Assembly (NCBI GenBank): GCA_021324775.1
Contig: JAJPIM010000030.1
Span: forward strand, 62,001-126,000
DNA: 64,000 bases
Direction of reading: 5' to 3'
Origin: Gemmatimonadota bacterium
Lineage (GTDB): Bacteria > Gemmatimonadota > Gemmatimonadetes > Gemmatimonadales > Gemmatimonadaceae
This document shows, piece after piece, positions 1 through 64,000 of the stretch (position 1 is the first letter of the stretch; each line of letters starts with the position of its first letter). A program made the position numbers and the translations under genes. The notes beneath the pieces are model-generated. The model was not told the origin of the DNA, did not search any database, and was given only the letters and a program-made list of their open reading frames with translations.

Positions 1-952
1 CGACGGCGGTGCCTTCGTAGCCGCAATGCGCCATACAGTTGTCGCACTTCGGATTGCGGCCAGTGCCGTACGATTCCCACTCCGTGTCTTCCATCAGCGC
101 CTTGAACGTCGGCGCGTACCCCTCGGTGACCAGGAGGTAGCAGGGCTTCTGCCAGCCGAACACGTTGCGAGTCGGCGTGCTCCACGGCGTGCACTCATAC
201 GTCTGGTTCCCCGCGAGGAAGTCCTGGAAGAGCGACGACTGGCTCAGGGGCCACTGCTTGCCTTTGCCCCGCTTGAAGATCTCGCGGAAGAGATTCTTGC
301 TGTCGGTCCGGGCGAGGAACACGTCGTGCCGCGGCGCGCGCTCGTAGGTGAAGCCTGGGGAGACCGTGATACCTTCGACGCCCAGCGTGGTGACGAAGTC
401 GAAGAACTTCGCGACATCCTCCGGGTTTTCTCCCTGGAAGAGCGTGCAGTTGATCGAGACGCGGAAACCGCGGTGGCGCGCCATGCGGATGGCGGTGACC
501 GCTTTTTCGAAGACCCCGTCGCGGCACACCGATGCGTCGTGCCGCTCCTGGAGTCCATCCAGGTGGACCGAGAACGTGAGGTACTTCGACGGCGTGAATT
601 CGTCGAGGCGTTTGGCCAGCAGGATCGCGTTCGTGCAGAGATACACGAACTTTTTCCGGGCGACGATGCCGGCGACGATCGTTGGCATCTCCGTGTGGAT
701 CAGGGGCTCGCCGCCGGGGATCGAGACGACGGGCGCGCCGCATTCATCGACAGCGGCGAGGCATTCGTCCACGGTGAGCCGCTTGCGCAGGATATCGTTG
801 GAGTACGCGATCTTGCCGCAGCCCGCGCACTCGAGATTGCACTGGAAGAGCGGTTCCAGCATGAGCACGAGCGGATAGCGGCGTTCGCGGCGGAGTTTCT
901 TGCCCACGACATAACGGCCGATGCGGTACTGCTGGTAGAGTGGAATGCCCAT
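1..952 (-). CDS. hpnH: Adenosylhopane synthase HpnH (radical SAM), C-terminus off the window
   Basis: HpnH adds the 5'-deoxyadenosyl group of SAM to diploptene, giving adenosylhopane, the first step of hopanoid side-chain building. About 317 residues are visible, starting MGIPLYQQYRIG at the ATG with its first base at 952. The radical-SAM 4Fe-4S motif CxxxCxxC is at Cys38, Cys42 and Cys45 (C-NLE-C-AG-C). Downstream are the family's GGEP stretch and, near the visible end, a Cys-rich segment (PKCDNCMAHCG) typical of HpnH. The gene lies 20 bp after ispH and ends the hopanoid operon within view. The stop codon is outside the window, so only a little of the C-terminus is missing relative to usual HpnH length. 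Confidence 0.93.
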   Translation of the reverse strand, partial: MGIPLYQQYRIGRYVVGKKLRRERRYPLVLMLEPLFQCNLECAGCGKIAYSNDILRKRLTVDECLAAVDECGAPVVSIPGGEPLIHTEMPTIVAGIVARKKFVYLCTNAILLAKRLDEFTPSKYLTFSVHLDGLQERHDASVCRDGVFEKAVTAIRMARHRGFRVSINCTLFQGENPEDVAKFFDFVTTLGVEGITVSPGFTYERAPRHDVFLARTDSKNLFREIFKRGKGKQWPLSQSSLFQDFLAGNQTYECTPWSTPTRNVFGWQKPCYLLVTEGYAPTFKALMEDTEWESYGTGRNPKCDNCMAHCGYEGTAV

Positions 953-972
953 CGTTTTGAATCCTCTCGTCG

Positions 973-1938
973 TCAGCGCACAGACTGCCGGCCGAGCTCG
1001 GCGGGCAGTTTGAATGTAGTCGTCTCTTCGACACCGGGCGCCGTGGCGACCGTGGTTACCCCCAAAGTACGCAACCGCTCAATGGCGAGGTCAACTAGTA
1101 CCTCGGGGGTAGAGGCCCCGGCGGTGAGGGCTACCCTGCCGCCCTGCGGGAGCCATGCCGGATCGATATCGTCCGCGTCCTCGATGAGGTATGACGGTAT
1201 CCCCATTTGGGCGCCGACTTCCCGTAACCGGTTCGAGTTGGAGCTGTTCTGGGCACCCACGACGAGCAGGACTTCGGCGTCCGCCGCGAGGGCTCGTACG
1301 GCGTTCTGCCGATTCTGCGTGGCGTAGCAGATATCGTCCAGTCCGGGGCCGGTGATCTCCGGGAACCGGCGGCGGAGTGCAGCGATCACATCGCGCGTAT
1401 CGTCGAGACTGAGCGTGGTCTGCGTCACGTAGGCGAGGCGCGCCGGGTCACGCACGATGAGTTTGTCCACCTCTTCCACCGTACAGAGGACGTGAACGGG
1501 TCCGTCCACCTGGCCCAGCGTGCCTGCGACCTCGACGTGTCCCGCGTGGCCGACGATGATGATCTCCAGTCCTTCACTCGCGAACCGCTGCGCCTGGCGG
1601 TGCACCTTCGTGACCAGGGGGCAGGTTGCATCGATGACGCGAAGCCCGCCGCCGGCAGCGCCGGATTCGACGCGGCGGGCGACACCGTGGGCGCTGAAGA
1701 TCACGATGGCGCCCCGCGGGACCTGTGCCAGATCTTCGACGAATACAGCGCCTCGCCGTTCCAGGTCCTCGACGACGCGCCGGTTGTGCACGATCTCGTG
1801 CAAGACGAATACCGGCGCCCCGTGGACATCGAGCGCGCGCTCGACGATCTCGACAGCTCGCACGACCCCGGCGCAGAACCCGCGGGGTTGCGCCAGCATC
1901 AGATCCAGGGGCCTGTCTTCAGTTGGTGCTGATGGCAT
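973..1938 (-). CDS. ispH: 4-hydroxy-3-methylbut-2-enyl diphosphate reductase IspH
   Basis: IspH catalyses the last MEP-pathway step, reducing HMBPP to IPP and DMAPP, the C5 units that become squalene and hopanoids. The 321-residue protein has the three iron-sulphur cysteines at Cys22 (RGFCAGV), Cys106 (DATCPLV) and Cys204 (DICYATQNRQ), plus the conserved SAHGV and NSSNSNRL stretches. Length is normal for the family. It sits 12 bp after hpnA and 20 bp before hpnH on the same strand, so it is almost certainly co-transcribed with the hopanoid genes and ties precursor supply to hopanoid synthesis. Confidence 0.95.
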   Translation of the reverse strand: MPSAPTEDRPLDLMLAQPRGFCAGVVRAVEIVERALDVHGAPVFVLHEIVHNRRVVEDLERRGAVFVEDLAQVPRGAIVIFSAHGVARRVESGAAGGGLRVIDATCPLVTKVHRQAQRFASEGLEIIIVGHAGHVEVAGTLGQVDGPVHVLCTVEEVDKLIVRDPARLAYVTQTTLSLDDTRDVIAALRRRFPEITGPGLDDICYATQNRQNAVRALAADAEVLLVVGAQNSSNSNRLREVGAQMGIPSYLIEDADDIDPAWLPQGGRVALTAGASTPEVLVDLAIERLRTLGVTTVATAPGVEETTTFKLPAELGRQSVR

Positions 1939-1950
1939 CGTCCCTGCCGC

Positions 1951-2937
1951 CTAGTCGAGGTAGCCGTTGGTTCTGAACCAGCCGGCGGCATCGCGAATCG
2001 CCACCCGGCCTCCGCGCGACCGGTATCCGAGCTCCGACTCGGCGCGCGCGCTGGAGAAATACATTCGCTTCCGCGACAATCGTACCCCATCGACGGTCGT
2101 TCGTGGCGTGCCGCCGGTAAGGCGCGCCCACGCTTCGGCAAGATACGCGATGGGCAGCACGACATCGTGGGGCAACTCGAGCCACGGCGGCCGGCGTCCC
2201 GCGATGCGGGCGCATTCCGCAAGAATCTCTCGCAAGCTCATGTCGTCGCCACCAAGTACATAACGCCGGCCAACCGTTCCGCGTTGGTAGGCCAGCAGAT
2301 GGCCGTCGGCCACATCATCGACATGCACGATGTTGAGACCCGTGTCCACGTAGGCTGGCATGCGGCCCGTGAGTGCATCCACGATCAGGCGGCCAGTGGG
2401 AGTCGGTTTGATGTCGCCCGGGCCGACCGGTGTCGACGGATTGACGATGACCACGGGGAGGCCGCCGGCCGCCAGCTCATCCACGGCCTGTTCCGCGATG
2501 AATTTCGAGCGCTTGTAGTGACCGATCATGTCGTCGAGCGTGGCCGTCGTCTCCTCGCTGGCGGGAGTCCCGTCGGCGTGCGTGCCAAGTGTTGCGACGC
2601 TGCTGGTGTAGACCACGCGCTCGACACCGGCGCGGCGAGCCGCCTGGAGCAGCGCGCGTGTGCCATCGACATTTGCGCGGTACATGGCGGCGGGGTCTTT
2701 CACCCAGAGGCGGTAGTCGGCTGCGACGTGGTAGAGACCACTGCATCCTGCGATCGCCTTGTCGAGCGACGCGGGTTCCGCGAGATCACCGGTGACGGTC
2801 GTGACGTCGAGCCCCTGGATGTTGCGGCGATCGCTCTCAGGGCGCACGAGCACGCGCACATCGATGCGGGCCGCCAGGAGCCGCCGGGCGACCGCCGCGC
2901 CAACGAAGCCAGTCGCGCCCGTGACCAGGATCGTCAT
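1951..2937 (-). CDS. hpnA: Hopanoid-associated NAD-dependent epimerase/dehydratase HpnA
   Basis: This is an extended short-chain dehydrogenase/reductase of 328 residues. It shows the N-terminal NAD(P)-binding GATGFVG at residues 7-13 and the catalytic YxxxK at Tyr141/Lys145 (HYKRSK). The NPSTPVGPGD and C-terminal MYFSSARAESELGY regions are typical of HpnA. The family is classed as a hopanoid-associated sugar epimerase or dihydroflavonol-4-reductase-like enzyme; its exact substrate is not settled. The start ATG overlaps the hpnG stop codon by 4 bp (2934-2937), indicating translational coupling in the operon. Confidence 0.9.
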   Translation of the reverse strand: MTILVTGATGFVGAAVARRLLAARIDVRVLVRPESDRRNIQGLDVTTVTGDLAEPASLDKAIAGCSGLYHVAADYRLWVKDPAAMYRANVDGTRALLQAARRAGVERVVYTSSVATLGTHADGTPASEETTATLDDMIGHYKRSKFIAEQAVDELAAGGLPVVIVNPSTPVGPGDIKPTPTGRLIVDALTGRMPAYVDTGLNIVHVDDVADGHLLAYQRGTVGRRYVLGGDDMSLREILAECARIAGRRPPWLELPHDVVLPIAYLAEAWARLTGGTPRTTVDGVRLSRKRMYFSSARAESELGYRSRGGRVAIRDAAGWFRTNGYLD

Positions 2938-3752
2938 CGCGTGTGTCCCGCGCTGGTGGCCTCGCTGGTCGCGAGCAGACCGTCATCCGCGGCGCGGGCG
3001 ACTATGGCGAGCGTGTGCATCGCGCGGCGGTAGGCCGACGCGAGCGACGGCAGCGAGGCGAGGTCCATGGGACGGCGGATCAGCGCTCGGAAGAAGCGGG
3101 CCATCTGGAAACGCCCGCGTGCATCAACCGCCACGGCGACAGACTGGGGCACGATCACATCCACGGTGTCGACCAGTACGCGGAGCGCGATCCACGGAAT
3201 TCCCGCGGTAGCGGCGACCCCGGCGATCGCAGCCGATTCCATATCGGCGGCGACCGCGCCGGATGCGCCGAGCGCGCGTTTCTCGCTGGCGGTACGGACG
3301 ACGTGGTCCGGGCAGGCGATGGTTCCGTTGACGAGCGGGACCAGGTCGCGAAGCCGTGTGGAGAGGCGGGCGGCCCATGCGGCGGCGGCCGTGGACGCGA
3401 CGGTCGCGCCGGCTACCGCGGACTCGAGTTGGTGGCTGATGACGAGGGTGCCGGTGGTGAGTGCGGGATCGAGGCCCGCGGCGAATCCCCAACTCACGAG
3501 CGCAGTGGCGCCATCCGCGACGAGCGATGTGGCGGCGCGGTGAGCGGCGGCCGCGCCGATGCCTCCGGCCTGTGCCCGTACGTGTGCATTGACGGGGCGT
3601 GTCTCGCCGACTGCAGGCGTGGCGTGCAGGAGCGGCTGGAGCTCGGCGGGTAACGCCGCGACGACGCCCACGACCGTCAGCGGGCGCGAGTCCCGAGGCG
3701 GTCCCGACAACACGTCAGCGCGGCCCGCATTGGACGCGCCGCGCGGGCTCAC
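2934..3752 (-). CDS. hpnG: Hopanoid-associated phosphorylase HpnG
   Basis: HpnG belongs to the purine-nucleoside/MTA phosphorylase family and removes adenine from adenosylhopane to give a ribosylhopane. Family marks are VVAALPAEL near the N-terminus, the central WGFAAGLDP, and the AADMESAA ribose-binding motif. I chose the GTG at 3752, which overlaps the shc stop as GTGA and gives 272 residues. An upstream in-frame ATG at 3884 would run deep into shc and encodes no family-like sequence. It lies between shc and hpnA with 4-bp overlaps on both sides. Confidence 0.88.
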   Translation of the reverse strand: MSPRGASNAGRADVLSGPPRDSRPLTVVGVVAALPAELQPLLHATPAVGETRPVNAHVRAQAGGIGAAAAHRAATSLVADGATALVSWGFAAGLDPALTTGTLVISHQLESAVAGATVASTAAAAWAARLSTRLRDLVPLVNGTIACPDHVVRTASEKRALGASGAVAADMESAAIAGVAATAGIPWIALRVLVDTVDVIVPQSVAVAVDARGRFQMARFFRALIRRPMDLASLPSLASAYRRAMHTLAIVARAADDGLLATSEATSAGHTR

Positions 3753-5788
3753 GCCGGTTCGCCGGTGCGCGTGAGGTTGCGGTACCGAGCGAGGGCCCAC
3801 AGCGGGAAGTATTGCGCGTAGCCGTGGTACTTGAGGAAGAACACGCGTGGGAATCCGGGCGCATTGAACCACGGGTCGTTCCACCCGCCGTCGGTTTGCT
3901 GGTGGCGGAGCAGGTACAGAATACCGCGCCGCACCTCGGGCGAGTGGACGTCACCGCTGTCCATGAGACCGAGGAGCGCCCACGCCGTCTGGCACGCGGT
4001 GCTGTGGCACGACCGCGGGACCGGGCCCGCATCCCAATAGCTCTCGCAGCCCTCGCCCCAGCCGCCGTCGGCGTGTTGCCGTTCCTTGAGCCACGCTGCG
4101 GCGCGCGCGATGCGGGGCGCGTCTTCGTCGCGTCCGGTGAGCGTGAGGGCCGCGAGGACCGACCAGGTGCCGTAGATGTAGTTCGTTCCCCACCGGCCGA
4201 ACCATGGGCCGGCGTCTTCCTGTTCCCGCCGGAGGAACGCGAGACAATTGGCGAGGGCGGCCCGGTCGCGTGCGCGGTCCGCGCGGGCGAGGGCGACCGC
4301 GCAGCGTCCGCTCACATCGCTGGTCGGCGGATCGAGGAGCGCGCCGTGATCGGCGAAGGGGATCTCGTTGAGGTAGCGGAACGTGTTGTCCGCATCGAAC
4401 GCGCCGAACCCGCCGTTGCGGCTCTGCATACCTGCGATCCAGTCGACGGCGCTAGCGAGCGATTGCGCGCGGCGTTCCGTGCGGGGGGCACGAGTGAGTG
4501 CCCACACGACAGCGGCCGTGTCATCGAGATCCGGGTAGTGCGCGTTGGAGAACTGGAACGGCCACCCGCCGCCCCGCACATCGGGGCGAGCGGCGCGCCA
4601 GTCTCCGGCTGCCTGATCGGGCAACTGCCGCGAGATCAGCCAATCGAGTGCGCGATCGACCGGTTCCGACGGGGCGCCATCGGCGACCTCCTGGATCGCG
4701 AGCACAGCCAGCACGGTATCCCAGACCGGTGAGACGCAAGGCTGGCACCACGCCGCGTCCTGATCCTCGACGACCAGCCGGCGCAGCGCGGTGCGCGTCT
4801 GCCGGCGATAGGGATGATCGGCCGGGTAGCCAAGTGCGGCGAGGGCTTCGTGGGCATTGACCATGGCGGGGAAGATTCCGCCGAGGCCATCGATGCCGTT
4901 CAGCCGCGCGATGAACCAGCGGGCGGCGCGGAGCAGCGCGGCGCGGCGGCCGCGGGCGGGAATCTTCGGCTCGCTGCGTCTGCCGAGGGCGTCCAGGTGC
5001 GTGAAGGCACGCTGGAGGTGCGACCGGATCGGGAAGTAGTCGCGCTCCTCGTCGGGATGCGTGACGAACAACTCCTGAATGCCGATGCGCAGCGGATTGC
5101 GTGCGCGTTCCTTGAGACTGCACAGGATCGCGAGCGGGACCATGACCGTGCGGGACCAGTACGACACCTTGTGCAGGTGGAACGGGAACCAGCGAGGCAG
5201 GAGCACGATCTCGACGGGGAGGAACGGTACGCCGCGCCAGGGGATCTGCTCGAAGAGGGCGAGCGTGATCCGGGTGAAGACATTGGCGCGCGCGGCGCCT
5301 CCCCGGGCGAGGATCGCGTCGCGGGCCGCTCTCATGTGCGGGGCGTGTTCGTCGTCGCCCGCGAGCTTGAGGGCGTAGTACGCCTTGACGGAGCAACTGA
5401 GATCGAGTGCTCCACCGGGGAAGAGGCACCATCCGCCGGCCGCGGTCTGCGTGGCGCGCAGCGATCGTGCGAGCCGCGCTTGCAGCGGTGTCTCGATCTC
5501 GTCCATGAAGTGCATCATCAGGATGTATTCGGCCGTAATGCTGGCATCGGCCTCGAGATGAAAGCACCAGAAGCCCTCGCGGTCCTGGAGTTGTGCGAGG
5601 CATGTAGAGGCGCGCGTGATCGCGGCGGCGAGCGAGTGGGGGTCGATCGTGGCGGACGCGCCGTGAGCGGGCGCACCGTGAGCGGGTGCACCGTGAGATG
5701 GCGCGCCAGCCGGCACAGCCTCGGTGGTGGCGGAGGATGCCGGCGTGGAGATACCGGTGGCGTGGGTGGACAGGAGCGTGGGCCTCAT
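3749..5788 (-). CDS. shc: Squalene-hopene cyclase
   Basis: Shc cyclises squalene to hopene/hopanol at the membrane. The 679-residue protein has the class II terpene-cyclase acid motif DLDD at residues 420-423. It also has several QW-type repeats (for example QSRNGGFGAFD, RQHADGGWGEG and RHQQTDGGWND) and the non-polar segments expected of a monotopic membrane enzyme. The N-terminal ~50 residues are unlike the family: they carry tandem GAPAH repeats (see 5658-5702) and are probably a disordered extension, or the true start is further in. The gene lies 74 bp after sqs and overlaps hpnG. Confidence 0.96.
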   Translation of the reverse strand: MRPTLLSTHATGISTPASSATTEAVPAGAPSHGAPAHGAPAHGASATIDPHSLAAAITRASTCLAQLQDREGFWCFHLEADASITAEYILMMHFMDEIETPLQARLARSLRATQTAAGGWCLFPGGALDLSCSVKAYYALKLAGDDEHAPHMRAARDAILARGGAARANVFTRITLALFEQIPWRGVPFLPVEIVLLPRWFPFHLHKVSYWSRTVMVPLAILCSLKERARNPLRIGIQELFVTHPDEERDYFPIRSHLQRAFTHLDALGRRSEPKIPARGRRAALLRAARWFIARLNGIDGLGGIFPAMVNAHEALAALGYPADHPYRRQTRTALRRLVVEDQDAAWCQPCVSPVWDTVLAVLAIQEVADGAPSEPVDRALDWLISRQLPDQAAGDWRAARPDVRGGGWPFQFSNAHYPDLDDTAAVVWALTRAPRTERRAQSLASAVDWIAGMQSRNGGFGAFDADNTFRYLNEIPFADHGALLDPPTSDVSGRCAVALARADRARDRAALANCLAFLRREQEDAGPWFGRWGTNYIYGTWSVLAALTLTGRDEDAPRIARAAAWLKERQHADGGWGEGCESYWDAGPVPRSCHSTACQTAWALLGLMDSGDVHSPEVRRGILYLLRHQQTDGGWNDPWFNAPGFPRVFFLKYHGYAQYFPLWALARYRNLTRTGEPA
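5658..5702 (-). repeat. Three 15-bp tandem repeats inside the shc N-terminus
   Basis: Three consecutive 15-bp units (plus-strand form GCRCCGTGAGCGGGY, the third slightly diverged) encode a GAPAH-type pentapeptide repeat just after the shc start. As 15 is a multiple of three, copy-number change would keep the frame. Confidence 0.85.
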
Positions 5789-5862
5789 GAACGGTCTGAT
5801 ACTACGCAGTTCGGGATGGGAGGGAGTGGAATCTAGCCACGCGGTGGGCTGGGGCCATCGTC

Positions 5863-6894
5863 TCAGAGAGTGGCCAGAGGGAGAGTCGCCGCCGACTGAT
5901 CGAAGAGGCGGGAGAGGATCCAGTCGCCACGTGCGGCGAGCGACGTGGTGATGACCGTCGCTCGGACCGTGCGCCGAGAGACCTTGACCTGGCGGCCGGC
6001 GAGGAAATCGGGGTTGTGGTGGATCTTGCGCAGCGTCAGCACGGCGAGGCCGAGCGCCCAGAGGCAGAACCGGCGGATGCCGGTCTCTCGAGCGGGGATC
6101 GCCAGCGTGTACGCGAGCGCATCGCGGAGGTGTGCGTGCGTGATGCCGATGATCTCATCGACCGCGGCATCGAGCGCGGGGCCATCGCGGCCTGCGGTGA
6201 GTGTTTCCAATTCGAGGCCGGCGCGGCAGAAGACATCGCGGGGCAGCCAGCACACGCCGCGGCGCCGGTCCTCCCAGGTGTCCTTGAGGATATTGGTCAT
6301 CTGGAGTCCCTGGCCGAACGACGTCGAGAGGGGTGCGAGGCGTGAGCGGCGGGCATCGATTTCGGGAGAGTAGGCGCAGAACAGGTCCGTCAGCATTTCA
6401 CCGACGACGCCGGCGACGTAGTAGCAGTAGCGATCGAGCTCACCGAGATCCGCGAGTCCGCTCAGGCGTGCGTGCCGCTGGAAGGCGGGCATGCCGTCGC
6501 ACATGATGCGGACGCATCGCTCGATTGCTGCGCGTTGCCTGGGGTCCAGGCCATGCGTGACCTCGATCACGCGTGGCATCTCGCCGATGAGGGTGCGTTC
6601 GGCATCGGTCGTGGCGGATGACAGGAGGGGGGCGAGGGCCGCAGCGAATGCGGCGGCTGAGTCGTGGCCTCCGACGACGGCGACGAACTGGTCGTGGAAT
6701 CGCTGTTTCTGGTCTGGGTCGAGCGAGACCTCGTCCTCGATCGTATCGGCGGTGCGGCAGAGCAGGTATGCGTTGGTGACCACCGGACGGAGGGCATCCG
6801 GGAGCTGGGGGATGGTGAGGGCAAACGTGCGGGACACGCCGGGGAGGAGTTGGTCCTGCAATCCGAGTGCGTCGCTATTCGTCCCCGTGCTCAT
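5863..6894 (-). CDS. sqs: Squalene synthase (farnesyl-diphosphate farnesyltransferase type)
   Basis: This enzyme condenses two farnesyl diphosphates to squalene, feeding the cyclase encoded next. The 343-residue protein carries both Asp-rich metal-diphosphate motifs: DTIED at residues 50-54 and DTWED at 205-209. Between them are the conserved SRTFAL (residues 21-26) and the YCYYVAGVVGEMLTDLF helix. It resembles one-enzyme squalene synthases (Methylococcus/eukaryote type) more than the HpnC/HpnD pair, and no hpnC, hpnD or hpnE is present in the window. It is the first gene of the operon, so the promoter should lie upstream of 6894. Confidence 0.92.
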   Translation of the reverse strand: MSTGTNSDALGLQDQLLPGVSRTFALTIPQLPDALRPVVTNAYLLCRTADTIEDEVSLDPDQKQRFHDQFVAVVGGHDSAAAFAAALAPLLSSATTDAERTLIGEMPRVIEVTHGLDPRQRAAIERCVRIMCDGMPAFQRHARLSGLADLGELDRYCYYVAGVVGEMLTDLFCAYSPEIDARRSRLAPLSTSFGQGLQMTNILKDTWEDRRRGVCWLPRDVFCRAGLELETLTAGRDGPALDAAVDEIIGITHAHLRDALAYTLAIPARETGIRRFCLWALGLAVLTLRKIHHNPDFLAGRQVKVSRRTVRATVITTSLAARGDWILSRLFDQSAATLPLATL

Positions 6895-7106
6895 GCGTTA
6901 CCGGCTAGCGGTGGGCGCCTGGCCCGGCGGCACTAGGGGGCCGTCCAGGGTCGTGCGGCGGAGCCGGTTCCGGAAGGAGGCGACCACGGATGCAATACCG
7001 TGATGCGGCCTCGGGGGTTCCGTCCGCTATCCGCAATCTGCGCCGGCAGGCGGCGGGTGCCAACGGCACCCGCCGGGCGTGGTGTGGGCGGCGGTCCCTG
7101 CCGGGT
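6895..7106 (-). promoter_or_regulatory. Presumed promoter region of the hopanoid operon
   Basis: This 212-bp gap between the sqs start and the stop of the VOC gene (same strand) must hold the hopanoid promoter unless transcription continues from the VOC gene. I see no clear -35/-10 pair, palindromic operator or terminator. The assignment rests on position only. Confidence 0.35.
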
Positions 7107-7871
7107 TCATCGTGTCGAGACGAGGGCGAACGGGGCGCCTTGGGGGTCCGTGCCCAACTGAATGCGGGAGCCACCGGGCACGTCCATCGCGGGGCGGGTC
7201 ACCTTGCCACCGAGCTTGGGGATCTGGAGGGCGGAGCGGTCGACGTCCGCGACGCGGATGTAATGCAGCCAGGCCGGCTTCTGGTTGGCGCTGGGTGGCG
7301 TCGCGTACATGCCGCCGAGTGTCACACCATTGCGGCCGTACATGTAATAGATGCCGTCCTTGCCCATATCCATCTGGCTGACGGGTTCCCATCCGAAGAG
7401 CGTGTGATAGAAATCGGCGGCGGCAACCGCATCGGACGTATTGAGCTCATGCCACATGAACTCACCAACCGCGGGTGGGCCTTCGCGCTCGGGCGTTGGA
7501 TTTTCAGGTGCGAACGCGGAGAACGTGGCTCCTTGCGGATCCGCGAGAATGGCGTAGCGGCCGACGGTGGGGATGTCCATGGCGGGGACGAGGACCCGGC
7601 CGCCGAGGCGAGTCGCGGTCGCTACCTCCTCATCGACATTGGGCGTCGTGATATGCGCGAACCAGTGTGGCGTGGCGGCCGGCTGGCCGGTGACACCGCC
7701 CAGCGGGACCTTGTTGTTGACCCACATGGTGTACGGCACCGCGCCCGGCCAGGTCTCGGTTTCCCATCCGACGAGCTTCGTGTAGAAGGCGATTGCGCCG
7801 GCCGGGTCCGTCGTCACGAGGTCGAACCAGGTGAAGCGGCCGCGGGACGTCGCGGTGGCATTGGCTGGCAT
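7107..7871 (-). CDS. VOC-family protein with two glyoxalase-like domains
   Basis: The 254-residue protein is two vicinal-oxygen-chelate domains in tandem (about residues 10-122 and 133-254). Each begins with a F-x-W-[FH]-x-L motif and contains an AxxFY helix (AIAFYTKLVGWE and AADFYHTLFGWE) and an RxxxxxDPQGAxF strand near its end. This is the arrangement of the CFP-30/hydroxylase-like VOC proteins. The metal centre and substrate cannot be read from sequence. It is a lone gene, upstream of the hopanoid operon and divergent from the hydrolase at 8140. Confidence 0.85.
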   Translation of the reverse strand: MPANATATSRGRFTWFDLVTTDPAGAIAFYTKLVGWETETWPGAVPYTMWVNNKVPLGGVTGQPAATPHWFAHITTPNVDEEVATATRLGGRVLVPAMDIPTVGRYAILADPQGATFSAFAPENPTPEREGPPAVGEFMWHELNTSDAVAAADFYHTLFGWEPVSQMDMGKDGIYYMYGRNGVTLGGMYATPPSANQKPAWLHYIRVADVDRSALQIPKLGGKVTRPAMDVPGGSRIQLGTDPQGAPFALVSTR

Positions 7872-8015
7872 AGGGGCTCCTCAGCGTTTTGGCGGGGGCG
7901 GCAAGTCTACGGCGGGCCGCCCCCGAGCGCAACGGGGCGTGAGGTATCGCAACACAGGGCGTGGAGACATATCGGCCGGCGGACGTCGGGGCTAATTTGT
8001 GCGGCGCGGCCCTGT

Positions 8016-8135
8016 CGAGAAAGGAGAAAGGGGATAGGAGAAAGGAGAAAAGGCGAAAGGCAAAGGCGAAAGGCGAGAGCGAAGGACAAGAGCGAACAGA
8101 CAAACAGCGAACAGACAAACAGCGAACAGACAAAC
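8016..8135. repeat. Polypurine tract followed by three 15-bp tandem repeats
   Basis: In the 268-bp gap between divergent genes, about 8016-8090 is almost pure purine on the plus strand (GAAAGGAGAAAGG-type units). It passes directly into three perfect copies of AGCGAACAGACAAAC at 8091-8135. The last copy ends four bases before an ATG at 8140, so the repeat occupies the ribosome-binding and leader position of the hydrolase. A similar polypurine stretch recurs at 9444-9478, beyond the 3' end of that gene. Confidence 0.85.
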
Positions 8136-8139
8136 AGCC

Positions 8140-9297
8140 ATGCGAGGCGCACCATCGAGAGGTAGCATGCGAGAGGCACAACGCCGGGACGCAGGTCGGG
8201 GGGCCGAGTTAGCGCGTGTGTTTGCGCTCGTGTTTCTGATAGTGGCTGTGCCGGCGGCGGAGGCGCAGGACACGACCGATCATGCCGCGCATCACGTGTA
8301 TGAGCTTGGCGCGTTTACCGTCGAGAGTGGCGCGACGATTCCCCAGGCGAAACTCGTGTACGCGACCTATGGCCATCTCGACTCGCATCGGGACAACGCG
8401 ATCCTGCTTCCGTCGCACTACATGGCGGACCATCACGGGTACGACTGGCTGATCGGTCCGCCGCTGGCCCTCGACACGACGCGGTATTTCCTCATCGCGA
8501 CCGAGATGTTCGGGAACGGACACTCATCGTCACCCAGCAACACACCCGAGCCGTTTCATGGGCCGCGGTTTCCGGTTACGACAATTCGGGACAATGTCGA
8601 AGCGGTGCACCGTCTGCTGACGCAGGAGCTGGGGATCACGCATCTCCGCGCGATCATCGGCTTCTCCATGGGAGCGGAGCAGGCCTTTCAGTGGGCGGTC
8701 AGCTATCCGTCCTTCATGGACCGGATCGTCGCGACCTCGGGCACCGCCAAGTGTTACGGCCACGGCTACGTGCGGCTCGAGGGGCAGATCGCGGCTCTCG
8801 AGGCTGATGGGGACTTCAAGGGCGGCGACTACACCGAGGAGCCCGTGCGGGGCATCCGCGCCTTTGGCGCCGTGTGGGCCGGATGGTTGTATTCGCAGGA
8901 GTGGTGGCGCCGGGAGTTGTGGCGTACACTGATGCCGCAGGCGAAGACCGCGGGCGATGCGATGGCGGCGGTCGTCAAGGGCTTCGAGGGCGCGGATGCG
9001 AACAACTACATCCTGCAGGCGCGGACCTGGGAGCAGCACGACGTAGGCACGACCAAGGGATTCGACGGAAACGTCGAGCGTGCATTGCGGTCGATCACGG
9101 TGCCGGTGCTCTACATGCCGTCAGCGACCGATCTGTATTTCCCGCTGGGCGATGCCGAGTACGAGAAGCAGTTCATCGCGCACGTGCAGTTCCTGCCGAT
9201 TCCATCGCTGTGGGGCCATCCAGCCGGTGCGGGCGAAGCGCCGGCCGACCGCGCCTTTCTCAACACGCACATCCGGGACTTCCTCGGGCAGCGATAA
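8140..9297 (+). CDS. Secreted alpha/beta hydrolase of the MetX (homoserine acetyltransferase-like) group
   Basis: The protein has up to 385 residues. After a basic N-terminus there is a hydrophobic signal peptide (VFALVFLIVAVPAAEAQ). The mature part follows MetX-type hydrolases, with KLVYATYG near the start and the nucleophile elbow GFSMG with Ser176. The acid is probably Asp in SATDLYFPLGD and the histidine that of LWGHPAG. Secretion and absence of methionine genes nearby argue against a role in methionine synthesis; an exported esterase or acyltransferase is more likely. The first ATG abuts the tandem repeats; an internal ATG at 8167 is an alternative start. Confidence 0.82.
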   Translation: MRGAPSRGSMREAQRRDAGRGAELARVFALVFLIVAVPAAEAQDTTDHAAHHVYELGAFTVESGATIPQAKLVYATYGHLDSHRDNAILLPSHYMADHHGYDWLIGPPLALDTTRYFLIATEMFGNGHSSSPSNTPEPFHGPRFPVTTIRDNVEAVHRLLTQELGITHLRAIIGFSMGAEQAFQWAVSYPSFMDRIVATSGTAKCYGHGYVRLEGQIAALEADGDFKGGDYTEEPVRGIRAFGAVWAGWLYSQEWWRRELWRTLMPQAKTAGDAMAAVVKGFEGADANNYILQARTWEQHDVGTTKGFDGNVERALRSITVPVLYMPSATDLYFPLGDAEYEKQFIAHVQFLPIPSLWGHPAGAGEAPADRAFLNTHIRDFLGQR

Positions 9298-9322
9298 GGG
9301 GCCGATGCGCGAATTGCAGGAT

Positions 9323-9362
9323 GCGCCGTTCTCGAACGGCGCCTGCTGCCCTCGGCGACAGG
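9323..9362. repeat. Single copy of the CCGTTC-TC-GAACGG hairpin repeat
   Basis: Arms GCGCCGTTC and GAACGGCGC around a TC loop, followed by CTGCTGCCCTCGGCGACAGG. This matches about 40 bp of each unit of the array at 46703-47143. It lies between the convergent ends of the genes at 9297 and 9511. Confidence 0.88.
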
Positions 9363-9470
9363 CAGGTGGTGGGACGGCAACCTCACACTGCGGGGACAAA
9401 ATCGCCGGCACGGCAGGCCCCGATCTGACCGCTCGAAAAACATCGGAAGGAAGAAAGGAGAAAGGAGAGC

Positions 9471-9501
9471 AAAAAAACCGCGGCCCCTTGGCCACGGGGC
9501 C
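9471..9501 (-). terminator. Rho-independent terminator of the 9511-10062 gene
   Basis: Read on the minus strand just after the stop at 9511: arms GGCCCC and GGGGCC (9501-9496 and 9487-9482) with an 8-base centre, then GCGG and seven T's (9477-9471). This is the clearest intrinsic terminator in the window. Confidence 0.85.
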
Positions 9502-9510
9502 TCATGGAGG

Positions 9511-10062
9511 CTACGTCGCCGCGCGATGCGTGGGACGTTTTGTGACCGCGCGGGCCGAGTCGTGTGCGGCCGGCGGTGATGGGACGGCGGGCTTCGGGGC
9601 TGGCTTGGCGGCGGCCGGCGTCATGGGCAGCGTGCGGATGGAGTCGGCTGCGAGGTACGTGACGCGCACGTCGCCGACGCGTGGCACCTTGCCTTCGACA
9701 AACGCGGGGCCCACGTACTGCACCGTGAGCTGTTTGGGGGCAGTCCACTGGACCGACACCGCGCGCGCGTTCTCGATCCAGACCGTCCCCGAGTCGCCGC
9801 TCGTGGCGGCGCGGGCCGCAGCGCTCGTGGCCGCGCTGTCGCGTGAACCGGAGCGGCCGATTCGCACGACGGTGTAGCGCCGGCCATTCACTCCAGCCTC
9901 CCGCACGGAGACCACGTGTGCGAGGTGCGTGGAGTCGGGGCTCGCGATGACCTGCTCGACCTGCTCCGTCGCGTGCCATGCGCGGTACGCCATCAGCACG
10001 CCTCCCGCGGCGGCCAGCGCGGCCGTGAGCAGCGTCGCGAGGACGAGGCGTCCGGCGCTCAC
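9511..10062 (-). CDS. Hypothetical membrane-anchored or exported protein
   Basis: I do not recognise this 183-residue protein with confidence. A hydrophobic segment (about residues 5-25) is a signal peptide or membrane anchor. The middle (residues ~45-130) is beta-rich, with VVRIGRSG and VWIENARAVSVQW, weakly reminiscent of DUF5412-type domains. The last 40 residues are Pro/Ala/Lys-rich and probably disordered. The start is GTG and the gene is followed by a strong terminator, so it is likely expressed alone. Confidence 0.7.
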   Translation of the reverse strand: MSAGRLVLATLLTAALAAAGGVLMAYRAWHATEQVEQVIASPDSTHLAHVVSVREAGVNGRRYTVVRIGRSGSRDSAATSAAARAATSGDSGTVWIENARAVSVQWTAPKQLTVQYVGPAFVEGKVPRVGDVRVTYLAADSIRTLPMTPAAAKPAPKPAVPSPPAAHDSARAVTKRPTHRAAT

Positions 10063-10096
10063 AGAGAGTTCACGGAGAGCTCACGGAGAGTTCACG
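10060..10096. repeat. 11-bp tandem repeat at the start of the 9511-10062 gene
   Basis: Just over three copies of CACGGAGAG[TC]T (first copy CACAGAGAGTT) with an exact 11-bp period. They overlap the GTG start codon at 10060-10062 and its upstream region. One unit is about one helical turn, so this could be a phased protein-binding site; no direct evidence for that. Confidence 0.85.
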
Positions 10097-10247
10097 GTGC
10101 GCTCGTCCGCATGCGATAGGGTGACGCGCGTGACCGCCGAATCGGGCCGCGCGTCGCTCGTGGATGAGGCCTCTGGCCATCCGGGCTTGTTCGTGCCAGC
10201 GAACACGACAGAACGATGCGTCGCGCCGAGTGTATGGACCAGGATCC

Positions 10248-10979
10248 ATGACACTTTCGCTGCGATACAGGCACGGCGCCCGGACGGCGCCGGGCAGGCC
10301 ATCCGCGTGCGGAACGCCGTACGGGGTCCGGCGTGCCTTGTATCGGGGGATCGCGGTGCTGGTGATCTGTGCCGGGGTGGCGACGCCAAATGCCGCGGCT
10401 GGGGCGCAGGGGCGGCCCGATTCGTCGTCGGTGATGGGTGGGGGTGACAGTTCGGTTGCCAGGGGCAGTGCAGCGCGCGCGGGCGACAGTGCGCGGGTTG
10501 GCGGGCTCTTGCTGCTGCCCGCGGCGGTGGCGTCCGGGAGCCATCTGTACGAGCTGATCCCGGAGGAGAGCGACGACATCCGGTCGGCGATCGACGCCTC
10601 GATCTCTCACATGAACTTCATCATCCGGCCGATCGCGCGCCACCGTCTGTCCAAGGCGAATCGCCGGGCCGATCATCTCGAGTTCGAGGCGCAATCCGAC
10701 ACCCTCGCGGTGACATTCGACGAGATGAACCCGATCCTCACGCCGTTGAATGGCGATTCGACGCCGTGGAAGCGAGGGGGGACGCACGAGTGGTATCAGG
10801 TACGCCTGGTCCCGTCGGGCGACACTCTGCGGCAGATCATCAAGACCGATGACGGCCAGCGCGAGAACGATTTCATCTTCCTGGATGACGGCGCGAGAGT
10901 CGCGCTTCACGTGATCCTGACGGCGGAGCGGCTTCCCATCCCGCTGCAATACACCCTGCTCTACCGCCGCGAGTACTGA
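10248..10979 (+). CDS. Hypothetical exported protein
   Basis: From the ATG at 10248 this encodes 243 residues. An upstream in-frame start at 10164 would add a stretch without signal-peptide character. A hydrophobic segment (GIAVLVICAGVATPNAAAGAQ) follows a basic region, consistent with an export signal. The mature part has a conserved-looking domain starting ELIPEESDDIRSAIDASI and including TFDEMNPILTP. It ends in a beta-rich region closing with LQYTLLYRREY. I know no family for it. It converges with the S41 protease gene, 58 bp away. Confidence 0.68.
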   Translation: MTLSLRYRHGARTAPGRPSACGTPYGVRRALYRGIAVLVICAGVATPNAAAGAQGRPDSSSVMGGGDSSVARGSAARAGDSARVGGLLLLPAAVASGSHLYELIPEESDDIRSAIDASISHMNFIIRPIARHRLSKANRRADHLEFEAQSDTLAVTFDEMNPILTPLNGDSTPWKRGGTHEWYQVRLVPSGDTLRQIIKTDDGQRENDFIFLDDGARVALHVILTAERLPIPLQYTLLYRREY

Positions 10980-11037
10980 CGCGCGTCTACTGCAGCGCGT
11001 GTACTGAGCGGCCCTCTGGCCGGTCCGGGCTGGCGGG

Positions 11038-12699
11038 TCAGCTCGGAATGAGATCGGCTGCGGCGAGGACCTGCTGCTCGGTGGCGGCTCCGTGGAGGAG
11101 ATTGAGCGCGGCGCGCAGCTGGGCGTCGTCGGGGATGCCGCGGCGGAAGACCGCGGAGTCGCCGAAGGCGCGGCGTGCGACTTCGCGGTCGATCAGCCGG
11201 TCGATGACCGGCGCGCCGGCATCAAACGCCTGGCGGTCGACTTTGACCCCGTAGGCTTCGAGCTTGGTGTAGAACGCGGCGCGCCAGGCCGGGTCGTCGG
11301 TGTACGTGGAGTGTCCGCTGGCCGAAACCGCGGGGGTGACGTCGAGGGCGACATCGGCGAGGGCGCGGCGGGCGTCGGCGCCGTGTTCGGCGAGCAGGCG
11401 CAGCATGGGGCGGGCCGACGAGGGGAAGGTATCGGCCGCGACGAAGACATCGGGGATGATTCCGCCGCCGCCGTAGAGCGTCCGGCCCGCGTCGGAGTGG
11501 TACGTCGGCCGGCCCGCGCGCGCGCCGAGGAGGGACGTGGGAGCGGGCGTCGTGTCGTCGTCGACCAGGCGGTTATTCACGAGCGTGCGGTTGCGATGGA
11601 TGGAGCGGCCCGACGGTGTGAACCACCGGCCGGTCGTCATCTTCACCGCCCAGCCGCCATCGAGCGGGAACATCGTCTGCACGAGACCTTTGCCGAATGA
11701 CGTCGTGCCGACGAGGACGGCGCGGTCGTGATCCTGGAGCGCGCCCGCGACGATCTCGGAGGCCGAGGCGGTGCCGCCGTCGATGAGGACCGCGAGCGGG
11801 TGGGCGGTTTCGTCGCCCTGGTCGCGGGTCTTGAGCAACTGTGGCAACTGGCCGCGATAGCGAACGCTGACGACCGGCTGGTTCGCGTGCAGGAAGATAT
11901 TGGTGACGGCGAGGGCCGCATCGAGATCGCCGCCGCCGTTGCCGCGGAGATCGAGGACGTAGGACGACGCGCCTTCGGCGCGGAGCCGGGCGACCGCGCG
12001 CGCCGCTTCGTCAGCGGCGGTCTCGCTGAAGCGCTGGACGGGAATGTATCCGGTGTGGGCATCCAGCATGACGGCATACGGGACCGAGGGGACGTGGACC
12101 TTCGACCGGATCATGCGGTCGCGGATCGCCGTGGGGACACCGGCGCGCGCAAACGTCACCTCGACCGGCGTGCCGACGGCGCCGGTGGTGTGTGCGGAGA
12201 CCCGATCCGGCGTCCAGCCCTTTGTGGATTCGCCGTCGACAGCGACGATGCGGTCACCGATCTGCACACCGGCGAGGGCGGCCGGGAAACCGGCGAAGAC
12301 CGCGGTGACGGTCACCTCATCGCCGGACTGTTCGATGCCCATGCCAAGGCCGCCGTAGCTATTGCCGATCGAGTTCCGGAGGAACGACGCCAGCTCGGCG
12401 GGCGAGTAGAGATCGGCGTACGGATCGTGGAGCTCTTTCACGAGGCCGCGGGCGGCGTTCTCGTAGAGGACGTCTTCCGAGAGCGAATCGACCGAATGGG
12501 CGGCCACTTCGTGGAATACCGCGTCGAACAGTTCTATGCCGGTCCGGTGCAGCACGGCCGGGGCGCTCCAGGCGGTGCCGGCGACGACAGCGAGAACTGC
12601 GGCGGTGCCCCAGACGATCCGATTGCGCCATGGGCGGCCGCGGGACGGTGTGGCCGGCTCACCGGCGGATGTCGGTTGCTCAGTGCGCATCTGATTCAT
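11038..12699 (-). CDS. S41-family C-terminal processing peptidase with PDZ domain
   Basis: The 553-residue protein has an N-terminal membrane anchor (about residues 29-48), so it should act in the periplasm. A PDZ domain follows (about 115-185, IGNSYGGLGMGIEQ onward), then the S41 catalytic domain. The Ser/Lys dyad is Ser312 (GGTASASEIVAG) and Lys337 (SFGKGLVQT), 25 residues apart as in plant/algal CtpA. The tail of about 150 residues beyond the core is predicted helical and unassigned. These enzymes trim or degrade exported proteins by their C-termini. The gene stands alone. Confidence 0.93.
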   Translation of the reverse strand: MNQMRTEQPTSAGEPATPSRGRPWRNRIVWGTAAVLAVVAGTAWSAPAVLHRTGIELFDAVFHEVAAHSVDSLSEDVLYENAARGLVKELHDPYADLYSPAELASFLRNSIGNSYGGLGMGIEQSGDEVTVTAVFAGFPAALAGVQIGDRIVAVDGESTKGWTPDRVSAHTTGAVGTPVEVTFARAGVPTAIRDRMIRSKVHVPSVPYAVMLDAHTGYIPVQRFSETAADEAARAVARLRAEGASSYVLDLRGNGGGDLDAALAVTNIFLHANQPVVSVRYRGQLPQLLKTRDQGDETAHPLAVLIDGGTASASEIVAGALQDHDRAVLVGTTSFGKGLVQTMFPLDGGWAVKMTTGRWFTPSGRSIHRNRTLVNNRLVDDDTTPAPTSLLGARAGRPTYHSDAGRTLYGGGGIIPDVFVAADTFPSSARPMLRLLAEHGADARRALADVALDVTPAVSASGHSTYTDDPAWRAAFYTKLEAYGVKVDRQAFDAGAPVIDRLIDREVARRAFGDSAVFRRGIPDDAQLRAALNLLHGAATEQQVLAAADLIPS

Positions 12700-12974
12700 C
12701 TCTCAGGGCTTGGACACTGGGTGCACAGCGCCAGTTGCCGCGGGGCCGGGTGGTTGGCTGGCGGACTGCGCCGAGCGATCGCGGCAATCTAGCGCCCGTG
12801 CCGGGCGTGAGTCACCGGGCTCGTCCGAAACAGGGGCTCGGTGTGTGCCGTATTGAGGAGTACAGGTGTGCAGGCATAGATGATCGTTGCGTTCCCGGGC
12901 CGGTCGCCACCGGAACTGGGAGCGGCTCGGGACGCACGGTCCACCCGCCTCGCGTGGGTTCTGAACGGAGTGTG
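12700..12974. other. Intergenic region between the S41 peptidase and malate synthase
   Basis: These 275 bp separate two minus-strand genes and must hold the S41 promoter. I find no convincing ORF, palindrome, repeat or T-run terminator. Confidence 0.5.
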
Positions 12975-14582
12975 TCATCCCTGGGCGGCCGAGTCGCGAT
13001 CGAGGTACGGCGCGCCGGCCAGGGTCAGGAAATCGGCGAAGGCGTCATCGAGCACCAACTGATCGAGCAGGGTGGCGGCGTCCGCGAGGCGGCCAACGCC
13101 CGTGGTGCGCGAGCGCAGCGCAGTGACAGCCGCATCGCGTTCCCTGGCGTACATCGCATCGGTGAGCGGGGCTCCGCCATCGATGGGCACGCGGTGGCGC
13201 CGCCACTGCCAGAGCTGGGCGCGCGAGATTTCCGCCGTCGCCGTGTCTTCCATGAGATTGTCGATTCCGACCGCGCCTGACCCGTCGAGCCACGCCGCGA
13301 GATATTCGAGTGCAACGCGGATATTGGTGTGGACGCCGGCGGCGCTGACACCACTTCCGGGAATCCGCACATCGAGGAGCGGTGCGGTGTCGCCGCCGGG
13401 AGGGGTGGCGGAGCGTGAGCCTGCGTGGCTGACGTGATGCGCGAACGCTTCGCGTGCGACGGACACGAGGTCCGGGTGGGCGATCCAGGTGCCGTCGAAG
13501 CCACGCGCCACTTCGCGCAGCTTGTCTTCGCGCACCTTGGCGAGCGCCGTGCGGTTGACCTCCTCATCGCGGCGGCTCGGAATGAAGGCCGCCATGCCGC
13601 CGATGGCCTGGGCGCCGCGCCAGTGGCAGGTACGCGCGAGGCGTTCCGCGTAGGCCTGCATGAACGGCACGGCCATGGTGACGAGGGACCGGTCCGGCAG
13701 GACGAAGGCGGGATCCGTGCGGAATTTCTTGATGACGCTGAAGATGTAGTCCCAGCGTCCCGCGTTGAGAGCGGCGCCGTGCTCGCGCAACTCGTAGAGA
13801 ATCTCTTCCATCTCGAACGCGGCGAGGATCGTTTCGATCAGGACCGTGGCCCGGATCGTTCCGCGGGGAATGCCGAGGGCGCCCTGCGCGGCAACGAAGA
13901 CATCATTCCAGAGGCGTGCCTCGCGGTGGCTCTCCATCTTGGGCAGATAGAAAAACGGTCCCGCGCCGCGTGCGGCGAGCGTCCGCGCATTGTGGAAGAA
14001 GAACATCCCGAAGTCGAAGAGACTGGCCGACACCGGCTGGCCGTCGACGCGCACGTGTGATTCCGTGAGGTGCCAGCCCCGGGGCCGCATGAGGAGCGTG
14101 GCGAGCCGGGCAGCGAGGCGGTACGTGCGGCCATCGGGACTCTCGTAGGAGAGCGTGCCCTGGACCGCGTCGATCAGGTTCGCGTGGGCGCGGACGACAT
14201 TGGGCCAGGTGGGCGAAAGAGAGTCCTCGAGATCGGCCATGAATCCCGACGCGCCGGAGTTGAGCGCGTTGATCATCATCTTGCGGTCCGCGGGGCCGGT
14301 GATCTCGACGTGGCGTTCGGCGAGCGCGGGCGGCGGAGCGGTGACGGACCAGTCGCGCGATCGGATCTCGGCGGTCTCTGGCAGCAGGCCGGGCCGCGCA
14401 CCGGCATCGAGGGCGGCCTGGCGGGTGGCGCGCGCGTCCAGCAGGCGGAGCCGGGTGGGATTGAACGCGCGGTGGAGCCGCGCGACGAACGCCAGGGCTT
14501 CTGGCGTCAGGACTCGTCCCGCGTCCGGCTGCACTTCGCCGGCGATCTCGACCTGCCCTGCGGATTCAGACACGTTGGTCAC
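12975..14582 (-). CDS. aceB: Malate synthase A
   Basis: Condenses glyoxylate and acetyl-CoA to malate, the second enzyme of the glyoxylate bypass. The 535-residue length fits isoform A. Conserved stretches include [12 protein letters not shown], the RATVLIETI segment holding the catalytic Arg, [15 protein letters not shown], and [15 protein letters not shown] holding the catalytic base Asp region. Isocitrate lyase is not adjacent and was not seen in the window. The regulator of the branch point, AceK, is at 43855. Upstream (14583-14800) lies a short gap with an 11-bp repeat. Confidence 0.94.
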
Positions 14583-14675
14583 GACGGACTCCCTCGATCG
14601 CTATCGGGTCACGGTGGGTGGCACGCCTCGGTAAACAACCGCTAATCCCGGGCCGTCCCTCTCAGATCACGGACG

Positions 14676-14708
14676 ACGACATCAGAACGACATCAGAACG
14701 ACATCAAA
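14676..14708. repeat. Three 11-bp tandem repeats between aceB and the RiPP-like peptide gene
   Basis: Three consecutive units of ACGACATCAGA (the third ends AAA) with an exact 11-bp period, 93 bp upstream of the ATG at 14801 and 94 bp upstream of the aceB start. Position between divergent genes makes a helically phased regulatory site plausible. Confidence 0.85.
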
Positions 14709-14800
14709 CGTGACGGGAGCAACGGCCGCTCGTCCTAGCTAGTGCGCGATTGGGCGTCGCAGCATATGTTCCAACGCCTGCTGACGAGGATCTGTCGTCG

Positions 14801-14977
14801 ATGAGTGCTCAAGCCGTTGCTCTTCCCCTGCCCCGTCCCTGGGTCGCGCCAACGTTGACCGAGCATGGTCCGTTGGCGGCGCTGGCGCACGCGACCGCGG
14901 GCGCAGTGCCGATGGTTGCGGCGCTGCTGCAGATCACGGTGAGCTGCGTGCAGAACCCGCCTTCCTGCACGACCTGA
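14801..14977 (+). CDS. Small peptide with lasso-RiPP-type leader (58 residues)
   Basis: The peptide has the leader pattern recognised by RiPP recognition elements in lasso-peptide systems: Trp14-x-x-Pro17-x-Leu19-x-x-x-Gly23-x-x-x-x-Leu28, close to the YxxPxLxxxGxxxxLT consensus. The T normally at 29 is Ala; Thr32 follows. The C-terminal part is hydrophobic, then SCVQNPPSCTT with Cys49 and Cys56. There is no Asp/Glu at positions expected for a lasso ring, so if this is a RiPP its maturation would be of another kind, or it matches only the 'lasso RiPP leader-containing' orphan family. I chose ATG 14801 over an upstream in-frame start at 14750 because an AGGA precedes it by about 10 bases. No B1, B2 or C maturation gene is nearby. 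Confidence 0.6.
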   Translation: MSAQAVALPLPRPWVAPTLTEHGPLAALAHATAGAVPMVAALLQITVSCVQNPPSCTT

Positions 14978-15040
14978 GCGAAGCACAGATCTCTCGCGCC
15001 TGAACGGCTGGGTGCGAGCGGGCCGGCACCTGCAAACCAG

Positions 15041-15496
15041 CTACAATTTGCGCCGGATCCACGTACGGGCGCGGGTGAACAGGTCGAACGCCCAGACCAA
15101 GAGGCGGACCGACGTAGCCATTGGGGGTCGCGGCATCGGCGGAAAGCGCTCCTCGATATAGCGGCGCCGGGCGATGCAGGCCGGGCATTGGGCGAGGTGA
15201 GCGAGGACGGCGTCCATGCGTGTGCGGCGGTCGCGGGATGATTCGGCATCCGTGCTTTTGCCAGCGTGCAGCGCGTGCAACTCGGCGCATTCCGGAAGCC
15301 CGCTCGCAGCGAGGGCGGCGTCGCGGTCGAGCATGCCGGCGCGCCACGTGAGCCACTGGACCACCCGGCGTGCAGGCTTGATGCGCCCGCGCTCCCAGGC
15401 GATCACCACGGCGGGTGTGAGATTCAGTTCGGCGGCCATGCCGTCGTGAGTGAGGCCGAGGCGCTGGCGGGTCGCGATGAGCTCTTCAGGAGACAC
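15041..15496 (-). CDS. HTH (XRE-like) regulator fused to an anti-sigma-type zinc finger
   Basis: The ~151-residue protein has an N-terminal helix-turn-helix (ELIATRQRLGLTHDGMAAELNLTP, ending WERGRIKPAR). A zf-HC2-type zinc finger follows, with ligands Cys70, His100, Cys104 and Cys107 (HLAQCPAC). The C-terminal segment is short, basic and amphipathic (RLLVWAFDLFTRARTWIRRKL) and could touch the membrane. A regulator combining DNA binding with an anti-sigma zinc finger is the reading; its partner is unknown. It converges on the RiPP-like peptide gene, 63 bp away. A GTG at 15532 would give 163 residues. Confidence 0.72.
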   Translation of the reverse strand: MSPEELIATRQRLGLTHDGMAAELNLTPAVVIAWERGRIKPARRVVQWLTWRAGMLDRDAALAASGLPECAELHALHAGKSTDAESSRDRRTRMDAVLAHLAQCPACIARRRYIEERFPPMPRPPMATSVRLLVWAFDLFTRARTWIRRKL

Positions 15497-15694
15497 GGAC
15501 GAAGCATGGCCCAGCCGCCGGGCGCCCGCCACCCGTTCGGCACTGTCAGTTGCCAGCCCCCTGCTCGGGCGGGTCGTGCGCCGGGCGATCGAGGCGTATT
15601 ATCGTCCCGACCGATACCGCCTATCCGGCACCGCGATCAGGGACGGGCTTCGTCCCGGGATTCGGCTGCAGCCCATCATCCGCCAGAGGGACCC

Positions 15695-16024
15695 ATGCGC
15701 AGTGACATGACGACGACCGCCTTCACCATCGACGGGTACCGGGTGACGCGGACCCTGGGAGTAGTACGCGGGATCACGGTGCGATCGCGATCGGTGGTTG
15801 GGACGTTCGGGGCGAGGGTACAGACCATGTTTGGCGGCAACATCACGATCTTGTCGGAGTTGTGCGAGCGGGCGCGGACCGAGGCATTCGATCTGATGTG
15901 CCAGCATGCCGACGGCGCGGGGGCCAACGCCGTCGTGGGGGTCCGGTACGATGCGGCCGAGGTGATGTAGGGTGCGACCGAGGTCCTATGTTATGGCACC
16001 GCGGTCGTAGTCGAGCAGGGCTGA
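15695..16024 (+). pseudogene. YbjQ/UPF0145-family gene interrupted by an in-frame TAG
   Basis: From ATG 15695 (AGAGGG Shine-Dalgarno at 15685-15690) the frame reads MRSDMTTTAFTIDGYRVTRT and on through GANAVVGVRYDAAEVM. It then meets TAG at 15968-15970. The same frame continues after the stop as GATEVLCYGTAVVVEQG to TGA at 16022-16024, which is the conserved C-terminal strand of the family. The homologous position is usually Gln, so a single CAG-to-TAG change explains it. The truncated product would have 91 residues instead of 109 and lack the last strand of the pentamer-forming fold. It is either a recent nonsense mutation, an error in the sequence, or an amber read-through site. Confidence 0.85.
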
Positions 16025-16224
16025 TCCCGTCGGGTGATCGGCAGAGGGACCGGATTCGCGGAGATATGGCAGAGTCCGTCCGTAGCCTATCGCCGTGACA
16101 ATCGTCGTTTCATAGCAGAAATCCGCCGGCGTAGTTACTGGTGGCGGAGCGGTACGAACGATACTTTGCCGTCGCATCGACGCGCCCGCGCGTCACACAC
16201 GAGAAATGGCCAACCGGAGGCGCC

Positions 16225-16773
16225 ATGCACGACAGGAAACGCGAGGCATGCCGTCCGCGAACCGCCGCCAAGGCACCCATGCTTCGCGTGGAGGGTCGCG
16301 TACCGAGTAATACTGATGCGACCATCGTGTTTCATCTGCCGTTGCCGCCATTGGCTGGCGCCGGCGCGCGCGCCGTTCATGCGCTCGAACGCCGCGCCAA
16401 GAAAGCGTATTTCGCCGTGCTCGATGCAATGCGCACCGGCATCGTGGATGCCGATCGCGCGGCGCAGGTCTCGCGACTCGCGGGAGAGGCGCGTGCGCGA
16501 CGCTCCGCCGACACCGCATCCGAAGCGCTCGATCAACTGGTGTGGGTAATGGGCGCGGTCGCCGCGGGAGTCGCGGGTGCCCCGTTGCTGCCGCACTTGT
16601 CGGAGCCGCTCGCGGTGCTCGTGGTGGGTGTGACGTCGGCGTCGGCGTCCGCACTGGTGCCGTCGCCGAGTGAGGCGCTTCCCGAGTTTCTGCGCTGGCC
16701 GCTCGAGTGGCTGCAAACGCGGGGCTTTACCGTGCCGACGGGCCTCGAGGTCAAAGTCGCGACCCCGAGCTGA
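16225..16773 (+). CDS. Hypothetical protein with a hydrophobic hairpin
   Basis: The 182-residue protein is not recognised. ATG 16225 is preceded by GGAGG four bases upstream, which favours it over an in-frame start at 16141. The first ~45 residues are basic. A charged helical stretch (ALERRAKKAYFAVLDAM) follows, then two hydrophobic segments (LVWVMGAVAAGVAGAPLL and PLAVLVVGVTSASASALV) suggesting a membrane hairpin. The last 40 residues are amphipathic. It heads three consecutive plus-strand genes of unknown function. Confidence 0.62.
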   Translation: MHDRKREACRPRTAAKAPMLRVEGRVPSNTDATIVFHLPLPPLAGAGARAVHALERRAKKAYFAVLDAMRTGIVDADRAAQVSRLAGEARARRSADTASEALDQLVWVMGAVAAGVAGAPLLPHLSEPLAVLVVGVTSASASALVPSPSEALPEFLRWPLEWLQTRGFTVPTGLEVKVATPS

Positions 16774-16874
16774 CCTCAGCATCGGTCCCGGGTTGCCGTC
16801 GCGGTCCGCCACCTGCGCGGACCGCGCGCGCGATGTGATCTTTCCGGTCGCCCATCCCGGCTGGAGGATCTCTC

Positions 16875-17291
16875 TTGAACCATGATGGAGCCGCTGGCAC
16901 TGCACCGGCGGCGATGCTGCCTCCTGGCGCCCATATCGCGCCGTTTCTCGCATCGAACGGATCGGCCGTCGCGCTGCTGATCGGCGAGCGCGGCGAGTTA
17001 CTCGGTGCGGGCGTTCTCGGTGCCGTCGGGAAGCGTCTACTCGAAGATGTGATCGAAGAGCCGACGGAGGGGGCGCCAGTGGTACCGCCGGCTGGCGTCG
17101 TGCTGCTCGCGCGTGGCGTGCATCGGGCGCCGTGGTTCGCGTCGGCGGCCGGGGGCTCTGCGTACATCGCGGTGGATTCGCGATCGCGGCTGATCGAGGC
17201 CGATCCCGCGGTGGAGCGCGGACTCGAATCGCAGTGCCGCGCGGATCTGAGCGAAATGCTGGATGCGGCGGATCCGGTAGCGGGCGGCTAG
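16875..17291 (+). CDS. Hypothetical protein, 138 residues, TTG start
   Basis: The TTG start at 16875 has a good Shine-Dalgarno (CTGGAGGA at 16861-16868); the frame has no better start. The sequence is alternating hydrophobic (AVALLIGERGELLGAGVLGAVG, AGVVLLARGV) with no clear transmembrane or signal segment, and an acidic C-terminus (CRADLSEMLDAADP). No family is recognised. It lies 9 bp before the next gene and may share its operon. Confidence 0.62.
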   Translation: MNHDGAAGTAPAAMLPPGAHIAPFLASNGSAVALLIGERGELLGAGVLGAVGKRLLEDVIEEPTEGAPVVPPAGVVLLARGVHRAPWFASAAGGSAYIAVDSRSRLIEADPAVERGLESQCRADLSEMLDAADPVAGG

Positions 17292-17300
17292 GACCGCGCG

Positions 17301-17807
17301 GTGTTGCTGTTCCGATCGAGCCGCACGCAGGCGAAGATCGTCTTCGGTGTCATCGCCGGGTTGGCCGTCGCGGTGTCGCTCATCGGGATCTATCTCGCGC
17401 CGGCGTTGGGGACATTTGCCGTGGAGATCGCGATCGTCCCGCTGTTCCTGACCATGTGGATCGGGGCCGCGTGGTATCGCCAGCGGTTCGGGGGGCGGCA
17501 GTGGCAGTGGCGGGTCGCGGTGGCGATGGCATGGTCGGGCGCGCTGGGCGCGGTCGAGGCGTTGGCCGCGATGATGCCGTGGACCGAGTGGCCGAGCGCC
17601 GGAAGTGTGCTCCGGTGGACGATGTCCGTCGTGATCGGCTCAGCCGCGTACGGCGTCGCGTGCGTGCCGCTCATGTGGCTGGCCGACCGGCGGCTGCATC
17701 GGATCCGCGTCAAACGCCGTCATCGGACGAGCGCGGGGGGCGGCACGCGGCAGGCATCCCCTGGTGGCGGCGCGAGCGGATCGCCGTCGGATCAGTCGAG
17801 CACGTAG
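17301..17807 (+). CDS. Small integral membrane protein of unknown function
   Basis: The 168-residue protein has about four transmembrane helices (residues ~12-33, 38-56, 72-90 and 104-125). A basic tail (RRLHRIRVKRRHR) and a Gly/Ser-rich C-terminus follow. The start is GTG, 9 bp after the previous stop, with TAGGAC as a likely Shine-Dalgarno. No family is recognised. Confidence 0.65.
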   Translation: MLLFRSSRTQAKIVFGVIAGLAVAVSLIGIYLAPALGTFAVEIAIVPLFLTMWIGAAWYRQRFGGRQWQWRVAVAMAWSGALGAVEALAAMMPWTEWPSAGSVLRWTMSVVIGSAAYGVACVPLMWLADRRLHRIRVKRRHRTSAGGGTRQASPGGGASGSPSDQSST

Positions 17808-17848
17808 CCTCTGTCCTCATCGCCGCGGCGATCTCCGGCCAGACAGCG

Positions 17849-18442
17849 TTATCGTGCCGCTGCGGTCGCCGTTGCGGTTGCGGTTCCCGCCGCTCGTTCG
17901 GCCTGCCAGAGATGGCGGCGCTCGTGTGCCGCGAGGATCGCGAACATCGAGAGCAGATTGTACCGCAGGCGGCGATTGAACGGCGAGACGATCGTGGCGC
18001 GGTCGAGCGCGACGCCGTCGGCCGCGTGGAGCGATTCGATCAGCACATCCTGCGCGGCGACGAACGATGGCAGGACCTGTTCGGGCGGTCCGATATCGAC
18101 CGGTACGACCGCCGCGCTGCTCGTGGTGCGGTACCGATACGGCGGCTCCATGATCCAGCGCATGATCCGGCCGAGGGGATCCATCCGGTACGGACCGGTG
18201 CCGCGGAGCCCGTGCGCACGCGCGCCCTCGATGGCCTGATCGAGGAGCGGTTTGAAAATGTGGGCGGTGAGACTGAGATGCGTCAGGCACTCGGCGGGTG
18301 ACCAGCCATCCGCGGCGGGGCGGCGCATCAGGGCGTCGGGTGACAGCGTGGCGACGACGGCACGTGCTCGATCCGTAGCCATGTTGAACTGGCGGCCGAG
18401 CATTGCCAACTGTGGTGCATTGGGTACCCCGCGAGGCGTCAC
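17849..18442 (-). CDS. DinB-superfamily protein
   Basis: The 197-residue protein fits the DinB/YfiT four-helix bundle. The first helix ends PADGWSPAECLTHLSLTA with a putative metal His, and the last helix holds HERRHLWQAE with two more His. That gives the three-histidine site typical of the superfamily. Members include thiol-dependent transferases and many unknowns; the substrate is not predictable. The start is GTG 18442; an ATG at 18403 (MLGRQF) is possible. The C-terminus is a low-complexity Ala/Thr tail. Confidence 0.82.
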   Translation of the reverse strand: MTPRGVPNAPQLAMLGRQFNMATDRARAVVATLSPDALMRRPAADGWSPAECLTHLSLTAHIFKPLLDQAIEGARAHGLRGTGPYRMDPLGRIMRWIMEPPYRYRTTSSAAVVPVDIGPPEQVLPSFVAAQDVLIESLHAADGVALDRATIVSPFNRRLRYNLLSMFAILAAHERRHLWQAERAAGTATATATAAAR

Positions 18443-18582
18443 GGGGTCAGACTGTATCCCGAGCGATGGCTACGCGACCTCTGCGGACAGAGACACCCGA
18501 ATCTAGAGTGCCCGGAGCCGAATCGCGATACCAGGTCTTCGTGCAGCGAGATATAGTGGGAGAACATTAACCGCCCTGGGAC

Positions 18583-19083
18583 ATGGGAACACTCACGACA
18601 CCTCGCATTCGTCTGGCGACGGCGGCTGATGCCGCGCTGCTTGCCCGCCATCGTGCGGACATGTTCCGCGACATGGGGCGGCTCAATGCCGCGACATATG
18701 GCCCGTTGGCCGCGGCCTCGGCCGCCTATTTCGCGCGTGCGATACCCGCGGGCGAATACGCCGGATGGATCGCTACGACGGGCGATGAGACCGATGCGCC
18801 GATCGCGGGGGCGGGCGTGCAGGTGCGGGCGATGCTGCCGCGTCCGAACGAGACCGGAACGGCGCTCACTGATGGACCCGAGGGGATCGTGCTCAACGTG
18901 TACACCGAGCATGCGTGGCGCCGCCGGGGTGTGGCGGAGCTGCTGATGCGGCACCTGCTCGAATGGAGCCGTGCGCGGGGGCTGGTCCGCGTGGTGCTCC
19001 ACGCCTCGGCCGGCGGGCGCCCCCTGTATGAGAAACTGGGATTCGTGCCAACCAACGAAATGCGCTATACCGGCACTGATTGA
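18583..19083 (+). CDS. GNAT-family N-acetyltransferase
   Basis: The 166-residue protein has a full GNAT fold. An N-terminal RLATAADAALLARHRADMF leads to the acetyl-CoA loop WRRRGVAELLMRHLL (R/QxxGxA type). It closes with LHASAGGRPLYEKLGF, the usual last strand-helix of the fold. The substrate is unknown. It is a lone gene divergent from the DinB-like gene across a 140-bp gap that should hold both promoters. Confidence 0.85.
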   Translation: MGTLTTPRIRLATAADAALLARHRADMFRDMGRLNAATYGPLAAASAAYFARAIPAGEYAGWIATTGDETDAPIAGAGVQVRAMLPRPNETGTALTDGPEGIVLNVYTEHAWRRRGVAELLMRHLLEWSRARGLVRVVLHASAGGRPLYEKLGFVPTNEMRYTGTD

Positions 19084-19215
19084 CGGGAGGCCGCCGGGCG
19101 CGGCCTTGCGAGCGCTACTTTTCCAGCAGGTAGCATATCGCAGCGCGTACGACCCCGTACGGCACCGTACGCATCACGCACTGCCTAGACACCGAATCTT
19201 CCGGGTTCGACCGTC

Positions 19216-19788
19216 ATGCCTGACTACGAGCACAACGCCGGCTCCACCAATGCGAGCAGCGATACAAGCGACGGCACTCGCGACAGCGGAAGTGGCAGCA
19301 CAAGCAGCAGCGCGAAAAGCGAGAAGGCCAAAGACCCAGAGACGGACGCGCACAAGCATCTCACCGTCCGCTGCCAATTCTGCGAGACATGGAATCGCGT
19401 GGACGCAGCTCGCGCGCAGGATCGTCCAAAGTGTGGCAAGTGCGGACGGCCAATGCTGCTCGACCGTCCCGTCCCGTTGTCCGACGACACATTCCGGCGG
19501 ACGATCGACGGGAGCGAGATCCCGGTGTTGGTGGATTTCTACGCGGACTGGTGCGGGCCGTGCAAGCAGATGGCGCCCGCCGTCGATGCGGTAGCGGCCG
19601 CGCATCGCGGGCGTGCGCTCGTCGCCAAACTCGACACGGATCGGGCGCCGCGGACGGCGAGCGAGTTCCAGATTCGCGGGATTCCGACCGTGATCGTGTT
19701 CAGCGGCGGCCGGGAAGTGGCGCGGCAGAGCGGTGCGGTGCCGCAGCCCGTGCTCGAAGCTCTGCTCCGGCGCGCTAGCGTCGGCTAG
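19216..19788 (+). CDS. trxC: Thioredoxin 2 (zinc-ribbon thioredoxin)
   Basis: The 190-residue cytosolic protein disulphide reductase has the TrxC architecture. An N-terminal zinc ribbon has Cys53/Cys56 and Cys73/Cys76 (CQFC and CGKC). The thioredoxin domain has the active site W-C113-G-P-C116-K and a cis-Pro segment (RGIPTVIVF). The first ~45 residues are a Ser/Asp/Lys-rich, probably disordered extension not usual in the family. It is a lone gene. Confidence 0.93.
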   Translation: MPDYEHNAGSTNASSDTSDGTRDSGSGSTSSSAKSEKAKDPETDAHKHLTVRCQFCETWNRVDAARAQDRPKCGKCGRPMLLDRPVPLSDDTFRRTIDGSEIPVLVDFYADWCGPCKQMAPAVDAVAAAHRGRALVAKLDTDRAPRTASEFQIRGIPTVIVFSGGREVARQSGAVPQPVLEALLRRASVG

Positions 19789-19854
19789 GGATGTCTGGCG
19801 CCGGAGAGTGCTTGCGGCCAGGCGAGTCGCGGCGGCATGTGCGCTGCGCCCCGC

Positions 19855-20052
19855 TCACCACTCGTATTGCGATGCGATCACCAGACAGAGAATCGAGAGG
19901 GCGCCCCAGAACACCGCTCGCAGCCGCGAGTGTGACGGTGGCGATTCCCCGCCCTCTTCGGCCGGCCGCCACGAGTCGTCGTACAGCGTACGTCCGCGAA
20001 ATACGCCATCCAGTGCGAGGAGCAGGAACAGGCAGGCGAGAATCGTGAACAT
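19855..20052 (-). CDS. Small two-helix membrane protein
   Basis: From ATG 20052 this gives 65 residues with two hydrophobic helices (MFTILACLFLLLALDGVF and AVFWGALSILCLVIASQYEW) joined by a charged loop. A longer reading from 20142 adds a basic N-terminus of doubtful reality. Function is unknown; it converges with trxC and diverges from the glycosyltransferase. Confidence 0.6.
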   Translation of the reverse strand: MFTILACLFLLLALDGVFRGRTLYDDSWRPAEEGGESPPSHSRLRAVFWGALSILCLVIASQYEW

Positions 20053-20172
20053 GGCAGGCGACCGAGTGCGCGCGGCGGGATTGGCGAGGGGAACTGGGAA
20101 AACGGTAGACGCGGGAGACCGTCGCCGCCAGCCTCGGGACAAAGGTCAGGGCGAAGCCCGGGGAGCGCGGCT

Positions 20173-21366
20173 GTGAGCACGATGGTGCTCGAGCGGCGTC
20201 AGGCGGCGGTCCGGCATGCGGATCCGCGGGCGCTTCGGCTCGCCTTGTTCACGGACAGCTATTCCCCGCAGCTCAACGGTGTGGCGCTGCTGCTCGGGCG
20301 GCTGGTCGAAGCCGTGCGCGCGCGCGGTGCCACGGTGCGGGTGTACACGACGAGCGATCCGGCGGGTGCCGAGGCGGATGATGTGCGGCGGTGGCCCAGC
20401 GTAGCGTTCTGGGCGTATCCGGAGCACCGGCTCGCGCTCCCGACCCAACCGCGTGTGCGTCGCGAGCTGCGAGCGTGGCGGCCGACCCTGGTGCATGCGG
20501 CAAGTCCGTTCGGGATGGGGTTGGCGGCACGCGCGGCGGCGCGGGCGATGGGGGTGCCGTTCGTGACCTCGTATCACACGCACTGGAGCGCATACAGCAG
20601 CTTCTACCAGATGGGCGCACTGCGCGGGACCGCGTGGCACTATCTGCGGTGGTTTCACAACGGGGGCGCGCGGACGTACTGCCCGACACAGGCCGTGCAG
20701 GATGAACTGGCGGCTCGGGGATTCCAGCATATGGCACTCTGGAGCCGCGGCGTAGACAGCGCCCGTTTCAATCCATCGTATCGGTCACCGGCGCTGCGCG
20801 CACGGCTTGGCGTCACGGACGACATGGTGCTCGCGATCTACGTCGGGCGGCTGGGTGCCGAGAAGGGGCTGGGTGTGGCGCTGCGAGGGATGCGGGAGGT
20901 CATGCGAGCCGCGCCCGGGCGTGTGCGGTGCGCGATCGCCGGCGATGGGCCGTACACGGAGGCGGCGCGCAAGCTCGCGCCCGAGGGGACAGTCTTCATG
21001 GGGCGCCTGACGGGTGATGCGCTGAGCGAGTTCTATGCGTCGGCTGATGTCTTCATGTTCCCGTCGGCGACCGACACGTTCGGCAACGTGTTGCTGGAGG
21101 CGATGGCGTCGGGGCTGCCGGTCGTCGGAGCGGATGTGGGGCCGACGCGTGAGCTGTTGGCGGAGCACACCGGAGTGACATTCGCACCGGGAGATGCGGC
21201 GGATTTTGCCCGGCAATTGCTGGATCTGGTACACAACGGGAGCCGGCGAGGGGGCCTGGGCCGCAACGCGCTGGGGTTTGCGCGCCGGTGCACGTGGGAT
21301 CGAGTGTGGGACAGCCTGGTCGATGACTACTGTGCCGTTACGGCCGGGGTGTCGTCGGGGGCCTAG
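20173..21366 (+). CDS. GT4-family glycosyltransferase
   Basis: The 397-residue retaining glycosyltransferase has the GT-B fold. The N-terminal Rossmann half begins LALFTDSYSPQLNGVA, as in MgtA, SqdX and PimB-like mannosyl- or sulphoquinovosyl-transferases. The acceptor-site SYHTHWSAYSSFY follows. The C-terminal half has VGRLGAEKGL and the donor-binding E-x7-E region FPSATDTFGNVLLEAMASG. The GTG start has GGGGAG about 10 bases upstream. It probably glycosylates a lipid or envelope polymer; the donor is not determined, and the gene is not in a polysaccharide cluster. Confidence 0.88.
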   Translation: MSTMVLERRQAAVRHADPRALRLALFTDSYSPQLNGVALLLGRLVEAVRARGATVRVYTTSDPAGAEADDVRRWPSVAFWAYPEHRLALPTQPRVRRELRAWRPTLVHAASPFGMGLAARAAARAMGVPFVTSYHTHWSAYSSFYQMGALRGTAWHYLRWFHNGGARTYCPTQAVQDELAARGFQHMALWSRGVDSARFNPSYRSPALRARLGVTDDMVLAIYVGRLGAEKGLGVALRGMREVMRAAPGRVRCAIAGDGPYTEAARKLAPEGTVFMGRLTGDALSEFYASADVFMFPSATDTFGNVLLEAMASGLPVVGADVGPTRELLAEHTGVTFAPGDAADFARQLLDLVHNGSRRGGLGRNALGFARRCTWDRVWDSLVDDYCAVTAGVSSGA

Positions 21367-21415
21367 CTCGCAGGCCCAGGCTGACGCGTGACCTGGAGGG
21401 GCCGCGTCGCGTGTA

Positions 21416-23257
21416 ATGAGGGTGATACGCGACCGGGCCACCCAGACAACGCGATCGAGCACCCATGGCGTGGCAGCCAGGGGGCTCGCCCCCGCCCTGG
21501 CAGCCATCGTGCTGCTTGCGGCGTGCCGAGGCAGTGGCGGATCGGTCGCGATGGGGAGTCCGCGTGCGACGATGAGCGACGCCGACCATGGCGCGTCGGC
21601 CGCCGCAGTCGACGCTATGGACATGCTCAGTGCCGACGCACTTCCGGACACCGAGCTGCACCTGCGACTCAGCGCGACGCGGCTGCCAACTGCGGACGAT
21701 TCGACGCGAGCGGATATGCTCCTCGTCGATGTGCGGGACGCGCTCCGGAAATACGGTGATGTGCGAGTCGCCGCGGCTGACGGCTTCGAAGAAATGCCTG
21801 GTCCGACCGGCACGTACCGCATGCATCACTTGACCAACTGGGCTTGGGCCAGAGCGGAGAGCCGGCGATTCGACCCCACCAAGCCTACCTCCCTGCTTTA
21901 CCGTGAAAACGCGGATGGCACATTGCGGCTGGCGGGCGCGATGTACACCGCTCCAGCCTCCGCTTCGCCCGAGGAGCTGGATCAGCGGCTTCCTCTGAGC
22001 TTCGCGCGGTGGCACCGCCACGTGAACTGGTGCACGCCCGCTAGCGGATCCGGATCGCAGTGGCTGGCCACGAGAGACGGGTCGCCGCTCTTTGGCCCGC
22101 GCAGTCCTGTCGCGTCCCGTGAGGCGTGCAAGTCGGAAGGCGGGATCTTCTATCCGCAGGTATTCGGGTGGATGGTGCACGTCACGATCGTGGGATCTGA
22201 CGATCCGGCTGTGGTGTGGCGTGGCGGGTTGGCGATCGAGAATCCCGCCAACAGTCCGGACACCGCGGCGCCGCACGTCCAAGCCGCTGCGCCCGACACG
22301 GGGCGGCCCGCGCTCGCTCTTCCACCTGCTGCGACGGCCGCTGCGACACGCGCCGCGGCATCTCCGAGCACACCCGACGCGTCGTTAGCCGCCCGCTCCC
22401 CTGCACCGATCGCTACGGCACCCGGCGGGACGGTACCGGTCGTGACGGTGCCGGTCGTGCGGCGGAAGCAGCAGCGCGCTGCTCCTGTCATAACGGCCGA
22501 ACCGATTACCGCTCCGGTTCAAACTCCTGTTCAAACTCCGGTATATCCGCATCCGGCGTCAGACTTGCCGGCGCGCACCGTGTTTTCCGCTCCCGTGTCC
22601 ACCGCGGGGACCTTCCGGAGCGGGGCTGCCGCGATCGCGTACGACCGATTCGAGCCGTCCGGGCATGCCGGGCGTCGTCCCGGCGTCGTGCTTCTCCACG
22701 ATGCGCCGGGTCTCGCTCCGCAGGCTGCTTTTCTCCATGGGCTGGCGATGACGCTCGTGCAGCGCGGGTACGAAGTCGAAATCGTGCATTACCTGGACCG
22801 TTCGGGGATATCGGCCGCCGATGGCGATGACCGTCGTGCGCACTTTCGCGAATGGGCGGGGACGGTACGTGATGCGCTCTCCGATCTCGCGCGGTCGCCG
22901 GGAGTGGATTCCAGCCGGGTGGGTGTGATGGGGACGGGCCTCGGGGGGACTCTGGCGTTGATGGCGGGAGCGACGGACGCGCACGTCAAGGCGGTTGCCG
23001 AGTACGGAGGTGCGATTCCCGCCCGGGCGGCGTCGCTCGTGCAGCGCATGCCGCCGGTGTTGATCATGCACGGCGACAAGGACCGCGCCGTGCCGTTGGC
23101 GGAGGCGTATCGCATCCGGGCCATGTGCCAGGCCGTGCAGGCGCCAGCCGATCTCGAGGTGTTTTACGGCCAGAGCCATGTCATCGAAGGAGCTGACGCG
23201 GACGCGCTTCGCGACAAGACCGTCGCGTTCCTGGATCGGTACCTGGGCGCGCGGTAA
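21416..23257 (+). CDS. Lipoprotein: WHxHxNWC domain fused to a dienelactone-hydrolase-like domain lacking its nucleophile
   Basis: The 613-residue protein starts with a lipoprotein signal (IVLLAACRG). A domain of about 160 residues (~105-270) holds PTSLLYRENADG, AMYTAP, W199-H-R-H-V-N-W-C206, SREACKSEGG and FGWMVHV. It is homologous to the protein at 49851-50669, with invariant His and Cys that suggest metal binding. A Pro/Ala/Thr-rich linker (~280-400) follows. The C-terminal domain is dienelactone-hydrolase-like (GVVLLHDAPGL, HGDKDRAVP, YGQSHVI). The acid and His are present, but the nucleophile elbow reads G506-T-G508-L-G-G with Gly508 where Cys or Ser is required. It may therefore bind rather than cleave ligands. 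Confidence 0.82.
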   Translation: MRVIRDRATQTTRSSTHGVAARGLAPALAAIVLLAACRGSGGSVAMGSPRATMSDADHGASAAAVDAMDMLSADALPDTELHLRLSATRLPTADDSTRADMLLVDVRDALRKYGDVRVAAADGFEEMPGPTGTYRMHHLTNWAWARAESRRFDPTKPTSLLYRENADGTLRLAGAMYTAPASASPEELDQRLPLSFARWHRHVNWCTPASGSGSQWLATRDGSPLFGPRSPVASREACKSEGGIFYPQVFGWMVHVTIVGSDDPAVVWRGGLAIENPANSPDTAAPHVQAAAPDTGRPALALPPAATAAATRAAASPSTPDASLAARSPAPIATAPGGTVPVVTVPVVRRKQQRAAPVITAEPITAPVQTPVQTPVYPHPASDLPARTVFSAPVSTAGTFRSGAAAIAYDRFEPSGHAGRRPGVVLLHDAPGLAPQAAFLHGLAMTLVQRGYEVEIVHYLDRSGISAADGDDRRAHFREWAGTVRDALSDLARSPGVDSSRVGVMGTGLGGTLALMAGATDAHVKAVAEYGGAIPARAASLVQRMPPVLIMHGDKDRAVPLAEAYRIRAMCQAVQAPADLEVFYGQSHVIEGADADALRDKTVAFLDRYLGAR

Positions 23258-23271
23258 CGCCGGCGCCCGCC

Positions 23272-24756
23272 CTACCGGCGCACAGTAGCCGCGGCGTCCT
23301 GGAGCAGGCGCCAGGCGGTGGCGACGTGACGGAGTTCGGTGCGCACGTTGCCGATGGCGAGGCGGATGGTGTAGCGACCCGCGAGCTTCGTGTGCGAGAG
23401 GTAGACCTCGCCGCTAGCGTTGACACGCTCGAGGATCGCGGCGTTGAGGGCGTCCGTCTCTTCGTCGTTCAGGTCCGGGTCGCCGGGATTGTAGCGAAAG
23501 CACACGAGCGAGAAGTGGACGGGGGCGACGCGCCGCCAGGCGGATGCGGCGTCGACCCAAGCTGCGAACTCCCGGGCGAGCGCGCAGTGGTAGCGGATGC
23601 GATCCGCGAGGCCGAGTGCGCCGAAGACGCGGATCACCGACCAGAGCTTGAGAGCCCGAAACCGGTGGCCGAGCTGGATCCCGTAGTCCATGTAATTCAC
23701 GACCTCGTCCGGCGCGGTCGTGCTGAGGTATTCCGGCACGAGTGAGAACGCGCGCCGCAGTACGTCCGGGCGCCGGGTGTAGAGGGCCGAGCAGTCGATG
23801 GGGGTGAAGAGCCATTTGTGGGGGTTGATGACGAGCGAATCCGCGCGATCCACCCCCGCGAGCACCTGCTGCAACTCCGGGACGACCGCGGCGGTTCCGC
23901 CGTAGGCGCCGTCGACGTGCAGCCAGATCTTCTCTCGTTCGCATACCGTGGCGATCGCGGGCACCGGGTCGATGCTTCCGGATCCAGTCGTGCCGACCGT
24001 CGCGATCGCAGCGATTGGCAGGCGTCCGTGCGCGCGGTCCTCGGTGATCAGGTTCGCGAGCGCGTCGGGGCGCATGCGGAAGTCATTGTCGACGGGCACG
24101 TGGACGACGTTGTCGTGGCCGAAGCCCAGTGTGATCGCGGCGCGGTCGATCGAGGAGTGTGATTCCGCGGACGTATAGATGCGGAGCGGGGGGAGATCGG
24201 GCCGGCCGGCGAGACCCCGGGACCGCACGGCGAGCGCTGGCTGCGTTTCTCGCGCGGCGGCCAGCGCGAGCAGCGTGGAGATCGACGCCGTGTCGGTGAT
24301 CATCCCGAACCATCCGGACTGGAGCCCGAGCAATTGCCGCAGCCAGTCGAGCGTGAGCTGCTCGAGCTCCGTGGCGGCGGGGCTCGTGCGCCAGAGCATC
24401 CCGTTGATATTGAGGGCGGCGGTGAGCAGCTCCGCCAGGATGCCGGGCGCCGATCCGGAGATCGCGAAATAGGCAAAGAATCCGGGGTGGTTCCAGTGCG
24501 TCACGCCGGGGAGGATGACGCGCTCGACATCCGCCATGACCGCCGCGAACGGTTCCCCGAGCGCCGGGGGGGCGGCGGGCAGCGCGGATCGTACCTGTCC
24601 GGGGCTGGCGCGTGAGAGGACCGGGTACTGCTCGGCGTCCGCGAGGTATCGCGCGATCCAATCGATGAGTGCGTGGCCCGCCGCGGCGAACTCCGCCGGC
24701 GCGATGTCACCGGGTGCCATGTCACCGGGTGCGGGCCTGAGAGGCTGGTTCGGCAT
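23272..24756 (-). CDS. Group II PLP-dependent decarboxylase (aromatic-L-amino-acid type)
   Basis: From ATG 24756 (MPNQPLRPAPGDM) this encodes 494 residues, the normal length of the family; a longer frame to 24984 is not family-like. The PLP lysine is Lys314 in NPHKWLF. Other marks are HVDGAYGG (Asp binding the pyridine N), ATVGTTGSGSIDPV and SAESHSSIDRAA. This resembles tyrosine/tryptophan/DOPA decarboxylases; which amine it makes is not predictable. A short PGDMAPGDIAPAEF duplication lies at the N-terminus. It is divergent from the sigma factor and 14 bp from the convergent lipoprotein stop. Confidence 0.9.
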   Translation of the reverse strand: MPNQPLRPAPGDMAPGDIAPAEFAAAGHALIDWIARYLADAEQYPVLSRASPGQVRSALPAAPPALGEPFAAVMADVERVILPGVTHWNHPGFFAYFAISGSAPGILAELLTAALNINGMLWRTSPAATELEQLTLDWLRQLLGLQSGWFGMITDTASISTLLALAAARETQPALAVRSRGLAGRPDLPPLRIYTSAESHSSIDRAAITLGFGHDNVVHVPVDNDFRMRPDALANLITEDRAHGRLPIAAIATVGTTGSGSIDPVPAIATVCEREKIWLHVDGAYGGTAAVVPELQQVLAGVDRADSLVINPHKWLFTPIDCSALYTRRPDVLRRAFSLVPEYLSTTAPDEVVNYMDYGIQLGHRFRALKLWSVIRVFGALGLADRIRYHCALAREFAAWVDAASAWRRVAPVHFSLVCFRYNPGDPDLNDEETDALNAAILERVNASGEVYLSHTKLAGRYTIRLAIGNVRTELRHVATAWRLLQDAAATVRR

Positions 24757-24901
24757 GCGGCCAACAATCAACGGCGCGTGACGATCGTGCGCCACCATGT
24801 CCCGTGGCGATGCGTGCCCGATGACGCCGAGCCGGTCCCGTGGCGCCGCCGCGCGGCCCGATACTGACCAGCGGCTGACGCTGGCGTGAGAAGGTTCGCG
24901 G

Positions 24902-25594
24902 GTGACCAGCGTCGATCGAGTGCGGCGTGGGCCAGGGCGAGGCGCGGGGAGCGGGGGCCAGAGCGGGTGGCTGGCATGTGACACCGCGACGAGGCTCGTG
25001 CGTGAAGCGCAGGCCGGGTCACCTCGCGAACTCGACGCCTTGCTGGCGGCGATGCGGCCGTCGTTGTTCGGCTACTTCTGCCGCCGGGTCGACGCGGCCG
25101 CCGCGGACGATCTCGCGCAGCGTGCGCTCCTGATCCTGGCGCGCGAGTATCGCCGGATCGTGCCGGAGAGTGCTGGACAGTGGGTGGTCACCGTCGCTCG
25201 CAACGTCGTACGCGACGAGCATCGGCGGTCCGCTCGTGCGGCGGGGCGTCGTGCGCCCGCTCACGAGGCACATGGCGTGGCATCGCCGGAGATCGTGGGT
25301 GGCGGGATCGAATATGACGAACTGGCGCAGGCCGTCATCGGAGCGGCGCAAACGGCGTGTACCGCATCACTCCGAGTGGTGGTACTCGGCATCGTGAGCG
25401 GGCTTGGAGTGCCGGAGATCGCGCAGCAGGAAGGCGTCAGTGAGGCGGCCGTTCGAGTCCGGCTGACGCGTGCTCGCGCAGTGTTACGGCGCGAGCTTTG
25501 GCGGTTTCGCGACGATGCGATCCCGAGTGCCTGCTCTTCCCTGGCACGAGACGATCACGCGGCGATTGTGCTGGACGGGTGCGCGCCGCGGTGA
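24902..25594 (+). CDS. ECF-type sigma-70 family factor
   Basis: The 230-residue protein has region 2 (ELDALLAAMRPSLFGYFCRR to WVVTVARNVVRDEHRR) and region 4 with its helix-turn-helix (GLGVPEIAQQEGVSEAAVRVRLTRARAVLRRELW). Region 2 contains the DDLAQRALLILAREYRR core-binding helix. The GTG start is unremarkable. Its stop overlaps the start of the DUF922 lipoprotein gene (GTGA), so the two are made together. No zinc-finger anti-sigma is adjacent; the lipoprotein is the only coupled partner. Confidence 0.87.
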   Translation: MTSVDRVRRGPGRGAGSGGQSGWLACDTATRLVREAQAGSPRELDALLAAMRPSLFGYFCRRVDAAAADDLAQRALLILAREYRRIVPESAGQWVVTVARNVVRDEHRRSARAAGRRAPAHEAHGVASPEIVGGGIEYDELAQAVIGAAQTACTASLRVVVLGIVSGLGVPEIAQQEGVSEAAVRVRLTRARAVLRRELWRFRDDAIPSACSSLARDDHAAIVLDGCAPR

Positions 25595-26304
25595 AATACT
25601 ACCGCGTGACACATTCCTGGCGGGTCTGGCCTCTCGTGGCGTCTCTGGCTGTGGCGTGCACGTCGCCGCCCCCCGTCAGCCAGCCCGTGCCGGAGCCGGA
25701 GCCTGCGGTCGGCGAGCAGGGACGAGCGGCGTTAGCGCTCGCGAACGTGACGCCGGAGCTGCCGCCGGGTGTGTTCATCACGGATGACACGACGCGTTAT
25801 CCGGTGATCGGGGCGACGTCAGCGGAGCTGGCGCAGCAGCTGGGGATCGGACGCGAGAGCGCGAGCGACTCGGACTACATCGGACTGACCGGGACGCAGG
25901 TGCGGTGGCAATTCCGTCCGTTTCGCAGCGACAGCGGGTGCCGGCTCGCGCAGGTGGCGGTGTTCGTGCGCATCGTCACGACCCTGCCGCAATGGCTCGC
26001 GCCGGGGGGCACGCCGGACTCGCTGGCGCAGCAATGGACGCGCTTTCTCGACGCGACCCTGGTCCACGAGCGCGGGCATCGGAACATCGCGTTGCACACG
26101 GCCGCGGCGATCCTCCGCACCCTGCAGAACGTGCACGAGGCGGATTGTCCCGGCATCGGCGAGATCGCGAACCTGCACGCGCATGCGGCGTGGGATCTGG
26201 GGCAGCGACGGCAAGTGGACTACGACATCGCGACGGTGCATGGCGTGACCCAGGGCTCGCGCTGGCCGCCGCCGCGGGGGGTTGGCCAGCCTCCTGGACT
26301 GTAG
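25591..26304 (+). CDS. DUF922-type lipoprotein with HExxH-like motif
   Basis: I start at GTG 25591, overlapping the sigma-factor TGA; this gives 237 residues and places a lipobox (SLAVACTS) near the N-terminus. An upstream frame to 25498 lies inside the sigma gene. The domain resembles DUF922, putative secreted zinc-dependent proteases, with H159-E-R-G-H163 (VHERGHRNIAL) as the likely metal site and WQFRPFRSDSGC before it. The tight coupling to an ECF sigma factor suggests a link with envelope sensing; this is inference. Confidence 0.78.
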   Translation: MKYYRVTHSWRVWPLVASLAVACTSPPPVSQPVPEPEPAVGEQGRAALALANVTPELPPGVFITDDTTRYPVIGATSAELAQQLGIGRESASDSDYIGLTGTQVRWQFRPFRSDSGCRLAQVAVFVRIVTTLPQWLAPGGTPDSLAQQWTRFLDATLVHERGHRNIALHTAAAILRTLQNVHEADCPGIGEIANLHAHAAWDLGQRRQVDYDIATVHGVTQGSRWPPPRGVGQPPGL

Positions 26305-26318
26305 TCGCCAGCCGATCG

Positions 26319-27413
26319 CTAGGGAGAGGCGAACGCGGCGGCGGGCGCGGATCCGGCGGCGCCGTTTGCGCCGACTGCAACCAGGACATCCTTGTCCGCG
26401 ACAACGCTGTTGAAGCCGGTGTCGCCGAGCGATGTCCACGTCAGGCCACCGTCGCCGGACGTGAACGTGCCGGCTGGGCCGACGCTGACGATGCGGGCGC
26501 CGCTCGACGACACGCAGCTAGCGGCCGAGAGGAACGGCGTCTCGTGACTCGTGTCGGCGGCGATCCAGGTCGTGCCGCCATCAGACGTGACGGCGACATG
26601 TGCGCCATGGCCGACGGGCTTGGCGTAGTCACCGCCGACGGCGACACCGTGGCGCGAATCGCAGAACGCCACCGAGAAGATGCCTGCGGTTGGGAGGCCC
26701 GCGACGATCGGTGTGGTGGCGACCTTCCATGAGGCGCCGTAGTCCGCCGAACGCCAGACCCGGGCGATGGGGCCGCCGCCGGTCGCGATCCATGCGCGTC
26801 CGTGGGGCCCGGTGACGACCGACGTGTTGCTCGCGGCGAAGGCTCCTTCTCCAGCCATGGCGGTTGGCCGGGCGGCCGCGGGGCGAGTACGCCAATGGGC
26901 GCCGCCATCCGTCGTCGTGATGGTGAAGAAATGATTATCGATCGGATCTCCAGCCGCGAGGCAGCGGCGTGCGGACCAGCAGCCGATGCCGTCGAGGTAG
27001 ACGCCGGGCTGCTCGAGATTGAGCTGGAGTGCCCATGACGCACCGGCGTCGGTCGTGTGGTAGATCCGTGCGGTGTCGGCGGCCGACACGACCACGAACG
27101 CGGTGCGTGCGTCGATCGCAGCGACGCCGCGGAAATCGAAACTCGCCGCACCGGGGACCGTATCCGTCTGCCATGTCTCACCGGCGTCGGTGGACCGCAT
27201 CACGGTTCCTTCGGTGCCGCCAGCCCAGACGGTGCCGTCCGGTGCGACGCTGAGTCCGCGGAACGACGCGTGCGAATGCGTGTCGGCGTCGTTCCACTGG
27301 GCGCCTGCCCGGGCTGGGGTCGCGAACCAGGCGGCAACCGCAGCCGCAAGTGCCGTTGCCGTCAGCCGGGAGATGCCGGGTGTGCGTGTGCCGCGGGACA
27401 TTGCCGCCATCAC
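26319..27413 (-). CDS. Exported Asp-box (BNR) beta-propeller protein
   Basis: The 364-residue protein has a signal peptide (ATALAAAVAAWFATPARAGAQ). It carries at least six Asp-box motifs of the form [ST]xDxGxxW: STDAGETW, TTDAGASW, TTDGGAHW, SADYGASW, TSDGGTTW and SGDGGLTW. They space out over the whole mature protein, as in sialidase-like or Ycf48/HCF136-like propellers. No sialidase catalytic set is evident, so a scaffold or assembly role is more likely. The gene converges with the DUF922 gene, 14 bp away. Confidence 0.86.
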   Translation of the reverse strand: MMAAMSRGTRTPGISRLTATALAAAVAAWFATPARAGAQWNDADTHSHASFRGLSVAPDGTVWAGGTEGTVMRSTDAGETWQTDTVPGAASFDFRGVAAIDARTAFVVVSAADTARIYHTTDAGASWALQLNLEQPGVYLDGIGCWSARRCLAAGDPIDNHFFTITTTDGGAHWRTRPAAARPTAMAGEGAFAASNTSVVTGPHGRAWIATGGGPIARVWRSADYGASWKVATTPIVAGLPTAGIFSVAFCDSRHGVAVGGDYAKPVGHGAHVAVTSDGGTTWIAADTSHETPFLSAASCVSSSGARIVSVGPAGTFTSGDGGLTWTSLGDTGFNSVVADKDVLVAVGANGAAGSAPAAAFASP

Positions 27414-27452
27414 TCCCTCAGGCGAGTAACCGGGTGGTACCCTTCCGACAGT

Positions 27453-28004
27453 ATGTCATCCATGGCGAGGCCTGTCACGGTGTGGACCATCGGGCATTCC
27501 ACACTGCCGATCGAGGAGTTCATCCCGTTGCTCACAGCGATCGGGATCTCGGTGCTGGCCGACGTCCGGCGCTTCCCGGGATCGCGCCGGCATCCGCAGT
27601 TCGGTGCCGGGGCGTTGAGCGCGGCGTTGGGGGAGGCCGGCATCCGGTACGAGGCATACCCGGATCTGGGTGGCCGGCGGGAGCCGCGCCCGGATTCCGC
27701 GAACCTGGCGTGGCGCAACGCCTCGTTTCGCGGCTATGCGGACTACATGGAGATGGCGGAGTTTCGTGCGGCGATCGAGCGGTTGCTGGCGATGGCGCGA
27801 ACGCAGCGGACAGCGGTGATGTGTGCCGAGGCGGTCTGGTGGCGCTGTCATCGCGGGCTGATCGCCGACTACCTCAAGGTGGCGGGGCATGAGGTGCTGC
27901 ACATCGGCGGGGGTGTGGCGGCGGCTCCGCATCCGTATACATCGGCCGCGCGGATCATCGGCGGACGCCTGTCATACGCCGGAGATCCCAGACTGGACAT
28001 CTGA
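27453..28004 (+). CDS. DUF488-family protein
   Basis: The 183-residue protein from ATG 27453 has the DUF488 features. These are WTIGHSTLPIEEFIPLL at the N-terminus, ADVRRFPGSRRHPQF, and YEAYPDLGGRREPRP. The CAEAVWWRCHRGLIADYL stretch near residue 130 has the conserved Cys-Glu and CHR. The family's function is unknown. The gene is divergent from the Asp-box protein across 39 bp. Confidence 0.9.
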   Translation: MSSMARPVTVWTIGHSTLPIEEFIPLLTAIGISVLADVRRFPGSRRHPQFGAGALSAALGEAGIRYEAYPDLGGRREPRPDSANLAWRNASFRGYADYMEMAEFRAAIERLLAMARTQRTAVMCAEAVWWRCHRGLIADYLKVAGHEVLHIGGGVAAAPHPYTSAARIIGGRLSYAGDPRLDI

Positions 28005-28019
28005 ATTCGGATGCGCTGG

Positions 28020-28060
28020 AATTTGTCCCTGGTAGGAGCCGGTTCATGACCGGCCCCTAC
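28020..28060 (+). repeat. Palindromic REP-like element, left copy
   Basis: Arms GTAGGAGCCGGT and ACCGGCCCCTAC (28032-28043 and 28049-28060, 11 of 12 paired) around TCATG, preceded by CCCTG. About 38 bp match the reverse complement of 29656-29693. It lies between the convergent ends of the DUF488 gene and the gene at 28159. Confidence 0.85.
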
Positions 28061-28158
28061 GGATGCCGGCCAGACACCGCCGCTGTCTCATGCGACTCGG
28101 CCTGGCGGAAGCCGCACCTCACATCGTAGGCAGCGGACGACGTACAGGCGGGCCGGCA

Positions 28159-29445
28159 CTAGCGTGCGGCTCGCGCGCGCGACGTGTCGATGACCGTCCC
28201 CGCAGAATCGGCAACGCGCACACGGACTTGCTGGCCGCGGGGCAAGAAGAGCCGAACACGAGGGACATAGGACGCTTCCGCGCGGTCGAGCGCCACGGCA
28301 CTGTCCGGCTCTGTCGCGAGCCGGGCCTCCGCGACACAGACCCGCATCACGCACTCCGGCGTCGGCACATCCGTTGGAACGCGTAGCCCGCCGAGCCTCA
28401 TCCAGTCCGGTCGGCCATGGTCATAGGTCGTTCGAGGGGTCAGCACTTCAAAATCAACGCCCGGGAAATCCGGCATATACGAACGCCCCGCCGAATCCAT
28501 CAGCACGATCGGGACGGTGCGAAGCAAGCCCACCGCGATGGCCTCGCGGTAAACTGGTCTCTCATATTCGGGCGCGCTGTGCTCGCTCAGCGACGTCTGA
28601 TCGACGGTGACCGGGTCGATGCTGCTGAGCTTCCGAAAATACGCCGCCATGGGCGACCATGTCTTGGTGACCGACTTCTTGACGTGACTGTAGCCCGCAT
28701 GCACCAGGACCTTTGCGTGTGGATCCGCGCGAAAGATCCTGCCGTACAGATTAAGCGCCTCGATGCTGTCCCGGCGCTGCTGCGGGTTCAGACCGTCGAG
28801 CGAATCCTCTTGCGACGGTTCGCATTCGTACGGCACGATGCGATAGCCCAACCGTAACGCCTGGCGAACCACTTCGCCGAATACCGGATCGTCGGTGTAG
28901 TACCCGGTGGCCTGCTCGAGCGCGTACCCGCGCCGCGCGAGACCGGAGTCGGTATTGCTCAGCGTCTCGAGCGCGAGATACCGAAAGCCTTTGCCCCACA
29001 GCACCGGCAGGAGTTTCAGGGTGAGCAGCCGATCCGACGCGGCATGATGCCGCTCGTTGATCATGATCACGCGCGCCGTATCGGCGATGGACGTCAACAG
29101 GGCGAGCGCCGGAACCGCGCGCAGGCGCGGTGGTATGAAGACAGCCGGCCAAGTCCCGCCGTCAGCCTGGTCCCAGAAGCGTAGCGCCCCGTCGTTGTTG
29201 CCCAGTCGCGCCTCCGCTTGCGAGCGCAGTTGCGCGTACGTTCCCCACCAGCTGGTTCCCCGGTACCGCGCCTCGGCGGCACGGAGACGAACACCCGCGA
29301 TCCAACTCGGCTCACCGGGATGAATGGTGACGAGATCAAACGGTGGGGCCACAGCGGTGTCGGTGTTCTGCGCCAGGGCGGGTGTGGGAGGTGCAAATGC
29401 CATCGTCAGCGCGCATAGGGCGACTGTACGGATGTCACGCGTCAT
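28159..29445 (-). CDS. Secreted EreA/ChaN-like protein
   Basis: From ATG 29445 the protein has 428 residues with a signal peptide (TVALCALTMAFAPPTPALAQ). The region RVIMINERHHAASDRLLTLKLLPVL then FRYLALETL resembles the 'GE-H' core of the erythromycin-esterase/ChaN/TIKI superfamily, with Glu and two His in NERHH. KVLVHAGYSHV later supplies another His pair, as expected for that superfamily. The C-terminal ~80 residues form a separate beta-rich tail. The substrate is unknown and a resistance role should not be assumed. A frame up to 29517 exists but lacks signal character. The gene is flanked by inverted REP-like copies. Confidence 0.7.
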   Translation of the reverse strand: MTRDIRTVALCALTMAFAPPTPALAQNTDTAVAPPFDLVTIHPGEPSWIAGVRLRAAEARYRGTSWWGTYAQLRSQAEARLGNNDGALRFWDQADGGTWPAVFIPPRLRAVPALALLTSIADTARVIMINERHHAASDRLLTLKLLPVLWGKGFRYLALETLSNTDSGLARRGYALEQATGYYTDDPVFGEVVRQALRLGYRIVPYECEPSQEDSLDGLNPQQRRDSIEALNLYGRIFRADPHAKVLVHAGYSHVKKSVTKTWSPMAAYFRKLSSIDPVTVDQTSLSEHSAPEYERPVYREAIAVGLLRTVPIVLMDSAGRSYMPDFPGVDFEVLTPRTTYDHGRPDWMRLGGLRVPTDVPTPECVMRVCVAEARLATEPDSAVALDRAEASYVPRVRLFLPRGQQVRVRVADSAGTVIDTSRARAAR

Positions 29446-29480
29446 GTAGCTGGCCGAGATCGCACGAGTATGTCTCCGCG

Positions 29481-29507
29481 GTGTGTATCTCAATTTGAGA
29501 CACGCAC
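29481..29507 (-). promoter_or_regulatory. Operator-like palindrome upstream of the EreA/ChaN-like gene
   Basis: Thirteen-base arms GTGTGTATCTCAA and TTGAGACACGCAC around a single T, 11 of 13 positions paired. It is centred about 49 bp upstream of the start at 29445. The length and dyad fit a dimeric HTH repressor site such as MarR or TetR type; no such regulator is adjacent. Confidence 0.65.
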
Positions 29508-29655
29508 GCGGCGACAATTGCTACGCGGTCGTTAGGACTGTGTTAGGAAATGGTTCGCACAGACGGTGGCGTACTTGGCCTGTCTCACCGACGTGTCGCG
29601 CGGTCCATTCCCGCCGCAACGGGCCTTCCTCCGTGATCATCTGGCACACGACAGC

Positions 29656-29693
29656 TAGGGCCGGTCATGACCGGCTCCTACCAGGGGCGAATT
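29656..29693 (-). repeat. Palindromic REP-like element, right copy
   Basis: Inverted copy of the element at 28020-28060: arms TAGGGCCGGT and ACCGGCTCCTA around CATG, followed by CCAGGGGCGAATT. The two copies face each other across 1.6 kb containing one gene. It lies beyond the 3' end of the kinase gene. Confidence 0.85.
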
Positions 29694-29801
29694 CGTTTGG
29701 GATACCGGCGGATGTGGGACGGATGCTGGAGGCGTTATCGAACGGACCTGCTGTCCGCCTCCGGGAACATCTGATGGGCGAGAGGGCTCAACACCCGTCG
29801 C

Positions 29802-32477
<2,676 letters not shown>

Positions 32478-32757
32478 TCGAGAGCCGCCCGCAGAGAGTA
32501 CGGCACGAAGTTAGGGGCGACCTGTGCGCCGTGCCAGCGGCCCCCGCGCCAGTTTCGGGTGACGATAGCCGGTGCATCCCCAGGGGGCTGTTGCCCGACC
32601 AGGGCGACCTTTGGTTCGAGAGCGGGCCCCGCCGCCCTTGTCCGTCAGGGCGTGCCCACACTCGGGCAACTCCCTGTGTCGCCGTCGCAACAGGCGTTGG
32701 CTGCGTCTCGTGGGCATCAAACGCACCGCGGCGCGCGAATCGTTATCCTCTGGCCTC
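32478..32757. promoter_or_regulatory. Divergent promoter region between the kinase and the MMPL transporter
   Basis: This 280-bp gap lies between divergent starts and should hold both promoters. Part could be coding if the MMPL start is further upstream. I see no clear palindrome or repeat in it. Confidence 0.35.
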
Positions 32758-35109
32758 GTGAAGCGCACCAACACCGCCGATGATGCCGGGGCGCCCGATG
32801 ATGCCGGGGCGCCCGATGATGCCGGGCGCGGGGCGGCTCGTTCCGGCTCGGATTCGGCCCCGATGAGAGGCCCTCGGGTGCCGGCGCTGGCGCGTGCAAT
32901 CGTTCGTGGGCGCCTCTGGATCGCGCTGGCGTGGGTGGTCGCGGCGGTGGCGCTCGCTCCATTTGCCCGACAGGCCGGTGATGCTCTCGACGTGGCCGGA
33001 AACCGGACCGGCAAGAGCGCGGCGGCCGAGGTGGAGCGGAGGCTCGCGTCGGATTTTGCCTCGCCGTATGCGCGCTATGCGCTACTCGTGATCACCGGGA
33101 TTCCGTCTCCTGATTCGGCGGACGGCCGCGCCGTCCTGCGAGAGATCGCGTCGACGATCGACAGCTTGCCGGGCGTGGCGCAGACCGCATCGTACCTCTC
33201 GACGCGCGACACGGCGCTCCTCAGCCCGCACGGGACACTGATCGTCGTCGGGCTCAATCAACCGCGCCGGCATGCCGACGACTGGATCGTCGGGATGCGC
33301 GAGGTGACCCGTGCGCTGCAGCGGCGGCTCAGAACGCGGTATCCCGGTGCGACGCTCTCGTGGACGGGCAATGCCGCGCTCAACTACGACGTCCGGTCCG
33401 CGACGACGGATGATGCCACGCGCGCCGAGCGCCGCATTGTGCCGCTGACGCTCGTGCTGCTGCTCGTGGTGTTCGGGACCGCCGTGGCCGCGTGCGTGCC
33501 GCTGGTCGTCGCCGGAGCCAGCATCATGATGAGCCTCGGCATGGCGGTGCTGCTCGCGTACGCGCACTGGCCTCTCTCGATCGTGCTCCGCAACACCGTG
33601 TCGATGCTTGGACTCGGTGCGGGGATCGACTACGCGCTGCTCGTGGTGAGCCGGTTTCGAGAAGGGCTCGCGGCCGGGGAGACACCGGTGGAGGCGGCGC
33701 AGAGCGCTCTCACGCACGCGGGCCATACGGTGATGCTCTCGGCGACCGCTGTCGTGATCAGCTTCGCGGCGCTGTTGATCGTGCCCGCGGCCGAGTTGCG
33801 GTCGATCGCGACCGGCGGGCTGCTTGTGGTGGGCACCTCGTCGCTGCTTGCGACCACCCTGCTGCCCGGACTACTCGCGTGGCTCGGGCCTCGGATCAAT
33901 GCATTGCGAATTCCCTTGCGGTGGCGACGCGGCGTGCACCTGCAGGCCGGGCCGCACCCGGGTTGGCGGGCGTGGGGCGCGTGGGCGTCTGCCCATCCGT
34001 GGTCCGTGCTCGCGTTGGGCGGCATCCCGCTCGTGGTACTCGGGTGGCAGGCGCGGCGGATCAACGCCAATCTGCCAAGCGGGGACTGGCTGCCGCAGCA
34101 CGCCGAATCGGCCGTCGCGCTCGAATCGCTCGCCGCGATGGGCAAGAGCGGGCTGATTCAGACCCTGCGCATCATCATCGAGCTACCGGCCGGATCGGGA
34201 GTGCTGACACCCGCCGGCTGGGATGCGACGAAGCACGCGACCGCCCGACTGGCGGCTGATCCGCGCATCGCGATCGTCCGCTCGCTGCCGTCCGTCACCG
34301 GCGCCGTGCATCCCAGCCCGAGTTTCATCAACCTGCTGCCTGCCAACGTGCTGCGGGCATTCTCGAGCCGGGATGGGCGGGAGACCATCCTGGAAGTCGT
34401 GCCCCGGGAGAGAGTGCCGATCAGCGCGGTCGTGAGTCTCGCGCGTGAGATCCGGGTAGCTGGCCCCGGCGCGTTGACGGGTCTACCGGGTGCGCGGGTG
34501 CTGGTGGGCGGCTTGCCGGCGTTCAACGCCGAATATCAGGATCAGGTGCGCGCGCATATGGCGACCATCGTGTGGCTCGTGGTGGCGGGCTCGTTCGTGA
34601 CCCTGCTGATCGGATTCCGGTCGGTGCTCGTGCCGATCAAGGCGATCATCCTCAACCTCGTGTCGGTCGCGGCGGCGTTCGGTGCGGCGGTCCTCGTCTT
34701 CCAGGACGGCTACGGCGCTGGATTGCTCGGGCTCAATGCACCGATCGATGGGCTGTTTCCCGCCGTGCCGCTCATCGTGTTCTGCTTCGTGTTCGGATTC
34801 AGCATGGACTATGAAGTGTTTCTCGTGTCGCGGGTGGCGGAGGCGGCCGGGCGTGGGGAGAGCGAGGAGACCGCGGTGGCCGACGGCGTCGCGCGGACGG
34901 GCGGCGTGATCACGAGTGCGGCGGCGATCATGATCGTCGTGTTCGCGGCGTTCGCGCTCAGCGATTTCCTGCTGATCAAGATCCTCGGGTTCACGCTCGC
35001 GGCCGCGATCCTGATCGATGCGACGCTGGTGCGGATGGCGGTGGGACCGGCGCTGCTGCGGCTGGCGGGAGACTGGAACTGGTGGCCAGGGCGGCCGCGG
35101 TCACGGTAG
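32758..35109 (+). CDS. MMPL-family RND transporter
   Basis: About 783 residues from GTG 32758; ATG 32863 (MRGPRVPALARAIV) is an equally possible start and removes a DDAGAP repeat tail. The topology is that of MMPL/RND lipid exporters. There is a first helix (WIALAWVVAAVALAPF), an extracytoplasmic loop, five helices from VPLTLVLLLVVFG to LLVVGTSSLLATTLLP, then the pattern repeats. MMPL marks include the GAGIDYALLVVSRFREGL helix and its counterpart FGFSMDYEVFLVSRVAEA, each with the Asp-Tyr proton-relay pair. The cargo is unknown. It is a lone gene divergent from the kinase. Confidence 0.9.
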   Translation: MKRTNTADDAGAPDDAGAPDDAGRGAARSGSDSAPMRGPRVPALARAIVRGRLWIALAWVVAAVALAPFARQAGDALDVAGNRTGKSAAAEVERRLASDFASPYARYALLVITGIPSPDSADGRAVLREIASTIDSLPGVAQTASYLSTRDTALLSPHGTLIVVGLNQPRRHADDWIVGMREVTRALQRRLRTRYPGATLSWTGNAALNYDVRSATTDDATRAERRIVPLTLVLLLVVFGTAVAACVPLVVAGASIMMSLGMAVLLAYAHWPLSIVLRNTVSMLGLGAGIDYALLVVSRFREGLAAGETPVEAAQSALTHAGHTVMLSATAVVISFAALLIVPAAELRSIATGGLLVVGTSSLLATTLLPGLLAWLGPRINALRIPLRWRRGVHLQAGPHPGWRAWGAWASAHPWSVLALGGIPLVVLGWQARRINANLPSGDWLPQHAESAVALESLAAMGKSGLIQTLRIIIELPAGSGVLTPAGWDATKHATARLAADPRIAIVRSLPSVTGAVHPSPSFINLLPANVLRAFSSRDGRETILEVVPRERVPISAVVSLAREIRVAGPGALTGLPGARVLVGGLPAFNAEYQDQVRAHMATIVWLVVAGSFVTLLIGFRSVLVPIKAIILNLVSVAAAFGAAVLVFQDGYGAGLLGLNAPIDGLFPAVPLIVFCFVFGFSMDYEVFLVSRVAEAAGRGESEETAVADGVARTGGVITSAAAIMIVVFAAFALSDFLLIKILGFTLAAAILIDATLVRMAVGPALLRLAGDWNWWPGRPRSR

Positions 35110-35154
35110 CCGGGGCGGCCTGAGAGAGTGCCGGTGCTGCTGTGCTATCCGTAG

Positions 35155-35186
35155 GGTGCCGTTCTCGAACGGCACCTGCTGCCCCG
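35155..35186. repeat. Single copy of the CCGTTC-TC-GAACGG hairpin repeat (T-A variant)
   Basis: Arms GGTGCCGTTC and GAACGGCACC with a TC loop at 35155-35176, then TGCTGCCCCG. Relative to the array units, C-to-T and G-to-A changes compensate each other in the stem. It lies between convergent genes and may act as a terminator. Confidence 0.88.
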
Positions 35187-35232
35187 TCAGCAGAGTGCAG
35201 TGGTACGGCAGGATCTGAGCGGGGGTTGCTGC

Positions 35233-35511
35233 CTATCCCAGGTACCGTTCCGCCAATTGGATCAGGCGTTCGTCGCCGTCGGTTCGGGCGCGTTCGAGGA
35301 GTCGCTCGACGTGGGGACGGAGGCGGCGTTCGCCCCAGTAGTAGCCCGTCGCTTCTTCCGCGTTGCCGGTGTCGCCCGCGCGTGCGCCTTCGAGCAGCGC
35401 TTCCGCCGCCGCCGCGTCGTAGCCCGGATCGTCGCGCGGCGGGAGTCCGACGGGCGAACGGGCCTTGGGCTTCCCGCTTGCGTCTTCGTTCACAAATGCT
35501 CGCGACACCAT
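35233..35511 (-). CDS. Small conserved protein of unknown function
   Basis: The 92-residue, acidic, helical protein starts MVSRAFVNED. The middle (PPRDDPGYDAAAAEALLEGARAGDT, EEATGYYWGE) recalls small proteins often annotated near GreA-type factors, but no GreA coiled coil is present. The C-terminal helices end DERLIQLAERYLG. It is probably a small soluble regulator; the function is unknown. Confidence 0.7.
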   Translation of the reverse strand: MVSRAFVNEDASGKPKARSPVGLPPRDDPGYDAAAAEALLEGARAGDTGNAEEATGYYWGERRLRPHVERLLERARTDGDERLIQLAERYLG

Positions 35512-35615
35512 CGTCTCCGCGTGCGGTCCTGACGCGAAAACTAGCCGGGTCCGCGGAGGCCCGGCGCCGCCATGGGAGGGGCGCTAGCGTACGATCGCTA
35601 CTCGCTTGCCGGACG

Positions 35616-36470
35616 TTACCCGCCTGGTGCGACGACCTCGATCGAGTCGCTGTCCACGTCGAACAGCATGGCGCGCGCGACGTCGGCAATCGACTGGCCG
35701 GTGTCGGCCGATTCCTGTTCCATCAGGCGCATCGCAGTGACGCGCGTGAGACGTGCGCGCTCGACGAGCGCGGAGGCTGCCCGGGCGACGATGTCAGCGT
35801 CGCTCTCTTGCATCGGACTGACGGGACGGCTTCCGGGGATCACAGGCGTCGTCACCACCTCGATGGCGGGCGGTGAGTAGAGCGCGTCGACCATCTCGGC
35901 GATCGACGGGTCTTCGACCGCACCTGAGGCGTGGGACTCCGCGACCGCCGGTGTGCCGATGCCAAGCACGGCGTCCGGAGACCACGCGAGCTCGTCCGGC
36001 CCGATCTCGGCGGCGCGTGAGAGTTCGGCGGCCGCCGACGTTTCCCGGGCCTGCATGACGGCACGCCAGAGCCCCTCGTGCATCTCGTCCGCTTCCGCGT
36101 CCACCGGCAGGAGAGCGACGGATCCCCACTTGGGCCGGGAGGCAGGATCGGCCGCGGCGGGGTGACTGGTGAGCACGACCGCCGCCATCCCGGGCAGCTT
36201 GCGTGCGACGGCCATGGCGGCCGTAAGTCCGGGCCCGTCCTCGAGCACCGGAGAGACCAGCACGACGTCCGGCGTGAGGAAGCCTGCGTAATCGACCGCG
36301 CCCTGCGCGCTCGTCACACGGGCGAGCACTTCATGGCCGCGGCTCTTGAGGCGGCGTGAGACCTCGGAGTAGGCGCTGGCGCGCCGCTCGGCCAGGAGAA
36401 CGCGGAGCGACCCGCCGCGCGCGGGTGCGGCGGACATCGGTGAGGTGGCTATAGCGTGTGCGGGGGCCAT
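35616..36470 (-). CDS. Pseudo-receiver plus ANTAR RNA-binding antiterminator protein
   Basis: From ATG 36470 (MAPAHAIATS) this encodes 284 residues. The N-terminal receiver fold (SLRVLLAERRASAYSEVSRRL to AAVVLTSH) has PDVVLVS where PDLVILD is usual. Ser73 therefore replaces the phosphoacceptor Asp. A linker of about 110 residues follows. The C-terminus is an ANTAR domain (LTRVTAMRLMEQESADTGQSIADVARAML), which binds paired RNA hairpins to prevent termination. Phosphorylation control is presumably lost. No histidine kinase is adjacent. Confidence 0.82.
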   Translation of the reverse strand: MAPAHAIATSPMSAAPARGGSLRVLLAERRASAYSEVSRRLKSRGHEVLARVTSAQGAVDYAGFLTPDVVLVSPVLEDGPGLTAAMAVARKLPGMAAVVLTSHPAAADPASRPKWGSVALLPVDAEADEMHEGLWRAVMQARETSAAAELSRAAEIGPDELAWSPDAVLGIGTPAVAESHASGAVEDPSIAEMVDALYSPPAIEVVTTPVIPGSRPVSPMQESDADIVARAASALVERARLTRVTAMRLMEQESADTGQSIADVARAMLFDVDSDSIEVVAPGG

Positions 36471-36679
36471 CGGCTCCGTCCAGCGGGGGAACTGGCACAA
36501 GGAGCCCGCCCGTTTGGCGGACTCGGCTATAGAGTACAGCGGTCAGAATGTCGCCATCCGTGACCCCAGTCACACCCGGCGCCGGGGGGTGGTGTCGCGA
36601 AATGCGACAGCGCGTTGCCGGCGATTGCGCAGCGCGATTTGCATAGCAGGGGCGAGCTCGCCTGACGACATTTCCGCGC

Positions 36680-38260
36680 ATGGCAACTGAATGTCGGGGT
36701 ATGGCGACCGATAGTGGCACGTCCACGGCCGCTGTGGGAGACGTGGCGGCGACGCTCGATCCGGCGGACTGGGATTCGTTCGCGGTGCTGGCCCACCGCA
36801 TGGTGGACGACATGCTCGGGCATCTCCGCACCGTGCGTGACCGGCCTGCGTGGCAGCCGATGCCGGCCGGCATCCGGGCATCGTTCAGTGGACCCGTGCC
36901 GTGGGAGGGCGAGGGCGCGGAGCGGGCGTACGAGGATTTCGTGCGCACCGTGCTTCCCTACCCCAACGGCAATCTCCATCCGCGGTTCTGGGGCTGGGTC
37001 CACGGCGGCGGGACGCCGCTCGGCATGATGGCGGACATGCTGGCCTCCGGACTCAACGCGCATCTCGCGGGGTTCAACCAGGCGCCGGCGCTCGTCGAGC
37101 ACGAAGTGATACGCTGGCTGGCGGAGCTCATGGGGATGCCGGCCGGCGCGAGCGGCATACTCGTGACCGGCGCCACGATGGCGAACGTGCTGGCGCTTGC
37201 CGTGGCGCGATTCGCCAAGGCACGCGACGCAGGATTCGACGTGCGCGAGGAAGGGTTGCAGGGGCGCGCGGGATCGCGACTGATGCTGTACGGATCGACC
37301 GAGACGCACGCATGGGCGAACAAGGCGGCGGAGCTGCTCGGACTGGGGCGCGCGTCGTTCCGGCAGATACCGGTGGACGACGCGTACCGGATCGACGTGG
37401 CGGCGCTCGAGGCTGCGGTGGCGGCGGACCGCGCGGCTGGGCATCTGCCATTCTGCGTGATCGGGACCGCGGGGACCGTGAACACGGGCGCGACCGGCGA
37501 TCTCGAGCGGCTGGCCGCATACTGCCGCGCAGAACGGCTGTGGTTCCACGTGGACGGCGCGTTTGGCGCACTCGCGCGGCTCTCGCCTGCGCTCACGCCC
37601 ATCGTCGCCGGCATCGAGCATGCCGACTCGCTCAGCTTCGACCTCCACAAGTGGATGTATCTGCCCTTCGACGTGGCGTGCGTGCTCGTGCGCGATCCCG
37701 CCGTGCACCACGCGACCTTCGCGTCGTCGGCGAGCTATCTGGCGGTGGTGACGCGAGGTGTCACGGCGGGCGGGTTCCCGTTTGCCGAGCGCGGCATGGA
37801 TCTCACGCGGAGCTTCAAGGCGCTGAAAGTCTGGATGTCGATGAAAGCGCATGGCGTGCACGCATACGCGGCGCTCATCGAGCAGAACGTCGCGGATGCC
37901 GCATACCTGGCCGCGCTGATCGGCGCCGATCCGGAACTCGAGCTTCTGGCGCCCGTGCCGCTCAACGTCGTGTGCTTCCGCTATGCGCCGGCGGATGTGG
38001 CGGCCGAGCGACTCGATGCGCTCAACGCGGAGATCCTGGTTCGCGTGCAGGAAGAGGGGATCGCCGTACCGTCGGGGACCAGGCTACGCGGCCGCTACGC
38101 CATCCGTGTCGCCAACGTCAACCACCGCAGCCGCCGGGAAGATTTCCGAATGCTCGCCGAAGCGGTCAAACGGATCGGGCGAGAGAACGCCGCTAGTGGG
38201 TGTCCGGAGCCTGGAGCCCTTTCTCCAGGAACGCCACGAACACGTCCGGATCGCGCGTAA
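36680..38260 (+). CDS. Second group II PLP-dependent decarboxylase
   Basis: The protein has 526 residues from 36680, or 519 from ATG 36701. The PLP Lys is Lys324 in DLHKWMYLP. Also present are HVDGAFGALARL, GTAGTVNTGATGDLERL and the N-terminal LHPRFWGWVHGGGTPLGMMADML typical of this branch. It differs clearly from the decarboxylase at 23272. The last ~25 residues (after RIGRENAA) are Pro-rich and overlap the convergent dsbD gene by 68 bp, so they may be a recent read-through extension. Confidence 0.9.
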   Translation: MATECRGMATDSGTSTAAVGDVAATLDPADWDSFAVLAHRMVDDMLGHLRTVRDRPAWQPMPAGIRASFSGPVPWEGEGAERAYEDFVRTVLPYPNGNLHPRFWGWVHGGGTPLGMMADMLASGLNAHLAGFNQAPALVEHEVIRWLAELMGMPAGASGILVTGATMANVLALAVARFAKARDAGFDVREEGLQGRAGSRLMLYGSTETHAWANKAAELLGLGRASFRQIPVDDAYRIDVAALEAAVAADRAAGHLPFCVIGTAGTVNTGATGDLERLAAYCRAERLWFHVDGAFGALARLSPALTPIVAGIEHADSLSFDLHKWMYLPFDVACVLVRDPAVHHATFASSASYLAVVTRGVTAGGFPFAERGMDLTRSFKALKVWMSMKAHGVHAYAALIEQNVADAAYLAALIGADPELELLAPVPLNVVCFRYAPADVAAERLDALNAEILVRVQEEGIAVPSGTRLRGRYAIRVANVNHRSRREDFRMLAEAVKRIGRENAASGCPEPGALSPGTPRTRPDRA

Positions 38261-39557
38261 GGCCCGGGAGACTCGTCACCGTCCGGCCATCGGCGTCGAC
38301 GATGGCGTAAAGCGGGAGCGCGACGGTCTTGAACTGCGATTCCTGGAACGCCTGCTGCCGCTCGTACATGTCGCCATCGCCGTCGGTGAACAGTCGTGAC
38401 AGCACGAACTGTCCGAGGGCGGCTTTGACGTCGGCGCGCGTGAAGATGTTGGCTTCCATCCACCGGCAGTTCGTGCAGGTGTAGCCGGTGAAGTCGATGA
38501 ACACCCGCTTCCCTTGCTGCTTCGCCAGTGCGAGGGCGGCGGGATAGTCATTCAGGCGCCACGCCAGCGACGCCGGGGCCGTTGCACCGTGGTTGATCGC
38601 CGTCGCGGCGGCGGTCTCGTAATCCGTCGGCGGGAGGAACGACTCGAGGTCACCGAGTGAGCGGCCCGCGAGGCCCGTGGCCAGCCAGGCACCGATGGCG
38701 AGTGCACCGGCCGACGCCGTCAGGTAGCCCGTGCGCATGGCGCGGGAGAGCTGCTGTCCGCCGGTGGTCCGCGGCTGCCGCAACAAGGAGATCACCAAGT
38801 AGATCACGGTGATCGCGGCGAGCACGACCCAACTCGCGAGGACAACGGTGCGCGTGAAGACGCCCCAGCGCCACACCACGTCGGTGTTGGAGAGGAACTT
38901 CATCGCGGCCGCGAGCTCGACGAAGCCCATGACGACCTTGGTGGACTGCAGCCAGCCGCCGGCGCGGGGCAGTCTCGACACCCATTCCGGCACGAGGGCG
39001 AGGACGCAGAACGGGACCGCGAAGACCGTCGAGTAGACGAGCATGCCCAGGAGCGGTTCCTGCCATTTCCCCTGTGCGGCGGTGACAAGCACCGTTCCGA
39101 CGAAGGGCGCGGTGCAGGTGAACGATGTCAGCGTGAACGTCAGGCCCATCAGGAGCGCGCCCAAGACGCCGACGCCGCGCCCGGCTGCGCCCTGACGGCG
39201 CACGGCATTGTCGAGCGACGTGAGCCACGTGCTCGGGATCGCGACCTGGAAGATGCCGAAGAGGTTGAGCGCGAAGCCCACGAAGATCGCCGTGAGGAGG
39301 AGATTCACCCACGGGTTGCCAGCGAGCATCGTCACGCCGGCTGCGCCGACGAGCACCGCGAGCGCCAGGCCCAGCGCCGTAAAGCTGGCGATGATGCCGA
39401 ATCCGAAGACCAGCGCGTGGCGGATCGACGTGCGGCGATCGGTGGCGGCGTGGCTGGTGAAGTACGACACCGTGATCGGCACCATCGGGAAGACGCACGG
39501 CGTCAGCAGCGACAGCGCGCCGGCCGATGCCGCGAGCCAGATGAAGGCGAGCGTCAT
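38193..39557 (-). CDS. dsbD: DsbD-type thiol:disulphide transporter, membrane and C-terminal thioredoxin domains
   Basis: The 454-residue protein carries electrons from cytosolic thioredoxin to the periplasm. The membrane domain has eight or so helices with the redox cysteines Cys21 (TPCVFPM) and Cys148 (SFTCTAPF). The C-terminal periplasmic thioredoxin-like domain has C361-T-N-C364 (GYTCTNCRWME). The N-terminal nDsbD domain found in E. coli DsbD is missing here and is encoded by the gene 10 bp upstream. The reductant could be TrxC at 19216. The 3' end overlaps the decarboxylase gene. Confidence 0.93.
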   Translation of the reverse strand: MTLAFIWLAASAGALSLLTPCVFPMVPITVSYFTSHAATDRRTSIRHALVFGFGIIASFTALGLALAVLVGAAGVTMLAGNPWVNLLLTAIFVGFALNLFGIFQVAIPSTWLTSLDNAVRRQGAAGRGVGVLGALLMGLTFTLTSFTCTAPFVGTVLVTAAQGKWQEPLLGMLVYSTVFAVPFCVLALVPEWVSRLPRAGGWLQSTKVVMGFVELAAAMKFLSNTDVVWRWGVFTRTVVLASWVVLAAITVIYLVISLLRQPRTTGGQQLSRAMRTGYLTASAGALAIGAWLATGLAGRSLGDLESFLPPTDYETAAATAINHGATAPASLAWRLNDYPAALALAKQQGKRVFIDFTGYTCTNCRWMEANIFTRADVKAALGQFVLSRLFTDGDGDMYERQQAFQESQFKTVALPLYAIVDADGRTVTSLPGLTRDPDVFVAFLEKGLQAPDTH

Positions 39558-39567
39558 GCGACGATCC

Positions 39568-40071
39568 TCAGGTCGCCGATTTGGCCGCGCGCGCGACGGT
39601 CACCGGGACGAGCACCGTCTCGGTGTGGGGCGGGAGACAGAGCGACGCGTTGCAGGTCTGAAAGCGTGCCTTGATCGCGAGTGTGTCCGTGCCGGGCCGC
39701 GCATCGGCCCCCACGCGCACGATCAGCGCGAAGGTCGCGAGATCATCGTACGTCTCGACGTTGATGCCGAAGTTCGAGTCAAAGCGTGTCTCGGGGGCGG
39801 GGCCGCGGACCGCTCCGATCAACTCGAAAGGCTGGCCAGGTGCGAGCGCGATACGGGTGGGAATCGGGCCCCCCGGTCCCTGGCTGATCGAGTAGACGTG
39901 CCATCCCTGATCGATCCGAGCCTTGAGTTGGACCGTCGTCGTCCCCCCGGGCGCGACAGCGGCAGGGGACGCCGTCGCGGTCCAGATCACGGGGCGCTCC
40001 TGCGCATTCACCGGTATCGCACACACGACCGCCAGCGCTGCACCGGCGATCATCCGACTTCCACCCGTCAT
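39568..40071 (-). CDS. Separate N-terminal DsbD domain (nDsbD), periplasmic
   Basis: The 167-residue protein has a signal peptide (MIAGAALAVVCAIPVNAQ). The immunoglobulin-like nDsbD domain includes WHVYSISQGPGG and the redox pair Cys140/Cys145 in FQTCNASLCLPP, like the YQGCADAGFCYPP site of E. coli. It should pass electrons from the membrane protein encoded next (10 bp downstream) to periplasmic partners. The domain is thus split from DsbD. Confidence 0.88.
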   Translation of the reverse strand: MTGGSRMIAGAALAVVCAIPVNAQERPVIWTATASPAAVAPGGTTTVQLKARIDQGWHVYSISQGPGGPIPTRIALAPGQPFELIGAVRGPAPETRFDSNFGINVETYDDLATFALIVRVGADARPGTDTLAIKARFQTCNASLCLPPHTETVLVPVTVARAAKSAT

Positions 40072-40085
40072 TCATCCACCTCGTT

Positions 40086-40117
40086 GGGGCCGTTCTCGAA
40101 CGGCCCCCGCTGCCTGG
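40086..40117. repeat. Single copy of the CCGTTC-TC-GAACGG hairpin repeat (G-C variant)
   Basis: Arms GGGGCCGTTC and GAACGGCCCC with a TC loop (40086-40107), then CGCTGCC. This is a second compensated stem change relative to the array units. It lies 15 bp upstream of the nDsbD start in the 239-bp gap after fahA; the rest of that gap shows nothing clear. Confidence 0.88.
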
Positions 40118-40310
40118 GGGCTGCAGGTCCTGCGAAAGACCTAGGCCAGCCGCCAGCCAGACGGGGCCTGATTCCCCGAGCCCTGCATCGTACACTACTA
40201 TGGCCAACACGGCTACCGCGGTTCCACGGCCGTGAAGCGCCCGCATCGCTACGACGGATCCGGCGGGTGCTCCGTCACGCCAACTCGTTGGCCGATTGTA
40301 CGTTAGCCGG

Positions 40311-41651
40311 TTAACGCCCGGTCCCGCCGCCGTGTGCCGGGGCTATACGTCCGGCGCACTCGCCGAAGCCGATCCGCATGGCTCCCTGGCGTTCGCAGGT
40401 GCCGCGCATCACCACCTCGTCGCCGTCCTCGAGAAAGCCGCGCGTCTCGCCAGTGGGGAGCGCCAGCGGCTCGGCGCCGCGGCGAGTCAGTTCGAGGAGC
40501 GAGCCGACGGCGTCGCGCGTCGGGCCGGAGATCGTGCCACTGGCGAGCAGGTCGCCAGGGCGGAGGTTGCAGCCGTTGCTGGTGTGGTGGGTGACGAGCT
40601 GCGCCGGAGTCCAATACAGGTCGCGTGCGTTGCTGCGGCTGAGACGGACCGCCGGGTTGCCGCGGTCGCGCATCAGGGCGGACCGGAGGGTGACCTCGAT
40701 GGAGAGGTCAATGCCGCCGGCCGCGGCGCCGGGCGGCGGAGTCAGATACGGAAGCGGACGTGGATCGCCGGGCGGGCGGTCGCTCGGCGGAACGCGGAAC
40801 GGAATGAGCGCGTCGAGCGTCACGACCCACGGCGAGATCGTCGTCGCAAAGCTCTTGGAGAGGAATGGTCCCAGCGGCTGGTATTCCCACGTCTGCACGT
40901 CGCGCGCCGACCAGTCGTTGAGCAAGCAGACGCCGAACAGATGTGACTCCGCGTCGCCGATCGCGACCGGATCACCGAGGGCGGATCCGGGACCGACGAA
41001 TAATCCGATCTCGGCCTCGTAGTCGAGTGCTTTCGTGGGGCCGACGACCGGCGTGGCCGCATCAGCCGGTTTCGTCTGGCCGGACGGGCGTCGCACAGCG
41101 GTGCCACTCGGCACGATGGACGATGCACGGCCGTGATATCCGATCGGCACCCATTTGTAGTTGGGCAGCAGCGGATTATCGGGGCGAAACATCGCGCCCA
41201 CATTGGTGGCGTGTTGGATCGATGCGTAGAAGTCCGTATAGTCGCCGATCGCAGCCGGGAGCCGCATCGAGACCTCGGCGGCGTTGACCATTATCCGGTC
41301 GGCGAGGCCGGGCGTTCGCGCCGCGGTGGATCCGTCGCGCAGCAACTCGGAGAGCTGCGTGCGGAGCGCGCGCCAGTATCTGGGGCCGAGGGCGAGCAAG
41401 CCGTTGAGATCGGAGCCTGCGCAGTGGCGGCCGGCGACTTCGCCATCGCCCGAGAGCCATCCTTCCGCGTGGAGTGCGCGCAGGCTGACGACCCGGTCGC
41501 CGATCGCGACACCGATCCGGCCCGCATCGTTCGCATCGTGCGCAAAGACGCCAAACGGAAGGTTCTGGATCGGGAAGTCAGTGGCGGCGTCGTTCGCCGA
41601 CGCCACCCAGGACCGGAGCGCGGGATCGTGCGTCGCGTCCGGTGTGCTCAC
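40311..41651 (-). CDS. fahA: Fumarylacetoacetase
   Basis: Last enzyme of tyrosine catabolism, cleaving fumarylacetoacetate to fumarate and acetoacetate. I take GTG 41651, overlapping the previous stop (446 residues); a frame to 41771 exists inside the upstream gene. Family marks are DFYASIQHATNVG, the metal ligands in DYEAEIGLFVG and LLNDWSARDVQTWEYQPLGPFLSKSF, and FLEDGDEVVMRG near the end. Homogentisate dioxygenase and HPPD are not in the window. It is third in the overlapping set icd - 41648 gene - fahA. Confidence 0.94.
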   Translation of the reverse strand: MSTPDATHDPALRSWVASANDAATDFPIQNLPFGVFAHDANDAGRIGVAIGDRVVSLRALHAEGWLSGDGEVAGRHCAGSDLNGLLALGPRYWRALRTQLSELLRDGSTAARTPGLADRIMVNAAEVSMRLPAAIGDYTDFYASIQHATNVGAMFRPDNPLLPNYKWVPIGYHGRASSIVPSGTAVRRPSGQTKPADAATPVVGPTKALDYEAEIGLFVGPGSALGDPVAIGDAESHLFGVCLLNDWSARDVQTWEYQPLGPFLSKSFATTISPWVVTLDALIPFRVPPSDRPPGDPRPLPYLTPPPGAAAGGIDLSIEVTLRSALMRDRGNPAVRLSRSNARDLYWTPAQLVTHHTSNGCNLRPGDLLASGTISGPTRDAVGSLLELTRRGAEPLALPTGETRGFLEDGDEVVMRGTCERQGAMRIGFGECAGRIAPAHGGGTGR

Positions 41652-42565
41652 AAGAGATGCAGCGCGCGGAGATCGTCCACCGGCTCGCGGAACGAGCACG
41701 ACCCGAACGCTCGTGCGATCTGTTCGCGCGTCGTGCGGAGATCCGTCGTCGTGAGATGGCGGTCTCTCCACCGGAGGCCGCCGGGCGCGAACCGGAACGC
41801 CAGCGGGTCCGTCTCCTCCAGCACCGCGACGGCGTCCGTTTCCGTGGCGCCGGTGCCGAGGAACGCGGCGGCGAGGAAGACATTGAAGAAGCCGTGCATG
41901 ATGGCGCGGGGGCTATCCGCGGCGTAGGTGAGCGGATGCATCGCTCGCACGGGGTGGTGGAGACCGGCCGTGGCTTTGAATGCGACCCGTGCGCGCACGG
42001 CACCGGCCATGAAGCGGGCGAGCAGCGCGGTGCTGGGGATGGCGTCCGGCGTGACGCCGCCAGTGCGGACCTTGGCGCGAGCGCCTCGCCGGGCGATGGC
42101 GGCAAGCAGAGGTGCGGGATCGGGGTCGATCGGGATCTCGATGAACAGCTCGAACGTGCGCGGCGTGGCCGTGGCGAGCGCGTCGATCTCGGCGACGGTC
42201 GCCGCCTTCCCTTCCACCGCGTCAACCATCGCGCGTCCCGATGGACCTTTGGCGTAGGCGTTGTTGAAGATCGTGATGCGCGCGAGATCGGCCGCGAGGT
42301 CGGGACCGGCGAGCACAGACAAGCGCCACGGCTCGTCGGTCCGGCGCCGTGGGAGTGCCTTGGCGGCGGCGCCATGGAACTCGTCGAGCTGTGCGGCGGA
42401 GATGATGAAGCGGCCCAGCAGGCGCCAGTGCTCATCCGTCCGGTACGCGCCGTAATTCCGGGCGGCGGTCACCAGGTCGAGCCCGGCTGGCGGAAAGAGC
42501 CCTGCGTAGTCCACCACGCCGGACACCAGCGTATCGACCGACGGCATCGCCGCGACGACAGTCAT
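41648..42565 (-). CDS. Conserved protein of unknown function between icd and fahA
   Basis: From ATG 42565 it has 305 residues. Its ATG overlaps the icd stop (ATGA) and its stop overlaps the fahA start (GTGA), so all three are translated in a coupled way. Visible stretches are [14 protein letters not shown] at the N-terminus, [12 protein letters not shown] in the middle, [18 protein letters not shown] and [12 protein letters not shown]. The alternating strand/helix pattern and the KxTAGLHH segment suggest a TIM-barrel-like fold. I do not know its role; a link to aromatic catabolism is inference from position only. Confidence 0.8.
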
Positions 42566-43806
42566 CCCATGTTCTCCACCATGGCCTGGCCGAAGGCGCT
42601 CGTCTTGACCTCGGTGGCGCCGGACATCTGGCGCGCGAAGTCGTACGTGACGCGTTTTTGCGCGATCGTCTTTTCGAGCGAGGTGACGATGAGATCGGCG
42701 GCTTCGTTCCATCCCATGTAGCGGAACATCATCTCGCCCGACAGGATGACCGATCCCGGGTTGACGACGTCCTTGCCCGCGTATTTCGGTGCAGTCCCGT
42801 GAGTCGCCTCGAAGACGGCGTGGCCGGTGAGGTAATTGATATTGGCGCCGGGGGCGATCCCGATGCCGCCCACCTGGGCGGCCAGTGCATCGGAGATGTA
42901 GTCGCCATTGAGATTGGGAGTGGCGATGACATCGTATTCAGCGGGCCGCGTCAGGATCTGCTGCAGGAAAGCGTCGGCGATGACGTCCTTAATGACGATT
43001 CCGCTCGGGAGCTGCAGCCACGGTCCGCCCTGGTAGTCGGTCGCGCCGTATTCGGTGCGCGCGACGGCGTATCCCCAATCACGGAAGGCGCCTTCAGTGA
43101 ACTTCATGATGTTGCCTTTGTGCACCAGCGTCACGCTCTTGCGCTTCTGGCTGACGGCGTAGTCGATCGCCGCGCGCACGAGGCGGGCCGATCCTTCCTC
43201 GGACATCGGTTTGATACCGATGCCGCTGGAGTCCGGGAACCGGATCGTGGTGGCGCCCATCTCGGTGCGCAGAAACTGGATGAGCCGATTGGCATCGGCG
43301 GAACGCGCTTTGTATTCGATCCCGGCGTAGATGTCTTCCGTGTTTTCGCGGAAGATGACCATGTCCACGAGCTCGGGTGCCTTGACCGGCGACGGCACGC
43401 CGGTGAAATAGCGGACCGGGCGGACGCAGGCATAGAGATCCAGTTTCTGCCGCAGCGCCACGTTGAGGGAGCGGAATCCACCGCCGATGGGCGTGGTGAG
43501 CGGTCCCTTGATCGCGACGAGGTAGTGCGAGATGGCGGCCAGGGTGTCATCGGGGAGCCAACTGTCGAGCTGGTTCTTGGCTTTTTCGCCTGCCAGCACC
43601 TCGAGCCATTCGATGCGGCGTTTGCTGCCGTAGGCTTTGCGGACGGCGGCATCGAAGACGAGGCGAGAGGCGCGCCAGATGTCGGGTCCTGTCCCATCAC
43701 CTTCGATGAAGGGGATGATTGGCGCGGTGGGGACGCGAAGCGTTCCACCGTCGATGGTGATGGCTTCGCCCGTGGTGGGCGCGGTAAGATTCGTGTATGT
43801 CGGCAT
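42562..43806 (-). CDS. icd: NADP-dependent isocitrate dehydrogenase
   Basis: The 414-residue protein from ATG 43806 closely follows the E. coli-type enzyme. It has [14 protein letters not shown], the substrate/phosphorylation loop [26 protein letters not shown] with the regulatory Ser in RSLN, and [19 protein letters not shown], whose Lys-Tyr pair selects NADP. It converts isocitrate to 2-oxoglutarate. The regulatory kinase/phosphatase AceK is encoded divergently, with only 48 bp between start codons. A longer frame to 44061 lies inside aceK and is rejected. Confidence 0.96.
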
Positions 43807-43854
43807 GGAGAATGATGGCCGGATGGCCTGGGGACGTGTAGTGGCGCGGGAATT

Positions 43855-45618
43855 ATGAGCGGGTTGAGCGCGGCCGGCAACCGGACAGCGGCCGCGGTGG
43901 CGCGTCGTCTTTACGACGGGTTTGTAACGTATCACGACGCATTTCGCACGATCACGACGCAGGCTCAGGCGCGCTTCGAGCGCCGGGACTGGTCCGGGGC
44001 GCAGATCGACGCATCGACGCGGATCGCGCTCTACAAGCAGTGCGCGGACGACGCCGGGCACCGTGCGGAGGCGGAACTGGGCGGGCGAGGCGATCCGGAC
44101 ACGTGGAAGATGGCGAAGGCGGTGTACAGCGCGACCGTGCGGGACCGGGCCGACGCCGATATCGCCGAGACTTTTTACAACTCTGTCGCGCGGCGTGTGC
44201 AGGAGACCGTAGGGAGCGATCCGGCGACCACGTTTGTCGAGACCGAGGCGCCGGCGCGGATACCGGATCTCAGCGCACTATACACGACGTTGCCCGAGAC
44301 GAGGCTGGACGGCGGCGCCATGGAGCGTGTGCTGGCGCTCTTCAGTTGGAATGTGCCGTTTGCCGACCGGGCGGGTGACGCCCAGCGGGCGGCGGCGATC
44401 GTGGCCCCGGATCTCGAGGAACGGTGCTCGGGTGCGCCGCTCGACGGGATCGACGTGCTCCGGTCGCCGTTCTACAGGAATAAAGGCGTGTACGTCGTCG
44501 CCCGCATCCGGTCTGGGCGGCGGGTGGTTCCGCTGATCCTCGCGCTCGCGCACGGACCGTCGGGCATCGTGGTCGACGCAGCGCTGCCGACCACCGACGA
44601 GGCGAGCGTGGTGTTCGGGTTCAGTTGGTCGTACTTCCAGGTGGACACTCTCGACCCCGCCGGTGTCGTGGAGTTTCTGGCGTCGCTGATGCCGCAGAAG
44701 CGGGTGGACGAGTTGTACACGGCGATCGGCTACAACCGCCATGGCAAGACGGTGCTGTACCGGAGTCTGATGCGGCATCTGGCCGAGAATCCCGACGCGC
44801 GGTTTACGATCGCGGAGGGTGATCCGGGCACTGTCATGACGGTGTTCGCGCTGTCGTCCTTCAACGTCGTGTTCAAGGTGATCAAGGACCGCTTTGACTT
44901 TCCGAAGACCACGACGCGCAAGGCGGTGATGGAGAAGTACCACTTCGTGTTCGTACGAGATCGGGTCGGGCGGCTCGCGGACGCGCAGAAGTTCGAGTAT
45001 CTGGAGTTTCCGGTCGCGTGCTTCGACCCGAAGGTGCTGGAGCTATTGCTGCAGACCTGTGCGGGCACCGTGCGTGTCGCCGGCGACCGCGTCGTGCTGC
45101 AGCACGTGTACACCGAGCGCCGGGTGACGCCGCTCAACCTGTTTCTGCGGCACGCAGCCCCGGCGGCGGCGCACGACGCGGTACTCGACTACGGCCAGGC
45201 GATCAAGGATCTGGCTGGCGCCGGAATCTTCACCGGTGACATGCTGCTCAAGAACTTCGGCGTGACGCGGCACGGCCGCGTGATCTGCTACGACTATGAC
45301 GAGCTGGCGCTGCTCACCGATTGCCGGTTCCGTGCGCTCCCCGCCTTGGTTCACGAAGAGGACGAGCTGGCGGCCGAGCCGCCGTATTACGTGGGCGAGT
45401 CCGACGTCTTTCCGGACGAGTTTCGCGTATTCCTCGTGCCGCCCGGCGCGCTGCGCGACGATTTTCTGGCGGCGCATGGCGACTTGCTGGATGTCTCTTA
45501 CTGGCGAGACATGCAGACCCGGGTGCTGACTGGGGAGATGCTGGATGTCTTCCCGTACCGGCGCCGGCGCCGGCTGCGGCCAGCGGAGGGTACGAGCGGC
45601 CGCGTGCTGGTACCGTAG
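43855..45618 (+). CDS. aceK: Isocitrate dehydrogenase kinase/phosphatase AceK
   Basis: The 587-residue bifunctional enzyme phosphorylates and dephosphorylates Icd, steering isocitrate into the TCA cycle or glyoxylate bypass. The kinase-fold residues are visible: Lys341 in [10 protein letters not shown] (ATP Lys) and Asp480/Asp482 in [12 protein letters not shown], matching the metal-binding Asp residues of E. coli Ace[15 protein letters not shown] is the catalytic loop. Length is typical. It shares a very short divergent promoter region with icd. The 3' end converges on tatA, 5 bp away. Confidence 0.96.
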
Positions 45619-45623
45619 GCCGG

Positions 45624-45890
45624 TTACATCAGCAGCCGCTTGGGCTCGCGCCGGGTTTCTTCCGCACTCGCGGGGGCGGGCGGTTGATCGAGGGGAACCG
45701 GCGGCGCCGGCCGAAGAGGCGTGGTGTCCGAGGCGTGGACTTCGTTCTGCAGGTCGTTGACACTGCGTTTGAACTCGCGGATCCCCCGGCCGATCGACGA
45801 GCCGATCTCGGGGATGCGCTTGGCTCCGAACAGCAGCAGCACCACGATCAGGAGCAGGAAGATTTTTTCGATGCCGATGTCTCCGAACAT
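45624..45890 (-). CDS. tatA: Twin-arginine translocase subunit TatA/E
   Basis: The 88-residue protein has the TatA layout. A single N-terminal transmembrane helix (EKIFLLLIVVLLL) is followed by the FG hinge (LFGAKRIPEIG), an amphipathic helix (SSIGRGIREFKRSVNDLQ) and a Pro-rich tail. It builds the pore-forming part of the Tat export system. tatB and tatC are not adjacent. Confidence 0.93.
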   Translation of the reverse strand: MFGDIGIEKIFLLLIVVLLLFGAKRIPEIGSSIGRGIREFKRSVNDLQNEVHASDTTPLRPAPPVPLDQPPAPASAEETRREPKRLLM

Positions 45891-45933
45891 GCGTTGCTCC
45901 GCGCGGGTCCCTAGTTGCGTATGCTAACGCGGT

Positions 45934-46680
45934 CTACGGAATGTGGCGCTTCTGGGGATAGGGGAACCCGAAGTAGTGGACCGGAACGGCGCAGAAGTAG
46001 CCTCGTGCGCCGTCGTCGGCGCCGATCGCGGTCCAGCTCCCGGCGAACTCGTCCTGGCCGATCCGGGCAACACTGAGCGCCAGGCCTGATCCGGCGGCGG
46101 GTGTGGGAGGGCAATCGCCGGCGGAATCGCATGGAGCGCGGCGATCGTTGGCGCTGGTGCCGATCAGCAATCGCCAGCGTCCTTCGCCCACCGCCTTCGA
46201 CAGGCGGCGGGTGACGAGCACTCCGGGCCGCACGGGATCGAACGATCGCGGGTCGGGGACCGGGCCGGATGTGCCGGATGCGACGGGCACGCCGACGCCT
46301 GCGAGATCCACATTCACTGCGCCATACAGCGGAATGCTCGCGGTATCGGCGGTGAGGGCGCGCGTGGCGGCCTTGGTGGATGTGTCGAGCATGCTGGTCC
46401 GGCGCAGCCAGAGCCGGCCGCGGACCGACGCGCCGGAGGACGAACCGCCCGTCGCGACGAGGGTGAGTGTGTATTCACCCGAATCGATGCGTGCGAGCGG
46501 CGGGATGACGTCGCGCGGGCTCACGGCGTCGCACGAGAACGGGGCGGCGGCCGCGACTGGGTGGCGGGGCGCAAAGGCGAGCCTCGCCGAGTGAAGCAGC
46601 AGCTCGCGCGACGCGACGATCGCGGCGACGGCCAGGACTCCCGCGTTTGTCCGGTTCATCCATCCCGTTGTACGCATCAC
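45934..46680 (-). CDS. Hypothetical exported protein
   Basis: The 248-residue protein has an N-terminal hydrophobic segment (GVLAVAAIVASRELLLHSARLAF). The first strands (GEYTLTLVATGG, ASVRGRLWLRR) and the end (QDEFAGSWTAIGADDGARGYFCAVPVHYFG) suggest a beta-sandwich or lipocalin-like domain of the type common in exported proteins of Gemmatimonadota; the assignment is weak. The seven-copy 63-bp repeat array lies immediately upstream of its start. Confidence 0.65.
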   Translation of the reverse strand: MMRTTGWMNRTNAGVLAVAAIVASRELLLHSARLAFAPRHPVAAAAPFSCDAVSPRDVIPPLARIDSGEYTLTLVATGGSSSGASVRGRLWLRRTSMLDTSTKAATRALTADTASIPLYGAVNVDLAGVGVPVASGTSGPVPDPRSFDPVRPGVLVTRRLSKAVGEGRWRLLIGTSANDRRAPCDSAGDCPPTPAAGSGLALSVARIGQDEFAGSWTAIGADDGARGYFCAVPVHYFGFPYPQKRHIP

Positions 46681-46702
46681 CGGCGCCGGATGTTGGGCGG
46701 AG

Positions 46703-47143
46703 ATGGCGCCGTTCTCGAACGGCGCCCGCTGCCCTCGACGACAGGCCTTGGTGCGGGCGGCTGGAATGGCGCCGTTCTCGAACGGCGCCCGCGGCGCTCG
46801 ACGACGGGCCTTGGTGCGGGCGGCTGGGATGGCGCCGTTCTCGAACGGCGCCCGCTGCCCTCGACGACAGGCCTTGGTGCGGGCGGCTGGAATGGCGCCG
46901 TTCTCGAACGGCGCCCGCTGCCCTCGGCGACAGGCCTTGGTGCGGGCGGCTGGGATGGCGCCGTTCTCGAACGGCGCCTGCTGCCCTCGACGACGGGCCT
47001 TGGTGCAGGTGGCTGGGATGGCACCGTTCTCGAACGGCGCCCGCTGCCCTCGACGACGGGCCTTGGTGCGGGCGGCTGGGATGGCGCCGTTCGCGAACGG
47101 CGCGTGCTGCCCTCGGCGACTGGCCTTTGCGTGGGTGGCTGGC
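46703..47143. repeat. Seven tandem 63-bp repeats built on the CCGTTC-TC-GAACGG hairpin
   Basis: Seven units begin at 46703, 46766, 46829, 46892, 46955, 47018 and 47081, exactly 63 bp apart with no spacers. Each holds a near-perfect hairpin (arms GGCGCCGTTC and GAACGGCGCC, loop TC) followed by CGCTGCCCTCG-type sequence and GGCCTTGGTGCGGGCGGCTGG. The last unit has a changed loop and arm end. As 63 is divisible by three, several frames stay open through the array and create false ORFs with 21-residue repeats. The array fills most of the 517-bp gap 46681-47197; the rest shows no gene. Confidence 0.95.
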
Positions 47144-47197
47144 GATGATCAAAAAGCGGTCGCTGGGTCACGTCGGCCATCATTGCGGGCGCGCCCG

Positions 47198-48385
47198 CTA
47201 CCGCAGGAAGAATGGCAGCACCAGCTCGGCCGCGATTAGCGCGACGATCAGGACCTCGAGCGCTTCGGCGCGCGCGGCCTGCGATTCGTCGTTCAGCATC
47301 GCGTACGTCTCGCGGATGATCGCGAGTTTGCGGTCGATTCCCGCGCGCCACTCACGGCCACGGAAGATGTCGAGCGCCGCGGTGTAGATGCGCGCCAGGT
47401 AGACGTCGTCGGTGACCTTGAGCGCGCTCTCGACGCGCTCCACCAGCTCCGTCGAGTCGGCGACCAGAGCCTGGAGGTCGGACAGCAGGCCGGCGAAGCG
47501 GCGTTGCAGGAGAGCGAGCTGGCGGCGCGGGCGCGCTGATGCGACGCGGTCGTACATCGCGGGCAGCTCGGCATCGAGCACCGCGTCGTAGACGCGAAGC
47601 TCGAGCAACTGGGCGTTCGCGAACTCCAGGATGTACTGCACGTCCGTGTCACCGGGCGACGGCTCGACGACGAGCGCATTGTCCCAGGTGAGAATCGTGA
47701 GGTCGTCGGTGTAGTAGGAGAACCGGTGCGGGAGCAACTCGTGGCGGGCGGTCGCGGAGAGGGGGCGGCGCTCGTTGAGGAGGAGCGGCACCAGGTCCTC
47801 ATCGCCCCAGGTGGCTGGCGACAGCGCGCCGCCGGCTCCGATGATGCCGTCGGGCGCGACAGTGCCATCGGCGCCGCGCACGGCGTTGATGCGGAAGACG
47901 ACGTAATCCTCCGTGATCGGCGCGATCGCGGGACGCGTGATCGCTGGGGCGATGCGATCGAGCAGCGCGCCGAGGTGTCGTTCGAACACCGGAGAGAGAT
48001 CGATGCCCGCGTCGACGGCGTTGCCGAACGCGGAGAACTCGTTCCAGGCCATGCCGGGCGAGGCGTGGATCGAGATCCGGAGGGAAACGCCGCCGAAGTC
48101 GAAGAGGCGCGCCGACACTTCAGCGTCGCCTGAGGCGCCCGGGACGCGTACGGGCTCGGTGCCGAGGATCACGGCGACCGGCGGATTCGCGATCTGAATG
48201 GCTTGTGCTTCACCGCGGAGCGGCCGGACGCGGGACGGTGCGCTCGATGCCAGCAGATCGGCCGCTCGCGGAAGGTCGATCTCGAACCCCACATCGAACA
48301 GCCGGTAGACGATCGCCACCCCGTCCACCCGGACATCACTGAGCGAGCCAGTGGGCAATGTCGCCGGAGCGGGCGGCGGCGTCAC
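47198..48385 (-). CDS. RMD1/YagE-family (DUF155) protein
   Basis: I start at GTG 48385 (395 residues); a TTG at 48424 would overlap the upstream gene by 26 bp. The protein follows the DUF155 pattern: ARLFDFGGVSLRISI, then DDLTILTWDNALVVEPSPGD and QYILEFANAQLLELRVYD. Long helices follow, ending with a C-terminal membrane anchor (ALEVLIVALIAAELVLPFFL). Yeast RMD1 relatives are linked to sporulation and mitochondria; bacterial function is unknown. Confidence 0.78.
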   Translation of the reverse strand: MTPPPAPATLPTGSLSDVRVDGVAIVYRLFDVGFEIDLPRAADLLASSAPSRVRPLRGEAQAIQIANPPVAVILGTEPVRVPGASGDAEVSARLFDFGGVSLRISIHASPGMAWNEFSAFGNAVDAGIDLSPVFERHLGALLDRIAPAITRPAIAPITEDYVVFRINAVRGADGTVAPDGIIGAGGALSPATWGDEDLVPLLLNERRPLSATARHELLPHRFSYYTDDLTILTWDNALVVEPSPGDTDVQYILEFANAQLLELRVYDAVLDAELPAMYDRVASARPRRQLALLQRRFAGLLSDLQALVADSTELVERVESALKVTDDVYLARIYTAALDIFRGREWRAGIDRKLAIIRETYAMLNDESQAARAEALEVLIVALIAAELVLPFFLR

Positions 48386-48398
48386 GAGAGAAGGGCGG

Positions 48399-49256
48399 TC
48401 AATGGGCTCCGGCGACGGCTCCAATCCGCTCGGCGAACGCGGCGTACAACTGCTGCGTGACCGGGCCTGGCCGTCCCGTGCCGATGGCGCGTCCGTCGAT
48501 GCGGACGACGGGCATGATGTCGTTGTACGTGCTCGCGATGAACATCTCGGTGACGCGCGGCAGGTCGCGCGCGAGCACCGGGAACTCCCGCACCGGCAGA
48601 TTGAGCTCGGCCGCGATCTCCATCACCAACTCGCGCGAGATGCTCGGCAGGATGTGCGTCGTCAGCGGATGCGTGCGGAGCTCGCCATCGAGCTGCAGGA
48701 ACGCGGCGCTCGATGCGCCTTCCATGATGACGCCTTCGCGGACGAAGACCGCCTCGTCGGATCCGGCGTCCACGGCCTCCTGCTTGGCCATGATGTTGGG
48801 GAGCAAGTTGACTGACTTGATGTCGCAACGCGCCCATCGCACGTCGGGTACGGTGATGACCGACGCGCCGCGCGTGCGGAGCGCGTGCGGGAGTGCGACC
48901 GGACTCGCGCTGGCCAGGACCGTAGGCGGCGTTCCGGCGGGCGGGAACTGGTGTGTGCGGGGAGCGGTGCCGCGAGTCACCTGCCAGTAGACAAGCGCGT
49001 CGCCGTCCAGGTGATTCTCGCGAAGGAGTGTCCGCGAAATGTGACGGAGCTCCTCGATCCGGCCGTCGTCCAGCGTGATACGCAGCTCTCGCACGCCCCG
49101 CGCGAGGCGTCGCAGATGGCGATCGACCTCGATGAGCTCGCCGCCTGCCCCACGTACCACATCGTAGATGCCATCGCCGAACAGGAACCCGCGGTCCGTG
49201 ACGGATACGGTGGCCTGCTCCGAATCCACGTACCGGCCATTGAGGTATACGCGCAT
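48399..49256 (-). CDS. Class IV PLP aminotransferase (D-amino-acid transaminase-like)
   Basis: The 285-residue protein has the class IV fold. Marks are the N-terminal LNGRYV and TDRGFLFGDGIYDVVR, the PLP Lys147 (CDIKSVNLLPNIMAKQEA), and EGASSAAFLQLDG. The GDGIYDV and the RxT-x-x-H-x-F segment (RGTAPRTHQFP) favour D-alanine transaminase over branched-chain aminotransferase. D-Ala or D-Glu supply for peptidoglycan is a likely role. It is upstream of the RMD1-like gene on the same strand. Confidence 0.87.
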   Translation of the reverse strand: MRVYLNGRYVDSEQATVSVTDRGFLFGDGIYDVVRGAGGELIEVDRHLRRLARGVRELRITLDDGRIEELRHISRTLLRENHLDGDALVYWQVTRGTAPRTHQFPPAGTPPTVLASASPVALPHALRTRGASVITVPDVRWARCDIKSVNLLPNIMAKQEAVDAGSDEAVFVREGVIMEGASSAAFLQLDGELRTHPLTTHILPSISRELVMEIAAELNLPVREFPVLARDLPRVTEMFIASTYNDIMPVVRIDGRAIGTGRPGPVTQQLYAAFAERIGAVAGAH

Positions 49257-49299
49257 ACGCTGTTTCGCGCTCCAGTGCCGAGGTGTATGTTCAGAAACT

Positions 49300-49812
49300 A
49301 TGCCTCACGCATCGTATGGAACAGTGACCCGTGGCCTGGCGCATGCCCGGCGGCGTGGCCGCCGCTGGATACCGGCGGTCGCGGGGGTCCCGATCGGGAT
49401 CGTGCTCGCGGGGTGCGGGCATCTCTGGCAGACGTCGACGAAGCCGGTCCCTGCACCCGCACGCGATGTCTACGCCTGTGCGATCGCGCAAGCCACCGGC
49501 ATGGGCTACAAAGTCGTCGTGGACACCGTGCACCGCGACCAGCGCGACGTCGAAGCATCGAAGGTACTGCCGCGGAGCAACGCGGGAGCGAATCCCAACG
49601 AGTACAGCCGCAAGGACGTGCTGTCGATCATCGTCAGCGGTGTGGCCGATGGGACGTCGACCATGCGCGTGGTGGCCGGCACCATATCAATCGACGAGAA
49701 CCGGCGCGGGCCGACCGACATCGACGAGCCTGTGGATGCCAATGCCATGTCCGATGCGGATTCGCTGATCGCCCGGTGCGGCGTGGCGAATCCGCCCACG
49801 TCCAAGACCTAA
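49300..49812 (+). CDS. Lipoprotein of unknown function
   Basis: From ATG 49300 the protein has 170 residues with a lipoprotein signal (PIGIVLAGCGH). The mature part has DVYACAIAQATGMGYKVVVDTV and alternating strands with SIIVSGVADGTSTMRVVAGTISI. Two further Cys (in YACAI and ARCGV) could form a disulphide. Family unknown. It is divergent from the transaminase gene across 43 bp. Confidence 0.72.
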   Translation: MPHASYGTVTRGLAHARRRGRRWIPAVAGVPIGIVLAGCGHLWQTSTKPVPAPARDVYACAIAQATGMGYKVVVDTVHRDQRDVEASKVLPRSNAGANPNEYSRKDVLSIIVSGVADGTSTMRVVAGTISIDENRRGPTDIDEPVDANAMSDADSLIARCGVANPPTSKT

Positions 49813-49819
49813 TTTTAGA

Positions 49820-49839
49820 CCCGGCGCCTCGGCGCCGGG
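49820..49839. terminator. Strong hairpin between convergent genes
   Basis: Arms CCCGGCGCC and GGCGCCGGG with a TC loop, between the stops at 49812 and 49851. On the minus strand it is followed by TCTAAAATT, a weak U-rich tail, so it may terminate transcription, best from the minus strand. It shares the two-base TC loop with the hairpin repeat family but not its sequence. Confidence 0.55.
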
Positions 49840-49850
49840 CGGTGGCGGGG

Positions 49851-50669
49851 TCAGTCCTCGTGATCTCCCGCCATCTCGTGCATGGCGTTCCGGCCCCAGA
49901 TCGTAGCCGGGTCCGAGGCGCCGGGATAGACGTGCAGCATCCAGCCGAATGCCTGCTTGACGAAGCGGCCGCCCGCGGCGTCGCAGGCTTCCCTGGTCGT
50001 GATGGATCCGCGTCCGCCGAATAGCGGACGGCCATCCGGACCCTTCTCGCCCATGCGCGCCCAGTCGCCGCGCTTCGGCACGCACCAGTTCGTGTGCACG
50101 TGCCACTGGCTCACGCTCAGAGGGACCCGCTCATTGAGATCGGAGAGCGATGCCCATCTCGGTGCGGTGTACATCGCGCCCACGAGTTTGTAGGACGAAT
50201 CCCCGGTGCGCTCGTAGAGAAGCGACGTCGGCGCGGCGGGATCGAAATGCACCAGCGCCTCCAGGCCGTGGCGATTGCTCGTGAAGTGGTAGACATGCTG
50301 CGGGACTCTGGGTGCGAAGATGTGAAACCCATCGGCGAGTGCGCGATGGAAGTCGGTGTACTGGGCAATGCCAGCGCGGAGCGCGACGAGGACCGCGGCG
50401 GCCCGAGCGCTATCGCCTGGCTGCGGCCGGCCGAGCACCGTCATGCGCATGTGGGGGGCGTTCATGAGCCCTCCGTCCATGGCCGTGCTCATCGCGGCCA
50501 TCTCGCCGGTGTCGTTCATCGCGGCGCCGGCGGCGGGGCTGCTGGCCGGGCTTTGGGCGACGGCGGGGCTGGCGCTCCAGGACATGCAGAACAGAACCGC
50601 GGCGCCGAGCCAGAGTGCGCGGCGATGCGTTGCTTGAGCGGCGGTGTTGGTGCTCACGGGAAGCTCCAT
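49851..50669 (-). CDS. Exported protein with WHxHxNWC domain
   Basis: The 272-residue protein has a signal peptide (LGAAVLFCMSWSASPAVAQ) and a Met/Ala-rich stretch with several Met and His (MNDTGEMAAMSTAMDGGLMNAPHMRM), suggestive of metal binding. The conserved domain (about 100-260) contains PTSLLYERTGD, AMYTAPRWAS, W189-H-V-H-T-N-W-C196, TTREACDAAGG and FGWMLHVYPG. It is a paralogue of the N-terminal domain of the lipoprotein at 21416. A heme- or copper-binding role is only a guess. Confidence 0.75.
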   Translation of the reverse strand: MELPVSTNTAAQATHRRALWLGAAVLFCMSWSASPAVAQSPASSPAAGAAMNDTGEMAAMSTAMDGGLMNAPHMRMTVLGRPQPGDSARAAAVLVALRAGIAQYTDFHRALADGFHIFAPRVPQHVYHFTSNRHGLEALVHFDPAAPTSLLYERTGDSSYKLVGAMYTAPRWASLSDLNERVPLSVSQWHVHTNWCVPKRGDWARMGEKGPDGRPLFGGRGSITTREACDAAGGRFVKQAFGWMLHVYPGASDPATIWGRNAMHEMAGDHED

Positions 50670-50794
50670 GATGGCCGAGCGGGAATTCGCAAACTCCTCA
50701 TGGGTGACGGCTCCGGGCGGCCGGTGTTAATCCCGGCTGACAATTCTTTATCGCGGACGTGGTGGTGGCGCTCGGGGACGCCCGCGGATCGGCG

Positions 50795-52837
50795 TTACGG
50801 GTAGCTGAACAGGCTCGGAGTGACTGTCCGCTCGCGGCTGCGGGTGACATCGGGCGACTCCGTCCACCAGACGCGGGCGGCACTCGAATACGACACCCGG
50901 ACCTCCAGACCCGATCGGGGCTGGCGTACGAGCGGCTGAGCGAGATCGATGCGCCAGAGTTGGCGGGACTCGCGTGGCACCCCGACGAGCAGGCCCAGGC
51001 CCGCGCTGCCGACGGTCGGCGACGTCGTGCCGAATGGGATGTCGCCGGCCCACACTCGTCCGGCGTCGACGAATCCCGCGAAACCCCATGTCGCGGCGCT
51101 GCGCAGGAGATGGAGGGGCGGGCGGAACAGGTTGCGGTATTCGGCTCGTCCGACGCCTCGGGCGGCGCCGGCGACATTGGTGCCGAGATAGCCCGGGACC
51201 CCGCCGTCCGGATCGCCGAGGGCGAGCTGGAAGGGGGTGCGGACGCGCTGGCCGTAGGCGATGTCGGTGCTGATGATGAGCGTCCGCGCGAGGCCGGCTT
51301 TGACGTACCACGCGGCGCGGCCGCTCGTGATCAGGCCATCCCATCGTCCTGTGGACTCGTCGCGCCGGGCTTCGGATTCGATGCCGCCACGGATTACCGA
51401 ACCGCGCGACCCTGCCGCGAGGTCGAGCCGGCCGGAGAGGAACACATCGTGGGCCCCGGATCCGAGCCATCCGGCACTGCGGCCGAGGACTGCGGAGAAT
51501 TGTCCGCCAAGGGGGATGTCCTGTTCGCCGAGGAGGGCGTCCATGCCGACGACCGTGATGTAGCGGACGGCGCGCACGCCGACCAGCAGATTGACGCGAT
51601 CTTCGGTATGGGCGCCGAAGTGACCCGCGAACTCGTTAGCGGTCGCCGTGGTCGTGTCGCGCTGCAGACCGCTGGGTGTGATGAGGACGGGGCCGCCGCC
51701 GATGTCATCGCGTTCGTGTGAGACCGCGACGCCCACGATCGCCAGGCGATTCGTGCGTCGTGCCGTGGTGTCGCCGGTGTTGACCCTGCCTGCGGAGGGG
51801 TTGCCGATCCGCAGGAGGCCTCCGGCGTTGAAGTAGACGCGTTCGACGTCGAGCGTCGGCGCGTACACATCGGCGGGGTTTCGGAACTGGAAGTAGTCAT
51901 GATCGCTGCCGCCAGCGACGCGCCATCCGATCGACTGCAGATCCACCAGATATGGGTGGGCCATCGAGGCGTCGAGGTCTCCGCCGAGGTGAGCGCGCTG
52001 GGCTGACGCGTCGAACACCCACGGGTGGCCGAACGTCTGGAAGTCGGCGAATTCACCACCGATCTGGTCGGGATAGTTCGGCGTGTGTGCCCAGTCGCCG
52101 GTCACGCGCATGGCGTTGCCAAGCAGGTTGCCGTTGCCGAGGCGCAGCGCGTCGATATAGGGGGCCGGCCTTCCGATGCCGACCTGGATCTCGCCCGACA
52201 ACTCGTCCACGGTAAAGACATCGAGGCGGACGCCGCCCTGGCCGTCGGCAAAGGCGGCGATGTGCGCCGACTGAATGAACGGTTGCGCGCGCAACAGGCG
52301 TTCGGACTCGACGCGTCGTTCTTCGACGCATCGGTCGCCGACCCGCAGGGCGAGAAATCGGCGGATGATGGGTCCGCGCGTCGTGCTGTGCCATTTGGCG
52401 GCCTTGCGCAGGAACGCGGCGATCCTGGTATCGGCCGGGTAGCCGAAGTAGGGTGGCTGCGGGCGGATGTCGATCGACGAGATCAGGCGGCCGCTGCAAT
52501 TGATGGCGTTTTGCATCGAGTCGCGGACCGCGCTGGCGCGCATCGAATCGCGGCGGACACCGCGCCGCAGCGTGTCCAGCGCGAGCGAGTCGACGTTACC
52601 CGAATCGAGATGGAAGGGTGGCGGGACGACGCCCGGCCGCTCGAGCGTCGTCGTGTCGGGGAAGGTGGGCACCAAGGTGTCGCTGGGTACGCGGTGTAAG
52701 CTGTCCGGCGGCGGATGTCCGGCGCGCGTCGTGTCCTGCGCCATCGCGCGGCCGGCCGGGACGGCGAGGCCGGCGGCGCACGTTGTGGCGAGCGCAATGA
52801 TGAAGGGCGCGAGACCGCGCCGGTATCCGTGAGTCAT
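50795..52837 (-). CDS. Omp85/BamA-like outer-membrane protein
   Basis: From ATG 52837 (GGAAGGGCGG upstream) it has 680 residues. A signal peptide (PFIIALATTCAAGLAVPAGRAMAQD) is followed by a Pro/Asp-rich region and a POTRA-like segment (about 115-220, ISSIDIRPQPPYFG to DVFTVDEL). The rest is a long beta-barrel domain with alternating aromatic/Gly strands, ending WRIDLAQPLVRQPRSGLEVRVSYS and PSLFSYP. The layout fits the surface-antigen (Omp85) superfamily; whether it assembles proteins, exports lipids or has another role is unknown. bamBCDE-like neighbours are absent. Confidence 0.78.
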   Translation of the reverse strand: MTHGYRRGLAPFIIALATTCAAGLAVPAGRAMAQDTTRAGHPPPDSLHRVPSDTLVPTFPDTTTLERPGVVPPPFHLDSGNVDSLALDTLRRGVRRDSMRASAVRDSMQNAINCSGRLISSIDIRPQPPYFGYPADTRIAAFLRKAAKWHSTTRGPIIRRFLALRVGDRCVEERRVESERLLRAQPFIQSAHIAAFADGQGGVRLDVFTVDELSGEIQVGIGRPAPYIDALRLGNGNLLGNAMRVTGDWAHTPNYPDQIGGEFADFQTFGHPWVFDASAQRAHLGGDLDASMAHPYLVDLQSIGWRVAGGSDHDYFQFRNPADVYAPTLDVERVYFNAGGLLRIGNPSAGRVNTGDTTARRTNRLAIVGVAVSHERDDIGGGPVLITPSGLQRDTTTATANEFAGHFGAHTEDRVNLLVGVRAVRYITVVGMDALLGEQDIPLGGQFSAVLGRSAGWLGSGAHDVFLSGRLDLAAGSRGSVIRGGIESEARRDESTGRWDGLITSGRAAWYVKAGLARTLIISTDIAYGQRVRTPFQLALGDPDGGVPGYLGTNVAGAARGVGRAEYRNLFRPPLHLLRSAATWGFAGFVDAGRVWAGDIPFGTTSPTVGSAGLGLLVGVPRESRQLWRIDLAQPLVRQPRSGLEVRVSYSSAARVWWTESPDVTRSRERTVTPSLFSYP

Positions 52838-52975
52838 GGGCCGCCCTTCCACGGCTCAATCATCGGAGAGAGTGACCTACTGGCCAACGCGCCCGGCGGC
52901 TGGTATCCGGCCGCGCCGCCCCCGCACACAAGCGCCGATCACCTGCTGATCCAACTGCCGATCAACCGCGGGACT

Positions 52976-53473
52976 CTACTTCGAATAGACGAACTGCGCG
53001 CTGCGTATCCCCTTTCGGACCGGGTGCATCCACGTGATCTGGGCCCCGGTCGTGGCCACCGTGTCGATTTCCTTGGGCGGGATGCGAAACGCGATCGAGG
53101 CACCAGCCAATGGCGCGTATTGCCCCTTGAGCGTGTCCGCTTCTGTCTGGACGAGACCGAGGTACGAAGTCTGGACGATGGTCTGGCAGATGTACGTGCC
53201 GTCAGAGTTGAGAGTCAGGACCCCGTCCATCACCTGGAGCTTGTGACGCGGGTCTTCGCCGGGGATGGGTGCGGGGAGGTTGCCCCCATCCACAGAGCGC
53301 AGCACGTAGCGCCCGAGGATGCCGCCCTGCGCGCGGGGCGTCTGGCTGGCGGCGAGGGTGGCATTGCCGGCGATCGCGTTGGCGCCGGCGGCGGGTGCGG
53401 GAGCGGTATCAGCCGGCACAGTGGCAAACGCGAGCGTGGCCAGAGTTGCCAGAATCGGACCGTAGAGGCGCAT
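52976..53473 (-). CDS. Hypothetical exported protein
   Basis: The 165-residue protein has a signal peptide (GPILATLATLAFATVPADTAPA) and an Ala-rich spacer. The compact beta-rich domain (GRYVLRSVDGGNLPAPIPGED to GAQITWMHP) with LTLNSDGTYIC looks lipocalin-like or similar to small exported beta-barrel proteins. No enzyme motif. It lies 138 bp upstream of the Omp85-like gene on the same strand. Confidence 0.7.
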   Translation of the reverse strand: MRLYGPILATLATLAFATVPADTAPAPAAGANAIAGNATLAASQTPRAQGGILGRYVLRSVDGGNLPAPIPGEDPRHKLQVMDGVLTLNSDGTYICQTIVQTSYLGLVQTEADTLKGQYAPLAGASIAFRIPPKEIDTVATTGAQITWMHPVRKGIRSAQFVYSK

Positions 53474-53648
53474 GGGTCCTCGGAGGGTTGAGTGGCCTGG
53501 GGGACAGTTGGTCAGGAGGTAATCGGTCCGTGGTCAGGGAAGCACAAGGGCCGATCCAATTGTACATTGGCCGGCCCTGAAGCGATCCCTACGCCCTGCC
53601 ATTCAAATTTCGGACCCCGTTCGATCCGCCACCACCCGCCATCAAGGC

Positions 53649-54317
53649 CTAGTCGAGGGCAAATGGAATGGAAATGCCACCTGGGGGGCGAGGCTTGCTT
53701 CCGCGAAAAGGGGGCCAGCGGCGGGTGGCGTGATCAAGCGCGGCGAACCGGGCGGCCTCGCGGGTGGCGTCGCCATCCTGTTCCTGGCAATAGTCGTGTG
53801 CCGCCGCGGCGGTGTCGAACACCGCGCAGCGGGCGTCGAGACGCGAGAGACCGTCCTCGCCGTCCGTCGCGGTGCGCTCGCAGACCGCGTATCGGCCGTC
53901 GCCCATCAGCACCAGGTCGATCCCGACGATGTGAGCGAGTTGTCCGGCCTCCCGGCATTCCGCGCGGCCGCGTCCGAGCGTCCATCCCATCACGCGGAGG
54001 ACGCCTTCCTGGCGCAGCAACGCCATAGGCTCGGGCTCCCCGAGCGTCTCGCGGGCGAGCGCGACGGCTGCGGTGGCTTCCGGCGAGGGTTTGGTGGATG
54101 GTGGCCCGTGCCTTCCCGCCGCCCGCGCGGGCGGTGAGGCAGTGGGGGGAATACTGGGGCGAGATTGGGGCGGAGGGGTCACCGAACTCAGGTAGCGACG
54201 GGAGCTTCGATTCCTAGCGAGGCCTGCGATCAAGGCTGTCGGATGGCGGGCTGTCTGAATGACGATTGGGATGGCGGTGGCGGTCACAGTTGCCCCCCTG
54301 TGGCGCGCTGGGTACAC
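53649..54317 (-). CDS. Hypothetical protein, start uncertain
   Basis: Up to 222 residues. The first ~80 are low-complexity and may not be translated. The rest (LARETLGEPEPMALLRQEGVLRVMGWTLG; GIDLVLMGDGRYAVCERT; DTAAAAHDYCQEQDGDATREAARFAALDHATRRWPP) reads like a small soluble domain with several Cys. Unknown family. It is divergent from the GNAT gene at 54325, which argues for a start inside the frame rather than at 54317. Confidence 0.5.
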   Translation of the reverse strand: MYPARHRGATVTATAIPIVIQTARHPTALIAGLARNRSSRRYLSSVTPPPQSRPSIPPTASPPARAAGRHGPPSTKPSPEATAAVALARETLGEPEPMALLRQEGVLRVMGWTLGRGRAECREAGQLAHIVGIDLVLMGDGRYAVCERTATDGEDGLSRLDARCAVFDTAAAAHDYCQEQDGDATREAARFAALDHATRRWPPFRGSKPRPPGGISIPFALD

Positions 54318-54324
54318 TCGCGGA

Positions 54325-54933
54325 ATGAGACCTGCCGATACTGCATCCGCGCCGTCGTTGCACCGTGCGACACCCCAGGAGGCGGCCGCTTGCTACGACA
54401 TCCTGCGGAGCTACGGCGAAAGCGTCGACCGCACGTTGGGGATCGTGTCGTGGGCCCATCCGCGCGCGGAGGCGTTCGTGCATGCGGACGCTGCGGCTGG
54501 CCGCCTCTACGTGGTGCGAAGGAGCGGGGCGCTGGCGGCGACGTTCGCGATCCTGGGGGAGGCAGCACCGCGATTCTCGGGGGTGCGGTGGGCCGAGCCG
54601 GGCGCGCGGGCCGCGTATCTGCACCGGCTCGCGGTGGCGGAGGCGTTCCGGGGAGCGGGGCTCGGGAAATGGTGCATGGTGCAGGGTGAGCGGATCGCGA
54701 GCCAGGAGGGATACGACTATCTGAGGCTGGATGCGCTTCCGACGGACGTGCGGGCGATCACCTTTTATCAGCGGCTGGGCTACACCAACCGCGGGACGAT
54801 CACCGTCGAGTCGGGTGACCCGCGCCAGCCGCTCGTGGACCTCGTGTGCTTCGAGAAGCGGCTTCCGGGGGTGGGCGCCGGCGCTGCGGGCGGCCGTGCT
54901 GACCCGCGGGCGGGCAGCCGCGCCGCCGGGTAG
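54325..54933 (+). CDS. GNAT-family N-acetyltransferase
   Basis: From ATG 54325 (MRPADTASAPSL) it has 202 residues. The GNAT core is clear: LHRLAVAEAFRGAGLGKWCMVQGE (acetyl-CoA loop RGAGLG) and LDALPTDVRAITFYQRLGY. The last ~30 residues are Gly/Ala/Arg-rich and probably disordered. A start at 54259 would overlap the divergent gene. The substrate is unknown. Confidence 0.83.
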   Translation: MRPADTASAPSLHRATPQEAAACYDILRSYGESVDRTLGIVSWAHPRAEAFVHADAAAGRLYVVRRSGALAATFAILGEAAPRFSGVRWAEPGARAAYLHRLAVAEAFRGAGLGKWCMVQGERIASQEGYDYLRLDALPTDVRAITFYQRLGYTNRGTITVESGDPRQPLVDLVCFEKRLPGVGAGAAGGRADPRAGSRAAG

Positions 54934-55099
54934 GCTCGTAACGGAGTGAGCCGTATACGGATGCGGGACCGAGGCGTGAGGGCTCGTTAACGTCTCTGGC
55001 CGGGCGCCGTCTCACCATACGGCGGCCAATTTTCGGGACACCGCCGAGCGGTCTCACTTGTAGCAGAGGCTCCCAAAGACGGGGGCCGAGGGACACCCA

Positions 55100-55621
55100 A
55101 TGCGGACGCGACATCTGGCGAGCCTTTCGCTCGCCCTGACACTGGGCGCGGCGACAGTTGCTGCTGCCCAAAGTACGACGACACCGGCCGAGCCTGCGCC
55201 GGGGCAGACAGTGGGGGCGCCGGCAGGAGCGGCGGCTTCGACGGAGACCGGACCACAGACGCCGCACCGTCACAGGCGGGACGATCATTCGCGGCTCTTC
55301 CGTGGAGTGCACCTGACGGCCGACGAGCGCGGCAAGCTGGCGACGATCCGGGAGCAGTACCGGACGCAGCTCAAGCCGCTTTTTCATCAGATCCGGACGG
55401 CGCGGCATGCGATCCGGACGGCGGCGGCGCGCGCGGACACCGCGGCGGTGAGCACGGCACGCGCGACGTTGCGCGATGCTCGGGGCAAGTTCCGCGCGGT
55501 GCGCAGCCAGTGGGTGAGTGATGTGCGTGGCGTGCTGACGCCTGATCAGCAGGCGCAGTTCGACAAGAATGTGGCGCGGATGCAGAGCCGCGACGGCGCG
55601 CGCGCGAATCGAAAGAGCTAG
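55100..55621 (+). CDS. Spy/CpxP-type LTxxQ periplasmic protein
   Basis: The 173-residue protein has a signal peptide (ASLSLALTLGAATVAAAQ) and a Thr/Pro/Ala-rich spacer. A His/Arg patch (HRHRRDDHS) precedes a helical domain with two LTxxQ-like motifs, LTADERGKL and LTPDQQAQF. Long basic helices lie between them. This matches the Spy/CpxP family of periplasmic chaperones and stress sensors. It is a lone gene; no Cpx-type two-component system is adjacent. Confidence 0.82.
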   Translation: MRTRHLASLSLALTLGAATVAAAQSTTTPAEPAPGQTVGAPAGAAASTETGPQTPHRHRRDDHSRLFRGVHLTADERGKLATIREQYRTQLKPLFHQIRTARHAIRTAAARADTAAVSTARATLRDARGKFRAVRSQWVSDVRGVLTPDQQAQFDKNVARMQSRDGARANRKS

Positions 55622-55791
55622 TTGCAGGGTCCGGTCACGGCCGGCCCGGCGGATGATCGGATTCACGCGGAGGTCGGCTGCATCGGAACGCAGCCGGCCT
55701 CCGTCTTGATCCGTCACTTCACGCGCAGCGTGACTAGGGCGGCCTGGTTCCAGTTTCTGGCGGGCCAGCGCATGCGGAAACCCGATGAGCC

Positions 55792-55906
55792 ATAGACTAT
55801 GGTCTATTAGTTTGTGCATTAACCATAGACTATAGCCTATTGACATATAGGCTAACCATAGGCTATAGTCTATCGACTGCTCACTAGACTATAGGTTATA
55901 GTCTAT
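55792..55906 (+). promoter_or_regulatory. Four-site operator array with exact 33-bp period
   Basis: In an AT-rich island within GC-rich DNA, four 16-bp dyads start at 55792, 55825, 55858 and 55891. They read ATAGACTATGGTCTAT, ATAGACTATAGCCTAT, ATAGGCTATAGTCTAT and ATAGGTTATAGTCTAT (consensus ATAGRCTATAGYCTAT). The period is 33 bp, about three helical turns. The last site overlaps the ATG of the HTH gene at 55905, and a longer palindrome (arms TAGACTATA and TATAGTCTA) covers it. Strong autorepression by the encoded HTH protein is the obvious reading. Confidence 0.9.
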
Positions 55907-56360
55907 GAAAACGCCGCGCCTCACAGCCCAGGCACGTACACGGCTCGATGAAAGGTTCCGGGAGATGGGTCCAGTGTCGCGCTTTGCACCGCCGGTACAC
56001 GGCTGGATCAAAGCGATACGCGAGGCCCTCGGCATGTCGACGGCCCAGCTCGCCAGGCGGCTGAGAGTAGCGCAGCCGACCGTCGTCGCCGCTGAGCTAT
56101 CCGAAGAGAAAGGCACGATCCAGCTTGCGACGCTGCGACGCGCTGCAGACGCGCTGGACTGCAAGCTGGTATATGCGCTCGTGCCGAACCGGTCGCTGGA
56201 GGAAACCATCCGCGACCGCGCGCGGCTGTTCCTGCGCCGCCGCCGCGAGCCGGTCGAACACTCGATGATGCTGGAAGACCAGAACGTGGCGCGCAAGGAC
56301 ACAGACGCCCTTGTCCACCAAGTCCTGCAGGAGACGAGCCCGCGCCATTTCTGGGACTAG
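55905..56360 (+). CDS. Mobile mystery protein A (XRE-type HTH)
   Basis: The 151-residue protein matches mobile mystery protein A. N-terminal ARTRLDERF is followed by WIKAIREALGMSTAQLARRLRVAQPTVVAAELSEEKGTIQLATLRRAADALDC (helix-turn-helix), then LVYALVPNRSLEETIRDRAR and a C-terminal LEDQNVARKD...LVHQVLQETSPRHFWD-type ending. It is normally followed by the Fic-domain mobile mystery protein B, in patchy genomic distribution suggesting transfer. Here the partner is reduced to a remnant (56365-56503). The gene has its own AT-rich operator array, unlike its neighbours, consistent with horizontal origin. Confidence 0.88.
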   Translation: MKTPRLTAQARTRLDERFREMGPVSRFAPPVHGWIKAIREALGMSTAQLARRLRVAQPTVVAAELSEEKGTIQLATLRRAADALDCKLVYALVPNRSLEETIRDRARLFLRRRREPVEHSMMLEDQNVARKDTDALVHQVLQETSPRHFWD

Positions 56361-56364
56361 GACG

Positions 56365-56503
56365 GTGGGAGATCTCTTCGTCCATCCCGATGACGCGACG
56401 CCGCTCGGGCCCGAGGAACAGCGCGACCCGATCCCGACGCACATCGCTCCACGCGGCCGACAAGCACGATGTCGGTCCCCTGCTGGAATTCGCGCGCTCC
56501 TAG
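56365..56503 (+). pseudogene. Remnant of mobile mystery protein B (Fic), internal deletion
   Basis: Directly after the HTH gene (4 bp gap), GTG 56365 begins VGDLFVHPDDATPLGPEEQ and continues to PTHIA, the family N-terminus. From about 56447 a different frame reads LHAADKHDVGPLLEFARS to TAG at 56501-56503, which matches the usual C-terminal end of these Fic proteins (xxAAxxHDxxPLLxFARS). About 150 codons, including the whole Fic HPFxxGNGR core, are missing and the frame is shifted. The joint lies near 56445-56449. Confidence 0.8.
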
Positions 56504-56650
56504 TCCCGTTGTTTGATCATGATCATCGCCCGCATTCGCAGCTCCGATGATGTCTGATGACGGAGGTCGATTCGGCCATCGCTCTGAAGTACTCACTGCT
56601 AGGGCGCCGGGTGTTGTTGGTCGTGAGGCCAGCGGCGCGGTGTGGATCGG

Positions 56651-59425
56651 TCAGTTCGCGCGGATCGCGGCGAGGGGCTCCACGCTGGAGGCTCGGATCG
56701 CCGGCACATACGCGGCGATCGCAGCGCTTACCGCCAAGACGACGACGGCGATTCCGATCGACGGCGGGTCGAAGACCCCGATCTCGAAGAGCCGGCCGCG
56801 GATCAGTTGTGCTGTCGCAAGCGCCACGGGGAGCCCGATCGCGATCCCGGCGGTCGCCAACGTCATTGCCTCACCCAGCACCATCCGGCTCACGATGCCG
56901 GGCTCCGCGCCGAGGGCCATGCGGAGTCCGAACTCCGCCGTCCGGCGCGTCGTGGCGTACGCCATGAGCCCGTAGAGTCCGAGCGCGGAGAGGACGAGCG
57001 CCAGTGCGCCAAAAAAGCTGACCGCGCTGGCCACCAGCCGGTCCTCCGCGACCGAGTCCCTGATCAGATCCGACAAGGGATCGATGTCCGTGATGACCAA
57101 CGTGGGGTCGGCCGCGGTCAGCGTCTGGCGCACCGGCATAATGAGCTTGGCCGGATCTCCGCCTGTGCGCACCTCGATCTTGAACGTGCCCCTCGGCCGG
57201 TGCTGGACGATCGGGAAATACGCGCGCCGATCGGGTGGGCCGCGGACGTCGCTGTTCTGCACATCGGCTACGATGCCCACGATCTCCCAGGATGCGCTGT
57301 CCGCCGTGATGTGGTGGCCGAGGGCATCGCCGTGCGGAAAGTAGTAGCGGGCCATGGTCTCGTTGAGCACTACCACCTTGGGCGCAGTCTCGTTGTCCTG
57401 CTCCTCGACGTCTCGTCCACGAAGCAAGTGGGCCGCCACCGTGTTGAAGTAACGGGGGCCGACGTTGTCCTCCGCCACCACGGTGTCGCTGTCGGCGCGG
57501 GCGGTATACCCTTCGACCTGGAGCGTCGTGGCCAGCTCGTTTCCGCTGAAGATACCGTTCTGCGACAGGCTCACCGCTTCGACGCCGGGAACTGCCGCCA
57601 CGCGCTTGAGCAGGTCACGCATCAGCGCGGTCGGGCCCGGGCCGGTGTAGTCGGACAGCTTAGTGTCGACGGAGGCGATAATGAGGCGATCACGGGCGAC
57701 GCCGACATCGGCGTGTTCGAGGCGCTGGGTGGTTCGCACCAGCATACCGGTGCCGACGAGCAGCAGCATCGACAGCGCGACCTGGGCGACCACGAGACCT
57801 TTGCCGAGCGGGAATCGGCCAGGCTTGCTACTCGCCCCACCGCCATCTCGCCCGTGTGTACGGAGCGCGGTTGCGACGTCGGCGCGTGTCGCGCGGAGCG
57901 CTGGGACCAGCCCGACCAGCAGCGCGCTCCCGACCGACAGTGCCGCAGTGAACGCGAGCACTGGCGCGTTGAAGTGTACCTCGACCGGGAGCGGCTCGGG
58001 GCCGGCGACGGCGAGGCGCAACAACGCGGTGCGTCCCCACCAGGCGACAACGAGGCCAGCGACCGCACCGACACCGGCCAACAGGGCGCTTTCCGTGACG
58101 AGTTGTTGCACGAGCCGGAGGCGACCGGCACCGAGGGCGATGCGCACGCTGATCTCACGACTACGTGCGGCCGCGCGGGCGAGCATGAGATTGGCGACAT
58201 TCGCGCAGACGACGATGAGCACGAGGCCCACCGCCGCCGTGAGCGTGTACATCGCGGGCGCGAGCGACGCCCGGTAGTAGGAAAATCCACGTGCACCCGA
58301 TTCGATCCGAGGGGGGCGCTCGCGCAGTCTGCGTTTGATACCGCCCAGGTCCTGCCCGGTGGCGTGGTCGAGCAGCGACTGCGTCTCGAGCACCGTGATG
58401 GCGGCGCGCGCCTGAGCCAGCGACACGCCGGGCGCGAGGCGTCCCATGAGCTGCAGCCAGGACATGTGGCGTTCGGTGAGCCACCGGTCGTTCGGCGTCA
58501 GGACCGCCTCCATCGTGATCGGTACCCACAGATCCTGCGGCTCTCCGACGATATCGCCGGTAAATCCCGGTTCGGCGATGCCGATGATCACGAAGGGTGC
58601 GCCGTTGATGGTGATCGAATGGCCGACCACCGCGGGATCGCTGGCGAAGCGCTGGCGCCAGTAGGCATGGCTGATCACGACAACCGGATCGGCACCGACG
58701 ACGCGACCTTCGGTGGCGGCGAAAGTGCGGCCAGCGGACGCGCGGACGCCGAGGACGCTGAAGAAATTGGCGGACACCAAGCGCCCCCGGGGGTGTTCCG
58801 TTTCCGCAGGGGTGCCGCCGCGGGCGCCGGGTCGCTGATCGGCGATGACATCGAGCTCGGTGATCAGGCCCGCGGCGTACAGGCCTGCGAGGACGTGGTT
58901 TCCGTCGCGGAGGTCGAGGTAGAGCGGATAGGACGCGATGTCCGCGCGCGGCGAGCCCGACACAACCGATCCGGTGAAGGCTGGGTCCCCGATGGTGACG
59001 AGCCGGCCGGGGTGATCGACCGGAAGCAGGCGGAGCATCAGCGCGTCGATCACGCTGAATGTGGCGGTGTTGGCGCCGATGCCGAGGGCGAGGATGAGGA
59101 CGACGACGACCGCGAACCCGGGGTGCTGGCGCAGGGTGCGGATGGCGTACGCGGCGTCCCGCCGAAGGTTGTCGAGGTGCTCGGAGGCGGTCATGGCTCG
59201 GGTCCGTCGAGTATCGATGGTGATGCATTCGTCACGCACGCCGGCCGAATCCCCGAACTGGGCGGCGGCTTGGGCACGGGCGATCTCGGGATCAAGGCCG
59301 GTGGCGATGAGCGCTTGCGTGCGCATCGCCAGGTGGAACTCGATCTCCTGATCCACGTCGCGGACCAGGTGTTTCGCGCCAAGGGAGAGGCGGAAGGGCG
59401 GGCGGCGTCCGGCATCGGACATCAT
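56651..59425 (-). CDS. FtsX/MacB-type orphan permease of the ADOP family
   Basis: From ATG 59425 or 59422 it has ~924 residues, the size of acidobacterial duplicated orphan permeases. After a short N-terminal helical module (RDVDQEIEFHLAMRTQALIATGLDPEIAR) come two halves, each with a MacB periplasmic core domain and an FtsX permease domain. The first membrane helix is FAVVVVLILALGIGANTATFSVIDAL; later helices include VVCANVANLMLARAAARSREISVRIALGAG and LVLSALGLYGLMAYATTRRTAEFGLRMALGA. No ABC ATPase is adjacent. Its cargo is unknown. A 931-codon open frame on the opposite strand is an artefact of GC-rich codon usage. Confidence 0.92.
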   Translation of the reverse strand: MMSDAGRRPPFRLSLGAKHLVRDVDQEIEFHLAMRTQALIATGLDPEIARAQAAAQFGDSAGVRDECITIDTRRTRAMTASEHLDNLRRDAAYAIRTLRQHPGFAVVVVLILALGIGANTATFSVIDALMLRLLPVDHPGRLVTIGDPAFTGSVVSGSPRADIASYPLYLDLRDGNHVLAGLYAAGLITELDVIADQRPGARGGTPAETEHPRGRLVSANFFSVLGVRASAGRTFAATEGRVVGADPVVVISHAYWRQRFASDPAVVGHSITINGAPFVIIGIAEPGFTGDIVGEPQDLWVPITMEAVLTPNDRWLTERHMSWLQLMGRLAPGVSLAQARAAITVLETQSLLDHATGQDLGGIKRRLRERPPRIESGARGFSYYRASLAPAMYTLTAAVGLVLIVVCANVANLMLARAAARSREISVRIALGAGRLRLVQQLVTESALLAGVGAVAGLVVAWWGRTALLRLAVAGPEPLPVEVHFNAPVLAFTAALSVGSALLVGLVPALRATRADVATALRTHGRDGGGASSKPGRFPLGKGLVVAQVALSMLLLVGTGMLVRTTQRLEHADVGVARDRLIIASVDTKLSDYTGPGPTALMRDLLKRVAAVPGVEAVSLSQNGIFSGNELATTLQVEGYTARADSDTVVAEDNVGPRYFNTVAAHLLRGRDVEEQDNETAPKVVVLNETMARYYFPHGDALGHHITADSASWEIVGIVADVQNSDVRGPPDRRAYFPIVQHRPRGTFKIEVRTGGDPAKLIMPVRQTLTAADPTLVITDIDPLSDLIRDSVAEDRLVASAVSFFGALALVLSALGLYGLMAYATTRRTAEFGLRMALGAEPGIVSRMVLGEAMTLATAGIAIGLPVALATAQLIRGRLFEIGVFDPPSIGIAVVVLAVSAAIAAYVPAIRASSVEPLAAIRAN

Positions 59426-59666
59426 GCGTCTCGCTAGTGTAGCGCCGAGTCCCATCGCCACACAAGGGGAGAGATGCGTGGGCGCTGCGCGAGCGGACTA
59501 TCTAGCGGGTTCGGGGATGCGGAGGGCCGGGACGTAGAGACCGGCGATGTGCGCGGCGACGCGCGGGGGGTGGGAGTTGTTGTCGTCGAGGTTGGTGAAC
59601 ATCCGGCCCGTCATCCCCCGGGATAGCAGCGGGCTCTGGGTGAGGACCGCGGCGCGAGGCTTCACG

Positions 59667-60221
59667 CTACGGGCGGTGATGGGGCCGAAAGATGATGTCG
59701 AACCACGGCGTCCAGGTCTTGCCGCCGTCGGCCGAGCGATCCGCGGTTTCACGCACGCCGCTGGAGTCGGGATACCAGATACCGCGCACCAGCCGCTGGG
59801 TGCCGCCGGCAAGCGTCTCGGTCGCGGTCAACACCATCCGCTTGCCGTCGAAGTGTCCGTCGAGCAGCAGAAGTTGGCCGTCATTCGTGACCCAGCTCTG
59901 GTGCCAGAGGCGCCGGCCGGCGTCGTACGTGCTGAAGCTCTCGCCTTTGTGGCCGCCGGGCTCCTCATAGTTCTCGCGCAGCGCGCAGCCACCGAGCATC
60001 GGCGTCACATGGTTCCGGGCCACCACCTTGGCGGGGGCGCCCACCTCGTAGGTATCCCAATCGCCCGCGAAAAAATCGAACTGGTGGTACTCAGCCGTCG
60101 CGCACGGCCTGGCCTGCGTTGCACCGCTAGAATCGGCGACGTGGCCCGACACGCTCGCCGCCAGGAGCGCGGCACCGAATGTCGCGCCGAGCGTTCGGCT
60201 CGCAAGTGTGAGGGTGCGCAT
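59667..60221 (-). CDS. Exported DUF1579-like protein
   Basis: The 184-residue protein has a signal peptide (LGATFGAALLAASVSGHVADSS). The beta-barrel domain has FDFFAGDWDTYEV, a variant of the FDFxxGEWD motif of DUF1579, and HVTPMLGGCALRENYEEPGG and FSTYDAGRRLWHQSWVTNDG, typical of that family. It ends TWTPWFDIIFRPH. Ligand unknown. It is 8 bp downstream of the SGNH-like gene, probably an operon. Confidence 0.78.
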   Translation of the reverse strand: MRTLTLASRTLGATFGAALLAASVSGHVADSSGATQARPCATAEYHQFDFFAGDWDTYEVGAPAKVVARNHVTPMLGGCALRENYEEPGGHKGESFSTYDAGRRLWHQSWVTNDGQLLLLDGHFDGKRMVLTATETLAGGTQRLVRGIWYPDSSGVRETADRSADGGKTWTPWFDIIFRPHHRP

Positions 60222-60229
60222 CGTGCCGG

Positions 60230-60943
60230 TCAGCTCCCGAGGCGCAGGCTCGCAACCTTTCGCAGAATCGGCTCGAGCGATGGCCAGAGGCTGTCAGCCG
60301 GAGCCGGAAGGATGATTGCTCGTTCGCTACGCGCGAGGGCACCGTAGAGGGCGCGAAAGGCAGCGGTGTCGGCGGGGACAAGAGCGGCGGGCGGGGACTC
60401 GCGGACCAGGCAGATCCATGATTCAGGGTGCGCTGCGCGCACGCGGTGCAGGATGAGGCGAATGTTCGTGCGAGTCGAGTCGGCGCCGATGCCGCGCACG
60501 GCATCTTCGGATCCGGTTTCGAGCACGAAGACATCCATCGATTTGGCGACGAGCGAATCGACGCGTCCCGCGGCGTAGGCGGAGCTCTCGCCATACCGGC
60601 CGGCGCTCATGACACGGAACGGGAGCCTGGTGGAGTCGATCGCGTGCTGCAGACGAACGCTGGCGGCACCTCCTGACGGGCGTGCGTCGGGTGCGGTGAT
60701 GCCGGTGCCGAGGAGGACGACCGCGAGCGCGCGCTGCGGGCCTGGAGTCGTGGAATGCGCCTGCGCGGAGCCGGGAAGAGCAGTCACGGCAATGGTTGCG
60801 GCGACGACCATCGCGACCAGCATCACGCCCAGCATCACCGGGCGGGCGGTCGGGCGGCGCGTCCATCGGCGCGGGAAGATTCGCGTGCAAACGCGTGAGC
60901 GGTACCACAGCACGACAACTTTGTGGCAGCCCGGCAAGCCCAT
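60230..60943 (-). CDS. SGNH-hydrolase-like protein with degenerate catalytic blocks
   Basis: The 237-residue protein has a membrane anchor or signal (LGVMLVAMVVAATIAVTALPGSAQAH). The layout resembles TesA-type arylesterases, but every catalytic block is altered. Block I (GDSL) reads G79-T-G81-I with Gly for the nucleophile Ser. Block II is SAGRYGES. Block III reads ETGSEDAVRG instead of LGGNDGLRG. No Asp-x-x-His block V is visible at the C-terminus. It may be a pseudoenzyme; alternatively the homology is superficial. Confidence 0.6.
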   Translation of the reverse strand: MGLPGCHKVVVLWYRSRVCTRIFPRRWTRRPTARPVMLGVMLVAMVVAATIAVTALPGSAQAHSTTPGPQRALAVVLLGTGITAPDARPSGGAASVRLQHAIDSTRLPFRVMSAGRYGESSAYAAGRVDSLVAKSMDVFVLETGSEDAVRGIGADSTRTNIRLILHRVRAAHPESWICLVRESPPAALVPADTAAFRALYGALARSERAIILPAPADSLWPSLEPILRKVASLRLGS

Positions 60944-60954
60944 GATGGAGATCT

Positions 60955-60982
60955 CCTATCGCGGGGAGCCTATCGCGGGGAG
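60955..60982. repeat. 14-bp tandem duplication upstream of the SGNH-like gene
   Basis: Two perfect adjacent copies of CCTATCGCGGGGAG, 12 bp upstream of the start at 60943 and about 70 bp upstream of the divergent start at 61054. Position fits a regulatory site for either gene. Confidence 0.8.
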
Positions 60983-61053
60983 CGTGCTATCCTGACGCCA
61001 TCCTAACATAGAAGCTGGCGCGGTCCTTGGTGATGGCCTAGGATGCAGGCGAC

Positions 61054-62343
61054 ATGGCCTCGTCTCCGATCGCCCGCGACGCCACGCAGGCCGCAGGCAC
61101 CATCGCAGCATCGGTGTCACCCTCCACGTCAGCGTCCGTGTCACCGCGGCGCCGTGTGGACAGCATCGATCTCCTGCGCGGGATCGTGATGGTCCTCATG
61201 GCGCTCGACCATGTCCGTGATTTCGTCTTCAAGGGCACCCTGCAGTTCAACGCGACCGACTTTACCCAGACGACGCCGGAGATCTTCTTCACCCGGTGGG
61301 TCACGCATTTCTGCGCACCGGTGTTCGTGTTTCTGGCAGGGACGGGCGCCTATCTCCAGCGGACCCGCGGCAAGAGCGTGCACGACCTGTCGTGGTTTCT
61401 GCTGACGCGTGGACTGTGGCTCATCGTGCTGGAGTTCACGATCATCCGCTTCGGGATCACCTTCGACCTCAGTTATCAGGTAATCGGACTCCCCCAGGTC
61501 ATCTGGGTGATCGGCGTGGGCATGATCATTCTCGCAGGGCTGATCCGGTTGCCGACCGCGGTAACGGGCGGGCTGGGGGTCGCGATCATCTGCCTGCACA
61601 ACCTGCTGGACCAGTTCCCCACCTATCAATTCCGCGGCCCGGGTTCGCCCGCACCGACGGTGCTGCAGTGGGTGTGGGCATTTCTGCACGCGCCGAACGC
61701 GTTCCTTCCAGTGGGACATTCCGGAAGAATCATCGTGGTGCTCTACGCGATTCTCCCCTGGGTGGGCGTGATGGCGGCCGGGTATGCCTTCGGAGCCGTG
61801 TACACCCTGACGCCCAGTGTGCGGCGGCGCGTGCTGCTGCAACTCGGTAGCGCGGCGGTGGTCGCGTTTCTCGTCCTCCGCTTCCTCAACGGCTACGGCG
61901 ATCCGAATCCCTGGGCGCATCAGGCGATTCCGCGCTACACCTGGCTCTCGTTCCTGAACGTGAGCAAATATCCGCCGTCGCTCGACTTCGCGCTGATGAC
62001 ACTCGGCCCGGCGATTCTGGCGCTCGCGTGGTTCGAGCGGGTGAATCCATCAGGCATTGCCGCGCCACTGATCATCTTTGGCCGGGTGCCGATGTTCTAC
62101 TATCTGCTGCAGTGGTACGCGGCGCACGGGCTCGCGCTCGCGGTGGTGGTGGCGCTGCACCAACATCCGACCTGGCTGGTGTGGCACACGTTCCCGCCGC
62201 CGCAGGCCCCCGCCGGCGCGGGCGTGCGGCTCCGCACGACGTATCTCATCTGGTTCGCGGTGATCGCGCTGCTGTACCCGCTGTGCCGGTGGTACGCGGG
62301 GGTGAAAGCGCGGCGCCGTGACTGGTGGCTCAGCTACCTGTAG
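61054..62343 (+). CDS. DUF1624/heparan-alpha-glucosaminide N-acetyltransferase-like membrane protein
   Basis: The 429-residue protein has a ~35-residue Ser/Ala-rich N-terminus and about ten transmembrane helices. The opening RRRVDSIDLLRGIVMVLMALDHVRDFVF is the family signature, with the active-site-type His in ALDHVRD. THFCAPVFVFLAGTGAYL and IFGRVPMFYYLLQWY are also typical. Relatives transfer acyl groups across the membrane to sugars; the bacterial substrate is not known. It is a lone gene divergent from the SGNH-like gene. Confidence 0.87.
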   Translation: MASSPIARDATQAAGTIAASVSPSTSASVSPRRRVDSIDLLRGIVMVLMALDHVRDFVFKGTLQFNATDFTQTTPEIFFTRWVTHFCAPVFVFLAGTGAYLQRTRGKSVHDLSWFLLTRGLWLIVLEFTIIRFGITFDLSYQVIGLPQVIWVIGVGMIILAGLIRLPTAVTGGLGVAIICLHNLLDQFPTYQFRGPGSPAPTVLQWVWAFLHAPNAFLPVGHSGRIIVVLYAILPWVGVMAAGYAFGAVYTLTPSVRRRVLLQLGSAAVVAFLVLRFLNGYGDPNPWAHQAIPRYTWLSFLNVSKYPPSLDFALMTLGPAILALAWFERVNPSGIAAPLIIFGRVPMFYYLLQWYAAHGLALAVVVALHQHPTWLVWHTFPPPQAPAGAGVRLRTTYLIWFAVIALLYPLCRWYAGVKARRRDWWLSYL

Positions 62344-62357
62344 ACGTCTGGTGAACG

Positions 62358-62879
62358 TCAGGTAGACTTCAGGCGCTGGCGTCGCTCTTCGGCGATCGCG
62401 ACGGTGCGTGCGGCCTCGTAGTCCATCCCGCGGGCCATCAGCCGCCGTTCGATGGTCGCGTGCGCGATGAGGAGCTGCTGTTCATCAGGCCCCTGCTCCG
62501 CATCGATCCAGATCTCGGTGCGCGGGATCGCGGCGAACGAGTAATGATGGCCGAACGCCCCGAACTCCGCGTCGATGTTCCCGCGTACGTAGGCGCCATC
62601 GACCTGCCACACGGCGAGGCGCCCGTTGCGCTGGAGGCACTTGATGTACGGCGGGGGCCGGCGGGCGCGGGGGACCGCGCTGTGGGCGACTGCACCGCGC
62701 GCGACCGCACTGCGGGTGATCGCACTGCGTGGAAGCGCGGGTGGCGCGCCGTGCGGTGACTGGCGTGATTTACCAGGTGGGCGTTTGCGGGGCACGAGCT
62801 GCTCCGGCCAAAGGCTCGGCGAATCAGGCGGTTCGCCAGTTGAACTTAGTCGCGCTTCCCAGTCCGTATGCACGCTCAC
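62358..62879 (-). CDS. Conserved hypothetical protein with pentapeptide repeats in its N-terminal half
   Basis: The 173-residue protein (GTG start) has a disordered N-terminal half including four 5-residue repeats (AITRS, AVARG, AVAHS-type) encoded by 62673-62732. The C-terminal half (about 85-173) is ordered: VWQVDGAYVRGNIDAEFGAFGHHYSFAAIPRTEIWIDAEQG, then a helix LLIAHATIERRLMARGMDYEAARTVAIAEERR. I recall similar domains in uncharacterised proteins but cannot name the family. It converges with the DUF1624 gene, 14 bp apart. Confidence 0.68.
   Translation of the reverse strand: MSVHTDWEARLSSTGEPPDSPSLWPEQLVPRKRPPGKSRQSPHGAPPALPRSAITRSAVARGAVAHSAVPRARRPPPYIKCLQRNGRLAVWQVDGAYVRGNIDAEFGAFGHHYSFAAIPRTEIWIDAEQGPDEQQLLIAHATIERRLMARGMDYEAARTVAIAEERRQRLKST
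62673..62732 (-). repeat. Four 15-bp tandem repeats inside the 62358-62879 gene
   Basis: Four units of GAYCGCACTGCGBGK-type sequence (plus strand) with an exact 15-bp period encode an A-V-x-x-x pentapeptide repeat. This is the third 15-bp in-frame or leader repeat in the window. Confidence 0.85.
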
Positions 62880-62918
62880 CCATGTCGCCGATCATGCGCG
62901 AAGACTGCGGGCACTGGC

Positions 62919-62960
62919 GCATGCACCCGTGCATGCACCTCCATGCACCTGCGCATGCAG
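62919..62960. repeat. Cluster of GCATGCACCT motifs in a divergent promoter region
   Basis: Four copies of a 10-base motif close to GCATGCACCT start at 62919, 62931, 62941 and 62953. Three contain the palindrome GCATGC. They sit in the 118-bp gap between divergent starts at 62879 and 62998. Confidence 0.75.
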
Positions 62961-62997
62961 GGATGCCTGTTGAGGTCGTCATCGCCGTGGTAAGGTC

Positions 62998-64000
62998 GTG
63001 AGCAATACGGCGGAGGTGGGGGCCGAGGGAGAGCGGCGGCGCGCGGTGGTGCTGCTGTTGGCGGTGATCACGGCCGGGGCGATCCTGCGCCTCGCGCGGC
63101 TCGGCAGCCAGAGCTATTGGCTGGACGAAGCCTTCAGTGTCCTGCTCGTGCATGCGCCGTGGCGATCGTTCGCGTATCAACTGCGCACCGCCGAAGCCAA
63201 CATGAGCTTCTACTTCGTGCTGCTGCGCCTGTGGGACCGCCTCGGCGACAGCGAAGCGCAGGTGCGATTGATGTCGGCGATCTTCGGCATCGCGACGATC
63301 CCGGTCGCGGCGGCAGCGGCGACACGGCTCTACGGCGGCGGTGCGGCGCTGGCCGCGGCGGTCGTGATGGCGCTCGACCCATTCGACCTCTGGGCGTCGC
63401 AGGAAGCGCGGGGCTACGCGCTCGTGATACTCCTCGTGACGTGTTCCACGTGGGCGTTCGTGCGCGCCACGGACCCCGGTGAGGATCGGAGTGCGGCGTC
63501 GCGTTCCGGTGCTCGCATCTGGTGGATCCTGTACGTCGCGACGAGTGCGCTCGCCGTGTACACACATCTCTACGCCTCGTTCGTGCTGCTGGCGCAGTGG
63601 CTGTCACTCGCTGTCCGGCCGCGATCCGTGCCTTGGCGCGCGCTGATCACGAGCGGCGCCGCGCTGGCTGTCCTGCTCGTACCGATGGCCGTGTTTCTCC
63701 TGAGCGGGCCGCACGGCAACATCGACTGGATCCGCGGGTCATGGGGGCATCTGCGCGACGTCTGGAATTCGGTCCGGCAGGTGCTGGGTCGTGGTGGGGC
63801 GATCGCCGCGTGCGGCTATCTGGCCGTGTGCGTGGCCCTGCTGTGGGTCGTGGCGGGGATGACGTGGCGCGCCGCGACGCCGGCGGAACGTTGGGTCTAT
63901 CTCGTGCCGCTGCTGTGGTTCGTCACACCGATCGCGATCCCGCTGGCGGTGTCGCTCACGATCAAGCCCGTGCTCGATCCCCGCTACGCCACCATTTGTG
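62998..64000 (+). CDS. GT39/GT83-type membrane glycosyltransferase, C-terminus off the window
   Basis: 334 residues are visible from GTG 62998. The first helix (AVVLLLAVITAGAILRLARL) is followed by the SYWLDEAFSVLL loop, whose Asp-Glu pair is the catalytic site of ArnT/PMT-like enzymes. More helices follow (for example VMALDPFDLWASQEARGYALVILL and WWILYVATSALAVYTHLYASFVLLAQW). The visible part ends DPRYATIC, the start of the usual later membrane region. It probably uses a polyprenyl-phosphate sugar donor in the periplasm; the acceptor is unknown. Confidence 0.85.
   Translation, partial: MSNTAEVGAEGERRRAVVLLLAVITAGAILRLARLGSQSYWLDEAFSVLLVHAPWRSFAYQLRTAEANMSFYFVLLRLWDRLGDSEAQVRLMSAIFGIATIPVAAAAATRLYGGGAALAAAVVMALDPFDLWASQEARGYALVILLVTCSTWAFVRATDPGEDRSAASRSGARIWWILYVATSALAVYTHLYASFVLLAQWLSLAVRPRSVPWRALITSGAALAVLLVPMAVFLLSGPHGNIDWIRGSWGHLRDVWNSVRQVLGRGGAIAACGYLAVCVALLWVVAGMTWRAATPAERWVYLVPLLWFVTPIAIPLAVSLTIKPVLDPRYATIC

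Follow-up and report, generated by a model that had tools for sequence, protein, structure and literature searches.

A probable precursor peptide of an HPr kinase-type RiPP in Gemmatimonadaceae, encoded apart from its candidate modification cassette

The small gene at 14801..14977 of the window (the whole 64-kb stretch of DNA analyzed here) raises the question of whether a peptide with a lasso-type leader and no ring acceptor is the precursor of a RiPP and, if so, which enzymes act upon it. The ORF lies on the plus strand and encodes 58 residues (MSAQAVALPLPRPWVAPTLTEHGPLAALAHATAGAVPMVAALLQITVSCVQNPPSCTT) ending in SCVQNPPSCTT, as the sequence-only reading had described. Its assignment as a precursor peptide gene is based upon the ORF itself, its orthologues, their dN/dS and the kinase linkage of its relatives. 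A purine-rich GAGGA (14786..14790, plus strand) resembling a ribosome-binding site is located 10 nt 5' of the ATG, with AAGGA in its place in the nearest congener. The same ORF has an alternative, longer start at a TTG at 14750; the ATG is favored because a three-genome alignment places a 1-nt indel just 5' of it that breaks the longer frame between the present species and the nearest congener. On one side of the peptide gene lies a malate synthase gene (12975-14582, minus strand), transcribed divergently from it, and on the other a helix-turn-helix/zinc-finger-like gene (15041-15532, minus strand). Promoter and terminator scans around 14801-14977 returned zero matches.

Homologous peptides, which on the sequence-only reading might have been missing from relatives, are present in both other congeneric genomes. 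The orthologue of the nearest congener (E = 9e-28) is 84% identical, and that of the third congeneric genome (E = 6e-18) is 69% identical over the matched part and 65% over the whole. Compared in the same frame with these two orthologues, the peptide has dN/dS values of 0.14 and 0.21, and third codon positions take 21 of 31 and 28 of 56 nucleotide changes, respectively, a majority for the nearest pair. A three-way alignment of the congeners displays a conserved leader, L-P-R-x-W-x-x-P-T-L-T-E-H-G-P-L, followed by a conserved stretch, GAVP-x-VAALLQI, and both Cys residues. With orthologues in both congeners, low dN/dS and GAGGA before the ATG, the 58-aa ORF is more than a chance occurrence; it is a genuine gene under purifying selection. 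The neighborhood of the gene is identical in the nearest congener, and in the third congeneric genome the peptide and malate synthase genes still point away from each other, across two intervening genes. This separate location is therefore old in the genus. Among the weak matches in single-sequence searches of relatives were three short peptides, from other genera, whose leaders are of this type; most other weak matches were dropped as long ORFs or other frames.

The leader pattern W/YxxPxLxxxGxxxxL, noticed from the sequence, is indeed present (W14-x2-P17-x-L19-x3-G23-x4-L28), and the peptide is its single match among start-to-stop ORFs of 25-120 aa in the six frames of the window. The motif alone is unconvincing as a lasso leader, since the peptide scores 12.6 bits against the curated model NF033521 (lasso_leader_L3), for which the cut-off is 19. 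Conservation was counted in an alignment (A3) of 20 precursors. In this alignment the leader recognition segment, R-x-W-x-x-P-x-L-x-x-H-x-x-L, spans R12-L28 (14834..14884, plus strand); W14 and P17 are invariant among the 20 precursors, and R12, L19 and H22 are conserved in at least 90%. Most of the leaders end in L-T-Q. The penultimate Thr found in most relatives has been lost in this genus, being A29 here and Val in one congener. The predicted core comprises residues 31-58 (14891..14974, plus strand), with a boundary drawn from A3 and the leader register of lasso peptides and of linear polyphosphorylated peptides, or LPPs (PMC10368454, PMC13381572), assuming a lasso-type cleavage one residue past the penultimate leader position. 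It consists of hydrophobic VAALLQI and then S-C-x6-C. The resulting two-cysteine loop, S48-C49 to C56 (14942..14968, plus strand; A3), has a Ser adjoining the first Cys. Both Cys are present in all three congeners, and two Cys occur near the C-terminus in 16 of the 20 family peptides, at spacings from C-x4-C to C-x9-C and with a Ser or Thr no more than two residues from the first Cys. Searching the PDB with the precursor profile yielded no useful match.

Three PqqD-family proteins of the genome score above the Pfam cut-off, which contradicts the possibility, allowed for by the sequence-only reading, that the genome holds no RRE proteins. One is the B1 protein of a complete lasso cluster on contig C43. 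Another, on C5, was rejected as a partner since it is part of a PQQ biosynthesis cluster. The third (PF05402) is a discrete RRE on contig C18 (L037:8813-9085, minus strand), where it forms an operon with an HprK-like kinase recognized by homology (L037:10318-11166, minus strand). Between them is an NTP_transf_5 protein (PF14907; L037:9082-10290, minus strand), homologues of which occur in both congeners, and a gene for a 777-aa lipoprotein-like product without a Pfam match (L037:11219-13552) directly precedes that of the kinase. A DinB-like gene follows the cassette; an exporter and a dedicated leader peptidase are absent from it. The N-terminal part of the C18 lipoprotein is homologous to lipoproteins that adjoin precursor genes elsewhere, four of the five giving E values between 2e-9 and 2e-4. 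Lipoprotein and kinase genes are separated by 52 bp, at the position that the precursor gene occupies in other cassettes. The precursor slot is empty on C18, and the cassette has no local precursor.

The catalytic residues of the kinases are conserved, with an invariant His, Walker-A Lys and Asp and a near-invariant adjacent Asp (H100, K122, D139 and D140). These match the His-Lys-Asp-Asp set reported for lasso kinases (PMC9266682). The best PDB matches of the cassette kinases are HPr kinases (E about 1e-4), and the cassette RREs match the lasso RRE TbiB1 (E = 3e-22). A fold model of a related kinase (JAICUE010000002.1; three-row alignment) had a mean pLDDT of 37 and was unusable.

Linkage between the peptide and the kinase was examined in 179 Gemmatimonadaceae genomes. 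The peptide profile (A1) combined the congener peptides with three non-congener peptides, which had been selected for the similarity of their leaders at a stage when the kinases of those genomes had yet to be looked at; the C18 kinase served as a separate query. Strong matches to the peptide profile (E<=1e-4) and to the kinase (E<=1e-50) occur in the identical 18 of the 179 genomes, from seven genera. The hypergeometric P of about 4e-25 is uncorrected for relatedness and hence far too small; the adjacency itself, which recurs in six other genera, does not depend on this nominal value. A peptide with this leader is encoded, in each of the 15 genomes outside the genus, on the same strand as the kinase and within about 2.5 kb of it, in most cases immediately ahead of it (28 bp away in G033). 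Thus, the peptide belongs to a family that is elsewhere genetically linked to a kinase/RRE cassette. A scan of genome contigs with the kinase alignment gave one clear named cassette, in the Gemmatimonadaceae MAG JAICUE010000002.1. A phylum-wide search of 395 evenly drawn genomes with the full precursor profile gave strong matches solely within Gemmatimonadaceae.

Gene calls in the relatives' cassettes were made with our own codon-usage script rather than a published gene finder. The commonest gene order is a secreted lipoprotein of ~400-440 aa, the precursor, the kinase, the RRE and a beta-propeller lipoprotein; the kinase is the gene that every cassette has, and a lasso cyclase was found in none of those inspected. 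The secreted lipoproteins, which lack a Pfam match, adjoin precursor and kinase in most cassettes (L103:2392-3723; L104:11629-12831; L114:2461-3735; L115:2602-3864) and may be a partner or a target of the product. In a second form, found in four genomes (G035, G146, G129 and G004), a radical SAM/SPASM-type enzyme is encoded before the kinase (L106:8872-9861; L109:8982-9971; L114:1450-2457; L115:3880-4887). Precursors of these radical SAM cassettes end in [C/G]S[T/Q]GF[C/F]P. Cassettes of G129 and G004 have an extra B2-type protein, after the RRE in G129 and accompanied in G004 by an ORF that combines NTP_transf_5 and propeller repeats. This ORF (L160:3919-5778, after B2) may be a fusion or an assembly frameshift. 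NTP_transf_5 is encoded in the present genome's own cassette, in both congeners and in G004, and was not seen in most other cassettes. Genus g32 has a second, divergent cassette beside NusG-like and glycosyl-transferase-4 genes (L119, L120, L121, L116), a setting that recalls the polysaccharide loci of LPPs and paeninodins. The precursors of this second cassette end in QCFD...PxxC.

Taken with the C18 genes, the family data favor one of the two options offered by the sequence-only reading, a non-lasso product matured in trans by enzymes encoded at a distance, over reuse of the leader motif: an RRE, an HprK-like kinase and an NTP_transf_5 protein are encoded together on another contig, and homologous kinase and RRE genes adjoin homologous leader peptides in other genera. 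We consider it likely that the ORF encodes the precursor, leader plus core, of a linear, RRE-guided, HPr-kinase-type RiPP of Gemmatimonadaceae, with the partnership in this genome argued from homology and co-occurrence. The C18 RRE is expected, from its homology and the motif, to bind the W-x-x-P-x-L-x-x-H leader and would position the core for the kinase encoded in its operon; kinase homology and linkage suggest that a core Ser or Thr is then phosphorylated. The best candidate sites are T32 and S48, since at no other core position do all three congeners have a hydroxyl residue (T/T/S for position 32). The NTP_transf_5 protein may next elaborate or extend the phosphate, as is thought for PsmN in pseudomycoidin. 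A protease would remove the leader, and the lone B2 protein of the separate lasso cluster is a possible candidate; the two conserved Cys may close to a disulfide or other cross-link outside the cytoplasm. The lipoprotein partners would suggest a link with the cell surface. The precursor gene appears to have been displaced from the cassette in this genus, leaving its slot empty.

Three other explanations have to be weighed against this one. B1, B2 and C genes are not near the peptide gene, as the sequence-only reading had stated, but all three occur elsewhere in the genome: the cluster on C43 (L036:7363-12669) is complete, with an isopeptidase-like gene (plus strand), a precursor of its own (MKSYTTPQLTNAGRLVETTKQFVAGTKDPVDRIHLLGMAPGSVGFQL), cyclase C, B2 and B1. 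It is the only lasso cluster found in the genome and contains the genome's single B2 protein. The peptide could thus be a second, orphan lasso precursor matured by the C43 machinery, and B2 is encoded in 18 of 18 peptide-bearing genomes versus 83 of 179 overall. We regard this as highly improbable, although B2 alone may take part. The earlier observation that the core lacks an Asp or Glu for a lasso ring holds; because E21 is the last acidic residue of the peptide, a ring acceptor is absent in any register, and a lasso product was rejected. Relatives of the peptide in other genera accompany the HprK/RRE cassette, not a cyclase. In the RRE tree, which is small and has long branches, the cassette RREs group together (support 94/99), separately from the B1 proteins that belong to the lasso clusters of the same three genomes. 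The lasso precursors of the three congeners have Tyr leaders (YTTPQL, YATPAL and YETPAV/YEAPAV), versus Trp in the present family; the lasso clusters of the other two are at L161 and L162. That of congener G001 contains two Tyr-leader precursors (L161:3863-3997 and 4170-4304) and an extra small PqqD-like ORF (L161:8118-8426).

The same precursor and cassette could instead be paired for a chemistry other than phosphorylation, such as radical SAM thioether formation or the transfer of a nucleotidyl or glycosyl group, the kinase-like fold having been put to a new use. The radical SAM enzymes of the four cassettes, NTP_transf_5 in the congeners and G004, and the Cys pair of most family peptides are in keeping with this. 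It is nevertheless unlikely, as the kinase is the component that every cassette shares and retains the catalytic residues of lasso kinases, while radical SAM is absent from most cassettes, that of the present genome included. Quite improbable, in our estimate, is that the leader motif has been reused in a small peptide that undergoes no RiPP maturation, or that the gene is a decaying precursor relic in this genus. Such a reading draws on the lack of a promoter or terminator match nearby and on two features that also count against a kinase-type RiPP, namely that the peptide gene lies apart from the cassette in all three congeners and that the penultimate leader Thr has been lost. Against it are the purifying selection on the peptide, the conservation of its leader and Cys pair, and the retention of the cassette genes in the same three genomes.

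Among known systems, the linear kinase-type reading is best compared with the LPPs (LppA/K/B/N/S/D) described from Paenibacillus alginolyticus in May 2026 (PMC13381572). These have a YxxPxVLxHQ... leader, a discrete RRE, an HprK-like kinase for which multiple phosphorylation of a single core Ser was demonstrated, an NTP transferase, a signal-peptidase-like leader peptidase and an MsbA-like exporter; they have no cyclase, often lie beside lasso clusters and are stated to be restricted to Bacillota (PMC13381572). Shared features are a [Y/W]xxPx[V/L]xxHxx(hydrophobic) leader, the discrete RRE, the HprK-like kinase, the lack of a cyclase in the cassette, a variable core, the NTP transferase (in this genus), a co-resident lasso cluster and, in some relatives, a position beside polysaccharide-type genes. 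Compared with the LPP leader consensus YxxPxVLxHQxIxFETxxS, the Pro, the His and one hydrophobic position agree, whereas Trp replaces Tyr and FET is absent; the Thr occurs in most relatives but not in the present peptide. Further differences are the Gemmatimonadota host, the precursor unlinked in this genus, the secreted lipoprotein and beta-propeller partners, the two-Cys tail, and the radical SAM or B2 proteins of some cassettes. An archaeal-type signal peptidase I (LppS; TIGR02228) gave no match over the cut-off in the present genome, and no MsbA-like exporter was found among the gene calls of the cassettes inspected. The present system would work most like the LPPs, but we do not file it as one because of the missing signal peptidase and exporter, the other partners, the Cys pair and the radical SAM or B2 proteins of some genera.

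Phosphorylated lasso peptides of the paeninodin/pseudomycoidin type (PadeK, ThcoK, PsmK/PsmN; PMC9266682) share the HprK-like kinase with His-Lys-Asp-Asp, the RRE, the nucleotidyltransferase, the Trp leader and, in two cassettes of the present family, B2. They differ in having a macrolactam cyclase, which the present cassette lacks, and a ring Asp/Glu and a conserved C-terminal Ser, neither of which is found here. The HPr-rel-A system (TIGR04352/TIGR04353) and the SynChlorMet cassette (TIGR04248/TIGR04249) also combine an HprK-related kinase with a PqqD-family protein. The present proteins fall below the cut-offs of both: for HPr-rel-A, the kinase scores 34.5 bits versus 200 (TIGR04352) and the RRE 33.1 versus 35 (TIGR04353), and for SynChlorMet the scores are 23.3 versus 125 for ScmC (TIGR04249) and 15.4 versus 100 for ScmD (TIGR04248). 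The orphan peptides of NF033521 are similar in having a short leader motif without adjacent lasso genes; the score below that model's cut-off sets the present peptide apart. Literature searches did not turn up any description of the cassette from Gemmatimonadota.

The residue that decides the choice of RRE in Bacillota is Tyr in the leaders of LPPs and Trp in those of paeninodin lasso peptides (PMC13381572). In the three congeneric genomes, Tyr is found in the lasso precursors and Trp in the kinase-linked family. This pairing, the reverse of that in Bacillota, is an observation on the leaders, and a corresponding RRE preference is predicted from them. The chances seem to us about even that these genes represent a novel family of RiPPs from outside Bacillota, one that is RRE-guided, HPr-kinase-modified and free of a cyclase, with a Trp leader, a two-Cys tail and sometimes a radical SAM enzyme, coexisting with a Tyr-leader lasso pathway under a reversed Trp/Tyr code, and with the precursor uncoupled in one genus.

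An orphan leader peptide thereby gains a named set of enzymes and a testable partner. Cluster-based RiPP mining would miss this peptide because its precursor gene is not beside the enzymes. A kinase-based, cyclase-free RiPP type that was reported in 2026 as restricted to Bacillota would be extended to another phylum with different accessory genes. If true, Gemmatimonadota would have reached in mirror image the Trp/Tyr leader code by which Bacillota keep two pathways separate. The question of RRE cross-talk, and how it is avoided, can be addressed directly in an independent lineage whose lasso and kinase pathways share a genome and have opposite leader residues, Tyr and Trp, respectively.
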